NCBI GenBank assembly: GCA_016871755.1
Contig: VHCJ01000023.1
Coordinates: 1-47,732 of the forward strand
Origin: Verrucomicrobiota bacterium
GTDB taxonomy: Bacteria; Verrucomicrobiota; Verrucomicrobiia; Opitutales; Opitutaceae
DNA: 47,732 nt
Direction of reading: 5' to 3'
A program made the translations under genes and the position numbers. This document shows positions 1 to 47,732 of the stretch, in pieces. Below the pieces are notes generated by a model, which worked only from the letters and a program-made list of their open reading frames with translations, was not told the origin of the DNA and ran no database searches. How positions within the stretch are numbered: position 1 is the stretch's first letter; each line of letters starts with the position of its first letter.

Positions 1-39
1 GCGGATCTTGTCCTCAGTCGTATGTCGTTTGCCTTTCAT
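1..39 (-). CDS. IS3-type transposase OrfA, N-terminal fragment
   Basis: Only the first 13 codons lie in the window; the gene runs off the left edge. The reverse strand reads MKGKRHTTEDKIR, which resembles the start of IS3-family OrfA proteins (small helix-turn-helix DNA-binding subunits of the transposase). Upstream of the start are a 7-bp inverted repeat and a terminus-like sequence, which supports an element whose left end is here. The family call rests on very few residues. Confidence 0.6.
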   Translation of the reverse strand, partial: MKGKRHTTEDKIR

Positions 40-105
40 GGTCTGGGTCCTCTCTTGTGGCCCAGACTAACACCCAAGGCGGCTCAAAATTTCGGGGTCA
101 GGTCA
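1..105 (-). mobile_element. Left end of an IS3-like insertion sequence
   Basis: The segment joins the OrfA start at 39 to a probable terminus near 105, which reads TGACCTGACCCCGAAATTTT on the reverse strand. Between them is a perfect inverted repeat, GTCTGGG (41-47) and CCCAGAC (61-67), forming a stem just upstream of the transposase start. The exact end is inferred; the other terminus and any target duplication lie outside the window. Confidence 0.55.
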
Positions 106-127
106 ACCCGGCAGGCCCGATCCAAAC

Positions 128-159
128 AAAAAACCCTGCAACCAAGCTGGTCACAGGGT
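128..159 (-). terminator. Intrinsic terminator of the tRNA-Gly transcript
   Basis: Read on the minus strand, ACCCTG pairs with CAGGGT and an inner ACCA pairs with TGGT around a GCT loop. A run of six T follows. It lies 12 bases beyond the tRNA 3' end, in the right orientation to stop the tRNA transcript. Confidence 0.85.
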
Positions 160-171
160 CTTAGGTAAAAA

Positions 172-247
<76 letters not shown>

Positions 248-323
248 AAACAGGACGGCGAGAACATAGCCTGTACGGGCGGGCGTCAATAGGTTTTTTG
301 GCCCGCGTCTCGCCGCCGCCAAA

Positions 324-1907
324 TCAGCCTTCCTTCACGTCCAGATCCGGCCACTGCGCGAGTTTGCGGTGCAGGGTCCGGCGGCTGATGCCCATCAACT
401 GCGCCGCCCGGGTGCGGTTGCCCCGGGCCTTGATCAGCGCCTCCCGGAGGAGGCGTTTCTCATTCTCCTCGACCGAAAGCGCCCGGTCCGGGGCCATCGT
501 CCAACCGGGGGTCACCGGCACCGCTCCACCCGCGCCGACTCCCAACGAGCCCGCCCCGCTGCCAAAGCTTCCCGGCATTCCGGCCGAGCCCACGCCGGTC
601 GCACCGGCACCACCGGCGGCTCCACCCAGCCCGCCTCCGCCCAAGGTTGCTCCAGCGAACGCCGCTCCGCCACCCGCTCCCGCCACGCCTGCGGAGCCAC
701 TGGCCCCCGCCGCACCCAGGGCAAACACGGGGACAAGCCCGCGGAACTTGGGCTCAAGGTCGTACTGGGTCAGTTTCCGGCCTTGCTGCAGGACGACGAT
801 GTTCTCGGCGAAGTTGCGGAGTTCACGGATGTTCCCGGGCCAGGGATAGGCCTGCAGGCAGCGCATCGCGTCCGGTTCCACCGGCGAGGCCGCAAAGCCG
901 TTCTCCTGCGCGAAGTGCTTCAGGTAATGCGTGAGGAGGAGCGGGATGTCGTCCGGGCGCTCCCGCAGGGGCGGAAGGCCGATGCGGACGACGTTCAGGC
1001 GGAAGAAGAGGTCCTCGCGGAACCTTCCTTCCCGCACCATCTGCTCAAGCGAGCGGTTCGTCGCGGCGACGAGGCGGACGTCGAGTTCGAGGGGCTTGTT
1101 GCCGCCGACGCGCTCCACGGTCCGGGTCTCCAGAAAGCGCAGGAGTTTCACCTGCGTGCTGGGCGTGATTTCCCCGATTTCATCGAGGAAGAGGGTGCCG
1201 CCGTCCGCCGCTTCAAAGCGACCGATCCGTCGCTCCGTCGCACCGGTGAAGGCACCGCGCTCATGCCCGAAGATTTCGCTCTCAAGGAGGTTCTCCGAGA
1301 GCGCCGCACAGTGCACCGCAATGAAGGGCGCGCGCGACCGGGGACTCGCCTGATGGATCGCCTGCGCGATGAGTTCCTTGCCGGTGCCGCTCTCGCCTTC
1401 GATCAGGATCGTCGCCCGCGAGGGCGCGACGAGGCGCACGCGGTCGAGCACGTCCTGCAGCTTCGAGGAACTGCCAATGATGCCCGAGAAGCTGAACTTC
1501 TCATCAAGGCGTTCATGCAACTGCTTCACCTCGACTTCGAGGGTCTTGTTCTTCAGCGCGCGCTGGATGAGGATCTCCAGGCGCTCGATGTTCACCGGCT
1601 TGGTCAGGAAATCCACCGCCCCGCGCTTCATCGCCTCCACCGCCGTATCAATGCTGCCATAGGCAGTCATCATGATCACCGCCGGGCGGTTCGACAGGGT
1701 CAGCGCCTTGTCGATCACCTTCAACCCACTTTTGCCGCCGGGCATGCGGAGGTCCGTCAGCACGACGTCAAATTCCGTCGAATCCATCAGGTTGAACGCT
1801 TCATCCGCGTTCCCCGCCACCGAGACGTCATAGTCTTCCGCCAGGGCCTGCTGGAGCCCCTCCCGGGTGTTTTTCTCGTCGTCGACGATGAGAACGCTCG
1901 GCACCAT
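324..1907 (-). CDS. NtrC-family sigma-54-dependent response regulator
   Basis: A 527-residue response regulator that would activate sigma-54 promoters when phosphorylated. The receiver domain (1-115) has D9/D10, phospho-acceptor D52 and K103. The AAA+ domain (about 140-370) has Walker A GESGTGKE (171-178) and the sigma-54 contact loop GAFTGA (218-223). A Fis-type helix-turn-helix closes the protein (about 478-520, with GNRTRAAQLMGISRRTLHRK). The start at 1907 was chosen because MVPSVLIVDDE is the normal receiver start; upstream in-frame residues are low-complexity. The cognate kinase is probably the next gene upstream, 179 bp away. The oddity is a linker of almost pure Gly/Ala/Ser (397-463) between the AAA+ and DNA-binding domains. 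Target genes cannot be told from sequence. Confidence 0.93.
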   Translation of the reverse strand: MVPSVLIVDDEKNTREGLQQALAEDYDVSVAGNADEAFNLMDSTEFDVVLTDLRMPGGKSGLKVIDKALTLSNRPAVIMMTAYGSIDTAVEAMKRGAVDFLTKPVNIERLEILIQRALKNKTLEVEVKQLHERLDEKFSFSGIIGSSSKLQDVLDRVRLVAPSRATILIEGESGTGKELIAQAIHQASPRSRAPFIAVHCAALSENLLESEIFGHERGAFTGATERRIGRFEAADGGTLFLDEIGEITPSTQVKLLRFLETRTVERVGGNKPLELDVRLVAATNRSLEQMVREGRFREDLFFRLNVVRIGLPPLRERPDDIPLLLTHYLKHFAQENGFAASPVEPDAMRCLQAYPWPGNIRELRNFAENIVVLQQGRKLTQYDLEPKFRGLVPVFALGAAGASGSAGVAGAGGGAAFAGATLGGGGLGGAAGGAGATGVGSAGMPGSFGSGAGSLGVGAGGAVPVTPGWTMAPDRALSVEENEKRLLREALIKARGNRTRAAQLMGISRRTLHRKLAQWPDLDVKEG

Positions 1908-2067
1908 GGGGCAAATTGACACACCAGAGGCCGCGACGGTCAAGCGCACAGGCGGAGGCCGGGATTCGGCCGGTCCGCCGGGATGGCCTCGGCGCCGCGC
2001 TGGCCCGCGGTGGCGCTTCGTCGGCCGCACCGCGCCGGTTACGCTTCGTTCACCGCACCGCGAGTCT

Positions 2068-2085
2068 CGCGAGGCGAGCCTCGCG
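2068..2085 (-). other. GC-rich hairpin between histidine kinase and response regulator genes
   Basis: CGCGAGG (2068-2074) and CCTCGCG (2079-2085) form a perfect 7-bp stem around a CGAG loop, directly after the kinase stop codon. No T-run follows, so it is not a clear terminator. It could act as an attenuator or mRNA 3' stabiliser inside the two-component operon, whose two genes are otherwise separated by an unusually long 179-bp gap. Confidence 0.45.
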
Positions 2086-2086
2086 G

Positions 2087-3283
2087 CTACTCGCCCGCCG
2101 GGGCGAGCATGCGCACGCGGCGGTCCTTGCGGGGAAAGCGGAGAGTCACGACGGTGCCAACGCCTTCCTTGCTTTCAATGCCGACCTGTCCGCCGTGCTC
2201 GCGAAGGATGCGTTGCACGATCATCAGGCCGAGGCCGTGGCCGCTGGCTTTCGTGGTGTGGTAGGGTTCGAACAGTTTCAGGAGGTCCTCCTGGCGGATG
2301 CCGCTGCCGGTGTCACCGAAGACCACGCTGACGAAGTCGTCGTCCGCCGACGCGCCGACGCGGAGCACGCCGCCGGGCTTCATCGCCTCCATCGCGTTCT
2401 TGATCACGTTGAAGAACGCCTGCTTCACCTGATCGCGGTCCGCCATCACCGTCGGCAACCGGTCCTGCGTCTCCGCCTCCACCTTGATCCCACGGTCGGC
2501 GAGTTCGTCTTGCTGGAAGCGGAAGACGTCAGCGAGGATCTCCGCGACGTCGTTCTCGACCAGCGCCGGGGGCCGCGGGCGAATCGCCTCCAGGAAATGC
2601 GTGATGATGCCGTCGAGGCGCTGCACTTCAGCCTGGCAGACGGCAACCGACTCCGCGAGCGCCGCGGCTTCCTTGTCCTTCGCCGCCAGCCGCAGTTTCT
2701 TGATCCGGCGCTCCATCAACTGGAGGTGAATGGTCAGGGAATTCAGGGGATTGCCGAGTTCGTGTGCGACACTCGCGGCGAGCAGCAGGATCGACGACGT
2801 GCGTTCGCTTTCGATGCGCTCCTCGGTCGTCGCCTTGTCGCGGGTGACGTCGGTGAGTATCACCGCGAAGCGCCGCTCCGCGCCCGACTTCGTCTCGGAC
2901 CGGAAGGGCACCATGTACAGGCGCACCGTGCGGGGCTCGGGATAGGTGAGTTCGAATTCGCGCGCCACGATCGGCAGCGCGACGTCGTCGTCCATCAAGG
3001 CGCCGAGCGAGGGGCGCAGGCCGGGAACGAGGCGCCAGAGGGTCTGGCCGGCGAGGTCCTTGCCGCCACCGAGGCCGATCAGGCGGTCCGCGGCGTCGTT
3101 GGCGTAGGCGATCACGCCCTCGACGTCGACGACGAGCACGCCCTCCTGCAGGAGGTTGAAAATGTCCTCGAACAACCCGCGCTCCCGCGCCAACCGCTGC
3201 ACCAGGTTGGTGAGGTTGACCGCGTCGAGTTGGTCGAGCCGACCAAGCACGCGATCAAGGGAGGAGGGACGTCGGGTGGCCAT
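2087..3283 (-). CDS. PAS-domain sensor histidine kinase (NtrB-like)
   Basis: A 398-residue soluble sensor kinase with no membrane segment, so it probably senses a cytoplasmic signal. An N-terminal helical stretch (1-40) leads into a PAS domain (about 42-145, LLQEGVLVVDVEGVIAYAND). The dimerisation/phospho-acceptor domain has H174 in SVAHELGNPLNS. The ATPase domain has N296 (N-box), DTGSGI (324-329) and GHGLGL (348-353). This is the layout of NtrB-type kinases that work with sigma-54 regulators, and such a regulator is the next gene downstream. Its start is 9 bp after the rnhB stop, so it is probably co-transcribed with the two RNase H genes. The specific stimulus is unknown. Confidence 0.92.
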   Translation of the reverse strand: MATRRPSSLDRVLGRLDQLDAVNLTNLVQRLARERGLFEDIFNLLQEGVLVVDVEGVIAYANDAADRLIGLGGGKDLAGQTLWRLVPGLRPSLGALMDDDVALPIVAREFELTYPEPRTVRLYMVPFRSETKSGAERRFAVILTDVTRDKATTEERIESERTSSILLLAASVAHELGNPLNSLTIHLQLMERRIKKLRLAAKDKEAAALAESVAVCQAEVQRLDGIITHFLEAIRPRPPALVENDVAEILADVFRFQQDELADRGIKVEAETQDRLPTVMADRDQVKQAFFNVIKNAMEAMKPGGVLRVGASADDDFVSVVFGDTGSGIRQEDLLKLFEPYHTTKASGHGLGLMIVQRILREHGGQVGIESKEGVGTVVTLRFPRKDRRVRMLAPAGE

Positions 3284-3292
3284 GGCGGGGCG

Positions 3293-4060
3293 TCAGGCTT
3301 CGTCGGTGCCGAGGAAATCCATCTGGCCGGGGTCGGGCTGGGCGGCAAGCAGCTTACGCAGGAAGACGTCGCGGTGCTGGGCGCAGCGGCCGAGCCGGAG
3401 GACGGCGTCGCGGTGCTCCTCGGTGCCGTAACCCTTGTGTTGGGCGAAGCCGTAGCCGGGGTGCTGGGACTCGAGTTCGACCATCAGGCGGTCGCGGGTG
3501 ACCTTGGCGATGATCGACGCCATCGCGATGCACAGGGAGCGGGTGTCGCCGGTGACGACCGCGACGTGCGGGTACGGGAAATGCCGGAGCGCGAGACCGT
3601 CGATCAGGATGCGGGCCGAGGCCTGGGGCTGAAACGCCGCAACCTCCTCGGCGGAGGAAAAGAGATCCGGCTCGCTCACCGGCGCGAACACCGACGGCGG
3701 GTAGATGCCCTCGAGGGCGCGCCGCATCGCCAGCTTGGTCGCCCCGAGGATATTCAGCGATTCGATCTCAGCGACGTCCGCGACGCCGAAGGTCGCATGG
3801 ATCTGGCCCTCGTTCGCGAGCCGCTCGAAGTCGGTCCAGAGCGCCTCGCGCTCGTCGGGGCCGAGCTGCTTGGAGTCGTTGATTCGGCGCGCATTTGCCT
3901 CGGTCCAGCGGCCCTCGAGAAAGGCCCGCGTGACCAGCACGGCGCCGGCGACGACGGGGCCGGCGAAGGCGCCGCGGCCCGCCTCGTCCACGCCGATCAG
4001 CTCCGTCACCCCTTCGAGGTGCTTCAGGTCGAAGCTGCGCAGTTGCCGCCGTTTGGCCAT
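3293..4060 (-). CDS. rnhB: Ribonuclease HII
   Basis: A 255-residue enzyme that cuts the RNA strand of RNA-DNA hybrids and single ribonucleotides in DNA. The signature GVDEAGRGAFAGPV gives catalytic D25 and E26. D154 (ILIDGL) and D172 (VVTGDTRSL) complete the DEDD set, and SIIAKVTRDRLM is the conserved region after it. The start at 4060 (MAKRRQL) gives a normal RNase HII length; the in-frame extension upstream overlaps the next gene and is not conserved-looking. The gene lies 22 bp downstream of the RNase HIII gene, an unusual side-by-side arrangement of the two type-2 RNases H. Confidence 0.95.
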   Translation of the reverse strand: MAKRRQLRSFDLKHLEGVTELIGVDEAGRGAFAGPVVAGAVLVTRAFLEGRWTEANARRINDSKQLGPDEREALWTDFERLANEGQIHATFGVADVAEIESLNILGATKLAMRRALEGIYPPSVFAPVSEPDLFSSAEEVAAFQPQASARILIDGLALRHFPYPHVAVVTGDTRSLCIAMASIIAKVTRDRLMVELESQHPGYGFAQHKGYGTEEHRDAVLRLGRCAQHRDVFLRKLLAAQPDPGQMDFLGTDEA

Positions 4061-4082
4061 GCCACGAATGCCCGCAGGGGTG

Positions 4083-5093
4083 TCACCACTCCAACTTGGC
4101 CTTGGGTTCCGGCAGCGGCAGCTCGTCGAGCTTGCCGGCGTCGCGCACGACCTCGTAGGCGGTGCGGAAGTGCAGCTTGGCGAAATCGCCGAGGGCGCGC
4201 GCACCGAAGCGGGCGATGATTTCCGCGCCCTGTTTCTTCACCAGCGGGCCGGCGCCCTTCTGGAGCTTGGAGCCGAAGCGATCGGACAGCCGCTTCATCT
4301 CGCGCACGTAGGCGGCGCGGGCGACGACGGAGGCGGCGGCGACCACGGGGTCCTCTTCCGCCTTGGTCCGCATGCGCAGCTCGAAGTTCTTCACGCCCTT
4401 GCGGGCAAGCTCACGCTGCACCAGCGGCTGCTCCGAGAACTGGTCGAGCAGCCCCCACGGCACCGGCTTCTCCGCCAGAGCCTGCTGGAGCGCGGTCCCG
4501 TGCAGCCACGCCAGCAACAGGTTGAGGTTCGCGCGCGGGCGGGCCATCAGCTCGTTGTACTTCGGCATGCTGCAGTAGCAGGTCTTCACGACGGCGCCAT
4601 GGGTGCCGCGGATCATTTCGTCGAACGCAAGGATCTGCCGCTCGGCGATGCGCTTGGAGTCCTGCACGCCGGCCTCGCGCCACTTCTCAATCATCGACTC
4701 CTGGGCGATCACGGTGGCGGCGATCACCGGGCCGAAGAAGTCGCCCTTGCCGCTCTCGTCGAGCCCCGCATGCGCCTCGAACCACTCGGGGTGCAGCACG
4801 TTGTCGTAGCCCAGCTTCGGCGCCAGCGTGACCTCGGGTTCGAGGGTCATGGTGACGAAATCCTCGGTGCCCTTGCCGGCGACCACGACCTTGCCGCTGG
4901 AGTAGGCGGTGACGTTGCAATCGGGGCCGCGGAAGGCGAACCGCGCATGCTCCACCTCGAACGGCGCCCAGCCGCGGCTGGCGAGGATCCCGCGCAGCTT
5001 CGCCATCTGGGTGTCGTCCAGCTTCACCGTGTAGGTGCTCAGCTTCTTGGGGGCTGGTTCGGCCTCCGGGTCGGAGCTGCGTTTCTTGGGCAT
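4083..5093 (-). CDS. rnhC: Ribonuclease HIII
   Basis: A 336-residue type-2 RNase H of the HIII subclass. Residues about 20-95 form the N-terminal substrate-binding (TBP-like, DUF3378) domain typical of HIII and absent from HII. The catalytic motif GLDESGKGDFFGPV (D112, E113) is the HIII version of the HII DEAGRG motif, and the later acidic residues fall in the C-terminal half. The start at 5093 (MPKKRSSDPE) is preferred over an in-frame upstream start because the 88 extra residues are Arg/Gly-rich and lie in the probable promoter region shared with mutY. It is the first gene of the minus-strand run rnhC-rnhB-kinase-regulator. Confidence 0.93.
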   Translation of the reverse strand: MPKKRSSDPEAEPAPKKLSTYTVKLDDTQMAKLRGILASRGWAPFEVEHARFAFRGPDCNVTAYSSGKVVVAGKGTEDFVTMTLEPEVTLAPKLGYDNVLHPEWFEAHAGLDESGKGDFFGPVIAATVIAQESMIEKWREAGVQDSKRIAERQILAFDEMIRGTHGAVVKTCYCSMPKYNELMARPRANLNLLLAWLHGTALQQALAEKPVPWGLLDQFSEQPLVQRELARKGVKNFELRMRTKAEEDPVVAAASVVARAAYVREMKRLSDRFGSKLQKGAGPLVKKQGAEIIARFGARALGDFAKLHFRTAYEVVRDAGKLDELPLPEPKAKLEW

Positions 5094-5335
5094 GAGGGAC
5101 AGTAAACCGGGGAACGGGACGGAAATCGCGCCAAAAATGCAGGACGGACTTTTGTCGGGCGGACTTTTCTGCGTTGTCTTCTGCGCCGGTCGCCGGCCCT
5201 CGCCGCGCGGCAACCGTTTCACGTCGCTGTCCCTCTCCCGACCCTTCGTCCGCCCTCCACCGCCGCTTCTCCACTGGCCCTCGCCGTCCGCTCCCGTCCG
5301 TCGCTCGTCGCCCCTTTCCTGCGTCCTTGCCTCCC
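5094..5335. promoter_or_regulatory. Divergent intergenic region between rnhC and mutY
   Basis: A region of about 240 bp from which both flanking genes are transcribed outward. It holds a short direct repeat: CGGACTTTT occurs twice within 27 bases, around 5145-5171. No convincing -35/-10 pair could be picked out by eye. An in-frame ATG at 5174 would extend MutY with Arg/Ser/Pro-rich residues. Confidence 0.3.
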
Positions 5336-6523
5336 GTGCCTGCCCCTCACCCTCCACCCCTCGTGCAGCAGCGCGCCGATTTTCAGGCGGCGCTGCTCGG
5401 CTGGTACCGCCGGCACCAGCGCGACCTCCCGTGGCGGCGGCGGCCGAGCCTGTACGGCACCGTCGTGAGTGAATTCATGCTGCAGCAGACGCAGGTGAAG
5501 ACGGTTCTGCCCTATTTCGCGCGCTGGCTGGAGACGCTGCCGGACTTTCCGGCCCTGGCGGCCGCACCCGAGGCGCAGGTGCTGAAGCTCTGGGAAGGAC
5601 TCGGCTACTACTCGCGGGCGCGCAACCTGCACCGGCTCGCGCAGGCGATCGCCGCGCTGCCCGCGCCGCCGCGCGACGCGGCGGCCTGGCGCGAATTGCC
5701 CGGCGTGGGACCGTACACCTCGGCGGCGATCACCAGCATCGCCTTCGGCACGCCCGCAGCCTGCGTCGACGGCAACGTCGTGCGCATCCTCGCCCGACTG
5801 ACGGCGGACGCCACGGCGTTCCGCGACAGCGCGAGCGCCGCGAAGGCCTTCACGCCATTGGCGGAGTCGATCCTGAGCCCGGACCACCCCGGCGACCACA
5901 ACCAGGCGATGATGGAACTCGGGGCAACGGTCTGCCACCGCCAAAAGCCGCTCTGCCTGACCTGCCCGGTGCGAGGGTTCTGCCGGGCCGCGGCGGCGGG
6001 AGATCCGGAGGCCTACCCGCGCCTCGCCGCGAAGATCATCGAGAAGAAGGAGATCACCCGCGTCTGGTGCGTGCGCGGCGGCGCCCTCCTCCTCCACAAG
6101 ACGGCCGCGACGTCGCGCCGCCTCGCCAACGTCCACGAACTGCCGGCGGCGGAACACCTCGCGCTGGCGGCCGAGCACGTGCGACGCGCTCCCCTCCTCG
6201 CCACGCGGCGACGCGGCATCACGCGCTTCGCGATCACCGAGACGATCCACGCGGTGACGCTCTCCGGAGCACTCCCCGGTCCGATCACTCCTTCGGCGGA
6301 CGGCTCCTCCGGTGTCGCTGACTCATCGCGCGCCCGGTCGACCGCCGCGTCGCCGGCCAAGGCGCCGACGCACACGCAGGCGGAGGCATCGGCAGCCGGC
6401 GACCTGGTCTGGGTCGCCTTGAACGCTCTCGAGACGGTCCTCCTGTCGGGTCCGCACCGGCGCTGGGTGAACGAGTTGCTCCGCGACGGCCACGGACAGG
6501 CCCGCGGACGGGCCGCCGGCTGA
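5336..6523 (+). CDS. mutY: A/G-specific adenine glycosylase
   Basis: This enzyme removes adenine mispaired with 8-oxoguanine in base-excision repair. The catalytic Glu is in VSEFMLQQTQVKT. The helix-hairpin-helix is LPGVGPYTSAAITSIAFG, and the catalytic Asp follows in CVDGNVVRILARL. The [4Fe-4S] ligands fit C-x6-C-x2-C-x5-C (CHRQKPLCLTCPVRGFC). The C-terminal part, normally a NUDIX-like 8-oxoG recognition domain, is short and interrupted by an Ala/Ser/Thr-rich stretch, so lesion recognition may differ. A GTG at 5336 gives 395 residues and starts just before the conserved domain; a GTG at 5363 and an ATG at 5174 are alternatives. The function is clear; the start is not. Confidence 0.9.
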   Translation: MPAPHPPPLVQQRADFQAALLGWYRRHQRDLPWRRRPSLYGTVVSEFMLQQTQVKTVLPYFARWLETLPDFPALAAAPEAQVLKLWEGLGYYSRARNLHRLAQAIAALPAPPRDAAAWRELPGVGPYTSAAITSIAFGTPAACVDGNVVRILARLTADATAFRDSASAAKAFTPLAESILSPDHPGDHNQAMMELGATVCHRQKPLCLTCPVRGFCRAAAAGDPEAYPRLAAKIIEKKEITRVWCVRGGALLLHKTAATSRRLANVHELPAAEHLALAAEHVRRAPLLATRRRGITRFAITETIHAVTLSGALPGPITPSADGSSGVADSSRARSTAASPAKAPTHTQAEASAAGDLVWVALNALETVLLSGPHRRWVNELLRDGHGQARGRAAG

Positions 6524-6705
6524 TCGTCGCAGCCGCTCACGCCGGGGGCCCGACTCCGCCGAGCCCCGGGGGGCCGCGAAGCCCCGCGGTTCGCGAAGGA
6601 GCTTTGTCGACAAGGGGGGCGCACGTGCTAGAAGAACGCTGCGTCGCACGGGTGCTTTTGCCCGCCCCGGTCGCCCGGCCGACGCGTTCTCCATTCCCCT
6701 CGACC

Positions 6706-8109
6706 ATGCGCCCGCAAGCCCTCGTCTTCGCCCTGCTTGTGCTCACCCGGTTCGTCGTCGCCGCACCTTCGGCCCCGTCTCCGGCGACCTCACCCGCCGC
6801 GGCCGGCTCCACGAAGCCCTCCGCGCTCCGCCTGCTCCACCGCGATCCCGCGGCGGCCACCGCCCGCACCGCGTTCGTGGATGTGAACGTCCTGCCGATG
6901 GATGCCGAGCGCGTGCTCCTGCGGCAGACGGTGTTGGTGGAAGGCGACCGCATCACGGCGATCGGGCCGGTGGGCGAGGTGGCGGTGCCGACCGATGCGC
7001 GGCGCATCGACGGCACGGGCCGCTTCCTCCTTCCCGGCCTGGGCGAAATGCACGGCCACAATCCGCCCGTCGGTTCGTCGGTGGACTACGTCGAGCGCAT
7101 CTACTTCCTCTTCCTTTCAAACGGCGTCACGACCGTGCGCGGCATGCTTGGCTGGCCCGGCCAGTTGGAACTCCGCGAGCAGGTCCGGGACGGACGGCTT
7201 CTCGGTCCCACCCTGCTCCTCGCCGGACCCAGCTTCAGCGGCGCCTCCGTCGCCTCACCGCAGGCCGCCACGCTGCGCGTCGAGGAGCAGAAACGCGAAG
7301 GCTGGGACCTGCTCAAGGTGCACCCCGGGGTGAAGCGCGAGGTGTACGACGCCATGGCGGAAGCCGCGGACCGGCTCGGCATCCGATTTTCGGGTCACAT
7401 TCCGCTCGAGGTCGGTCTCGAGCATGCGATCGCGCGCCGCCAGGAAACGGTGGACCACCTCGACGGCTACATTGAACTGCTCGGCGGCGATCAAGGGCCG
7501 CTCGATCCCGCGCGACTGGCGGCGATCGTTCGGAGCACGCGGGAGACGAACACCTGGGTGGTGCCCACCATGGCGCTCTGGGAAACGATCATCGGTGCCG
7601 CGGACCTCGCGAGCATGCTGGCCTACCCGGAACTGCGCTATCTCCCCAAGGCCGAGCTCGAGCGCTGGCGCGTCTCCTATGAGCGCCGCCTGGCCGACCC
7701 GAAGTTTGACCGCGCCCGCGCCCGCCGCATCGCGGAGAACCGGATTGTCCTGCTGCGTGCGCTGTCGGAAGGCGGCGCCCGGGTCCTCTTCGGCACGGAC
7801 GCCCCGCAGCAATTCAGTGTACCCGGGTTCTCGATCCACCGGGAATTTCCGCTGATGCTGGCGGCCGGGATGTCACGCTACGACATCCTGCGGTCAGCCA
7901 CGCGGACGGTCGGCGAACACCTGGCGGCGACGGACCGCTTCGGCGTGGTTGCCCCCGGCTCGCGAGCCGACCTCGTGCTCGCGCGCGGCAATCCCCTCAC
8001 CGATCTCGCGCACCTTCGCGAACCCGCCGGCGTGATGGTCCGCGGACACTGGCTGGCGGGCGACACGATCGCGCAGGTGCTGGCCGCCTACGCGGAGCGG
8101 CGCGACTAG
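6706..8109 (+). CDS. Secreted amidohydrolase-family metal hydrolase
   Basis: A 467-residue protein with a signal peptide (MRPQALVFALLVLTRFVVAA, Ala-x-Ala-like cleavage near residue 20), so it acts in the periplasm or outside. The beta-sandwich start (TAFVDVNVLPMD, VLVEGDRITAIGP) leads into the TIM barrel with HGH in GLGEMHGHNPP. Later ligand candidates are in FSGHIPLE, VDHLDG and FGTDAP. The C-terminus (GVVAPGSRADLVLARGNPL) is typical of imidazolonepropionase/prolidase-related amidohydrolases. The substrate cannot be assigned. The start at 6706 was chosen because it begins the signal peptide. It lies 182 bp after mutY and is probably a separate unit. Confidence 0.85.
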   Translation: MRPQALVFALLVLTRFVVAAPSAPSPATSPAAAGSTKPSALRLLHRDPAAATARTAFVDVNVLPMDAERVLLRQTVLVEGDRITAIGPVGEVAVPTDARRIDGTGRFLLPGLGEMHGHNPPVGSSVDYVERIYFLFLSNGVTTVRGMLGWPGQLELREQVRDGRLLGPTLLLAGPSFSGASVASPQAATLRVEEQKREGWDLLKVHPGVKREVYDAMAEAADRLGIRFSGHIPLEVGLEHAIARRQETVDHLDGYIELLGGDQGPLDPARLAAIVRSTRETNTWVVPTMALWETIIGAADLASMLAYPELRYLPKAELERWRVSYERRLADPKFDRARARRIAENRIVLLRALSEGGARVLFGTDAPQQFSVPGFSIHREFPLMLAAGMSRYDILRSATRTVGEHLAATDRFGVVAPGSRADLVLARGNPLTDLAHLREPAGVMVRGHWLAGDTIAQVLAAYAERRD

Positions 8110-8203
8110 CGAGCGCGCTCGGAGCCAAGGTCTTTTGTTTTGGAGGGCCGTAGTGTAAGGAGCGGCGAGGCTGCGGCAGTCTAGTTCTAGGTGGAGCCAC
8201 GCT

Positions 8204-8674
8204 CTAGCTGCCTGCCTTCACGTACGAGCGAACGTCGACGAGCTTGAGTTTCGAGACGTGCTTGAACTCGCTCCCGTTCAGCGTGGCTAGTGTGTGACCG
8301 TGCGTAAGAGCGCTCGCGGCAATGATCATGTCATCAGCGCCGATGAGAGAACCCGACTTCGCAAGCCCGGCCCGGAGCGTGGCATGGGTGCGTGTCACCG
8401 CCAGATCGTAGTCGATGACGTCAAGGGCTTGGCGGAAGTGCTCGACGATGGCGGATCGTGCCGCCTTGCGAGACGCCGAATTTGCACGTTCAACCCCGTG
8501 CAGAAGTTCAGCCGCGCTGATCCTGAACCTTGCCACAGAAAAGGATGGGGCGATGGCCCTCTCCTCTTCCTCAACCTCTTCCATCGATTGGGCAAAGGCT
8601 CTGGCCCGGAGCAAGGGCCGGAACGATTTCCCTTCCGTTTGCCCGTGGTTCGTGGGAAGCAGCAACCCGCTCAC
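8204..8674 (-). pseudogene. VapC-like PIN-domain toxin remnant
   Basis: The last 100 or so residues are a good PIN ribonuclease domain: ISAAELLHGVERA, RTHATLRAGLAKSGSLIGADDMIIAASAL and HGHTLATLNGSEFKHV. This gives the second and third acidic positions (E in AAELLHG, D in GADDM). The first strand, normally LLLDTN with the first catalytic Asp, reads GLLLPTNHGQTEGKS, so that Asp is a Pro and the following residues do not look like the family. No VapB antitoxin gene lies upstream; the GTG that could start this frame (8674) abuts the TrmO start region. I read it as a decayed, antitoxin-less toxin gene. A functional variant with an unusual N-terminus is less likely. Confidence 0.65.
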
Positions 8675-8675
8675 C

Positions 8676-9536
8676 GTGCCGATCCCTCCCGAGCCCCCTT
8701 CCCCGCCGGATGAACCGACGGCACCCACGCCGGCGGAACTGACGCTGCGGCCGATCGGCTTCGTCCGCACCGGCAAGCGGGTGAAGTTCGCGGCCCGCCA
8801 CCAGCCCGAGGAGACGCAGGCGGAGACCAACGTCGTCGAATTGCTGCCCGGCCGGGACCTCGAGCTCGCCCTGCGCGACCTCGCGGGATTTTCCCGCGTG
8901 TGGCTGATCTGGTGGTTCCACCGCAACCCCAACTGGCGCCCGCTTGTCCTGCCGCCCCGCGGACTGGCGCAGCGCCGCGGCGTCTTTGCCACCCGATCTC
9001 CGCACCGACCGAACCCGATTGGCATCACCCCGGTGCACCTCCTCGCCGTGCGGCGAAATTCGCTCGTGATCGGACCCTGCGACCTCGTGGACGGCACGCC
9101 GATCCTTGACCTGAAACCCTACATCCCCGCGTACGACGCCTTTCCGGAGGCGACGGCGGGATGGCTCGACGACGTCGACGCCGCGCTCGCGGCGCCGCCG
9201 GCGTTCACCGTCGCGCTCGAACCGCTGGCGACCGAGCAACTCGCGTGGCTGAAGACTGCGCACGGCATCGACTTTGAGGACCGCCTGACGGATTTGCTCG
9301 CGCGGGACCCGACGCCGCACCGCGCGCGGCGCATCCGGCGCCGCCGGTCGGGCGTGCTCGAGATCGGGTGCGGTGCGTGGCGCGCGCAGTTCGCGGTGGA
9401 AGGCGCCCAGGTGCGCGTGACCCTGATCGAGCCCGCCTACCCAAAGCGCTTCCTCCTCGACCCGGAACGCCCCGGCATTCCCGACGGCGCCGCCCAACTC
9501 GCGTTCCTCGAGCACTGGCCCGAGCGCGAAGCATAA
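8676..9536 (+). CDS. trmO: tRNA (N6-threonylcarbamoyladenosine37-N6)-methyltransferase
   Basis: TrmO (TsaA/UPF0066 family) methylates t6A37 in tRNA-Thr using SAM. The core has LTLRPIGFVRTG, the conserved FATRSPHRPNPIGIT SAM-binding segment and DLVDGTPILDLKPYIPAYD. A C-terminal TrmO domain follows (to about 286 residues), as in the E. coli enzyme. The start is uncertain. GTG 8676 leaves a 22-residue Pro-rich lead; ATG 8553 and ATG 8415 are also in frame but would overlap the PIN remnant on the other strand. Confidence 0.88.
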   Translation: MPIPPEPPSPPDEPTAPTPAELTLRPIGFVRTGKRVKFAARHQPEETQAETNVVELLPGRDLELALRDLAGFSRVWLIWWFHRNPNWRPLVLPPRGLAQRRGVFATRSPHRPNPIGITPVHLLAVRRNSLVIGPCDLVDGTPILDLKPYIPAYDAFPEATAGWLDDVDAALAAPPAFTVALEPLATEQLAWLKTAHGIDFEDRLTDLLARDPTPHRARRIRRRRSGVLEIGCGAWRAQFAVEGAQVRVTLIEPAYPKRFLLDPERPGIPDGAAQLAFLEHWPEREA

Positions 9537-9766
9537 CGTCCCGCACGGACTGAGGGAGCTCCCACGTTCGCCGGATGGCCTCGCCCCGCAGCGGGCGGCG
9601 ACCGGAGCCGAGCGCCCGCCGCCGCAAGGCCGGCCCCCCCGCACCACGCGGCGTGGCTGCGAGGGAACCGATTCGCGGCGGGATCGGCCGCGCCACCCGC
9701 GCGCGGCACGCGCACCGCAGGTGCCGCGGGCCTCGGGCAACGGCTGAGCGAGCCGACGAACTCGGC

Positions 9767-11596
9767 TTAGTCAGGCAGACGCTCGGTGGCGCCCCCGCTG
9801 CGCTCGCCGCCGCGGAAACTCCCGCTGCGGGGTCCGTTCTCGACAGTCCGCGACGACGGGCCGGAGCGCGTTTCGAACGACTGCTCGCTTCCGCCCACGT
9901 TGGCGCCGGAACGCGCCGCTTCCGGATTGCCCCAACGCGAGCCCCGCGATGGTTCCGCAGGCGCGGGGGAGGAATACTGCAGCACGCCGGGATCCGCGAC
10001 GACGGGGGCCGCGGTGCGGGGCGTCTCGACGCGGGAGGTCCGCGGGCTCGCCCCGGCCCATCCGCGGGCACCGTCGCCGGCGGTCACGGTGGTGGATCGC
10101 TCCGGCCGCGAACCGAAGGAACCCCCGCTGCGGGAATCCACCTCGCTCCGACGAGATCCACTCCGGGACGTCGGGGCCGGTGCCGTCGCGACGGAAGCCG
10201 CCGCGGCGGCGCCGGGAGCGACGGCCGGCGGGGCATCGTCGGGCCGGACGGAATCGCGACCCCGGCCCGCCTCCCACGACCGCGCCGACCCGGCCGGACG
10301 CGCGCCGAAAGCCGGGCGCGAACCGGACGCCTGCCCGGCAGGCGCTGCCGCCGTATTGGCGGCCGTCGCTGACTCCACCGGCTGCGGTGAATCATAGGCC
10401 CGGGCAACCACCCCGGCAGCCTCAGCGCGGGAGCGCCCGAGTTCCATCACCGGGCGGGAGGCCCCGTTCCCGAAGGACGTGCCGCCGGCCGCCGACCTGG
10501 CGCCCACGGCAGACGATCCCCCGCCGGCCGACCGTCCACCCGCGAAGGACCGACCGCCGGAGGCCGGTGCGCCCCCGGCAAACGACGCGGCACCCGCGGC
10601 CGAGCCGACTCCGGCAGCCGAGCCCTCACCCGCCGGCAAGCCGACTCCGGCAGCCGACACGACTCCCGGCTCCGCGCCGCGCGGGGCCCCCGGCCGGGCA
10701 TGTGTGCGCACCGTCGCGCCCGATTCAAACCGGAAGCGGTGCGGATTCGGCGACCACGTCCGCCAGTGCGGCGAGGGATCATGACTCGGGTGGGACCACG
10801 TGCGCGTGACGATGACGGTGGTGCGGGGCGGCTCGCGCCAGACCCGCACCCGGTGCGGCCGATCGACGTAGCAGATGGTGCGGCGGCCCCAGTCGCACCC
10901 GTAGGCAAGCCAGTAGCCGCAGGAGTAGGCGCGCCCAAAGCTGATCACCACGCGGGCCCGGTGAATCGGCGCGCTCACGTAGACGGCGAACGGATCGTAG
11001 ACCGGCACGTAGATCACCTCGGGCTGAGCGGGGACAATGACGATGTTGCTGCCCACGTCGGAGACCACGTGCTGCGGCGTGGTGCGCAGCGCGCCGCTGG
11101 CGCGCGCCTGGGCCCGCCGCCGCTGGATCGCGGTCATGACATCGGCCGGTTGCAGCGCGAACGCCTCGCCGAGCCGCTTCGTCCACGCCAACTCCTGGTC
11201 GAGCCACGCAATCACCGTCGGATAGCGCGCGAGCAGCTTCACGGAGTCGATCCACGGCTGCGCCTCGATCTCCGCCTCCGGCTTCGGCTGCGAACGCAGG
11301 AAGCGCGCCGCGAGCACCACATCCGACGGCTCGGTGGCGGCCGGCAGGATCAGCGCCACCAACGCGTCCGGATACAGCGCAAGCGGGGCGACAAGGTTGT
11401 CGAGCTCAACCGCGGAGAGCGCCGGCTCCGCGAACTCCGCCGGCACGGGCGGCGGCGCGGTCAACGGCTCCGGCAGCGCGGACGGAGCCGCAGCGGCGGA
11501 AGGCTCAGGGGACGAACCGGGGACGGACTCCTGACCAAACAGGCAAGAGAGACTTGCCGAGCAGACCAACGCCATCGTGGGGATACGTGGATGCAC
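9767..11596 (-). CDS. DUF3300 domain secreted protein with low-complexity tail
   Basis: A 609-residue protein with a short N-terminal signal-like segment (MALVCSASLSCLFGQ after the internal Met at 11575). The conserved DUF3300 region spans about 60-215: LDNLVAPLALYPDALVALIL, PWIDSVKLLARYPTVIAWL, TKRLGEAFALQPADVMTAIQ, then a VIYVPVYDPFAVYV strand. DUF3300 proteins are exported, of unknown function. From about 300 to the end the sequence is Gly/Ala/Ser/Arg/Pro-rich, with repeats such as SAAGVGSAAG, and is probably disordered. The start is a GTG at 11596 or the ATG at 11575; neither has a clear ribosome-binding site. It follows the serine hydrolase gene on the same strand after a 136-bp gap. Confidence 0.8.
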   Translation of the reverse strand: MHPRIPTMALVCSASLSCLFGQESVPGSSPEPSAAAAPSALPEPLTAPPPVPAEFAEPALSAVELDNLVAPLALYPDALVALILPAATEPSDVVLAARFLRSQPKPEAEIEAQPWIDSVKLLARYPTVIAWLDQELAWTKRLGEAFALQPADVMTAIQRRRAQARASGALRTTPQHVVSDVGSNIVIVPAQPEVIYVPVYDPFAVYVSAPIHRARVVISFGRAYSCGYWLAYGCDWGRRTICYVDRPHRVRVWREPPRTTVIVTRTWSHPSHDPSPHWRTWSPNPHRFRFESGATVRTHARPGAPRGAEPGVVSAAGVGLPAGEGSAAGVGSAAGAASFAGGAPASGGRSFAGGRSAGGGSSAVGARSAAGGTSFGNGASRPVMELGRSRAEAAGVVARAYDSPQPVESATAANTAAAPAGQASGSRPAFGARPAGSARSWEAGRGRDSVRPDDAPPAVAPGAAAAASVATAPAPTSRSGSRRSEVDSRSGGSFGSRPERSTTVTAGDGARGWAGASPRTSRVETPRTAAPVVADPGVLQYSSPAPAEPSRGSRWGNPEAARSGANVGGSEQSFETRSGPSSRTVENGPRSGSFRGGERSGGATERLPD

Positions 11597-11732
11597 GGGA
11601 GGAACGGGGTTCCTGCTTGAGACCCGGTGCCCCCGGGGCGGTGCCGGCGTTTCGGGCCGGAATTGCTAGCCACTCGACCGCAGCGACTTGCGTGCAAGAT
11701 TTCCGTGCGCCATCCGACTGCGGGCGCCGTCA

Positions 11733-13016
11733 TCAGTCAACAATCGCTTGGTAAACAGACACCTTGAGCTTGCGGTTGAGGTCGAGGCCGCCGGACGGCA
11801 GCAACTGCGCCATGAAGAACGCCACGACGCCCTCCTTGGGGTCGACGAGGTACTGCGGGTAGTAGGCGCTGCCCCATCCATAGGCGCCCTCGGAGCCAAG
11901 TTCGCCGAATGCGCCGAGATCCTGATTCACCCAGAACCCCAGACCGTGGGCGTTCGTGTCGTTGCGGAAGAGAGTGCCCGTGTGATTGGCCGTCATCAAC
12001 TCGACCGTCTTCGGCGAAAGCACGCGGACGCCGTCGAGTTGCCCGCCGTTGAGCAGCATCTGCAGGAAACGACCGTAGTCGCGGGCGGTGGAGAGAAGCC
12101 CCGCGCCGCCGGAGAAGCACTTGCGCGGACCGTGCACGTAGTCGCTCTTCTCGGTGGGTTCGCGCAGGGTGAGCTTGCCCTCCTCGAAGCCGTAGACCGG
12201 CGCCAGGCGGTCGGCCTTCTCCAGCGGGAGGAAGAACGACGTATCCGTCATGCGCAGCGGCGCGCAAATCCGCTCGGCGATGAAGCGGTCGAGCGTCTGC
12301 CCGGAGACCACCTCGACGAGGTAGCCGAGCACATCGGTGCCGTAGCCGTACTGCCACGCCTCGCCCGGGTGTCCGTGCAGGGGGAGCGTCGCCAGTCGGT
12401 TGATGCACTCTCCAATCGTCTCGTTCTTGTCGGCGAGGTACCAACCGTGCAGACCGGCGGCCTTGTAGCGCTCGACTGCCAACCCGGCGCCGTAGGTGAG
12501 ACCGGCCGTGTGGGTGAGCAGGTCGCGGATCTGAATCGGCCGACGCGCCGGCACGGTGACGTACGTGACCCCGGCGGGCGAGCCGGCGGGGGCGGGCTCA
12601 GCGACCACGGAATTGGCGAAGGCGGGCAGGTACTTCGAGACGGGATCGTGCAGGAGGAAACGGCCCTCCTCGTAGAGGATCATCACCGCGACGGACGTGA
12701 TGGCCTTGCTCATCGAGGCGATGCGGAAGATGGAATCCTCGGACATGCGGATCCCGCGTTCCTTGTCGCGCCACCCAAACGCCTGCAGGCGCGCCGGCAC
12801 GCCGTCGCGCGAGACGTAGAGCACGCCCCCGGCCAGCGCCTCGCGGTCGATGCTCTGCTGGATAAGCGCATCCATCCGGGCGAGACGCCCTGGATCGAAG
12901 GTTCGGGGCGCGGCCGCGACGGGCCGGGGCAGCAGCGCGGCGAGGGAGAACGTGGCGGCGAGCAGCGCGACGGCGATTCGCCGGGGGCGACGGAGCGAAG
13001 GAGGGGGGTAAGCCAT
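11733..13016 (-). CDS. Secreted serine hydrolase, class C beta-lactamase/esterase fold
   Basis: A 427-residue protein with an Arg-rich signal peptide (hydrophobic core about 14-30, cleavage near AVAA-P37). The nucleophile motif SMSK gives S101 and K104. The second motif is YGYGTDVLGYLVEVVSG (Tyr 225 region), as in family VIII esterases and penicillin-binding-protein-like hydrolases, where the YxN of true class C enzymes is replaced. It probably hydrolyses esters, peptides or amides outside the cytoplasm. An antibiotic-resistance role is not supported. It is divergent from the YdbH-like gene over a 200-bp gap. Confidence 0.88.
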   Translation of the reverse strand: MAYPPPSLRRPRRIAVALLAATFSLAALLPRPVAAAPRTFDPGRLARMDALIQQSIDREALAGGVLYVSRDGVPARLQAFGWRDKERGIRMSEDSIFRIASMSKAITSVAVMILYEEGRFLLHDPVSKYLPAFANSVVAEPAPAGSPAGVTYVTVPARRPIQIRDLLTHTAGLTYGAGLAVERYKAAGLHGWYLADKNETIGECINRLATLPLHGHPGEAWQYGYGTDVLGYLVEVVSGQTLDRFIAERICAPLRMTDTSFFLPLEKADRLAPVYGFEEGKLTLREPTEKSDYVHGPRKCFSGGAGLLSTARDYGRFLQMLLNGGQLDGVRVLSPKTVELMTANHTGTLFRNDTNAHGLGFWVNQDLGAFGELGSEGAYGWGSAYYPQYLVDPKEGVVAFFMAQLLPSGGLDLNRKLKVSVYQAIVD

Positions 13017-13216
13017 GCCTGCAGCGAAGGCGACACCCCGGCCCGCGACAAACCCAAAGGCGAGGTCGCGCTCCGTGCCGCCCGCCGGCCGATCGCCGCC
13101 GCCAGGGAACGGCGGCCGGGCGCGTCACCGCCGGGTGCCTCCGCCGTGAACACGGTGACCGACCAGCGTGTCGAATCGTTTCGCTTCAGCGCGCCCGCGC
13201 TTCATGCTTTGGACCG

Positions 13217-14449
13217 ATGCTCCGCCCGTGGATGCTTCTTGCCGGACTCGCGCTCGCTGCGGGCACCGCCCACGCCGACGCCCCCACCCGCCTCTCCGGC
13301 GTTCTCCAGTGGCGTGGACTGCCTCCGATCGCGTGGACAATCGAGACGGCGGAGGGCCCGGTTCTCTCGACCCGTGTGAACGGGCGAGCCCGGGTGAGCG
13401 CAGATGGGCTGAGCGGTGAGGCGTCGGTTGTCGTCGACGCGGCCACGGGCGAGGTCACGTGGCGCGACGGCACCCTGCGCCTCGACCTCGGGCGATGGCT
13501 CCCACGCCTCCTCGACGCGGCGCGCCTCGCGCCGCTGCCGGCCGGGGTGATCGTGGGCGGGGAACTAACCGCGTCGACCGCAGGTTCGTGGAGCGCGCGG
13601 GGTCTCGAGGGACGGGCGGACCTCGCGGTGAGCGCCACCCTCCAGCGCGCCACCCCGCCCCTGCGCGTGGAGGGGCTCACGCTCACCGTGACCCTGCCGA
13701 ATCTTCGCGACCCCGCCGACTCCCCGCTCCAGCGGGCGAGCTTTTCCACGACCCGGGTCGGCGACATCACGGCCACGAATGCGGACATCCGTTTCCGCAT
13801 CCGGGGATTCCGCGAGGCGCAGATCGAAGGCGCGCAGGTCGGCCTCCTCGGCGGCCAGGTCAGCGTGGAACCCTTCGCCCTGCGCGTTGCGCCGGCGGGG
13901 CTGGAACCCCTCGCCACCACGGTGCGGCTCGACCAGATCGCCCTCGGCGCGGTGATCGGTCTGCTCCCGGAATCTGTCTCGGCGGCGACCGGGTCGGTTT
14001 CGGGCGCGGTCGGCGTCCAATGGTCGCGCGAGCAGAGCCTGACGATCGGCAGCGGCTCGCTGACTCTCTCCCGCGGCGAATCCTCGCAGATGCGCCTCGC
14101 GCCGCAGCCAGGGTTCCTGACGAGCCAGTTGCCGCGACGCCTCACCCTCCTCCCGGCATGGCTCGGTCCGATCTCCGGCTGGTTCTCGCCCCCGAACCCC
14201 GCCTACGCGGCGGTGGAGGCGATCGAACTCGGACGCGCGCCCCTGGTCATCGAGTCGCTGGAAGTGATGACCCATCCCGAGGCCGACACCGCGGGGCGCA
14301 CCGCCCGGCTGCAGGTCCGCGCCCGGCCGGCGAACCCCGGGGCGGTCGGGGAAGTCAGTTTCGAGATCAACCTCTTTGGCCCCCTCAACCAAGTCCTGAA
14401 ACTCGGTCTGGACGAGCGGGTTCGACTGCCGGGGACGGAGCGCCCTTGA
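13217..14449 (+). CDS. YdbH-like intermembrane transport protein, short form
   Basis: A 410-residue protein with a signal peptide (MLRPWMLLAGLALAAGTAHA). The middle and C-terminal parts match the YdbH pattern: repeated short beta strands, LRVEGLTLTVTLPNLRDP, ITATNADIRFRIRG, LLGGQVSVEPFALR and a terminal INLFGPLNQVLKLGLDERV. In Enterobacteria YdbH is an AsmA-like bridge that helps move phospholipids to the outer membrane together with TamB and YhdP. The call is strengthened by the next two genes, which match YnbE and YdbL in order. E. coli YdbH is about 880 residues; this is under half, so it may be too short to span the periplasm alone. Confidence 0.8.
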   Translation: MLRPWMLLAGLALAAGTAHADAPTRLSGVLQWRGLPPIAWTIETAEGPVLSTRVNGRARVSADGLSGEASVVVDAATGEVTWRDGTLRLDLGRWLPRLLDAARLAPLPAGVIVGGELTASTAGSWSARGLEGRADLAVSATLQRATPPLRVEGLTLTVTLPNLRDPADSPLQRASFSTTRVGDITATNADIRFRIRGFREAQIEGAQVGLLGGQVSVEPFALRVAPAGLEPLATTVRLDQIALGAVIGLLPESVSAATGSVSGAVGVQWSREQSLTIGSGSLTLSRGESSQMRLAPQPGFLTSQLPRRLTLLPAWLGPISGWFSPPNPAYAAVEAIELGRAPLVIESLEVMTHPEADTAGRTARLQVRARPANPGAVGEVSFEINLFGPLNQVLKLGLDERVRLPGTERP

Positions 14450-14514
14450 CCGTGATGCCGGAACGCGAAACATCACGTGCGTTCGCGGGTCTCACTCCCC
14501 CAACCACGCTCCCG

Positions 14515-14706
14515 ATGAAGCGACTTTCCCTGCTGGCCCTCCTCCCCCTCGGTCTGCTGCTCGGCGGCTGCATTCACGTCTCGATGGATCCGATCAAGGT
14601 GCACGCCGTGGTCGACGTGAACGTGAAGGTTGACCGGGCGCTGACGGACTTTTTCGGCGACCTCGACAAGCAGACCGCGCAGATTGCCACCCCCACGAAG
14701 CCCTGA
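14515..14706 (+). CDS. YnbE-like outer-membrane lipoprotein
   Basis: A 63-residue lipoprotein with lipobox LLLGGC (Cys 19). After the Cys it has a short extended segment, DPIKVHAVVDVNVKVDRAL, matching the YnbE pattern (PKEPITINMNVKIEHEI in E. coli). YnbE is the outer-membrane partner that pairs with the C-terminal end of YdbH. The gene lies 65 bp after the YdbH-like gene and 12 bp before the YdbL-like gene. Confidence 0.85.
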   Translation: MKRLSLLALLPLGLLLGGCIHVSMDPIKVHAVVDVNVKVDRALTDFFGDLDKQTAQIATPTKP

Positions 14707-14718
14707 ACCTTTCCCGCC

Positions 14719-15105
14719 ATGTCCACGCTCACCCTCCCCCGGTTTCTTCTGTGCCTCGTGGCCTTCTGCGCTGCGGTCCTGCCCGGCCGCGCCGAGGACC
14801 TTGCCGCGGTCCGCGCCCGCATGAGCGAACGTCTGCCGGCGCTCGTGGCTCTCCGCCAGCAAGGGGCGATCGGCGAGAACAATCGCGGCTACACCGAGGT
14901 CCGCCGCGACGCGCAGGGAGCCTCGGCGGTCTCCGCGGCGGAGAACCGCGACCGCGAGATCGTCTATGCCGCGATCGCCCAGCAGCAGGGCGGTGGCGTG
15001 TCGGCGGAGCAGGTGGGCCGGGCGCGGGCGCGCCAGATCGCCGCCCAGAGCCCGGCGGGCACGTGGCTGCAGTCCGACTCCGGCCAGTGGTACCAAAAGG
15101 AGTGA
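14719..15105 (+). CDS. YdbL-like (DUF1318) periplasmic protein
   Basis: A 128-residue exported protein with a signal peptide (MSTLTLPRFLLCLVAFCAAVLPGRA). The mature part has the DUF1318 features: LRQQGAIGENNRGY (in E. coli RQQGRVGETLNGY), a helical middle and a C-terminal GTWLQSDSGQWYQK. YdbL is encoded with YdbH and YnbE in Enterobacteria and is thought to modulate the YdbH-YnbE bridge. The conserved three-gene order supports the identity of all three genes. Confidence 0.85.
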   Translation: MSTLTLPRFLLCLVAFCAAVLPGRAEDLAAVRARMSERLPALVALRQQGAIGENNRGYTEVRRDAQGASAVSAAENRDREIVYAAIAQQQGGGVSAEQVGRARARQIAAQSPAGTWLQSDSGQWYQKE

Positions 15106-15230
15106 TGGCCCGGCAGCGCGACGCGCTGCCCGGAAACTGAGCGCCGACCCGCGGATCCCGGCGCCGCGCCGGAGGCGCGGGTGGAAATCAGCGTTGCGCG
15201 GGCGGCGGTCCCGTGCGTCAAGTGACGCCG

Positions 15231-16052
15231 ATGCAGCGGCCCTCTTCGAACGTCCTTTCCGTGCTCTCGCTTTGGCGACAGCGGTCGCTCCTGCGCCAGT
15301 TCACGGCCCGGCAGATCGAGGCGCGAAATCGCGGCAGCTTCCTGGGGATGGCGTGGGCGTTCCTGAACCCCCTGCTGATGCTCGGCCTGTACACCTTCAT
15401 CTTCAGCGTGGTGTTTCCCGGCCAGTTCGGCTCCGGTCCCGCACAACCCCGGTACGCCCTGATCATCTTCAGCGGGCTGATCTGCTACCACCTGATGGCG
15501 GACGTCCTCGCGAACGCACCCGGCATCATCACGAGCAATCCGAACTTCGTGCGCAAAGTCGTGTTCCCCCTCGAAATCCTGCCGGCGGCGGTGGTGGGGG
15601 CCTCGCTGTTTCACCTGCTCGTCAGCGTGGGCCTGTTCCTCGTCGGAGCCCTTGTGCTCGGTCACGCCTTCACCCTCCAAGCCCTCTGGCTGCCCCTAAT
15701 CCTGCTCCCCCTGCTCCTCCTTGCGCTCGGACTTGGCTGGATGCTTTCGGCCCTCGGCGTGTTCCTGCGGGATCTCCAGCAAATCATGGGTTTCCTGAAC
15801 CTGATCCTGATGTATTCCAGCTGCATCTTCTTCCCACCGACCCGGGTGGCGGAGTTGGTGCCGGCGGTGTGGGCGGTGCTGCGCGTCAATCCCCTGCTCC
15901 AGACGATCGATCTGGTCCGACAAACCGTTCTCTGGGGCACTGCCCCCGACCCCGGCGCTCTTGCCTATACCTGGGCCTGCGGTGTGGCGGTGTTTGCGGC
16001 GGGCTTTGCGTTCTTCCGGGCAACCCGCCCGGCGTTTGCCGACGTGGTCTGA
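15231..16052 (+). CDS. ABC-2 type polysaccharide export permease (Wzm/KpsM-like)
   Basis: An integral membrane permease of about 273 residues with six predicted membrane segments. The N-terminal amphipathic region LLRQFTARQIEARNRGSFLGMAWAFLNP is the hallmark of polysaccharide ABC-2 permeases (TagG/Wzm/KpsM), which export O-antigen or capsule chains with an ATPase partner. The start could also be GTG 15213, six codons upstream. The ATPase (Wzt) normally follows directly, but the next gene is a methyltransferase and no ATP-binding-cassette gene is found in the window. Confidence 0.87.
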   Translation: MQRPSSNVLSVLSLWRQRSLLRQFTARQIEARNRGSFLGMAWAFLNPLLMLGLYTFIFSVVFPGQFGSGPAQPRYALIIFSGLICYHLMADVLANAPGIITSNPNFVRKVVFPLEILPAAVVGASLFHLLVSVGLFLVGALVLGHAFTLQALWLPLILLPLLLLALGLGWMLSALGVFLRDLQQIMGFLNLILMYSSCIFFPPTRVAELVPAVWAVLRVNPLLQTIDLVRQTVLWGTAPDPGALAYTWACGVAVFAAGFAFFRATRPAFADVV

Positions 16053-16113
16053 TCGGCACGCTGCGCCGAGCGTCCGCAGTCTCGACTTATGCCCGGCGGT
16101 GCGGTTGGATCCC

Positions 16114-16734
16114 ATGCGCCCCTCGCCACTTGACGATCCTGCAATGATCTCCCTCGAAGACTATCCGAACGCACCCGACTTCTTCCACGCCTACCGCTAC
16201 TGGCTGGCGCAGCCCGACGTCGAGCGCGCGCCGGGGGGCTGGCGGTACCGCGGGCGCTTCTACCCGGACTACCTGTTCGTCGGCGGCGCCTCGTTCGCGA
16301 TCTTCCGGGAAGCCCTGAAACACTGCACCGGCACCGGCATCGACATCGGCGCCGGCCTCTGGCCCCTTCCCGGCGCCACCCCCGTCGACCTCCAGCGCGG
16401 CCCCGGCCGGCAGCACACCCTCGAGGACTTCGCGCCGCGCAGCTTGGACTTCGTCTTCAGTTCGCACTGCCTGGAGCACATCGACGACTGGAACGCCGCG
16501 CTCGACCGCTGGGTGGGCCTGCTCGCGCCGGCCGGCCTCCTCTTCCTCTACCTTCCCCACCCCGACTGCGAAATCTGGCACCCCGGCTCGGCGTTCGTCG
16601 GGGACGGACACAAGTGGAAGCCCACGCCGGAACTCCTCCACGACGCCATCGCCCGACGCGGCGGCCGGATCGTCGCGGCGGACGACGGACCCGACGCCAT
16701 GCACAGCTTCCACCTTGCCGCCCGCTTCGACTGA
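16114..16734 (+). CDS. SAM-dependent methyltransferase (class I), glycan cluster
   Basis: A 206-residue class I methyltransferase. GIDIGAGLWPLPGA is the SAM-binding glycine loop, and FVFSSHCLEHIDDW plus LAPAGLLFLYLPHP form the type-11 core. A second in-frame ATG at 16144 (MISLEDYPN) is an equally good start. It lies between the export permease and the sulfotransferase, so it may methylate a sugar or glycan end, but the substrate is unknown. Confidence 0.78.
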   Translation: MRPSPLDDPAMISLEDYPNAPDFFHAYRYWLAQPDVERAPGGWRYRGRFYPDYLFVGGASFAIFREALKHCTGTGIDIGAGLWPLPGATPVDLQRGPGRQHTLEDFAPRSLDFVFSSHCLEHIDDWNAALDRWVGLLAPAGLLFLYLPHPDCEIWHPGSAFVGDGHKWKPTPELLHDAIARRGGRIVAADDGPDAMHSFHLAARFD

Positions 16735-16750
16735 CCGCGGCACGCCCCCC

Positions 16751-17482
16751 ATGCATTCCGACGGCTATTATTTCGGGACCACCCTCGCGAGACGCATCGA
16801 TTACTTCGCGTTTCCCCGCACCGGGAGCCACTTCCTGTGGACGAGCCTCACCGGCCTGCTCGACCTCGTCTTCTTCGCAAACGAGCACGTCGAGAATCCG
16901 GAGGCGCGGCAGCGCAACGAGGAGCTGAACCCCCTCGCGACCTACGCGATGAAACTGCGGGAGGACGGAGTGCCCTTCCAGCCCGTGCACATCGACGCCG
17001 CGCCGAACGGCCTCCACGGCACCCCGCGTCTCGGGGCGCATCCGGTGCTGCTGCTGATCCGCGATCCCCACCCCACCATCTACAGCTGGTACCACACGTC
17101 GGTGGATCGCTGGGGGGCGAAGGTCGACGACGTGCCCGCGTGGATCGCCGACGCGTACCGCAGCTACGCCCGCTTCTACGATGACGCCCTCGCGATGCAC
17201 TGCGCGGACCCCGCGCGCGTGCACCTCGTGCGCTTCGAGGAGTTGAAGGCCAGCCCCGCCATCCTCGCCGGCGTGGCCGCCTTCATCGGCGTCCGTCCCA
17301 AGCTCTCGCCGGATTTCGTCTTTGAGTGGACCCGCTTCGACCGCATGACCCGGCCGGGTCCGCGCACCTTCTACCGCACCGGCGACAGCGCCACGTGGAA
17401 GGCGGACGCGCAGTGGCGCGAGTGGCTCGGGGCCGTGGCACCGGGCGACTTTTCGCGCTTCGGCTATCCGGAGTCCCCGTAA
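16751..17482 (+). CDS. PAPS-dependent sulfotransferase
   Basis: A 243-residue protein with both cofactor-binding motifs of the sulfotransferase family: the 5'-phosphosulfate loop in FAFPRTGSHFLWTSL and the 3'-phosphate motif in VLLLIRDPHPTIYSWY. VHLVRFEELKASP is the usual following strand and helix. It probably transfers sulfate from PAPS to a glycan or lipid made by this cluster. The stop codon overlaps the next ATG by one base (TAATG), suggesting coupled translation. Confidence 0.83.
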   Translation: MHSDGYYFGTTLARRIDYFAFPRTGSHFLWTSLTGLLDLVFFANEHVENPEARQRNEELNPLATYAMKLREDGVPFQPVHIDAAPNGLHGTPRLGAHPVLLLIRDPHPTIYSWYHTSVDRWGAKVDDVPAWIADAYRSYARFYDDALAMHCADPARVHLVRFEELKASPAILAGVAAFIGVRPKLSPDFVFEWTRFDRMTRPGPRTFYRTGDSATWKADAQWREWLGAVAPGDFSRFGYPESP

Positions 17483-19068
17483 TGGCCGACGCCCCCGCTT
17501 CAGTCGGAGTGGCCGCTCCGCCGGCCCCGGAGGCGTGGTTCCTCGCCGCGACCCGCTGCTGGTGCGGCGGGAGCGAGCGCGCGCCAAGCCCGTGCAGTGC
17601 GGACTACTTCGTGTGCTCCCGCTGCGGCACGCACGTCGCCCGGCGCCGCCTCCGCGCGGAGCGCGTGGCGGACTTCTACAGCCTCGCCGGCTACTGGCAC
17701 GCCCGCCAGCGGGAGAAGGCCCACCCCACCCTGCTGGAACGCCGGGCCCTGCTGGAGCGCGACGGCCGCGTCGACCGCTGGATGGCGGCGATCGAACGCC
17801 ACACCCTCGGCAACCGCGGCACGGCGGTGGAAATCGGCTGCGCCGAGGGCACCCTCCTCCTGCGCCTGCGCGAGCGCGGCTGGACCGTCTGCGGCGTCGA
17901 GCCCGACGCCGCCACCGCGGCGGCGGTCGCCGCCGCGACCGGCCTTGAGGTCCGCGCCGGCGCCTTTCCCGAAGTGGCGATCCCGGACTGCGATCTCTTC
18001 GTCGCCTGCGACGTGCTGGAGCACGCCCTCGATCCGCAGCGCCTCGTGGAGGCGGCGCACGCGCGCCTGCGCCCCGGCGGACTCCTCTTCCTGCAGCTTC
18101 CGCTCCTCGTACCCGGCGAAGCGGACTTCGGCGGCATCACGCCGAAGGTCTTCGATCCCTGGGAGCACAGCTTCATCTTCACCCGCACGTCCATCGCGAC
18201 CCTCCTCGCGGCGGCCGGATTCGAGGTCCTGCGGAACGACGAAGCGTGGGTCCGCGCGCATGAATTCGTCGTCGCCCGGCGCCGCGAACCAACACCCGAG
18301 GCCACGCCCCTGCTCGCAAACCTCCCGGAGATGCTTTCGCCGGAGTGGCGCGGCTTCATGGACGGGCTGAATGCATTTGCGCGCCCGCTCGGCCTGCGCG
18401 AATTCGACTCTTGGTCGAAGATCTGGGAGTACCCCGCGCTCTGGCAACGCGGGCTCGCCACCATGCCCTGGGCGCAGACCCGGCTCGTCGACATCGGCAG
18501 TGAACTCTCGGCGCTCCCGTGGTGGCTCGCGACGCAGGGCGCGCGCGTCACCCTCATCGAACGCAGCCCGAACTTCACCGGACACTGGGAGTACCTCCGC
18601 AAGCGGCTGGGTGTGGCGGTGGACTGGCGCATCGTGGACACGGCCGACCTCCCGCTGCCTCCGCGCAGCGTGGACGTCGTGACGAGCCTGTCCGTCCTCG
18701 AGCACCAGCCCGACAAGGTCCGGGCGGTCGACGAGATGGCGCGCGTCCTGCGCCCCGGCGGCCTGCTCGCGCTCTCCTGCGACATCTGCGAACCCGGGTA
18801 CGGCATGACCTACCCGGCGTGGGGCGGGACGGCGCTCGACCGTCGCGGCTTCGACGCGCTGCTGCTGCAGCACCCCGATCTCGAGCCCCTGCACGCCCCG
18901 ACGTGGAACGCCGAGGACATCGGACCCTTCCTCGCGTGGCACCGGGAAACCGCACCCCATCACACCTACGTCACCGCGGCGGCGGTGCTGCGCCGCCTCC
19001 CGGGCGGCTGGCGTCCCCTCCAGCGCCGCCTCCGTCGGGCGCACGCGCGCTTCCTCGGCGCCGGCTGA
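17482..19068 (+). CDS. Tandem (double) SAM-dependent methyltransferase
   Basis: A 528-residue fusion. A short Cys-rich N-terminus (C26, C28 and C45, C48; CWCGG and CSRC) looks like a zinc ribbon. The first methyltransferase domain (about 110-260) has AVEIGCAEGTLLLRL, VACDVLEHALDP and LRPGGLLFLQLPLL. The second (about 330-500) has RLVDIGSELSALPWWLA, VVTSLSVLEHQPDKV and LRPGGLLALSCDI. It is probably a glycan- or sugar-modifying enzyme acting twice or on two positions. It overlaps the sulfotransferase stop by one base. Confidence 0.82.
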   Translation: MADAPASVGVAAPPAPEAWFLAATRCWCGGSERAPSPCSADYFVCSRCGTHVARRRLRAERVADFYSLAGYWHARQREKAHPTLLERRALLERDGRVDRWMAAIERHTLGNRGTAVEIGCAEGTLLLRLRERGWTVCGVEPDAATAAAVAAATGLEVRAGAFPEVAIPDCDLFVACDVLEHALDPQRLVEAAHARLRPGGLLFLQLPLLVPGEADFGGITPKVFDPWEHSFIFTRTSIATLLAAAGFEVLRNDEAWVRAHEFVVARRREPTPEATPLLANLPEMLSPEWRGFMDGLNAFARPLGLREFDSWSKIWEYPALWQRGLATMPWAQTRLVDIGSELSALPWWLATQGARVTLIERSPNFTGHWEYLRKRLGVAVDWRIVDTADLPLPPRSVDVVTSLSVLEHQPDKVRAVDEMARVLRPGGLLALSCDICEPGYGMTYPAWGGTALDRRGFDALLLQHPDLEPLHAPTWNAEDIGPFLAWHRETAPHHTYVTAAAVLRRLPGGWRPLQRRLRRAHARFLGAG

Positions 19069-19088
19069 GCGCCCCCCGGCCTGCGACC

Positions 19089-20324
19089 ATGAGGATCGGT
19101 ATCGGACTCAATCTCCTCGCCCCGGACAACGGCGGCGTGACCAATTACGCGCTCACCCTGCTCCGGCACTGGCCCACCCTCGCGCCGGAGCATCCGCTGG
19201 TCCTCTTCAGCTTCGATCACAACGAGCCCCTGCTCGCGACGCTGCCGCCCGAGGCGCGCCGTCACGAAATCCGTCTCCGGACGCAGGAGGAGGCACTGGA
19301 CCACTTCGCGGCGATCGACGTGTACTTCTGCCCCTTCGGAACGCTCTGGCCGCGCCCGGTGCGCAAGCCCTCCGTGCTCACGTTCCACGACATGCAGGAG
19401 CGCTTCTACCCGGAGTTCTTCACGGAAAAGGAACTCGCGGAGCGTTTCTTCCATTACGACTGGTCGCTTCGGATGGCCGATGCGGTGATCACGATCTCGG
19501 ACTTCACCCGCGCGATGGTCACGGACCTCGCCGGAGTGGCCCGCAGCCACTGCCACGTCGTCCCCCACGTCGCCGACGAGCTCCCCGCGCCCGTGCGCCC
19601 TGCGAACCTCCCGGCCGGGCTCGGGGTGGAGCGCCGCTTCGTCTTCTACCCGGCCAACTTCTGGCGGCACAAGAACCACGAACGCCTCCTCGAAGCCTTC
19701 GCCCACGAGGCGCTGCACGGCGCGCCGGTGGAACTCGTCTGCACCGGCAGCTGCCTCGGACGAGAGGAGGCCTGGGACGGTCTCGTCGCCCGGCTCGGCC
19801 TGGGGGGACGTGTGCACCACCTCGGGAAAATCGCGCGGAGCGAGATCAGCTGGCTCTTCCGGAACGCCCGCGCCCTCGTCTTTCCCTCACTCTTCGAAGG
19901 CTTCGGAATCCCGCTGCTCGAGGCGATGACCTGCGGCTGCCCCATTGCCTGCGGCGCCAACACCAGCCAGCCCGACGTCGCGGGCCGGGCGGCGCTCTAC
20001 TTCCCGGCGGATGATCCCGGCGCGATCGCGCGGGCGGTGCGGCGAATCGACGCGGACGACGCGCTGCGCCGCCGCCTCATCGCCGCCGGCCTCCAGCGCG
20101 CTCCGGCCTTCAACGTCCCCCGCCTCGTCGACGGCCACCTCCGCGCCTTCACCGCCGCGCGCAACCGCTACAACCCCGCCCGCGCGTGGTGGAACGAACG
20201 CGTCCGCCTCCCCCGTTCGCTCCGGCCCCGCGACACGCTCACCCCGCACGAGCGGGCGGCGGCGGCGGCCCTCCTCCGTCAACGCTCGCAAGTCCCGGCG
20301 GACTGCGAAACCCTTTCCCCATGA
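19089..20324 (+). CDS. Glycosyltransferase family 4
   Basis: A 411-residue GT-B enzyme. It begins MRIGIGLNLLAPDNGGVTNY, with the glycine-rich loop, and has FVFYPANFWRHKNHERLLEA, VHHLGKI and FPSLFEGFGIPLLEAMTCG, the E-x7-E donor-sugar motif of GT4. It adds a sugar from an NDP-sugar to a growing surface glycan in the cytoplasm. Its stop overlaps the next start by 4 bases (ATGA). Confidence 0.9.
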   Translation: MRIGIGLNLLAPDNGGVTNYALTLLRHWPTLAPEHPLVLFSFDHNEPLLATLPPEARRHEIRLRTQEEALDHFAAIDVYFCPFGTLWPRPVRKPSVLTFHDMQERFYPEFFTEKELAERFFHYDWSLRMADAVITISDFTRAMVTDLAGVARSHCHVVPHVADELPAPVRPANLPAGLGVERRFVFYPANFWRHKNHERLLEAFAHEALHGAPVELVCTGSCLGREEAWDGLVARLGLGGRVHHLGKIARSEISWLFRNARALVFPSLFEGFGIPLLEAMTCGCPIACGANTSQPDVAGRAALYFPADDPGAIARAVRRIDADDALRRRLIAAGLQRAPAFNVPRLVDGHLRAFTAARNRYNPARAWWNERVRLPRSLRPRDTLTPHERAAAAALLRQRSQVPADCETLSP

Positions 20325-21331
20325 CCCGGCCGCGCTTCTCGATCCTCATGCCCACGTACAACCACGGACGGTGGATCGACGTGGCCCTGCGCAGCATCTT
20401 TGACCAGGAGACCGACTCGCTTGAAGTGACGGTGATGGACTCGGTGTCGACGGACGAGACTCCGACCCTCCTCGCGGGCTACGGCGACCGCATCCGCTGG
20501 ATCCGCCGCAAGGACAAGGGCCAGGCCGACGCGATCAACCAAGGCTTCGCCCTCGCCGGCGGCGAAATCGTCGCGTGGCTGAACTCCGACGACACCTATC
20601 TCCCCGGGGCCTTCGCCCGCGTCGACGCGGCGTTCGCCGCCGATCCCACCCTTGACTTCGTTTACGGCGACGCCCTCGAAATCGACCAGGAGGGCCGCAT
20701 TCTCACCCCGAACCTCTTCACCGAGGAGTGCAGTCGCGACCGTTTCTACTTCTCGCACGACTACATCTGCCAGCCCACCCTCTTCCTCCGCCGCGGCGTG
20801 CTGGAGCGCGTGGGTCCGCTGCGGGCGGACCTCCGCTGGTTCCTCGACTACCAGTGGCTGACCCGTTTCTTCGCGGCCGGCCTGCGCGGACGTCGTCTGC
20901 CGCACTTTCTCGCGGCGAACCGGGACCACCCGCAGACCAAGACCAACTCCGGCGGCCTGCGCCGCTGGTGGGAGATCATGTCGGTGCTCGCCTCGACGCC
21001 CCCGCCCGGACCGCTCGTGGTCGCGCGTCGCTGCGTCTGGATCTATTCACTCGAGTATGTGATCAAGACGATCAACGCCGCGCCGTGGGGTGCGACGGAG
21101 GACTCGTCGCGCGACGCCCGCGAGTGGCGCGCCGCAGTGCTGGCGCGGCTGAACCGCTGGTTCATGCAGCTTGTCAGCCCGCGCTCCTTCAACGACATCG
21201 TCCACCGCTACCACCGCGACATCGCCCCGGCCGGCGGCACGGTCGCGGGACTCTGGTCGCGGCACGCCGCGAAGCGCCTCGCCGCGGCGCCGCCCTCCGT
21301 CTCAGGCTCTTCCTCCGCCGCCGCTCCATGA
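20321..21331 (+). CDS. Glycosyltransferase family 2
   Basis: A 336-residue GT-A enzyme. It starts MTRPRFSILMPTYNHGRWID, with the nucleotide-binding MPTYNH, has DKGQADAINQGFALAGGEIV and the metal-binding WLNSDDT, and the acceptor-side region FYFSHDYICQPTLFLRR. It is a likely sugar transferase for the same surface glycan. It is linked to the previous and next genes by 4-base ATGA overlaps, which supports a single translation-coupled operon. Confidence 0.9.
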   Translation: MTRPRFSILMPTYNHGRWIDVALRSIFDQETDSLEVTVMDSVSTDETPTLLAGYGDRIRWIRRKDKGQADAINQGFALAGGEIVAWLNSDDTYLPGAFARVDAAFAADPTLDFVYGDALEIDQEGRILTPNLFTEECSRDRFYFSHDYICQPTLFLRRGVLERVGPLRADLRWFLDYQWLTRFFAAGLRGRRLPHFLAANRDHPQTKTNSGGLRRWWEIMSVLASTPPPGPLVVARRCVWIYSLEYVIKTINAAPWGATEDSSRDAREWRAAVLARLNRWFMQLVSPRSFNDIVHRYHRDIAPAGGTVAGLWSRHAAKRLAAAPPSVSGSSSAAAP

Positions 21332-22101
21332 CTCCGCTCGAGCCCAACACGCAGATCAAGTACCCGGAACTCGTGCGGGAGTTCCACGACGCGCTCCGCG
21401 ACCGGCTCTTCCCCCGCCTGCCGGCCTGCGAAGGCCGCACCGCCCTGCTCGCCCGGCTCCTCGGCACCGGCATCAGCGAAGCCTTGTACCTGCTGGACCA
21501 ACTGCACGCCAGCCTCGATCAACCCGGCGATGTGGTCGAGTTTGGGGTGGCCCAAGGCGCGACCTCCGCGCTCATCGCCAACGAAATCCGCGCGACCCCG
21601 AAGACCCTCTGGCTCTACGACACCTTCGCCGGCCTCCCCCGCCCCTCGCCGAAGGACCAGTTGAAGGACGACATCTTCGGACTCGGCTCCATCGAACGCT
21701 ATGAGGGCGAAATGCGCTGCGAGCCCGCGGAGGTCCAGACCCGCCTCGCCGCGATCGGTTTTCCGGAATCCCGCGTGCGCCTGGAGCCCGGACTCGTGGA
21801 GGAGACGCTGCGCCCCGGCCGCGGGCCGGCCGCGGTGAGCTTCGCGTACATCGACTTCGACTTCTACGCCCCGATCAAGCACGCGCTCGAATACCTCGAC
21901 ACCCACCTCGCGGAGGGCGGGCGGATCGTCGTCGACGACTACGACTTCTTCTCCACGGGCGCAAAGACGGCGGTCGATGAATTCATAGCGGAGCACCCGG
22001 GGCGCTACCGGCTCGAGCTTCCCCGCCCCTTCGCCGGACACTTCGGCATGATCTCCCGCGTGCCCCGCGGCTGGCGCCGCTGGTTCGGCGCAGCACGCTA
22101 G
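21328..22101 (+). CDS. TylF/MycF-like O-methyltransferase
   Basis: A 257-residue methyltransferase of the macrocin O-methyltransferase family. Motifs are DVVEFGVAQGATSALIANEI (SAM binding), WLYDTFAGLPRPSPKD, FAYIDFDFYAPIKHALEYL and a terminal GGRIVVDDYDF. TylF and related enzymes methylate sugar hydroxyls, which fits a glycan cluster. The stop codon overlaps that of the convergent DUF6807 gene (CTAG at 22098-22101), and no terminator is seen. Confidence 0.85.
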   Translation: MTPLEPNTQIKYPELVREFHDALRDRLFPRLPACEGRTALLARLLGTGISEALYLLDQLHASLDQPGDVVEFGVAQGATSALIANEIRATPKTLWLYDTFAGLPRPSPKDQLKDDIFGLGSIERYEGEMRCEPAEVQTRLAAIGFPESRVRLEPGLVEETLRPGRGPAAVSFAYIDFDFYAPIKHALEYLDTHLAEGGRIVVDDYDFFSTGAKTAVDEFIAEHPGRYRLELPRPFAGHFGMISRVPRGWRRWFGAAR

Positions 22102-23234
22102 GGCTGGCCGCGTCCGGCAAACTGACGGTACAACCACGCCACCTCGCCGGCGGCGGTATCGCCGAGATGGATATAGACGCCGTAGCGGAACGTGATGCTC
22201 TGCCCGGCCGGGACCGTGAGGTCGCCGATGCGCGGCTGGTCCTTGAGTCCCTCGAAATCATGCCGCCCGAACGGATTGGCGGCGAAGAGTCCGTAGTCGC
22301 GCACGTGCCACCACGTCGGGTGCCGCGGATTCGTGGGCGCGTCGAAGAACGCGACCCCGTGAATGATGCCCTCGCGCGGGGCAAAGTAGTCGACCCACTC
22401 CGCACGCTGGCCCCAGATCCCGGCGCCGGAGGCACCGGTGCTGTTCACCATCTGACCGACCCCCGGTTCGTCGCGGCCCTGGGCCCGGTGCGGCAACGTC
22501 ATCCAACGGGCGAGCCGCAACGCAAACGTTCCCTCCTTCGTGTCGCCCAGCACCAGCGGCGCATCCGCCGGGGCCTCCAGCGTGATCGTGACGTCCCACT
22601 GGCTGCCGTTGGGCAACGGGGTGATGCGCACGGAAAGCCGATCGGTGCACACCTGCCTCCCGTCGGGCGCGAGCCAGCGGCGGCGGTCCTCGATCACCGC
22701 CACCCCCGCCGCCTCGTCGCTGCCGGGGTCAACCCGGGCCGTCGGCTGGCCCGTCGAAACGATGCGCCCGGTCGTTCCGGCCTTCTCCGCCCAGAAGTCG
22801 ACGCCGTTCACCGAACCATGGGCGAACCAGAGTCCGCGGTGATGCGGGTGATCTCGTGCCTCGCCCGGGACATCGGCCATCGGATAGCTGCGGCTGAGTT
22901 GCGTACCGTCGACGGCGAGGATCGGATGGAAGTAGGTCTTGGGCGCAGCGTCGCCGAAGAAATAGGTCGTGAACAGCCGCCCATCGAGTGTGACCGCCAC
23001 CGTCCCGGCACCGCGCTCAATCCCGACTGTCGCGCGCCACGGCACCCGGTCACGCGTGCCGCTGGAAGCCGCCGGACTTACCCCAGGTGCGATGCCCGCC
23101 CCCGCGGAAACTCCCGCCGCGGTCGGTGCCGCCGCCGGGGCCGCGGTCAGCCCGCTGAAGGATCCAGAGAGAACGGCCGCGCCGCACGCGACCCAGACCA
23201 CGACACGCCGCACCCAGACACGGAGAGGAGACAT
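22098..23234 (-). CDS. DUF6807 (PmoA-like) secreted protein
   Basis: A 378-residue exported protein. The start at 23234 (MSPLRVWVRR) was chosen because a twin-Arg/hydrophobic signal segment follows (VVVWVACGAAVLSGSFSGL). The mature part matches the family often annotated PmoA or DUF6807 in Verrucomicrobia, Planctomycetes and Bacteroidetes: HPILAVDGTQLSRSYPM, DHPHHRGLWFAHG, VNGVDFWAE and HPTWWHVRDYGLFAANPFG. The fold is beta-rich, and the function is unproved despite the name. A link to sugar breakdown is inferred for the family only. Confidence 0.82.
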   Translation of the reverse strand: MSPLRVWVRRVVVWVACGAAVLSGSFSGLTAAPAAAPTAAGVSAGAGIAPGVSPAASSGTRDRVPWRATVGIERGAGTVAVTLDGRLFTTYFFGDAAPKTYFHPILAVDGTQLSRSYPMADVPGEARDHPHHRGLWFAHGSVNGVDFWAEKAGTTGRIVSTGQPTARVDPGSDEAAGVAVIEDRRRWLAPDGRQVCTDRLSVRITPLPNGSQWDVTITLEAPADAPLVLGDTKEGTFALRLARWMTLPHRAQGRDEPGVGQMVNSTGASGAGIWGQRAEWVDYFAPREGIIHGVAFFDAPTNPRHPTWWHVRDYGLFAANPFGRHDFEGLKDQPRIGDLTVPAGQSITFRYGVYIHLGDTAAGEVAWLYRQFAGRGQP

Positions 23235-23283
23235 GCGGGCAGCAAAGCAGAACCCGGGCGGATGCCAAGTCACCGTCACGCTC

Positions 23284-24678
23284 CTACTGCAGGCGCAACG
23301 GCAGCCCGCGCCAGCGACGGTTCAGGTCCTCGAGCTTCGGACCCGTCGGTTGGTCCGCCGCGATGGGTCCGAGAGCGATGGTTTGGGACAGGGCGAACGA
23401 GTCCAGCACGACGCAGTAGTCGGCGTTGACCATGATCCCGAGCAATTCGCCGCTCTTGCCCAGCACGAGGTCGCCGCGGGACGGCGTGAACTCCCCGAGC
23501 ACCCGGCGCACGAGGCGGTTGTCCATCCGCACATGATGCGTGCTGCCGGGGTCCAGCTTGAACGGCACCTCGCCGTAGCCGGCGCCCCCGTTGGCGATGA
23601 GGACCGCCTCGGGGAAACGGAACGGATCGACGGCGGTCCGGTAGACCTTCGCGCCCAGCGCCTGCACCTGCTCCGGCGTGACCGGCAGCACGACGATCCG
23701 CGGATCGAGGGAAAGGAAGCCCAGCTGCGTGGCACCCAGACGGCGGTCGGCGCGGCTGAACTCGGCGGTGAGCCGCTCCCAGTCGACGGCTGACTCGCGC
23801 AGGGCGAGCGGCGTGTCGTCGATGTGGAGGACCGCGTAGGTGGCCTGACCATCCGTGACGAGCAGCGTGCGGGAATCGAGCGTGCGGGTGACCGGCCCGA
23901 GGAACGTCCGCCGGAACGCGGTGAACTGCGTCTGCACGCGGTTCGCGAGGAATTCGTTGAACAGCGTGTTCGCGTTGACCGGGCGGTTTTCGCGGATCTC
24001 GCGGCTGAGCTCGGTGGACTTCTCCGCGAGCTGGCCCACGCCCTGGGCGAGCTCGCTGGTGGCCTGCTGAACCTTGAGGCGCTCCTCGCGCTCGGCGGCG
24101 ACCTGCGAGCGCAGCGTCTCGGATGTTTCGCGCAGCAATTGTTTCTCCTGCTCGGCGACCCGCACCGCGACGGAGAGACCCTCAATGCGCTCGCGCGCCT
24201 GCGCCTGATCGCGCTCAAGGCCGGCAACCCGGCGCTGCTGCTCCTCCGCCTCGCGGCGCTTCTCGTCGAGTTCGCGCTGCACGGCGGCGAGCCGATCCTT
24301 GGAAACGGCCGCCTCCTCGGCCGCGGCGGCGGCGCGGCGGGCGACCTCCTCGGCGGATCGACGGGTTGCCTCCAAGTCGGTGCCGAGGCGCGACCGCTCC
24401 GCTTCGACCTGGCTCAGGCTCGCTTCGCGCGCGCGGACCTGCTCCTCCGCGGAGGTCAGGGTGCGGGCGAGTTGCTCGCGGGACGCGCGCTCGTCGGCCA
24501 GGGACGCCTTCATCGCCGCCAGCAGGTCGGTTTCGCGCGAGGCCGCTCCCGCCCCCGCGCTCGCGGCCGGGGCGGCGACCGGAGCGGGCGCGGGCGGCTG
24601 GGCCTGCTCCCAGCGCGTGAGCGCCAGCAGGTTGAGCAGGAGGAAGTCGCAGAGAATGAGGAGAAGGGTGCGGTTCAT
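23284..24678 (-). CDS. Single-span membrane protein with long coiled coil and protease-like C-domain
   Basis: An unrecognised 464-residue protein. One N-terminal membrane segment, with an Asp inside (D11 in MNRTLLLILCDFLLLNLL), is followed by a Pro/Ala linker (24-46). A long Ala/Glu/Arg coiled coil (about 50-230) and a globular C-domain (240-464) follow. The C-domain has SRGDLVLGKSGELLGIMVN (400-418), which looks like the GDSGGPL...G region of trypsin-like proteases, though without the exact motif and with no clear His/Asp pair. The short charged helix after a single N-terminal segment with one Asp is also like MotB/TolR/ExbD stator subunits. It follows the polytopic membrane gene by 36 bp and is probably its partner. 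Confidence 0.7.
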   Translation of the reverse strand: MNRTLLLILCDFLLLNLLALTRWEQAQPPAPAPVAAPAASAGAGAASRETDLLAAMKASLADERASREQLARTLTSAEEQVRAREASLSQVEAERSRLGTDLEATRRSAEEVARRAAAAAEEAAVSKDRLAAVQRELDEKRREAEEQQRRVAGLERDQAQARERIEGLSVAVRVAEQEKQLLRETSETLRSQVAAEREERLKVQQATSELAQGVGQLAEKSTELSREIRENRPVNANTLFNEFLANRVQTQFTAFRRTFLGPVTRTLDSRTLLVTDGQATYAVLHIDDTPLALRESAVDWERLTAEFSRADRRLGATQLGFLSLDPRIVVLPVTPEQVQALGAKVYRTAVDPFRFPEAVLIANGGAGYGEVPFKLDPGSTHHVRMDNRLVRRVLGEFTPSRGDLVLGKSGELLGIMVNADYCVVLDSFALSQTIALGPIAADQPTGPKLEDLNRRWRGLPLRLQ

Positions 24679-24714
24679 GGCATGACCACCCGGAGGTGAG
24701 CGAGGGGACGGCCC

Positions 24715-26370
24715 TCAGGACGCCGGCGCCCGTTCGGCGTCCTGGCCAGCGAGAATGAGCTGCCGCTTGAACGGACGGACATGGCGGATCTTGATCAGCG
24801 CCACGCAGACGATGCCGAACAGGTTCGAGGAATAGGCCGCGAGCAGGTTCGGCTGGATGACGCCGAGGACCTGGAGAACCAAGGCGGCGGCCGTGCCGGC
24901 GATGCCGAGGTACAGGCCGCCGTCGAACAGGTTCTCCTCGTTCTCCATCAGGCGCAGCTGCACGAGCGGCGCCAGTCCGGAGCGCGAGATTTCGGCGATC
25001 TTCCGCAGGCAGAGGAAAAACCAGCCTAGTTGCAGGAGCGCGAACAGGCCGATCGAGAGCAGGGTTGAGGTGTCCATGGCGAAAGTGGGCGGGGTCGGGG
25101 TGAGGGACGCGGGGTCAGAGATCGAGCCGAGCACCGGCATCAGCACGCGCAGCGCGAACTCCGAAGGGGGCGCGGCGGCGAGGAGAAACGGCTCGGTCGC
25201 GAGGATCAGCACCACCCCGCTCAGCAGCGCCAGCACCGCCGTCGTCAGGCCATGGCCGGACGCGAGGGTCCCGGACCGAAAGACCAGACCCGCGGCACCG
25301 CGGAGGAGGAGGAAGGCGGCAAGGAAGAAACCGAGCCAGCGGAAGGCGACGGCGGTCGCTGGATGGAGCAGGGCAAACTCCGCCCCCCAGCCGAAGCCGG
25401 AGTCACGGGATCGGTTCACCGGCACCTGCCGTTCGACCAAGACGTCGAGCGCGCCCTGCCCCAGGCGCAGGGCGAGTCCCACGTCGTCGAGTCCAGAGCG
25501 ACCGAAGGTCAGGAGATAGGCCGCGACGTAGTCCGCCGAGCCTGAGAGCAACGCCGCGCTGTAGATGACCGCAAACTCATCCGGCGCCACCCGCGCGAGG
25601 TGCGCGTACTCGCGCAAGGTGCCCAGACCGCTCGTGCGCCGCAGCAGTTCGGTCAGCGAAATCCAATCGAGCCGGGAACCCAGCGACACCAGATCGAGGT
25701 AGGCCGCCTCAAGATCGCCGAGGTCGTTCCGCGCCACGGCGCGCTCCGCCAGACCGCGCAGCTGCCGCTGCAGCGCCGGCGAGAGGTGCTCGCCCTGATA
25801 GAGAAGCGCGGTCATCAGGATGATCGCATCGAGCGGCTGCCCACCGGCGTCACGCGCCGGGGTGAATGAAGCAGTCAGGGTGACGTCGGCGGTGCGCAGC
25901 AGCGCCTGCACCCCCGCCGAGCGCGAATTGGCGAGGTAGGTGCGGACGGCCCGACGGGCCCGCTCCGGGAGCATGACGGTGAACACGGGGGCGCTCCGCG
26001 CAGGTTCCGACAGCGCCACCACCGGCAACAGCGGCTCAAGCATCGGATCCCATCCGCCCCACGGCACGTGCGCCGGCGTGCGCGCCGCCGTGGCGGCGAC
26101 CGCCTCGGCCAGTTGTCCGGCCTGCGGCACCGCGAGCGCCTGCGCCGTCGAGAGGAGGAGCGCCGCCGGACCCAGTTTCTCGCGCTCCAACAGGTCCTCC
26201 GCCCGCTCGGTGAGCGACGGCGTCCCGGCGCCCGCGGCCGCGAGCAGAGTCCGCGGAAGCGCGCCCACGTTCACCGGCAGGAGGGCAGCCAGCGCGAGCA
26301 GCGCCGCCCCCGCAAGCAGCAGGGCCAGCGCTTGATGCGTCGGATTCAAGCCGGGGCGGGAGCGGTCCAT
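24715..26370 (-). CDS. Polytopic membrane protein, unrecognised (possible partner of the coiled-coil protein)
   Basis: An unrecognised 551-residue protein. An N-terminal membrane segment (about 13-32) is followed by a large helical extracytoplasmic or cytoplasmic domain (about 50-335). Five more segments follow (about 342-364, 376-399, 436-455, 484-504, 510-527). The last two contain FDGGLYLGIAGTAAALVLQV and NLLAAYSSNLFGIVCVALIK, faintly like the Gly-rich TM2/TM3 of TolQ/ExbB/MotA channels. The start at 26370 (MDRSRPGLN) was preferred because upstream in-frame residues overlap the divergent def gene. The coupling with the next gene is inferred from 36-bp spacing and strand. Confidence 0.7.
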   Translation of the reverse strand: MDRSRPGLNPTHQALALLLAGAALLALAALLPVNVGALPRTLLAAAGAGTPSLTERAEDLLEREKLGPAALLLSTAQALAVPQAGQLAEAVAATAARTPAHVPWGGWDPMLEPLLPVVALSEPARSAPVFTVMLPERARRAVRTYLANSRSAGVQALLRTADVTLTASFTPARDAGGQPLDAIILMTALLYQGEHLSPALQRQLRGLAERAVARNDLGDLEAAYLDLVSLGSRLDWISLTELLRRTSGLGTLREYAHLARVAPDEFAVIYSAALLSGSADYVAAYLLTFGRSGLDDVGLALRLGQGALDVLVERQVPVNRSRDSGFGWGAEFALLHPATAVAFRWLGFFLAAFLLLRGAAGLVFRSGTLASGHGLTTAVLALLSGVVLILATEPFLLAAAPPSEFALRVLMPVLGSISDPASLTPTPPTFAMDTSTLLSIGLFALLQLGWFFLCLRKIAEISRSGLAPLVQLRLMENEENLFDGGLYLGIAGTAAALVLQVLGVIQPNLLAAYSSNLFGIVCVALIKIRHVRPFKRQLILAGQDAERAPAS

Positions 26371-26432
26371 CGGGAGCAACAATTGGTTTGCGGGCGGCGC
26401 AACCTGAAGCAAGGTGACTCCTCCATCGACCG

Positions 26433-27005
26433 ATGCCACTCCGAATTGTTCACTACAACAGCCCAATTTTGCGCCGGAAGGGTCGCCGGGTTGTCGGCTT
26501 CGACGCGGCGCTGGCCGAGTTGGTGAACGCCATGGTCGAGACCATGCACGCGGCCGAAGGCATCGGCTTGGCCGCCCAGCAGGTCGGCCTCGATCTTCAG
26601 GTCTGCGTGATGGACCTGCGCGGGACGGACCGTGACTTCGCCTGGACGCTCGACGGGGCTTCCACCCCGCTTGAGTTGATCATGCCGATGGCGCTGATCA
26701 ACCCGGAGGTCTTGGCCCTGCCCTCCCCGCGTGAGCCTTACAACGAAGGTTGCCTCTCCTTCCCGGAAATCCGCGGCGACGTGATCCGGCCCACCCAGAT
26801 CCTCGTCCGCTTCCAGGATGTGCACGGCACGGCCCACGAACTCCGGTCCTCCGGGCTCCTCGCCCGCTGCGTGCAGCACGAGGTCGATCACCTGAACGGC
26901 ACCCTCTTCATCGACCGGATGGAGAAGAAGGTTCGCGCCGGCCTCGAGACGGCCGTGCGCGACCTCGCGCAGCGCACCCGCGACAGCGGGACCGAGGTGG
27001 CCTGA
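26433..27005 (+). CDS. def: Peptide deformylase
   Basis: A 190-residue metalloenzyme that removes the formyl group from new N-termini. All three motifs are present: GIGLAAQQVG, EGCLSFPEI (Cys metal ligand) and QHEVDH (the two His ligands and catalytic Glu). It is divergent from the membrane-protein gene, with starts 62 bp apart. It leads the plus-strand group def, oxidoreductase, adenosyltransferase, with a 32-bp gap to the next gene. Confidence 0.96.
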   Translation: MPLRIVHYNSPILRRKGRRVVGFDAALAELVNAMVETMHAAEGIGLAAQQVGLDLQVCVMDLRGTDRDFAWTLDGASTPLELIMPMALINPEVLALPSPREPYNEGCLSFPEIRGDVIRPTQILVRFQDVHGTAHELRSSGLLARCVQHEVDHLNGTLFIDRMEKKVRAGLETAVRDLAQRTRDSGTEVA

Positions 27006-27037
27006 GGCCCCGCCCGCCCAAACCCCGGCACTTTCCC

Positions 27038-28117
27038 ATGACCCAGAAAGCGGACGGCATGAACTACGCACCCCAGGGCAAACCCAGCCCCGTGGTGCAG
27101 GCCGGCGACTTTGTCTTCGCCGCCGCCCATCTCGACCACGGCCACATCTATGGCCAGACGAACGGCCTGCTCGAGGCCGGTGCGACGCTGAAGTGGGTCT
27201 ACGACCCGGATCCCGCGAAGGTCGAGGCGTTCCGCAAGCGCTACCCGCAGGCCGAGGCAGCGCGCTCCCTGCCGGAAATCCTCGACGACCCGGCCGTGCG
27301 CCTCGTCACGGCCGCCGCCGTACCCTGCGATCGCGGCCCGCTCGGCTGCCGGGTCATGGAGTCGGGCAAGGACTACTTCACCGACAAGACCCCCTTCACC
27401 TCACTCGATCAACTCGATCAGGCGAAGGCCGTCGTGGCCCGCACGGGACGCAAGTACGCCGTGTACTACAGCGAGCGCCTCCACGTCGAAAGCGCGATGT
27501 ACGCGACGGACCTCGTCAGCTCCGGCGCGATCGGCCGGGTCATCCAAGTCCTCGGGCTTGGTCCGCACCGCATCGGCCCGAAGGGCAATCGCCCGGCTTG
27601 GTTCTACGAGAAGGCGAAGTACGGCGGCATCCTCTGCGACATCGGCAGCCACCAGTTCGAGCAGTACTTGACCTTCTCCGGCGCGACGGATGCCACGGTC
27701 ACCCAGGCGACCGTGGCGAACTACCATAATCCGGACACCCCGGAATTGGAGGATTTCGGCGAGGCCTCGCTCGTCGGCAACAACGGCACCTCGAACTACA
27801 TCCGGGTGGATTGGTTCACGCCCGCCGGCCTCAGCACGTGGGGGGACGGACGCACCCTCATCCTCGGCACGGAGGGCTACGTTGAACTCCGCAAGTACGT
27901 TGACGTCGGCCGGGAGCGTCAGGGCGATCAGGTTTACCTCGTCGATGACGCCGGCGAGCACCACCTGAACGTCGCCGGCAAGGTCGGGTTCCGCTATTTC
28001 GGGGAACTGATCCTCGACTGCCTGAACCGCACGGAGAAGGCGATGACGCAGGCCCACACCTTCAAGGCGGCGGAATTGTGCCTGCGCGCGCAGATGGCGG
28101 CGCGCCGCCTCGCCTGA
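27038..28117 (+). CDS. Gfo/Idh/MocA-family oxidoreductase
   Basis: A 359-residue NAD(P)-dependent dehydrogenase-like protein. It has an N-terminal Rossmann domain (to about 140; DHGHIYGQTNGLLEAGATLKW and DPAVRLVTAAAVPCDRG) and a Lys in KDYFTDKTPF at the EKP position. The C-terminal domain has GGILCDIGSHQFEQYLTFSG with the His expected in this family. It probably acts on a sugar or cyclitol; the substrate cannot be told. It is followed after 2 bp by the adenosyltransferase gene, so co-expression is likely without an obvious functional link. Confidence 0.87.
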   Translation: MTQKADGMNYAPQGKPSPVVQAGDFVFAAAHLDHGHIYGQTNGLLEAGATLKWVYDPDPAKVEAFRKRYPQAEAARSLPEILDDPAVRLVTAAAVPCDRGPLGCRVMESGKDYFTDKTPFTSLDQLDQAKAVVARTGRKYAVYYSERLHVESAMYATDLVSSGAIGRVIQVLGLGPHRIGPKGNRPAWFYEKAKYGGILCDIGSHQFEQYLTFSGATDATVTQATVANYHNPDTPELEDFGEASLVGNNGTSNYIRVDWFTPAGLSTWGDGRTLILGTEGYVELRKYVDVGRERQGDQVYLVDDAGEHHLNVAGKVGFRYFGELILDCLNRTEKAMTQAHTFKAAELCLRAQMAARRLA

Positions 28118-28119
28118 CC

Positions 28120-28647
28120 GTGAGTTCGATCGCGACGCGCCACGGGGACGACGGCACGACCAGCCTGCTCTACGGGCAGCGCGTGCCGAAGGACCATCCC
28201 CAGATCGAGGCGGTTGGCGCGTTCGACGAGTTGAATGCCGCGATCGGCGCAGCCAAGGCCGCGAGTCCCGACCCGGTGCGGCGCGCCGCGTTGGAGCGGA
28301 TTCAGCACGACCTCGTGGCGCTGATGGGCGAAGTGGCGTGCGCGGAGGCCGACACGGAGCGCCATGCGGCCTCGACGTTTCGCCGCCTCGGCGAGGAGGA
28401 TCTTGCGCGCCTCGACGAAGCGCTGGCCGCGCTCGAGGCACGGAACATCCCACTCGGCGGCTGGGCCACGCCCGGCGCCAACCCGGCGGCGGCCGCGCTC
28501 GACGTCGCCCGCACGACCGCGCGCCGGGCGGAACGCCGCCTCGGCTCCCTTCCGACGGCGGGCAAATCGGTGCGCCCCCTGCTCCGCCAGTACGTGAACC
28601 GCCTCGGCGACCTCCTCTGGCTCCTTGCCCGCGAAGCGGAGCAATGA
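28120..28647 (+). CDS. PduO-type cob(I)alamin adenosyltransferase
   Basis: A 175-residue ATP:co(I)rrinoid adenosyltransferase that makes the Co-C bond of adenosylcobalamin. Signatures are TRHGDDGTTSLLYGQRVPKD, VGAFDELNAAIGAAKA, ARTTARRAERRLGSL (the conserved R-x2-E-R-R) and YVNRLGDLLWLLAR. A GTG at 28120, two bases after the oxidoreductase stop, starts right at the conserved region. Together with the riboswitch, receptor and MetH in this window it indicates active cobalamin use. Confidence 0.92.
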   Translation: MSSIATRHGDDGTTSLLYGQRVPKDHPQIEAVGAFDELNAAIGAAKAASPDPVRRAALERIQHDLVALMGEVACAEADTERHAASTFRRLGEEDLARLDEALAALEARNIPLGGWATPGANPAAAALDVARTTARRAERRLGSLPTAGKSVRPLLRQYVNRLGDLLWLLAREAEQ

Positions 28648-28664
28648 GCCCTCGCCCGCCGCGG

Positions 28665-30200
28665 CTAGAGCAGATCCGCCGCCAGCTCGGCGAGCTTCGA
28701 ACGCTCACCCTTGGTCAGCTTCACGTGCGCGTGCAGCGACTGACCCTTCATGCGATTGTGGGCGTAGACGAGTCCGTTGCTGCGGGCATCCACGTAGGGA
28801 TTGTCGATCTGGGCGGGATCCCCGATCAGGACGATTTTTGATCCCTCGCTGATGCGCGTGATGACGGTCTTGACCTCGTGGGGCGTGAGCTGCTGCGCCT
28901 CGTCGAGGATGAAGAAACGCCGCGCGATCGAACGCCCGCGGATGAACGCCAGCGCCTCGATCTCGACGAGGCCGGAGCGCAGCAAGCGCTCGTAGGGCTT
29001 GACCGGCGGGGCGCCCAGGGGAAAGGACTGCGAAGCGTGGGTCGGCTGCGGCGAGGACATCATCGCCATCAACGAGTCCCGTTTGCGCGCCTTCTTGCTG
29101 GAAACCTTCTTGGCTGCGAACTGCGGATCCTTCTGCGGCTTCGACGGGATCAGCACCTCCAGTGCGTCGTGGTAGGGCTGCAGCCACGGCTTCATTTTTT
29201 CCTCGAGCGAGCCCGGCAGGAAACCGAGGTCCTTGCCCAGCGCGATGACCGGCCGCGAGATCGACAGCCCGTCGTAACGCCCGCTTTCGTCGCAGATCTG
29301 CTGCAGCGCGCAGGCGGTGGAGAGCAGCGTCTTGCCCGTGCCCGCCTTGCCGAAGCAGGTGATGAGCGTCACGGAGTCGTCGAGCAGCGCATCCATGAAG
29401 AACTGCTGCTCCAGGTTGCGCGCGCGGATCGGGATGCCGCCCGGCGCCTTCACGTACTCCGGGATCTTGAGGCGCCGGACCAGGCCGTCGCCGCAATACC
29501 GCGCCGGCATCGTCTTGTCCTGCTCCGAGCGCAGCAGCACGTACTCGTTCAAGTAGAGGCTGCGCGCCGCCTCGGCGCCGATGTCGAATTCCCCCTCCGA
29601 GCAGAAACGCTGCAACTCATAGACCGTGAGCGGCACCTCCGTGTAGGACTGCTCGTCCTCGGCCGCCGGCACCTTGTCGTTGAGATAGTCCTCGGACTCG
29701 AGGCCGACCGCGCGCGCCTTGAGTTGGACGTTGACGTCCTTGGTCACGAGAATCGTCGGCGGCGGGTACTGCTCCTGCACGAAGAGCGCGCAGGCGATGA
29801 TGCGATTGTCCTTCTTGGAAAGATCCGGCAGCACCGCGCGCAACCGCAGCATCGCGGGCGTGTCCTGCCGGTTCTCGAGCAGGTAGCGGTTGATGATGAC
29901 GGATAGCGTGCCGCCCGTCGGAAGACGCACACCCTCCAGCATCGCGCGCGAATCCGGCAGCAACTCCTGCAGGATCCGGTGCACGCGCCGCGCGTTGCGC
30001 CCACGCTCCGTGGACTGTTCGCCCTTGATCGCGTCGAGTTCCTCCAACACCTCGACGGGAATCGCGAGGTTGTTGTCCTCGAACTTGAAGATCGACTGCG
30101 GGTCGTGCAGCAGGACGTTCGTGTCGAGGACGAAGGTCTTCACCTTCGTCGAAACCTTGAGCTGGGAGATTTGGGCCGAAGGCCCGCTCAGGTGTGCCAT
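28665..30200 (-). CDS. PIN-PhoH family RNA helicase/ribonuclease-type ATPase
   Basis: A 511-residue PhoH2-type protein. The N-terminal PIN domain (about 20-150) has FVLDTNVLLHDP, VLEELDAIKGEQSTERGRNAR and KKDNRIIACAL. The PhoH ATPase domain has Walker A CFGKAGTGKTLLS, Walker B FFILDEAQQL and IVLIGDPAQID. Such fusions are RNA helicases/RNases. There is a Lys/Ser-rich insertion (KKVSSKKARKRDSLMAMMSS) between the two ATPase halves. The start at 30200 is chosen by reading frame. There is no ribosome-binding site before it because two DnaA-like boxes fill the 5-24 bases upstream, so a later start is possible. Confidence 0.92.
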   Translation of the reverse strand: MAHLSGPSAQISQLKVSTKVKTFVLDTNVLLHDPQSIFKFEDNNLAIPVEVLEELDAIKGEQSTERGRNARRVHRILQELLPDSRAMLEGVRLPTGGTLSVIINRYLLENRQDTPAMLRLRAVLPDLSKKDNRIIACALFVQEQYPPPTILVTKDVNVQLKARAVGLESEDYLNDKVPAAEDEQSYTEVPLTVYELQRFCSEGEFDIGAEAARSLYLNEYVLLRSEQDKTMPARYCGDGLVRRLKIPEYVKAPGGIPIRARNLEQQFFMDALLDDSVTLITCFGKAGTGKTLLSTACALQQICDESGRYDGLSISRPVIALGKDLGFLPGSLEEKMKPWLQPYHDALEVLIPSKPQKDPQFAAKKVSSKKARKRDSLMAMMSSPQPTHASQSFPLGAPPVKPYERLLRSGLVEIEALAFIRGRSIARRFFILDEAQQLTPHEVKTVITRISEGSKIVLIGDPAQIDNPYVDARSNGLVYAHNRMKGQSLHAHVKLTKGERSKLAELAADLL

Positions 30201-30204
30201 CGCG

Positions 30205-30224
30205 TGTGGATAACGTGTGAATAA
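30205..30224 (-). promoter_or_regulatory. Two DnaA-box matches upstream of phoH
   Basis: On the minus strand TTATCCACA (30213-30205, the exact consensus) and TTATTCACA (30224-30216, fits TTWTNCACA) lie as direct repeats 11 bp apart, one helical turn. An AT-rich tract follows at about 30440-30500. They could be part of a DnaA-controlled promoter or of an origin-like unit. Only two boxes are seen, so an origin is not proved. Confidence 0.55.
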
Positions 30225-30314
30225 CCAGCACGACCGATGCCACTTGTCGATCACCGACTTGCGGCGCGCACGATTGTTGCACGGTCCCGGAAGCCCGGAC
30301 CTGCCAAAGAGAAA

Positions 30315-30346
30315 GGGCGGATCGCCTACCCCTAGGCGATCCGCCC
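30315..30346 (-). terminator. Strong hairpin with T-rich tail on the minus strand
   Basis: GGGCGGATCGCCTA (30315-30328) and its exact complement (30333-30346) make a 14-bp stem with a CCCC loop. On the minus strand TTTCTCTTT follows, so it can stop transcripts coming from the small gene at 30593-30922 or from a short RNA of the spacer. A second perfect 7-bp hairpin, CTTCCGC/GCGGAAG, is at 30371-30387. Confidence 0.65.
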
Positions 30347-30358
30347 ATCACTTTCTAG

Positions 30359-30592
30359 CTAACCCCAAATCTTCCGCAGAGCGGAAGAGACCAAACCAGA
30401 ACCACCGAGAAAGACGCCCCTCGCCCCCAATTGGCTCAAAATTAGTTGATGATGGGACCAACAAAACCACAAATACCTATCAATTAATAATTTAAACTCA
30501 ATCAAGACCTTCACGTCCGCCTCGGTCAAGCGCCCGGGCATCGAATTGGGTATTTCAGGGACTCGACGCTCCCGGCGTGCCCTTGAGGCCGC
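30359..30592. other. AT-rich spacer before phoH, possible RNA or promoter region
   Basis: A 230-bp stretch much more AT-rich than the rest of the window (for example TCAATTAATAATTTAAACTC at 30480-30499). A minus-strand reading frame of 60 codons (30359-30541, MPGRLTEADVKVLIEFKLL) is possible but has no recognisable domain and no ribosome-binding site. A TTGATT-like -35 on the minus strand is visible near 30505; no clear -10 follows. Content otherwise unknown. Confidence 0.35.
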
Positions 30593-30922
30593 TCACGCCT
30601 GCGGCGGGAAGGCAGGGGAAGTACGGTCGGCACCGGGAGGCTTCCGTCGCGGTTCGCTCCAGACGCGGAGCCAGTACTCGGCCAGATTCCGAAGGCTCAA
30701 ACGGGCTACGGCGTCGGCCGTCGAGCCGGCCCGCAGCGCCGGGACCACCGAAGCGCGCTCCCGCAGGTAGCTCCGGAGATCCCGCTCCAGCACCTGTGCA
30801 ACCTCATGCAAATCAGCGGACTTGGCGCTCACGTGCCGAACTTTTTCCCGCCAGTGCTGTCGTTCATCACGGTGACCTTCGACGTAGGCTTTCAAACGTT
30901 CCTCGCTCGGGTTCAAGCTCAT
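30593..30922 (-). CDS. Small hypothetical protein
   Basis: A 109-residue protein starting MSLNPSEERLKAYVEGHRDE. It is charged and mostly helical, with HWREKVRHVSAKSADLHEVAQ and LRSYLRERASVVPALRAG, followed by a Pro/Arg-rich end. It looks like a real coding sequence because the residue mix is balanced, unlike the Arg/Pro-rich shadow frames, but I do not recognise the family. Lower-quality TTG starts lie upstream (30973). It precedes the AT-rich spacer on the same strand as phoH. Confidence 0.5.
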   Translation of the reverse strand: MSLNPSEERLKAYVEGHRDERQHWREKVRHVSAKSADLHEVAQVLERDLRSYLRERASVVPALRAGSTADAVARLSLRNLAEYWLRVWSEPRRKPPGADRTSPAFPPQA

Positions 30923-31005
30923 CGCCGCACGGTGCTCGCACTCGACGGAAAAACAATGCATTTCACTGTCCAAGCCTCAATTGCCGCTTCATCCTCCCCT
31001 CACCC

Positions 31006-31887
31006 ATGAGCTCGCCCACCGATCCCTCGCTCCCGTCTGACCCGCTGGAAACTCAACCCTCTGGTCCGTCCCTGTGGACGAAGCTGGCCGACCAACTTCC
31101 AGCCGTCATTCTCACCGTGGTCATCATCGGGGGCATCGCCTACTGGATGCACACGCGCACGCTCGCGGAGACGGCCGCCTCGCAGCAGGCGGAGCTCGCG
31201 CGCCTGCGGGATCAGACCAACGCCGAGATCAAGGCCGCAGCCGAGGAGAATCGCCGGCAGATCGAGTCGGTGAACACGCTGCTCAAGGACGCGATCGCGA
31301 AGCGCTCGGCCGAGGTCTTCATGACCGACGACGAGGTCAACCGGCTCAACCAAGAGCGCGTCAACCAACTCGCACAGGCCATCGCGGCGAAGATCCAGCC
31401 CTTCACGCCGCTGCCGACCACGCCGGAGGACGCCGAGCGGCAGCAGACCGAGCAGGTCAACAAGGTGGGCGACCGTCTCTCGCAGCGGATCCAGCCGATC
31501 CTTGCGCAGATGGCGGCCGACCAGAACCTCACGCGCGAATCAATCAATGGATACAGTCAGAAGATTTCGGACCAGATCGGCGTCGTGCTGACCACGGAGT
31601 TGGCGAAGAACCAGCAGCTGAACAACAACCTCGCCGCCACGCAGTCGATTGCGCGCGAGTCGCTCGCGCTCTCGCAGGAGGTCACGGCGCTTTACCTTTC
31701 TTCGTTCAAGGATCAGGGCGTGCTCACGCGCCTGCTTACGCTGCCGGCCAACGTCGTTCGCGACGTCTCCAAGCTCAGCATCGTCAACAGCGCGGAGCGC
31801 AAGCAGATCGAGGAGGATCTCGTGCGGCGCATGAACGCCATCGACCAGCGCTTGAAGGAGATCGGCGCCGCGCAGCCGACCAAGTGA
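31006..31887 (+). CDS. Membrane-anchored coiled-coil protein, unknown
   Basis: A 293-residue protein. The N-terminus is Pro/Ser-rich, then one membrane segment (about 30-48, AVILTVVIIGGIAYWM). A long helical, Glu/Gln/Ala-rich segment follows (TLAETAASQQAELARLRDQT and KIQPFTPLPTTPEDAERQQ). It ends with charged helices (NSAERKQIEEDLVRRMNA). No catalytic motif is visible. It is transcribed alone and has two terminators in series after it. Confidence 0.65.
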   Translation: MSSPTDPSLPSDPLETQPSGPSLWTKLADQLPAVILTVVIIGGIAYWMHTRTLAETAASQQAELARLRDQTNAEIKAAAEENRRQIESVNTLLKDAIAKRSAEVFMTDDEVNRLNQERVNQLAQAIAAKIQPFTPLPTTPEDAERQQTEQVNKVGDRLSQRIQPILAQMAADQNLTRESINGYSQKISDQIGVVLTTELAKNQQLNNNLAATQSIARESLALSQEVTALYLSSFKDQGVLTRLLTLPANVVRDVSKLSIVNSAERKQIEEDLVRRMNAIDQRLKEIGAAQPTK

Positions 31888-31890
31888 TCC

Positions 31891-31911
31891 CGCCCGCCGG
31901 GCGTCCTTTTT
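31891..31911 (+). terminator. Intrinsic terminator, first of a tandem pair
   Basis: CGCCC-GCC-GGGCG (31891-31903) followed by TCCTTTTT, 4 bases after the stop codon of the coiled-coil protein gene. Confidence 0.75.
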
Positions 31912-31917
31912 CGTGCG

Positions 31918-31950
31918 AACGCCAGGCCAACGGCCTGGCGTTTCGCTTTT
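31918..31950 (+). terminator. Intrinsic terminator, second of a tandem pair
   Basis: AACGCCAGGCC (31918-31928) and GGCCTGGCGTT (31932-31942) form a perfect 11-bp stem with an AAC loop, followed by TCGCTTTT. It backs up the first terminator before the peptide-binding lipoprotein gene. Confidence 0.85.
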
Positions 31951-31966
31951 CCCGCCTCGACCGACG

Positions 31967-33679
31967 ATGTCCCATCACCCTCGCCCCGCTCACCCGCTCA
32001 TGACCGGTTTCGCGCCCGTCGCCGCCGCTCCGCTCCGCCTCCTCCGGCATCCGCTCCTCGTCCTCGCCGCCGCAGCGGCGCTGGTGCTCACCGGGTGTCG
32101 TCCCCGCGAGAGCGCCGTTGAGGCCGCGGTCGCTTCGCGCACGTTGCTGCTGGGCAATCTCTCGGAGCCGAACGATCTCGACCCGCAGATCGCCGACAGC
32201 CAGCAGACCTTCAACGTCATCATGGCGTTGATGGAGGGTCTGGCGCAGTACGACCCGAAGACCTGCGAGCCGGTCCCCGCGACCGCCGAACGCTGGGAGA
32301 CCTCCGCGGACCAGCTCACGTGGACCTTCCACCTCCGGCGCGATGCCCGGTGGTCGAATGGCGATCCCGTGACGGCGAAGGACTTTGCCTGGGCCTACCG
32401 CCGGATGCTGAATCCGGGAATCGGTGCCGAGTACGCCTCGATGCTCTTCGTCCTCCGCAACGCGGAGGCCTACTATTCCGGCAAGGAAAAGGACTTCACC
32501 GCCGTGGGCGTGGAGGCCCGCGACGACCACACCCTCGTGCTCCGGCTGGCGCAGCCGGTGGCTTACCTCGACAAGCTGGTCTGTCACGCGGCGTGGTACC
32601 CCCTCCATCCCGCCACGGTCACCCGCTTCGGGGGAGAAACGACCCGCGGCTCCGCGTGGACGAAACCGGGCAACTACGTCGGCAACGGTGCCTTCGTCCT
32701 CGAGGAGTGGATACCGAACAAGCTGATCCGCGTCCGTCGCTCCCCGACGTACTGGGACCACGCCACCGTGTGGCTGAACGACGTCGTCTTCTATCCGATC
32801 GACAGCACCGACGCCGAGGAACGGATGTTCCGGTCGGGCCAGTTGCACGTCACCGCCTCGATTCCGATCGAGAAGATCGCGGTCTACAAGAATGACCCCG
32901 CCCTCGCCCCCCTGCTCCACCAGGAGACGAACCTCGCGACGTACTTCTATCGGTTCAACACCACGCGCGCCCCGTTTGACGACGTGCGCGTGCGCCGGGC
33001 GTTGACCTACGCGATCGACCGGCAGCGCATCGTCGAACGCGTCGCCAAGGGCGGTCAGCAGCCCGCGCAGAGCCTGACCCCGCCCGCCACGGCGGGCTTC
33101 ACCGCCCGGAGCCGCGTGCCGCATGACCCCGAGCAGGCCCGCCGCCTCCTCGCCGAGGCTGGATTCCCGGGCGGCCGGGGATTTCCGTCCTTCGAAATCC
33201 TCTTCAACACCAACGGAGGCCATCGCCAGATCGCGGAGGCGATCCAGCAGATGTGGCGCACCGAGCTCGGGATCGACGCCCGCCTCTTCAACCAGGAGGC
33301 AAAGGTGTATGTGGATACGATGCGGCGGCTCGACTACGCCGTGGGACGCTTCGCGTGGGTCGGCGACTACCTCGATCCGAGCACCTTCATCGACATCATG
33401 GCCGGCGACAGCGGCAACAACCAGACCGGCTGGAAGAACGCCGAGTACAACCGCCTCGTCCTCGCCGCCCGCGGGGCCGCGGGCGCGGCGGAACGTTACG
33501 CGATGTTCCAGCGCTGCGAGGAAATCCTCGCCGAAGAGCTCCCCATCGCCCCGATTTACTACTACGTGCGCAACAACCTGCGCCGCCCCGGGATCAACGG
33601 CTGGCACGGCAACCTCCTCGACCTGCACCCCCTGAAGGGCGTCTCGCTCGAAGCGGCGCCCGCCGTGACCCGACCCTAG
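31967..33679 (+). CDS. OppA-like peptide-binding lipoprotein
   Basis: A 570-residue solute-binding protein of the peptide ABC transporter family. The lipobox LVLTGC anchors it (hydrophobic core LLVLAAAAALVLTG). The family signature ASRTLLLGNLSEPNDLDPQI and TWTFHLRRDARWSNGDPVTA follow, with FDDVRVRRALTYAIDRQRIV in the second lobe. The start could be 31967 or the ATG at 32000 (MTGFAPV), which gives a cleaner signal peptide. No permease or ATPase gene is nearby, so it must share a transporter encoded elsewhere. Confidence 0.9.
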   Translation: MSHHPRPAHPLMTGFAPVAAAPLRLLRHPLLVLAAAAALVLTGCRPRESAVEAAVASRTLLLGNLSEPNDLDPQIADSQQTFNVIMALMEGLAQYDPKTCEPVPATAERWETSADQLTWTFHLRRDARWSNGDPVTAKDFAWAYRRMLNPGIGAEYASMLFVLRNAEAYYSGKEKDFTAVGVEARDDHTLVLRLAQPVAYLDKLVCHAAWYPLHPATVTRFGGETTRGSAWTKPGNYVGNGAFVLEEWIPNKLIRVRRSPTYWDHATVWLNDVVFYPIDSTDAEERMFRSGQLHVTASIPIEKIAVYKNDPALAPLLHQETNLATYFYRFNTTRAPFDDVRVRRALTYAIDRQRIVERVAKGGQQPAQSLTPPATAGFTARSRVPHDPEQARRLLAEAGFPGGRGFPSFEILFNTNGGHRQIAEAIQQMWRTELGIDARLFNQEAKVYVDTMRRLDYAVGRFAWVGDYLDPSTFIDIMAGDSGNNQTGWKNAEYNRLVLAARGAAGAAERYAMFQRCEEILAEELPIAPIYYYVRNNLRRPGINGWHGNLLDLHPLKGVSLEAAPAVTRP

Positions 33680-33837
33680 TTCTCGCGTCGGCATGGTTCG
33701 CCATTCCCCCGACGCTCGACCCTCAGCCGCAACCGTAGCCGGAGCCGGAGCCATAACCGGGGCCGGGGCGGCGGCCGAGGCGGGGCGGTTGCCGAGGCGA
33801 GGTTCAGCGGCGCTGGAGTCGACCGCAGGGTTGCGGC
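33680..33837. other. Intergenic region with GC-rich short repeats
   Basis: A convergent 158-bp spacer after the OppA-like gene. It contains simple repeats of an AGCCGG type (33734-33775) and no clear terminator with a T-run. Confidence 0.3.
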
Positions 33838-34713
33838 TTAAAAAAGGCTGAGCTGGCGCTCGGGCTCCGATTCTCCCTCCGCCGCCCAGCGCGGCGGCGG
33901 AGCGAAGCGAGTGGGATCCTCGACGTGCAGCCAGTGCTGGAAGCGGCGCGCCAGCGCCGGCGCGTGCAAGTCGTCGGGGTGATGCAGGAAGATGAACGGC
34001 GTCCGGCCCTCGTCGCACCAGCGGCGCGCGACCTTCGCCCAGCGCTGGAGGGCCGCATCGTTCGCCTCGATGACCGGGTCGCCCACGAACCGCACGAACG
34101 GCGCCAGCGCGGTCGTGGTCTCGCGTCGGGGCACGCGCGGCTTCTTGCGCTGGGCATCACGCGTCGCTTCATCCTGCGCCTTCACGGCGAAGAGACCGGC
34201 GGTGTCGAAGAGCACCCGGTCCACCCGGCGGGACGTGAGCAGGTCGTCGAGCCGCCTCTCCGCCGGCCCGCCGGCGAAGAATTCCGGGGCCCGCACCTCC
34301 ACGGCGCAGCGGCAGCCCGCCGGAAGCGAGTCCAGGTACCGCTCCAGCGTGCGGATGCGCTCCACGCCGAATCGTTCGTGCAGTTGCAGGAAAAACGGCC
34401 CCAGACGGCCGCCCAGCGGGGCGACCCGCGCAAGGAACTGCGCCGTGTCCTCGCCGGCCCCCTCAAGCTGGCGCTCGTGGCTGATCGTGCGCGGGAACTT
34501 GAAGCAGAAACGGAACCCCTCCGGCGCCTCCGCGGCCCATCGCTCCACCGTGGTCTCGGTCGGCAGCCCATAGAACGTCGCATTACCCTCAGCGGTCGGA
34601 AAGACGGACGCGTACTGCGGCAGGAACTCCTCCCGCCGCGCCCCCCGGGTGAAGAACGCCCCCCGCCAAGGCGCATGCGCCCACAGGGGACAGCCTAGGT
34701 ACACGCTCGACAC
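33838..34713 (-). CDS. DUF72 (YecE-like) protein
   Basis: A 291-residue TIM-barrel-like protein. Family marks are VYLGCPLWAHAPWRG, FPTAEGNATFYGLPTETTVERWAAEAPEGFRFCFKFPRTISHER, FFLQLHERFG and the late HHPDDLHAP. The biochemical role of DUF72 is unproved. The GTG at 34713 has a GAGAGGGG sequence before it and gives the normal start of the domain; an ATG-like extension upstream is Arg/Gly-rich. It is divergent from recQ. Confidence 0.85.
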   Translation of the reverse strand: MSSVYLGCPLWAHAPWRGAFFTRGARREEFLPQYASVFPTAEGNATFYGLPTETTVERWAAEAPEGFRFCFKFPRTISHERQLEGAGEDTAQFLARVAPLGGRLGPFFLQLHERFGVERIRTLERYLDSLPAGCRCAVEVRAPEFFAGGPAERRLDDLLTSRRVDRVLFDTAGLFAVKAQDEATRDAQRKKPRVPRRETTTALAPFVRFVGDPVIEANDAALQRWAKVARRWCDEGRTPFIFLHHPDDLHAPALARRFQHWLHVEDPTRFAPPPRWAAEGESEPERQLSLF

Positions 34714-34821
34714 GCCCCTCTCATCAGGCGGAATCCGACGCAGGGCAAGCCCGCCGCCCCTTTTCCGGCGACTGGAGGCTCGACGGCGCGCCGGTTTTCC
34801 CCCTGATCGGGAGCCCCCCTC

Positions 34822-36654
34822 GTGACCGATTCCCTGCTGATCTCCCTGAACACCACCTTCGGCTACGACCGTTTCCGGCCGTTGCAACGGGAGATCATCG
34901 AGGCGCACCTCGACGGCCGGGACGTCTTCGCCCTCCTTCCGACCGGCGGGGGCAAGTCCCTCTGCTTCCAGTTGCCCGCCCTGGTTCGACCGGGGCTCAC
35001 GGTCGTGGTCTCACCGCTGATCGCGCTGATGAAGGACCAAGTCGACCAACTGCAGGCCAGCGGTGTGGCGGCGACCTTCCTGAACTCGTCCCTGACGTCG
35101 GCGGAGGCGCGGACCCGCATGGCCGGCCTGCACCGCGGCGAGTGGCGCATCGTGTACGTCGCCCCCGAGCGGCTGATGCTCGACAACTGGCAGGAGAATC
35201 TCCGGTCGTGGAACGTGGCGGCCTTCGCGATCGACGAGGCTCACTGTGTGTCGGAATGGGGGCACGACTTCCGGCCGGAATACCGCCAGCTTTCCAAGCT
35301 CCGGGACCTGCTGCCGGACGTGCCATTCATGGCCCTGACCGCCACCGCGACGGAGCGCGTGCGGGCCGACATCATCGAACACCTGCGCCTGCGCGACCCC
35401 GCCGTCTTCGTCGCCAGCTTCAACCGCCCCAACCTGACCTACCGGGTGCTGCCGAAGGACCAGCCGCAGCGCCAGCTGCTGGAATTCCTCCGCACGCGCT
35501 CCGGCGAGAGCGGCATCGTCTACTGCGCCTCCCGCGCCGCGACCGAGACCGTCGCCGAGGCGCTGGCCGGCCGCGGACACCTCGCCCGCCCCTACCACGC
35601 CGGACTCGAACCCGAGGAACGCGCGCGCAACCAGGAGCTTTTCCTCCGCGACGAGGTCCGCATCGTCTGCGCCACCATCGCGTTCGGCATGGGCATCAAC
35701 AAGCCCAACGTCCGCTGGGTCGTCCACTACGACCTGCCGAAGAACATCGAGGGCTACTACCAGGAGACCGGCCGCGCCGGCCGCGACGGGTTGCCTGGCG
35801 ACTGCCTGCTCCTTTTCAGTCCCGGCGACATCGCCAAGCAGACCCACTTCCTCGACGAAATCACCGACCCTCACGAGCAGCAGGTCGCCCGGACTCAGCT
35901 CCGCCAGATCGTCCACTACGCCGAGTCCGCCGGCTGCCGCCGACGCGAGCTCCTCGCGTACTTCGGCGAGGAGTTCCCCCTCGACGCCTGCGGCGCCTGC
36001 GACAACTGCCTCGAGCCGCGCGAGACGTACGACGGCACCCTCGTCGCCCAGAAGCTCCTGTCCTGCGTCTACCGCATCCGGCAGGCCAGCGGCTTCGGAG
36101 TCGGCCTGAATCACCTCGCGGAGGTCCTGACCGGGGCCGACACGGACAAGATCCGGCGGTGGCAGCATGATCAACTCTCCACCTTCGGGATCGGCCGCGA
36201 TCTGCCGCGACCCGCCTGGACCGCCATCGGCCGCGAGTTGCTGCGCTTGGGCCTGCTCACGTTGAGCGAGGGGGAGTACCCCGTGGTCCAACCGACAAAT
36301 GAGGGCATCGAGGCCCTGCGGTCCCGCCGGCTGATCACCCTGACCAAGCCGATGGAACTGCCGAAGGCCCGCCGGTCCGTGCGCCGCGCGGGCGAGATCG
36401 CGTGCGACGAGATTCTCTTCGAGCGTCTGCGCGCGCTGCGCAAGCGCCTCGCCGACGAGCGCCAGGTCCCGGCCTACGTGGTGTTCGGGGACACGACGCT
36501 TCGGCAGATGGCGCGCGTCTACCCGACCTCCGTGGCGGCGATGCAGGGCATCACCGGCATGGGCGAAAAGAAGCGCGCGGAGTTCGGCGACGCCTTCGCC
36601 GCGGCCGTCGCCGAGTATGTCCAGCAGCAGGGCCGCCAGTCGTTCAACGACTGA
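34822..36654 (+). CDS. recQ: ATP-dependent DNA helicase RecQ
   Basis: A 610-residue 3'-5' helicase used in recombination and repair. Motifs seen are LLPTGGGKSLCFQLPA (Walker A), VVVSPLIALMKDQV, IDEAHCVSEWGHDFRPEY (DEAH), FMALTATATERV, IAFGMGINKPNVRWVVHYD and QETGRAGRDG. The zinc-binding Cys set is CRRRELLAYFG...CGACDNC. A winged-helix region and a C-terminal HRDC domain (about 530-605) complete it. The start is a GTG preceded by GGGAG. It is full length for RecQ. Confidence 0.96.
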   Translation: MTDSLLISLNTTFGYDRFRPLQREIIEAHLDGRDVFALLPTGGGKSLCFQLPALVRPGLTVVVSPLIALMKDQVDQLQASGVAATFLNSSLTSAEARTRMAGLHRGEWRIVYVAPERLMLDNWQENLRSWNVAAFAIDEAHCVSEWGHDFRPEYRQLSKLRDLLPDVPFMALTATATERVRADIIEHLRLRDPAVFVASFNRPNLTYRVLPKDQPQRQLLEFLRTRSGESGIVYCASRAATETVAEALAGRGHLARPYHAGLEPEERARNQELFLRDEVRIVCATIAFGMGINKPNVRWVVHYDLPKNIEGYYQETGRAGRDGLPGDCLLLFSPGDIAKQTHFLDEITDPHEQQVARTQLRQIVHYAESAGCRRRELLAYFGEEFPLDACGACDNCLEPRETYDGTLVAQKLLSCVYRIRQASGFGVGLNHLAEVLTGADTDKIRRWQHDQLSTFGIGRDLPRPAWTAIGRELLRLGLLTLSEGEYPVVQPTNEGIEALRSRRLITLTKPMELPKARRSVRRAGEIACDEILFERLRALRKRLADERQVPAYVVFGDTTLRQMARVYPTSVAAMQGITGMGEKKRAEFGDAFAAAVAEYVQQQGRQSFND

Positions 36655-36795
36655 CCCGCGGGCGGACGGGCGGCGGATCGCCTCACGCCATTCGCGCCGC
36701 CGCCACGAGCGGGCGCAACGATCGCCCTGCCGCAGTGCCGGAGTCCCGGAGCGGCGTCCCCACCCCTGGCAGGCGCGGGAATCAAGACGCCGGCC

Positions 36796-38715
36796 TCACC
36801 AGTCGCGCTCCACTCCCAAGAACGCACCCCAAGGCAGTTGCGGGAAGCCGTGGATCTCCTCGTAGCGTTCATCGAGCGCGTTCTCGATTCGTCCGCGCAT
36901 CCGCCAACCGGGAGCAATCCGCCACTGGGCATGGAGACGCACGACGCTGAAGTCCTCCCCGTCCACCGTCGCGAAGGTCCGCGCGTGCACATCCCGTCGA
37001 TCCGCCACCAGTCGCAGGCCCGCGCCCAGCGAAAGGCGGGCACCGAAGTCGCGGAGAAGGTCCGCCGTCGCGCTGTGCCGCGGACGCCGCAGGAGGCGCT
37101 GGCCGGTGCTGCGACTCCCGGCCTCCAGGTAGGTGTAGGCGAGGCGGGAGTCGAGGCCCGCCGGACCGCGCCAACGGCCCGTCAGCTCGATCCCACGCGT
37201 CACCGCCCGGCCGACGTTGGCGACCGAGCTCGGAGTCCGGGAGAAGTCCGAGACGATGAGGTCGACGAAGCGGTTGTCGAAGACTGTCACTCCCAGCGTG
37301 ACCGCGCTGCCGGCGAGCGAGAGATCGGCCCCGACATCGCCGCCGCGGGCGCGCTCGGGGCGCAGCGCCCGGTTGCCGACGTAGAAGGCGCTGACCCCGT
37401 AGAGGTCGAGGAAGCTCGGCGACCGGAACGCCGTGCCCCACGAGGCCCGCAGCTTGAGCAGGTTCGGAACGGCGGCCCACGCGGCCGTCGCCCGGCCGGT
37501 CGCATGCCGGCCAAACGTGTCGAAGTCGTCGAGCCGCGCGCCGGCAGTCAGATGCACGCTCGCGTGAGGTTGGAACTCGTCCTGGACGAAAAACGCCAGC
37601 AGCGACTGTGAACGGTCGATTGCGCCAAAGCCGGTGTTCACGGTGTGATTCGCCTCCGCCGTCGTGCCAAACGTCACCCGGTGGTCGGCCAGCCCGGCGT
37701 ACGTGTTCTGCCAGTCGAGCACGGCGCGCCGGTTCGTCACCACGGTGAGCTGGGTCGGTCGGCCGGGACTGGGATTCTCCGACTCGAAGCGGCGCGACTG
37801 CCCGCCCAGCACGAGATGGGAGGTGCCGGCATCGCCCCAACGCAGGTGAGTGAAGGCCGTGGCCAGCCAGTTGCTCTCCCGCTCCGCGTTATCCGGGTCA
37901 TTGGTGAACCGCGTGCCCGGCGAACCGTACCGGCCTTCAAACCCGCGGAGGGTCGCTCCGACGGCCACCCGCGATGAAACGACGCGGTCGAGGCGGGCGG
38001 TGAGATTTCCGCTGCGGAAAGCATTATTCACCCGGTCGTTGTCCGTCCGGCCCGCCTGGAGCGCGACGTTGAAGGCCCACGGTCCGGGTGCACCCTGGGC
38101 GGCCCACGCGGTCTGCCACGTGCCAAAGGAGCCGGCCTCGACGGCGACGCGCTGACGGACCGGTCCCTCGCCGCGCTGCGAACGCAGCGACACCACGCCA
38201 CCGACCGCCTCGCCGCCGTACAAGGTGCTCTGCGGCCCGTGCGCCACCTCCAGGCTGTCGCAGGCCGACACGCACGCGCCGCCAAGGAACACGGCGTAGT
38301 CCGTGTTGGGGTCGTTGAAGCGCAGGCCATCGACGAGGAAGAGGGTCTGGTTGGAATTCGCCCCGCGCAGGAAGATGGCCGTGCTGGCCCCCGGTTGCCC
38401 GGACGCGGAGACGGGCAGACCGAGGAGGCCGAGCGCGCCGGCGAATCCGGAGACCTGGCGGCGCGCCAATTCGTCGGCCGAGAGATGATCCACCACGCTG
38501 CCCGACTCACCCGGACGGACCGGGGTGCGGGTCGCCGTGATCACGAACGGATCGAGGTCCGGGGCGGCCGCGAGCGACGAAGGTGTACCCGCCGCGCCTT
38601 CAGCCGCAGCCAGCGAGCAGCCTCCGATCACCGCGAAGGCGGCGAGACGGGCGCGGCGCAGCGCGCGGACGCAGGAGCGGCCGCCACCCGCCGAGGGGGG
38701 GAGAACAAGGGTCAT
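36796..38715 (-). CDS. BtuB-like TonB-dependent outer membrane receptor
   Basis: A 639-residue TonB-dependent receptor. After a signal peptide (to about residue 40) comes DPFVITATRTPVRPGESG, a TonB-box-like segment similar to the BtuB start. A plug domain follows (IFLRGANSNQTLFLVDGLRFND and SLEVAHGPQSTLYGGEAVGG), then a barrel ending in FLGVERDW with a terminal aromatic residue. The cobalamin riboswitch in front of it strongly suggests that the substrate is vitamin B12 or a related corrinoid. The start at 38715 (MTLVLPPSAGG) is preferred over an upstream TTG. Confidence 0.88.
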   Translation of the reverse strand: MTLVLPPSAGGGRSCVRALRRARLAAFAVIGGCSLAAAEGAAGTPSSLAAAPDLDPFVITATRTPVRPGESGSVVDHLSADELARRQVSGFAGALGLLGLPVSASGQPGASTAIFLRGANSNQTLFLVDGLRFNDPNTDYAVFLGGACVSACDSLEVAHGPQSTLYGGEAVGGVVSLRSQRGEGPVRQRVAVEAGSFGTWQTAWAAQGAPGPWAFNVALQAGRTDNDRVNNAFRSGNLTARLDRVVSSRVAVGATLRGFEGRYGSPGTRFTNDPDNAERESNWLATAFTHLRWGDAGTSHLVLGGQSRRFESENPSPGRPTQLTVVTNRRAVLDWQNTYAGLADHRVTFGTTAEANHTVNTGFGAIDRSQSLLAFFVQDEFQPHASVHLTAGARLDDFDTFGRHATGRATAAWAAVPNLLKLRASWGTAFRSPSFLDLYGVSAFYVGNRALRPERARGGDVGADLSLAGSAVTLGVTVFDNRFVDLIVSDFSRTPSSVANVGRAVTRGIELTGRWRGPAGLDSRLAYTYLEAGSRSTGQRLLRRPRHSATADLLRDFGARLSLGAGLRLVADRRDVHARTFATVDGEDFSVVRLHAQWRIAPGWRMRGRIENALDERYEEIHGFPQLPWGAFLGVERDW

Positions 38716-38864
38716 GTTGCCGATTTCCAAGCCGCCGCACCGTCGCGTCCGGGGACGCCGTGGCGGGGCCGAGGGTCATTGATGCGATGAACGAATGCCG
38801 CCGCGCGCAGGACGCGCTGCTGCAGGGCCTCCGGGATGGATATTCGGACTCCGCATTTCCCGCG

Positions 38865-39050
38865 AAGGAGCCCCTTGCAGGTCTCCTCCGCCTCCTCGCC
38901 CCCGCCTTCACCGACCGGTCAGGGTCGATTGGCTTTGCCCACGTCGTTCGCCGACGCGGTGGGGGTCTGTCATGCGATACCGCAGCGCAACTGTGGCCGG
39001 CTCTCACGGCCTTCCCCTGTTCCCGAAAGGTGGAAAGAACACGAACGTGA
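38865..39050 (-). promoter_or_regulatory. Cobalamin riboswitch controlling the TonB receptor
   Basis: On the minus strand, AACAGGGGAAGGCCGTGAGA leads to a region with TTGCGCTGCGGTATCG; both resemble the core of the E. coli btuB riboswitch (AGGGAATCCAGTGCGAATC and GACGCGCAGCGGTAAGG). The 3' B12-box-like segment is GGAGGAGACCTGCAAGG, matching the CAGGAGACCTGCC type. The order, spacing (about 175 nt) and location before a BtuB-like gene all agree. Pairing of the outer stem and the expression platform were not resolved. Confidence 0.82.
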
Positions 39051-39173
39051 GGAGCCAATACAGCCCCCATCCGGGTGCAAGCATGAACTCGCCGCGGGCG
39101 GATTCGATCGCCGCGTTCATCGCTTAGTCGTTGCTCTTAGGAACTTAACACGATCAAAGACGCTGCTTTTTCA

Positions 39174-39205
39174 TCATATCATCCCATTCAGATACGATGA
39201 TATGA
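39174..39205 (+). promoter_or_regulatory. Palindromic operator-like site upstream of metH
   Basis: TCATATCATC (39174-39183) and its exact complement GATGATATGA (39196-39205) form a 10-bp inverted repeat with a 12-base spacer, 40 bases before the metH start. The region is AT-rich. The shape (long AT-rich palindrome in front of methionine genes) is what ArsR-type S-adenosylmethionine/homocysteine regulators such as SahR bind. The regulator identity is inferred, not seen. Confidence 0.6.
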
Positions 39206-39244
39206 GGCTTGCAGGCCGTTCCGGAACTCGCCCATGCTTTCCCG

Positions 39245-40327
39245 GTGTCTGCACCGCTTCGCCGTCTCCTGACGCCTGACGCCTTCGCCGCCCTGTTTGA
39301 GGGCCGGATCGCCGTGCTCGACGGGGGGATAGGGTCGCTGATCCAGGGCTATGGCCTGAGCGAGGTTGATTTCCGCGGCGAGCGCTTCCGCGATCATGGC
39401 CACGATCTGAAGGGCAACAACGATCTGCTCTGCCTGACGCGCCCGGACGTGATCGAGGAAATCCACCGCCACTACCTCGAGGCCGGGGCGGACTTGATCG
39501 AGACCAACACGTTTAGCTCCACGTCGATTGCTCAGGCGGACTACCGGCTCGAGTCCGTCGTCACTGAGTTGAACCTCGCCGCCGTGGCCTGCGCGCGCCG
39601 GGCCGCTCACGCCGTCGCCGCCGCGCAGCCCGGCCGCCTTTGCGCCGTCGTCGGCGCGATCGGCCCGCTCAACCGCACGCTTTCGATGTCGCCGGACGTG
39701 AATCGCCCGGAGTACCGCGCCGTGACGTGGGCCCAGGTCGTCGCCGCCTACACCGAGCAGGTCCGCGCGCTGCTGACGGGCGGCGTGGATGCGCTGCTCG
39801 TCGAGACGATCTTTGACACGCTCAACGCCAAGGCCGCGATCTTCGCGATCGAGGAGGTCTTCGCGGAACTCGGCCAGCGTGTGCCGGTGATGATCAGCGT
39901 CACGATCACGGATGCGTCCGGCCGCACGCTGTCCGGCCAGACTCCCGAGGCCTTCTACACCAGCATCCGTCACGCGAACCCGTTTTCCGTCGGGATCAAT
40001 TGCGCCCTCGGCGGCCGCGCGATGCGGCCGTACCTTGAGGCGCTGTCGCGCATCGCGGATTGCCGGGTGACGTGCTACCCGAACGCGGGACTGCCGAACG
40101 CCTTCGGCGGCTACGATGAGTCGCCGGAGGAGATGGCCGCGGTGCTCGGCGAGTTCGCGCGCGCCGGCCTCGTGAACCTGGTCGGCGGCTGCTGCGGTTC
40201 CACGCCCGACCACATCCGCGCGATCGCCGCCGCCGTGCGCGGGGTCGCACCGCGGTCCGTCCCCACCCTTCCCCGCGCCCTGCGGCTGAGCGGACTCGAG
40301 CCGCTCACCGTCCTAGAGTCGCGCTGA
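39245..40327 (+). CDS. metH: Homocysteine S-methyltransferase half of split MetH
   Basis: A 360-residue protein equal to module 1 of cobalamin-dependent methionine synthase, which transfers a methyl group to homocysteine. Motifs: [48 protein letters not shown] (zinc Cys) and [15 protein letters not shown] (the paired zinc Cys). The GTG at 39245 was chosen; an in-frame TTG at 39209 falls just beyond the operator-like repeat. The rest of MetH is a separate gene starting 14 bases downstream, so the enzyme is split after module 1. Confidence 0.92.
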
Positions 40328-40341
40328 TTCCCCGTCCGATC

Positions 40342-43014
<2,673 letters not shown>

Positions 43015-43060
43015 CGCCCCCCCTCGGCCACGCGGAACGTCGCGGCCCGCCTTGTGCTTC

Positions 43061-43160
43061 GCCCCCGGTTCCACGCCCCGCCGCCTGGTTCGGAGCCTAG
43101 ACGCCTGGTTCCACGCCTGGCCGCCCGCTTCCGAGCACCGCCACCCCGTGGTTCCGAGGC
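43061..43160. repeat. Imperfect 20-bp tandem repeats upstream of the hydrolase gene
   Basis: In the 335-bp region between metH and the hydrolase gene, five degenerate units of the type CGCCTGGTTCCACGCCTGGC are arranged head to tail. The GGTTC/GCTTC core recurs at 43067, 43087, 43107, 43127 and 43150, a period of 20, 20, 20 and 23. The rest of the region (43015-43060, 43161-43349) holds nothing recognisable. Confidence 0.6.
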
Positions 43161-43349
43161 GCTTCGATCGCGGGGCGGACAGCCACCGCGGGTCCGCGTC
43201 GCCGATGGGCTGCCCCGCCCTTTCCCACGGAGGCCGTACCGCCCAGCCGCTCCGCACCGCAGCCACCTCCGCGGAGCGCGTTGGCCGCAACTCCGGCCGT
43301 GCCGCGAGCCGGCGCTTGCCGGGCGTCTCGACGGCACTACCTTCCCGGC

Positions 43350-44186
43350 ATGGCCTCCCTGCGATTGAGCCAGGCGCTGCTTCGCCGCCTCCGCCTCGGC
43401 ATGTTCTCGGCGCTCCTCGCGTCCCTGCCTGCTCTCCACGCGGCGGATGCGGCGCCCGTGAAGATCCTGCCGCTACCCGGGGAGACCTTCCTCGTGGACG
43501 GGCTGACCGCCTTCGTGATCCCCGCCAAGCCCAAGGCGCAGGGCGAAGGGCGCACGCCCTGGGTGTGGTATGCCCCTACCCTGCGCGGACTTCCGGACAA
43601 GGAGGAGCAGTGGCTCTTCACGCGGCTGACCGAGGCCGGGATCGCGATCGCCGGGATCGACGTCGGTGAATCCTTCGGCAGCCCCGAGGGGCGCGTCGGT
43701 TTCTCGGCGCTCTACGACGAACTGACGCAGCGCCGCACCTTCGCCCTCCGTCCGGTGCTCCTTGGGCGCAGCCGCGGCGGCCTGATGGCGCTGAACTGGG
43801 CGACTGAAAATCCGGAGAAGGTGGCGGCCTTCGCCGGCATCTATCCGGTCTGCAACCTCGTCAGCTACCCCGGTCTCGCCAAGGCCGCGCCGGCGTACGG
43901 ACTGACTCCGGCGCAGTTGGAGGCCCAGCTTGCGGAGCACAATCCCATCGACCGCCTCGCTCCGCTCGCCCGCGCCCGGGTCCCGCTGCTGATGATCCAC
44001 GGCGACATCGACACCTTGGTTCCGCTTGAGGACAACTCGCTCGAGGTCCGGACCCGCATCTTCGCGCTCGGCGGCCAGTGCCGCGTCATCATCGCCCGGG
44101 GTCAGGGACACAACCGCTGGGCTGGTTTCTTCCAGAACGAGGAACTGACGGACTTCGTGATCCGGCACGCCCGCCCGGCGCGCTGA
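43350..44186 (+). CDS. Secreted alpha/beta hydrolase
   Basis: A 278-residue protein with a signal peptide (about 1-32, [16 protein letters not shown]). The nucleophile elbow is [15 protein letters not shown] (G-x-S-x-G), with the acid in [12 protein letters not shown] and the His in [10 protein letters not shown], which gives a full Ser-Asp-His set. It is next to a sialic-acid-like locus and could be a de-esterifying or sugar-ester hydrolase, but the substrate is unknown. A second start at residue 18 is possible. Confidence 0.8.
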
Positions 44187-44302
44187 GCTAGGGACACCGC
44201 AGGCGAAAGCACCCGTCGCACCGCACGCGGTCGGTGTCGGCACGCTCGCCGGGTGTCGCAGCGCGTCCGCCGCGCGCCGCCGGTCCAATGTCCTCGGCGC
44301 GG

Positions 44303-46987
44303 TCAGGATGACCGACGCAGCGAGTGGATGGTGAGTCCCGCGATGCTCTTTTCCGGCGCGGGGATGACGCGACTGAGCAGCCACCCGAGGGACGTGCACG
44401 TGAGGAGGCCGATGGGCGCGTACGCATAGACCGCCAGCGGGTGGACGAGGCGGATCGCAAAGACGATCCCGGCGCTGAGCAGCGCCCCGGCGACGGCGCC
44501 CCGGCCATGAGCCGAGCGACTGAAGATTCCAAGCAGGAAGAGACCGGAGAGGCTGCCGCCGAGGAGGCCGATGATCTCGAGGAACGCGGTGTACAGCGAT
44601 CGCACCTCAAACGTGGAGATGAGGAGCGCACTCAACGTGCCGACGACACCGACGGCCAGCGTGCTGAGCCGGGCCACCTTGAAGTAGTGGGCCTCGGTCT
44701 CGCGGGGACGGAGGCGGCGGTGGAAGTCGGTCACGTAGGCCGTTGCGACGGAATTCATGCTGCTCGACAAGGTCGACTGCGCGGCGGCGAAGATGGCTGC
44801 GACCATGAGACCCGCTACGCCCATCGGCAGTTCGGAGAAGATGAAGAACGGAAAGATCGCATCGTTCTGCAGCCCGGGTTCCAGCCGTTCCGGCCGCTGC
44901 AGGTAGAACAGGTAGAGCCCCGTGCCGATCGCGAAGAACACGGCCTGGGCGGGAATCGCGATCAGCGCGTTCAGCCAAATGCCCCGGGCAGCCGCTCGCT
45001 CGGTGGGTGTGGTGACGTACCGCTGCACTACATCCTGACTGACGGTGTAGGGAAACAGGTTGTGGAACAGACTGCCGATGATGATCACCCAGCCCGAGGC
45101 GACGGAGAGGTCCCAGGACCAGTCGACGGACTCGAAAAAGCGCCCGGCGGCCGACGCGGTGCGCAGGGCCTCCCCGAGGCCGCCGTCGACCGACCAGATG
45201 ATGAAGCCCAGGCTGAACAACGCTCCGCCCATGAGGAGGAACGCCTGGGCGACATCCGTCCAGACGACCGCCTCGATCCCGCCCTCCATCGTGTAGACGA
45301 TGCACAGGACTCCCATAATCACGATGCACGTCTGCAGGTTGAAGTCGCTGACCGTGGACAACGCGAGGGCCGGCAGGTAGAGCACAACGGCGATCCGGCC
45401 GCACTGGTAGAGCATGAAGAGCGCGCTGCCGGCGAGGCGCGTGGCACCGTTGAAGCGGAGCTCGAGGTACTCGTAGGCGGACGTGACGTTCAGCCGCCGG
45501 TAGAAAGGCAGGAACACGAAGACGACGAGCGGCGTGACCAGAACGTAGGAGTTCGCGAGGAAGAACGCCCAGCCGTCCGCGTACCCATTCGCCGGGATCG
45601 CCATGAATGTGATCGAGCTCAGCAGGGTGGCAAAGATGCTCAGTCCGGCGGCCCACCACGGGATCCTCTGCCCCCCGCGGAAGAAGTCATCCGTGCCCTG
45701 ATTCCGCTTCGAGCACGCATAGCCGATCCACACCACCCCGGCGAGATACAGAGTCAGCACCGCGTAATTGAGCCAGCCGAAGCTGGCGCGCGCGGGCGCG
45801 GAGCGCAGCGCCCAGACCTCGGGCGACCGCACGCCCGGCCGGATCTCGCCGGAGGGCATGACGTAGGTGCCGCGCCACGCCACAAGTGGAGTCGCAACGT
45901 GCGCGGCCGGCATCGTTCCGGCACTGCGCCACGTATTCGTGATCGTGTGATAGATGAGGACCCGTCCGCCAAAGCCCGGGTGCCCCGCCGGAGGGACAAA
46001 GCCGACGCGGGTGCCGTCATCACCGCCCAGCACCACGACGCTGGATTGTCCGAGCGCGGGGGCCGGGCTGGGAGCCGCGACCACGGCGGTCGGGAGATCC
46101 GCCACCCGCTCCCACCCCCTGCCCGGCCGGTAGCGGTAGGCATCCCTGAGGTACTCCCGCGCCGGCTTGCCGTCCGGGCCGGGGCGAAGCGAGGCGCCGC
46201 TGAAGAGGAAGAACGAGCGGTCCTGCACCGCCGCCACCGCGAGCATCCGACCCGGACCGGGCCAGGGCTCGAGTTCCCGCCAGGCCGGTGCGGCGGACGA
46301 AAGATCAAGCGCCCAGAACGTGCGCAGCGCGGCGGACGAGTCCGGAGCCTCCGTGCCTCCGGCCACGTACAGCGTCGTGCCCAGCACCGCTCCGCTCAGG
46401 TTCGCCGCCGGACGGGGCAGCGCGGGCAGCGCCGCGGATTCGATTCGCCCGCCGACCCAGCGCAAACGGAATGCCTCGCCCGAGTGCCGGAGCGCGTCGC
46501 TCCCCCCGACGCAGACCATGCCGTCTGCGGTGGACACGGAAACGCCGTACGCGAGCGGATGCGGCAGGCGACCCGCCTCGCGCCACGCCCCGTCGGGGCG
46601 CTCCAGGACATAGATCGCATCGTGCCAGACCTTCGCCCCGCCGTCCCATGGCTTCGCGCCGGGAAAGTTCGCGCCGCCGGCGACGATCAGCGCCCCGTTG
46701 GAGGTGCCGCCGAAAGCCCCCGCCACGCCGTCGCGGTTGGGCAACTCCGGGAGCGGTGTCCACCGCAACGTCTCCAGCGCCGGATTCGCCGCCGCCGCTG
46801 CGGAGGTACCGGGTCCAACGAGTCCGGCCAGCAAGACCAACGCGACAAGGCAAACGCGCACCACTGAACCGCGCCACCCTTGCGTCCACGGACCCAGCCG
46901 ACGCTGAGAAGCGTTCCAAAACCGAGTCGCGCCGAGACCATTTACCTGCCGCAACACGGTCCGGCGTGCGCGAGTGGGGCCACTCAT
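44303..46987 (-). CDS. Fusion of NanM-type mutarotase (kelch) and sodium:solute symporter
   Basis: An 894-residue two-domain protein. A signal-like hydrophobic segment (about 42-64) precedes a six-bladed kelch-type beta-propeller (about 75-390; ALIVAGGANFPGAKPWDGG, YGVSVSTADGMVCVGGSDA, NTLYVAGGTE-like repeats). This propeller is the cyclically permuted mutarotase (NanM) type, an N-acetylneuraminate epimerase family. From about 400, SSS-family transporter segments follow (TDDFFRGGQRIPWWAAGLSI, SSITFMAIPANGYADGWAFFL, EYLELRFNGATRLAG). The fusion is known in Verrucomicrobia and relatives and suggests mutarotation coupled to Na+-driven uptake of sialic acid or a similar sugar. The start at 46987 is preferred over 47074. 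Confidence 0.88.
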   Translation of the reverse strand: MSGPTRARRTVLRQVNGLGATRFWNASQRRLGPWTQGWRGSVVRVCLVALVLLAGLVGPGTSAAAAANPALETLRWTPLPELPNRDGVAGAFGGTSNGALIVAGGANFPGAKPWDGGAKVWHDAIYVLERPDGAWREAGRLPHPLAYGVSVSTADGMVCVGGSDALRHSGEAFRLRWVGGRIESAALPALPRPAANLSGAVLGTTLYVAGGTEAPDSSAALRTFWALDLSSAAPAWRELEPWPGPGRMLAVAAVQDRSFFLFSGASLRPGPDGKPAREYLRDAYRYRPGRGWERVADLPTAVVAAPSPAPALGQSSVVVLGGDDGTRVGFVPPAGHPGFGGRVLIYHTITNTWRSAGTMPAAHVATPLVAWRGTYVMPSGEIRPGVRSPEVWALRSAPARASFGWLNYAVLTLYLAGVVWIGYACSKRNQGTDDFFRGGQRIPWWAAGLSIFATLLSSITFMAIPANGYADGWAFFLANSYVLVTPLVVFVFLPFYRRLNVTSAYEYLELRFNGATRLAGSALFMLYQCGRIAVVLYLPALALSTVSDFNLQTCIVIMGVLCIVYTMEGGIEAVVWTDVAQAFLLMGGALFSLGFIIWSVDGGLGEALRTASAAGRFFESVDWSWDLSVASGWVIIIGSLFHNLFPYTVSQDVVQRYVTTPTERAAARGIWLNALIAIPAQAVFFAIGTGLYLFYLQRPERLEPGLQNDAIFPFFIFSELPMGVAGLMVAAIFAAAQSTLSSSMNSVATAYVTDFHRRLRPRETEAHYFKVARLSTLAVGVVGTLSALLISTFEVRSLYTAFLEIIGLLGGSLSGLFLLGIFSRSAHGRGAVAGALLSAGIVFAIRLVHPLAVYAYAPIGLLTCTSLGWLLSRVIPAPEKSIAGLTIHSLRRSS

Positions 46988-47416
46988 TTCCGCCACGATG
47001 GCGAACCCTGGACTCGCTGCGAGCGTGAAAAGGTCTGGCCCAGCCTCGCCCCCAAAGTGCCGCCTGCGCGTCATCGCTCAGTGCGGCTAACTCAACCCTC
47101 AGGCGACCGCGAACCATCTGCGTTCCCCGGTCGCACTGGTTCCGGCAGCGAAGCACCGCGGAACGTTTGCCATCGCCGGAACCGGAATCACGTTCGCCGG
47201 AATGCTCGCCGGTGTCAGTTCCAACGGCGGCCTTTTCTGGCTGCACTCCCGCCGGAAGGCCCCCGACCAAACTCCGGGCCGCAACACCGTCTCCCGCGTC
47301 GGCTTCTTCAACGGCACCAAGGTCTCGATTGTCCTCCGCCACTCCGAGCCTTGCAGCGTCTTCAAGGGCCGGATCGCCACCTGCCTCCTGCGCGTAGCGC
47401 CCTTCTGGTTCTCAAC
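46988..47416. other. Divergent spacer between the symporter fusion and the broken hydrolase
   Basis: About 430 bp with no recognised gene. A plus-strand frame of 72 codons (47202-47420, MLAGVSSNGGLFWLHSRRKA) ends in TGA overlapping the ATG of the next gene, but the sequence has no known domain and low coding character. The region probably holds the divergent promoters of both flanking genes. Confidence 0.35.
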
Positions 47417-47614
47417 ATGAAGCACCTCGCCCTCCGCCTGCTCCTCGGCCTGTCGCTCGTGTCCGCAGCCGCGGCCTCGTCCGCGCTTCCCGCATGGGCC
47501 GCCCGCAATCCCGCCGGCCATCCGGTCCGCATCGCCGTGCCCGCGCCCTCCGATCCGTCTCTGGCGCACCTCGCTTGGCCCAAGGTCGTTAAACACAGCG
47601 TCATGATTAATTAG
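47417..47614 (+). pseudogene. Sialidase-like secreted protein, truncated by an IS element
   Basis: The frame has 65 codons: a signal peptide (MKHLALRLLLGLSLVSAAAA with cleavage near AWA-A) and then NPAGHPVRIAVPAPSDPSLAHLAWPKVV, which looks like the start of exo-alpha-sialidase/BNR-type hydrolases found next to NanM/NanT fusions. After this the sequence changes to an IS end and the frame stops (about 47588-47614), so only the first 57 or so residues survive and no catalytic Asp-box or Arg is left. The function call is from the N-terminus and context only. Confidence 0.6.
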
Positions 47615-47732
47615 ACATGGCACCATGCTCGTCTAGGCTAGCGGCGCATGAAAGCGCTAACGATTTCCGACAGGGAGGAAATGATCCTGGCCTTGCAGGA
47701 CGAGATTCGACGCAGCCCCGATGCGCGATACG
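47588..47732 (+). mobile_element. IS630-type insertion element, left end
   Basis: The element probably begins near 47588, at the TA in CGTTAAACACAGCG, which would fit the TA target preference of IS630-type elements, and runs off the right edge. It contains the start of a transposase at 47648. It interrupts the sialidase-like gene. Terminal repeats could not be checked because the other end is outside the window. Confidence 0.6.
47648..47732 (+). CDS. IS630-type transposase, N-terminal fragment
   Basis: 28 codons are visible (MKALTISDREEMILALQDEI, then RRSPDARY). The charged helical start and SPDARYDHR-like segment are typical of the helix-turn-helix N-terminus of IS630-family transposases. 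The remainder is outside the window. Confidence 0.6.
   Translation, partial: MKALTISDREEMILALQDEIRRSPDARY

Follow-up and report, generated by a model that had tools for sequence, protein, structure and literature searches.

Two adjacent, unnamed genes from the contig of an Opitutaceae bacterium, here called A and B, are conserved together, as linked genes, over a large part of the phylum Verrucomicrobiota. A encodes a polytopic membrane protein. B encodes a protein with a single membrane helix, which holds an invariant aspartate (D11), and with a long coiled coil and a predicted head of HtrA-like fold. We suggest, as an evenly balanced proposal, that A and B transmit force as a divergent, stator-like machine driven by ions. 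Should the ion drive prove real, the pair would extend the short list of known envelope motors by a further kind, and its smallest channel subunits (171 to 187 aa, four spans) would offer a system for finding the minimal requirements of ion-to-motion coupling. A passive pair would still be an unnamed set of two co-inherited genes, present in roughly one in three of the phylum genomes sampled (124/387).

The gene pair and its inheritance

The window, the whole 47,732-nt stretch of DNA analysed, holds A and B on the minus strand, 36 bp apart (Table 1), and the source genome has one match to each. The upstream neighbour of the pair is a peptide deformylase gene on the opposite strand, and a DUF6807 gene lies 4 bp past B on the same strand. 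A had zero Pfam or NCBIfam matches at E ≤ 10. The Pfam and NCBIfam matches of B were confined to its coil or fell far under the cut-off, and gave no family name. A title search, made with limited access to the subscription literature, found no A/B-like pair described among the titles listed.

Table 1. Features of the A/B locus, in window coordinates
Feature	Position	Strand	Description or basis
Gene A	24715..26370	-	551 aa from ATG, six predicted membrane spans
All-helical, solenoid-like part of A linking spans 1 and 2 (residues 40-335)	25366..26253	-	AF2, pLDDT mostly at least 90, 74-76 at 111-130
A residues 371-551, four-span core	24718..25260	-	Counterpart of standalone A′
A span 5, residues 484-501, with Y487, G489, G492, T493	24868..24921	-	AF2 and conservation
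Span 6 of A (residues 509-531), carrying A512-x2-S515-N516-x2-G519 and K527	24778..24846	-	Best conserved span (0.95)
Gene B	23284..24678	-	464 aa from ATG: one membrane helix, coiled coil, beta head
B membrane helix, residues 3-24, D11 mid-helix	24607..24672	-	AF2 and conservation
D11 codon	24646..24648	-	
B coiled-coil region, residues 50-230	23989..24531	-	AF2
B head, residues 232-464, chymotrypsin/HtrA-like fold	23287..23985	-	AF2, Foldseek, VIA
GD-x6-G-x3-G (G402, D403, G410, G414)	23437..23475	-	Head signature across the phylum

We searched 387 genomes of the phylum with profiles of the A core and the B head. The A core was found in 126 genomes and the B head in 125. Both were present in 124, A alone in two, B alone in one (G420) and neither in 260, so that 384 of the 387 genomes have both or neither. 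One of the two genomes with A alone, G038, has a B that was detected by single-protein search; the other is G129. Each positive genome has one match, except G120, in which B is split over two contigs; in G380, A and B are on different contigs. A search of 57 relatives detected B in 44 genomes and A in 43. The two genes stand side by side on the same strand in 42 of the 43 genomes having both (coordinates read by eye), and lie about 70 kb apart in G051. Across the loci studied, the adjacent genes often overlap. The low-completeness genome G019 has two partial sets of the pair.

In named genomes we located 80 loci, most of them from Opitutales according to their titles, and B was present in 76. 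The records of two A loci without B (L142 and L153) end at the end of A, and a third (L139) has 232 bases remaining. In the fourth, L166, A has two in-frame stops and the genome has no B match, from either a joint decay or an assembly fault. The neighbours vary among the loci in named genomes and include a sulfatase (18 loci), a Na/Ca exchanger (14) and an upstream PhoH (15), with one representative of each scanned for its identity.

The distance matrices of A and B correlate with r = 0.956 over 56 pairs, and none of 2,000 permutations reached this value, which could come from shared descent alone. We rule out a chance pairing, since both genes are conserved, and linked, across a large part of the phylum. 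The first-pass annotation, which had treated the two genes as one system, is borne out in this respect. Two other readings were rejected. A viral origin was dropped because the 12 pattern matches in viral contigs included no relative, and a defence system because PADLOC models matched neither A nor two A′ proteins (short relatives of A, described below). Against Zorya and the other PADLOC anti-phage models, B and two B′ proteins gave only matches of the coiled-coil type, with a best E of 1e-4.

Architecture and conservation of the two proteins

Hydropathy predicts six membrane spans in A, and the AF2 model has helices at residues 10-30, 337-363, 373-392, 434-463, 484-501 and 509-546. The large helical part between spans 1 and 2 is probably periplasmic, and it is missing from the short A′ proteins. 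Outside the order, matches to A fall mostly in its last ~130 residues and lie in proteins of 171 to 287 aa. The shortest of these A′ forms (171 to 187 aa) have four spans and almost no cytoplasmic part. We fetched 20 loci outside the order, 17 with a short A′ and three with long versions (family f36). A B-like gene is next in each, at a distance of -4 to 27 bp, with D11 present. The B-like proteins beside A′ that were measured have 485 to 677 aa. Because the short A′ proteins elsewhere in the phylum still adjoin B, the four-span core seems to be the unit that is conserved, with spans 1 and 2 and the helical part as an addition to it. A search of the PDB by sequence with an A′ profile gave a single match, to a designed protein (E 0.14).

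B has one N-terminal span by hydropathy, with D11 inside it, and a weak second peak at residues 412-430 that lies within the beta head. Its AF2 model consists of a helix at residues 3-25, helices at 50-188 and 192-230, and an all-beta part at about 248-435. There is hardly any tail ahead of the membrane helix. As one straight helix, at 0.15 nm per residue, the coiled coil would be about 27 nm long. The B profile matched PDB sequences over the coil, nearly all of them coiled-coil or helical proteins. Coordinates, hydropathy and AF2 thus agree with the topology and spacing first read from the DNA: six spans in A, a 36-bp interval, and one N-terminal span with D11 followed by a coiled coil in B.

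Conservation of D11 had been named as a test in the first-pass annotation. D11 is present in 59/59 Opitutales-type B proteins and in all 21 proteins of a phylum-spanning set, 4 of which are Opitutales-type. It is also present in 85 of 90 distinct B N-termini (121/126 loci, some fetched twice). Four of the five exceptions (L141, L163, L169 and L212) were wrong-frame picks whose true B has D11, and the fifth (L166) has no B. The mean frequency of the commonest residue in B (n = 59) is 0.92 over residues 1-24 and 0.62 in both the coil and the head. In A (n = 66), spans 5 and 6 reach 0.90 and 0.95, against 0.69 for span 4, 0.64 for the helical part and 0.47 for the first 36 residues, which include span 1. 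Because the B helix and A spans 5 and 6 are the best conserved parts of the two proteins, they probably pack together. Were the B helix a plain anchor, one would expect its sequence to have drifted. Entropy along the B helix had no helical periodicity, and is uninformative at 5.3 effective sequences. Alignment A4 was used without L045, a wrong-strand row; alignment A5 holds 65 of 66 locus rows, with L134 left out, and alignment A8 holds 20 of the 21 rows of A7, with L097 left out.

In a diverse set of 17 A proteins, Q447, D483, Y487, G489, A512, Y513, S515 and G519 are invariant. Position 493 is T in 15 proteins and S in two, and position 516 is T in 13 and N in four. Q447, T493 and D11 may lie at a similar depth near the middle of the membrane, as estimated from their residue distance to the cytoplasmic end of each predicted helix.

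The head of B is modelled with a pLDDT of mostly about 90 or more past residue 230, and of 68-89 at residues 351-400. It has a chymotrypsin-like double barrel in the prediction. Foldseek matched it to HtrA/Deg proteases (E 9.9e-6, probability 1.00). The VIA matches included the astrovirus protease 2w5e (Z 12.8, rmsd 3.6, 153 residues), and HtrA3 and the RsgI9 S1C domain at Z 12.1 each. A head profile had zero matches in the PDB by sequence. This fold agrees with the protease-like head proposed from the DNA alone; the catalytic residues do not, and the head is probably no enzyme. We placed the catalytic sites by eye, from HtrA motifs, and found no conserved His-Asp-Ser triad among the 59 and 21 proteins.

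The stretch RGDLVLGKSGELLGIMV (B residues 401-417) holds the GKSG that had been read as a trypsin-like GxSG motif. That reading went too far: S409 is Ser in only 14/59 Opitutales-type and 1/21 phylum-wide proteins, and so is not an active-site serine. S400 is Ser in 35 and Lys in 20 of the 59 Opitutales-type proteins, and residue 329, placed at the HtrA Asp, varies among V, A, I, L and M. A His is present at H285 in 52/59 Opitutales-type proteins, which together with the fold match would favor a membrane-tethered, active HtrA-type protease; phylum-wide, however, it is His in only 7/21. With S409, S400 and residue 329 poorly kept as well at these placed sites, we rejected an active protease as very improbable. 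The B head is a probable pseudo-protease, judged from its residues, and probably a binding domain, because the residues placed at the catalytic sites are not kept.

Resemblance of A to MotA/TolQ/ExbB channels

A weak similarity of A to stator channels had been proposed earlier. It is somewhat plainer in distant relatives, and it stays below significance. The consensus of the standalone A′ core (DVPLYIGLFGTV; YIGLFGTV and AYSSTLIGI) has the motifs G-x2-G-T and A-x3-T-x2-G in common with the consensus of 16 MotA_ExbB proteins from relatives. The shared motifs have the same order and equal internal spacing, and lie in consecutive spans. Beside A and A′ there is also an adjacent partner gene whose product has a single span and an invariant Asp.

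Profile comparisons gave mixed results. An ExbB-core HMM ranked A-like ORFs as the top seven non-ExbB ORFs (5 distinct proteins) in a set of 4,283 ORFs, with a best E of 0.56; with a full-length ExbB HMM, a non-A ORF ranked first (E 0.014). In the reverse search, the two best non-A proteins for one A model were ExbB proteins (E 0.11 and 1.4), and with a combined A model ExbB proteins came only third. A local-shuffle test with the core HMM gave p ≤ 0.05 for 16/25 short A′ and 0/32 long A proteins, and with the full HMM for 5/25 and 5/32, counts that are not independent because the sequences are mutually related. Alignments of A with ExbB by hhalign had probabilities of 3.1, 0.7, 2.0 and 0.9 percent. 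They had the register predicted by homology for the motif stretches in one test and for the preceding span, aligned to ExbB span 1, in three. In a comparison with decoys, no family scored a higher probability than ExbB, but the decoys comprised only four membrane families, too few to weigh.

PF01618 (MotA_ExbB) was unmatched by A at E ≤ 10 and was not among the best 25 of 33 Pfam families matched by 16 A′ proteins at that threshold. Since PF01618 was tested and its cut-off was not reached, we do not claim membership of the MotA/TolQ/ExbB superfamily. Sixteen A′ proteins matched 20 NCBIfam models at E ≤ 10, including tolQ (2/16, best E 0.066) and exbB2 (2/16, best E 3.5). Other models, some of them unrelated, have lower E-values for A′ (0.0036 to 0.0094). 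In the one member checked, tolQ aligns over 11 residues, and in other members unrelated transporter models outscore tolQ. For the whole 551-aa A monomer, Foldseek reached at best an E of 1.0 and VIA a Z of 7.5, no better than the noise level stated by the tool for helical models; stator channels were absent among the matches listed, which excludes nothing.

MotA and ExbB have a large cytoplasmic region ahead of their last two spans. This region is absent from the AF2 model of A and from A′: only about 20 residues (464-483) separate spans 4 and 5 of A, and the separation is similar in A′.

We put at somewhat short of even the chance that A descends, with great divergence, from the MotA/TolQ/ExbB superfamily and does not share just its working principle, a reading that is compatible with the others. 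The order and spacing of the motifs, the ranking of A-like ORFs by the ExbB core, and the tolQ and exbB2 matches point to such a descent. Against it, every score is under significance, the long A proteins fail the core-HMM shuffle test, and other NCBIfam models fit A′ with lower E-values. Whatever its descent, A plausibly works like these channels.

A possible ion-driven mechanism and its relation to known systems

We suggest that A and B would form one inner-membrane complex. The B helix, with D11 near mid-membrane, would be enclosed by spans 5 and 6, and probably 4, of several A subunits, as the ExbD, TolR and MotB helices are inside ExbB, TolQ and MotA rings. An ion could bind at D11, beside a polar layer of Q447, T493, S515 and N516 (T in most distant relatives), and ion binding might then cause movement between the A and B subunits. 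The coiled coil, up to ~27 nm long, would carry this movement or force outward to the head, and the catalytically dead HtrA-like head may bind a partner in the envelope. The ion drive is suggested by a mid-membrane Asp that never varies, by the conservation of the polar layer and by the resemblance of the motifs.

Residue 527 in span 6 of A is K in 66/66 proteins and K or R in 17/17 of the diverse set. This always-basic residue might simply pair with D11, a point against an ion drive. The chief rival explanation builds on it: A and B would be a permanent, passive scaffold in which D11 is structural, for example pairing with 527, and the coil displays the head with no ion flow or work. We consider this unlikely, though it is the strongest of the alternatives to an ion-driven function. 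The lack of a significant match of A to motor families is in its favor. However, by residue count 527 is near the cytoplasmic end of span 6 whereas D11 is mid-membrane, and the polar layer (Q447, T493, S515 and residue 516) is conserved beyond the need of one ion pair.

In family f32, a third gene lies close behind B′ in 11/11 fetched loci. Its product has a Pkinase (Ser/Thr kinase) domain in 11/11, an FGE-sulfatase domain in 10/11 and a clear membrane span after the kinase in 6/11. Because of this span, the FGE-like part would be outside. These domains would suit a membrane signalling relay, in which the head senses a periplasmic ligand, the signal is passed inward and the f32 kinase is the output. 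We consider such a relay improbable: A offers almost no cytoplasmic domain through which a signal could pass, the next gene in the window is DUF6807, and nine fetched loci of other families have no same-strand ORF of >459 aa after B. Four genes following B in other families were scanned and gave an aldose epimerase, a sub-threshold radical SAM, a DMT_6 and no match. The f32 kinase tested matches many PADLOC defence kinases, as Ser/Thr kinases do.

One f32 kinase/FGE protein matched GldK (TIGR03525) among NCBIfam models, at E 6.6e-10 and 38.9 bits against a cut-off of 350 bits, which may be generic FGE similarity. The PorKN ring is described, in the title of one paper, as a repurposed FGE fold (PMC12421860). 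A parallel of the f32 module with GldK-GldL-GldM is suggestive only; the GldL and GldM models were not among the 20 NCBIfam models matched by the 16 A′ proteins at E ≤ 10, nor did they match A or B.

Returning to an ion-driven A/B complex, we tentatively propose, at rather less than even confidence, an unnamed class of stator-like envelope motors in Verrucomicrobiota. It would combine a membrane Asp, a rod and a pseudo-protease head in one subunit, with a kinase/FGE module in one family, and would stand alongside, yet apart from, the motors of the Tol, Ton, flagellar and gliding systems.

The pairs TolQ/TolR, ExbB/ExbD and MotA/MotB share with A/B adjacent genes, a polytopic protein with a single-span partner, an invariant mid-membrane Asp and a periplasmic domain, and the TolQ and ExbB spans carry the same two consecutive motifs as the A core. 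The heads of ExbD/TolR and MotB are of the ExbD/TolR type or OmpA-like, whereas B carries an HtrA-like head. In contrast to these systems, A/B has no significant sequence match and no match in the fold search of the A monomer, A has almost no cytoplasmic loop, the N-terminal tail of B is very short, and A in this order has the extra helical part. One paper names ZorAB and GldLM as more remote homologues, with their placement still open (PMC12505986). GldL/GldM, as described in another (PMC9389320), resemble A/B in the long periplasmic part of the inner subunit and in having no obvious sequence homology to MotAB. Unlike GldK, the FGE domain of f32 is fused to a kinase and is seen in one family only.

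The head itself shares its fold with HtrA/Deg (S1C) proteases and with RsgI9 S1C, but it is without their catalytic residues and is joined to a coiled coil and a membrane helix. TolA and TonB have a periplasmic rod with a C-terminal binding domain, as B does. In B, however, a single protein comprises the rod, the membrane-Asp helix and the head, and the head differs in fold.

Genes around A and B

In the window, the gene for a DUF6807 protein starts 4 bp past the stop codon of B, the partner with the HtrA-like head. On the other side lies a PhoH/PIN gene, and a PhoH-type family was found upstream of A, the six-span membrane protein, in 15 fetched loci.

Features near A and B and at a relative's locus
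Feature	Position	Orientation	Remarks
DUF6807 gene	window 22098-23279	B's strand	PF14100, E 2.5e-62
PhoH/PIN gene	window 28665-30254	shared	upstream
Broken A	L166:7001-8557		two in-frame stops

Separated, broken and doubtfully labeled copies

Two genomes contain both A and B apart from each other, with about 70 kb between them in G051 and on different contigs in G380. Therefore, the pair may be able to act without adjoining genes. A search of the genome of L166, the locus with the broken A, found no match to B. This is apparently joint decay, or else an assembly fault. Contigs L200, L201, L203, and L205, titled Proteobacteria, Klebsiella pneumoniae, or Akkermansia muciniphila, carry a full-length A with 43 to 45% identity to the window A; several of these MAGs are likely to have been mislabeled.

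The third gene of family f32

In family f32, in which a third gene follows the B counterpart (B'), we counted across 11 fetched loci (L083 to L091, L093, and L102). A Ser/Thr kinase is encoded directly behind B' in all 11, and the kinase gene product has a C-terminal FGE-sulfatase domain in 10. The one third-gene protein tested matched GldK weakly.
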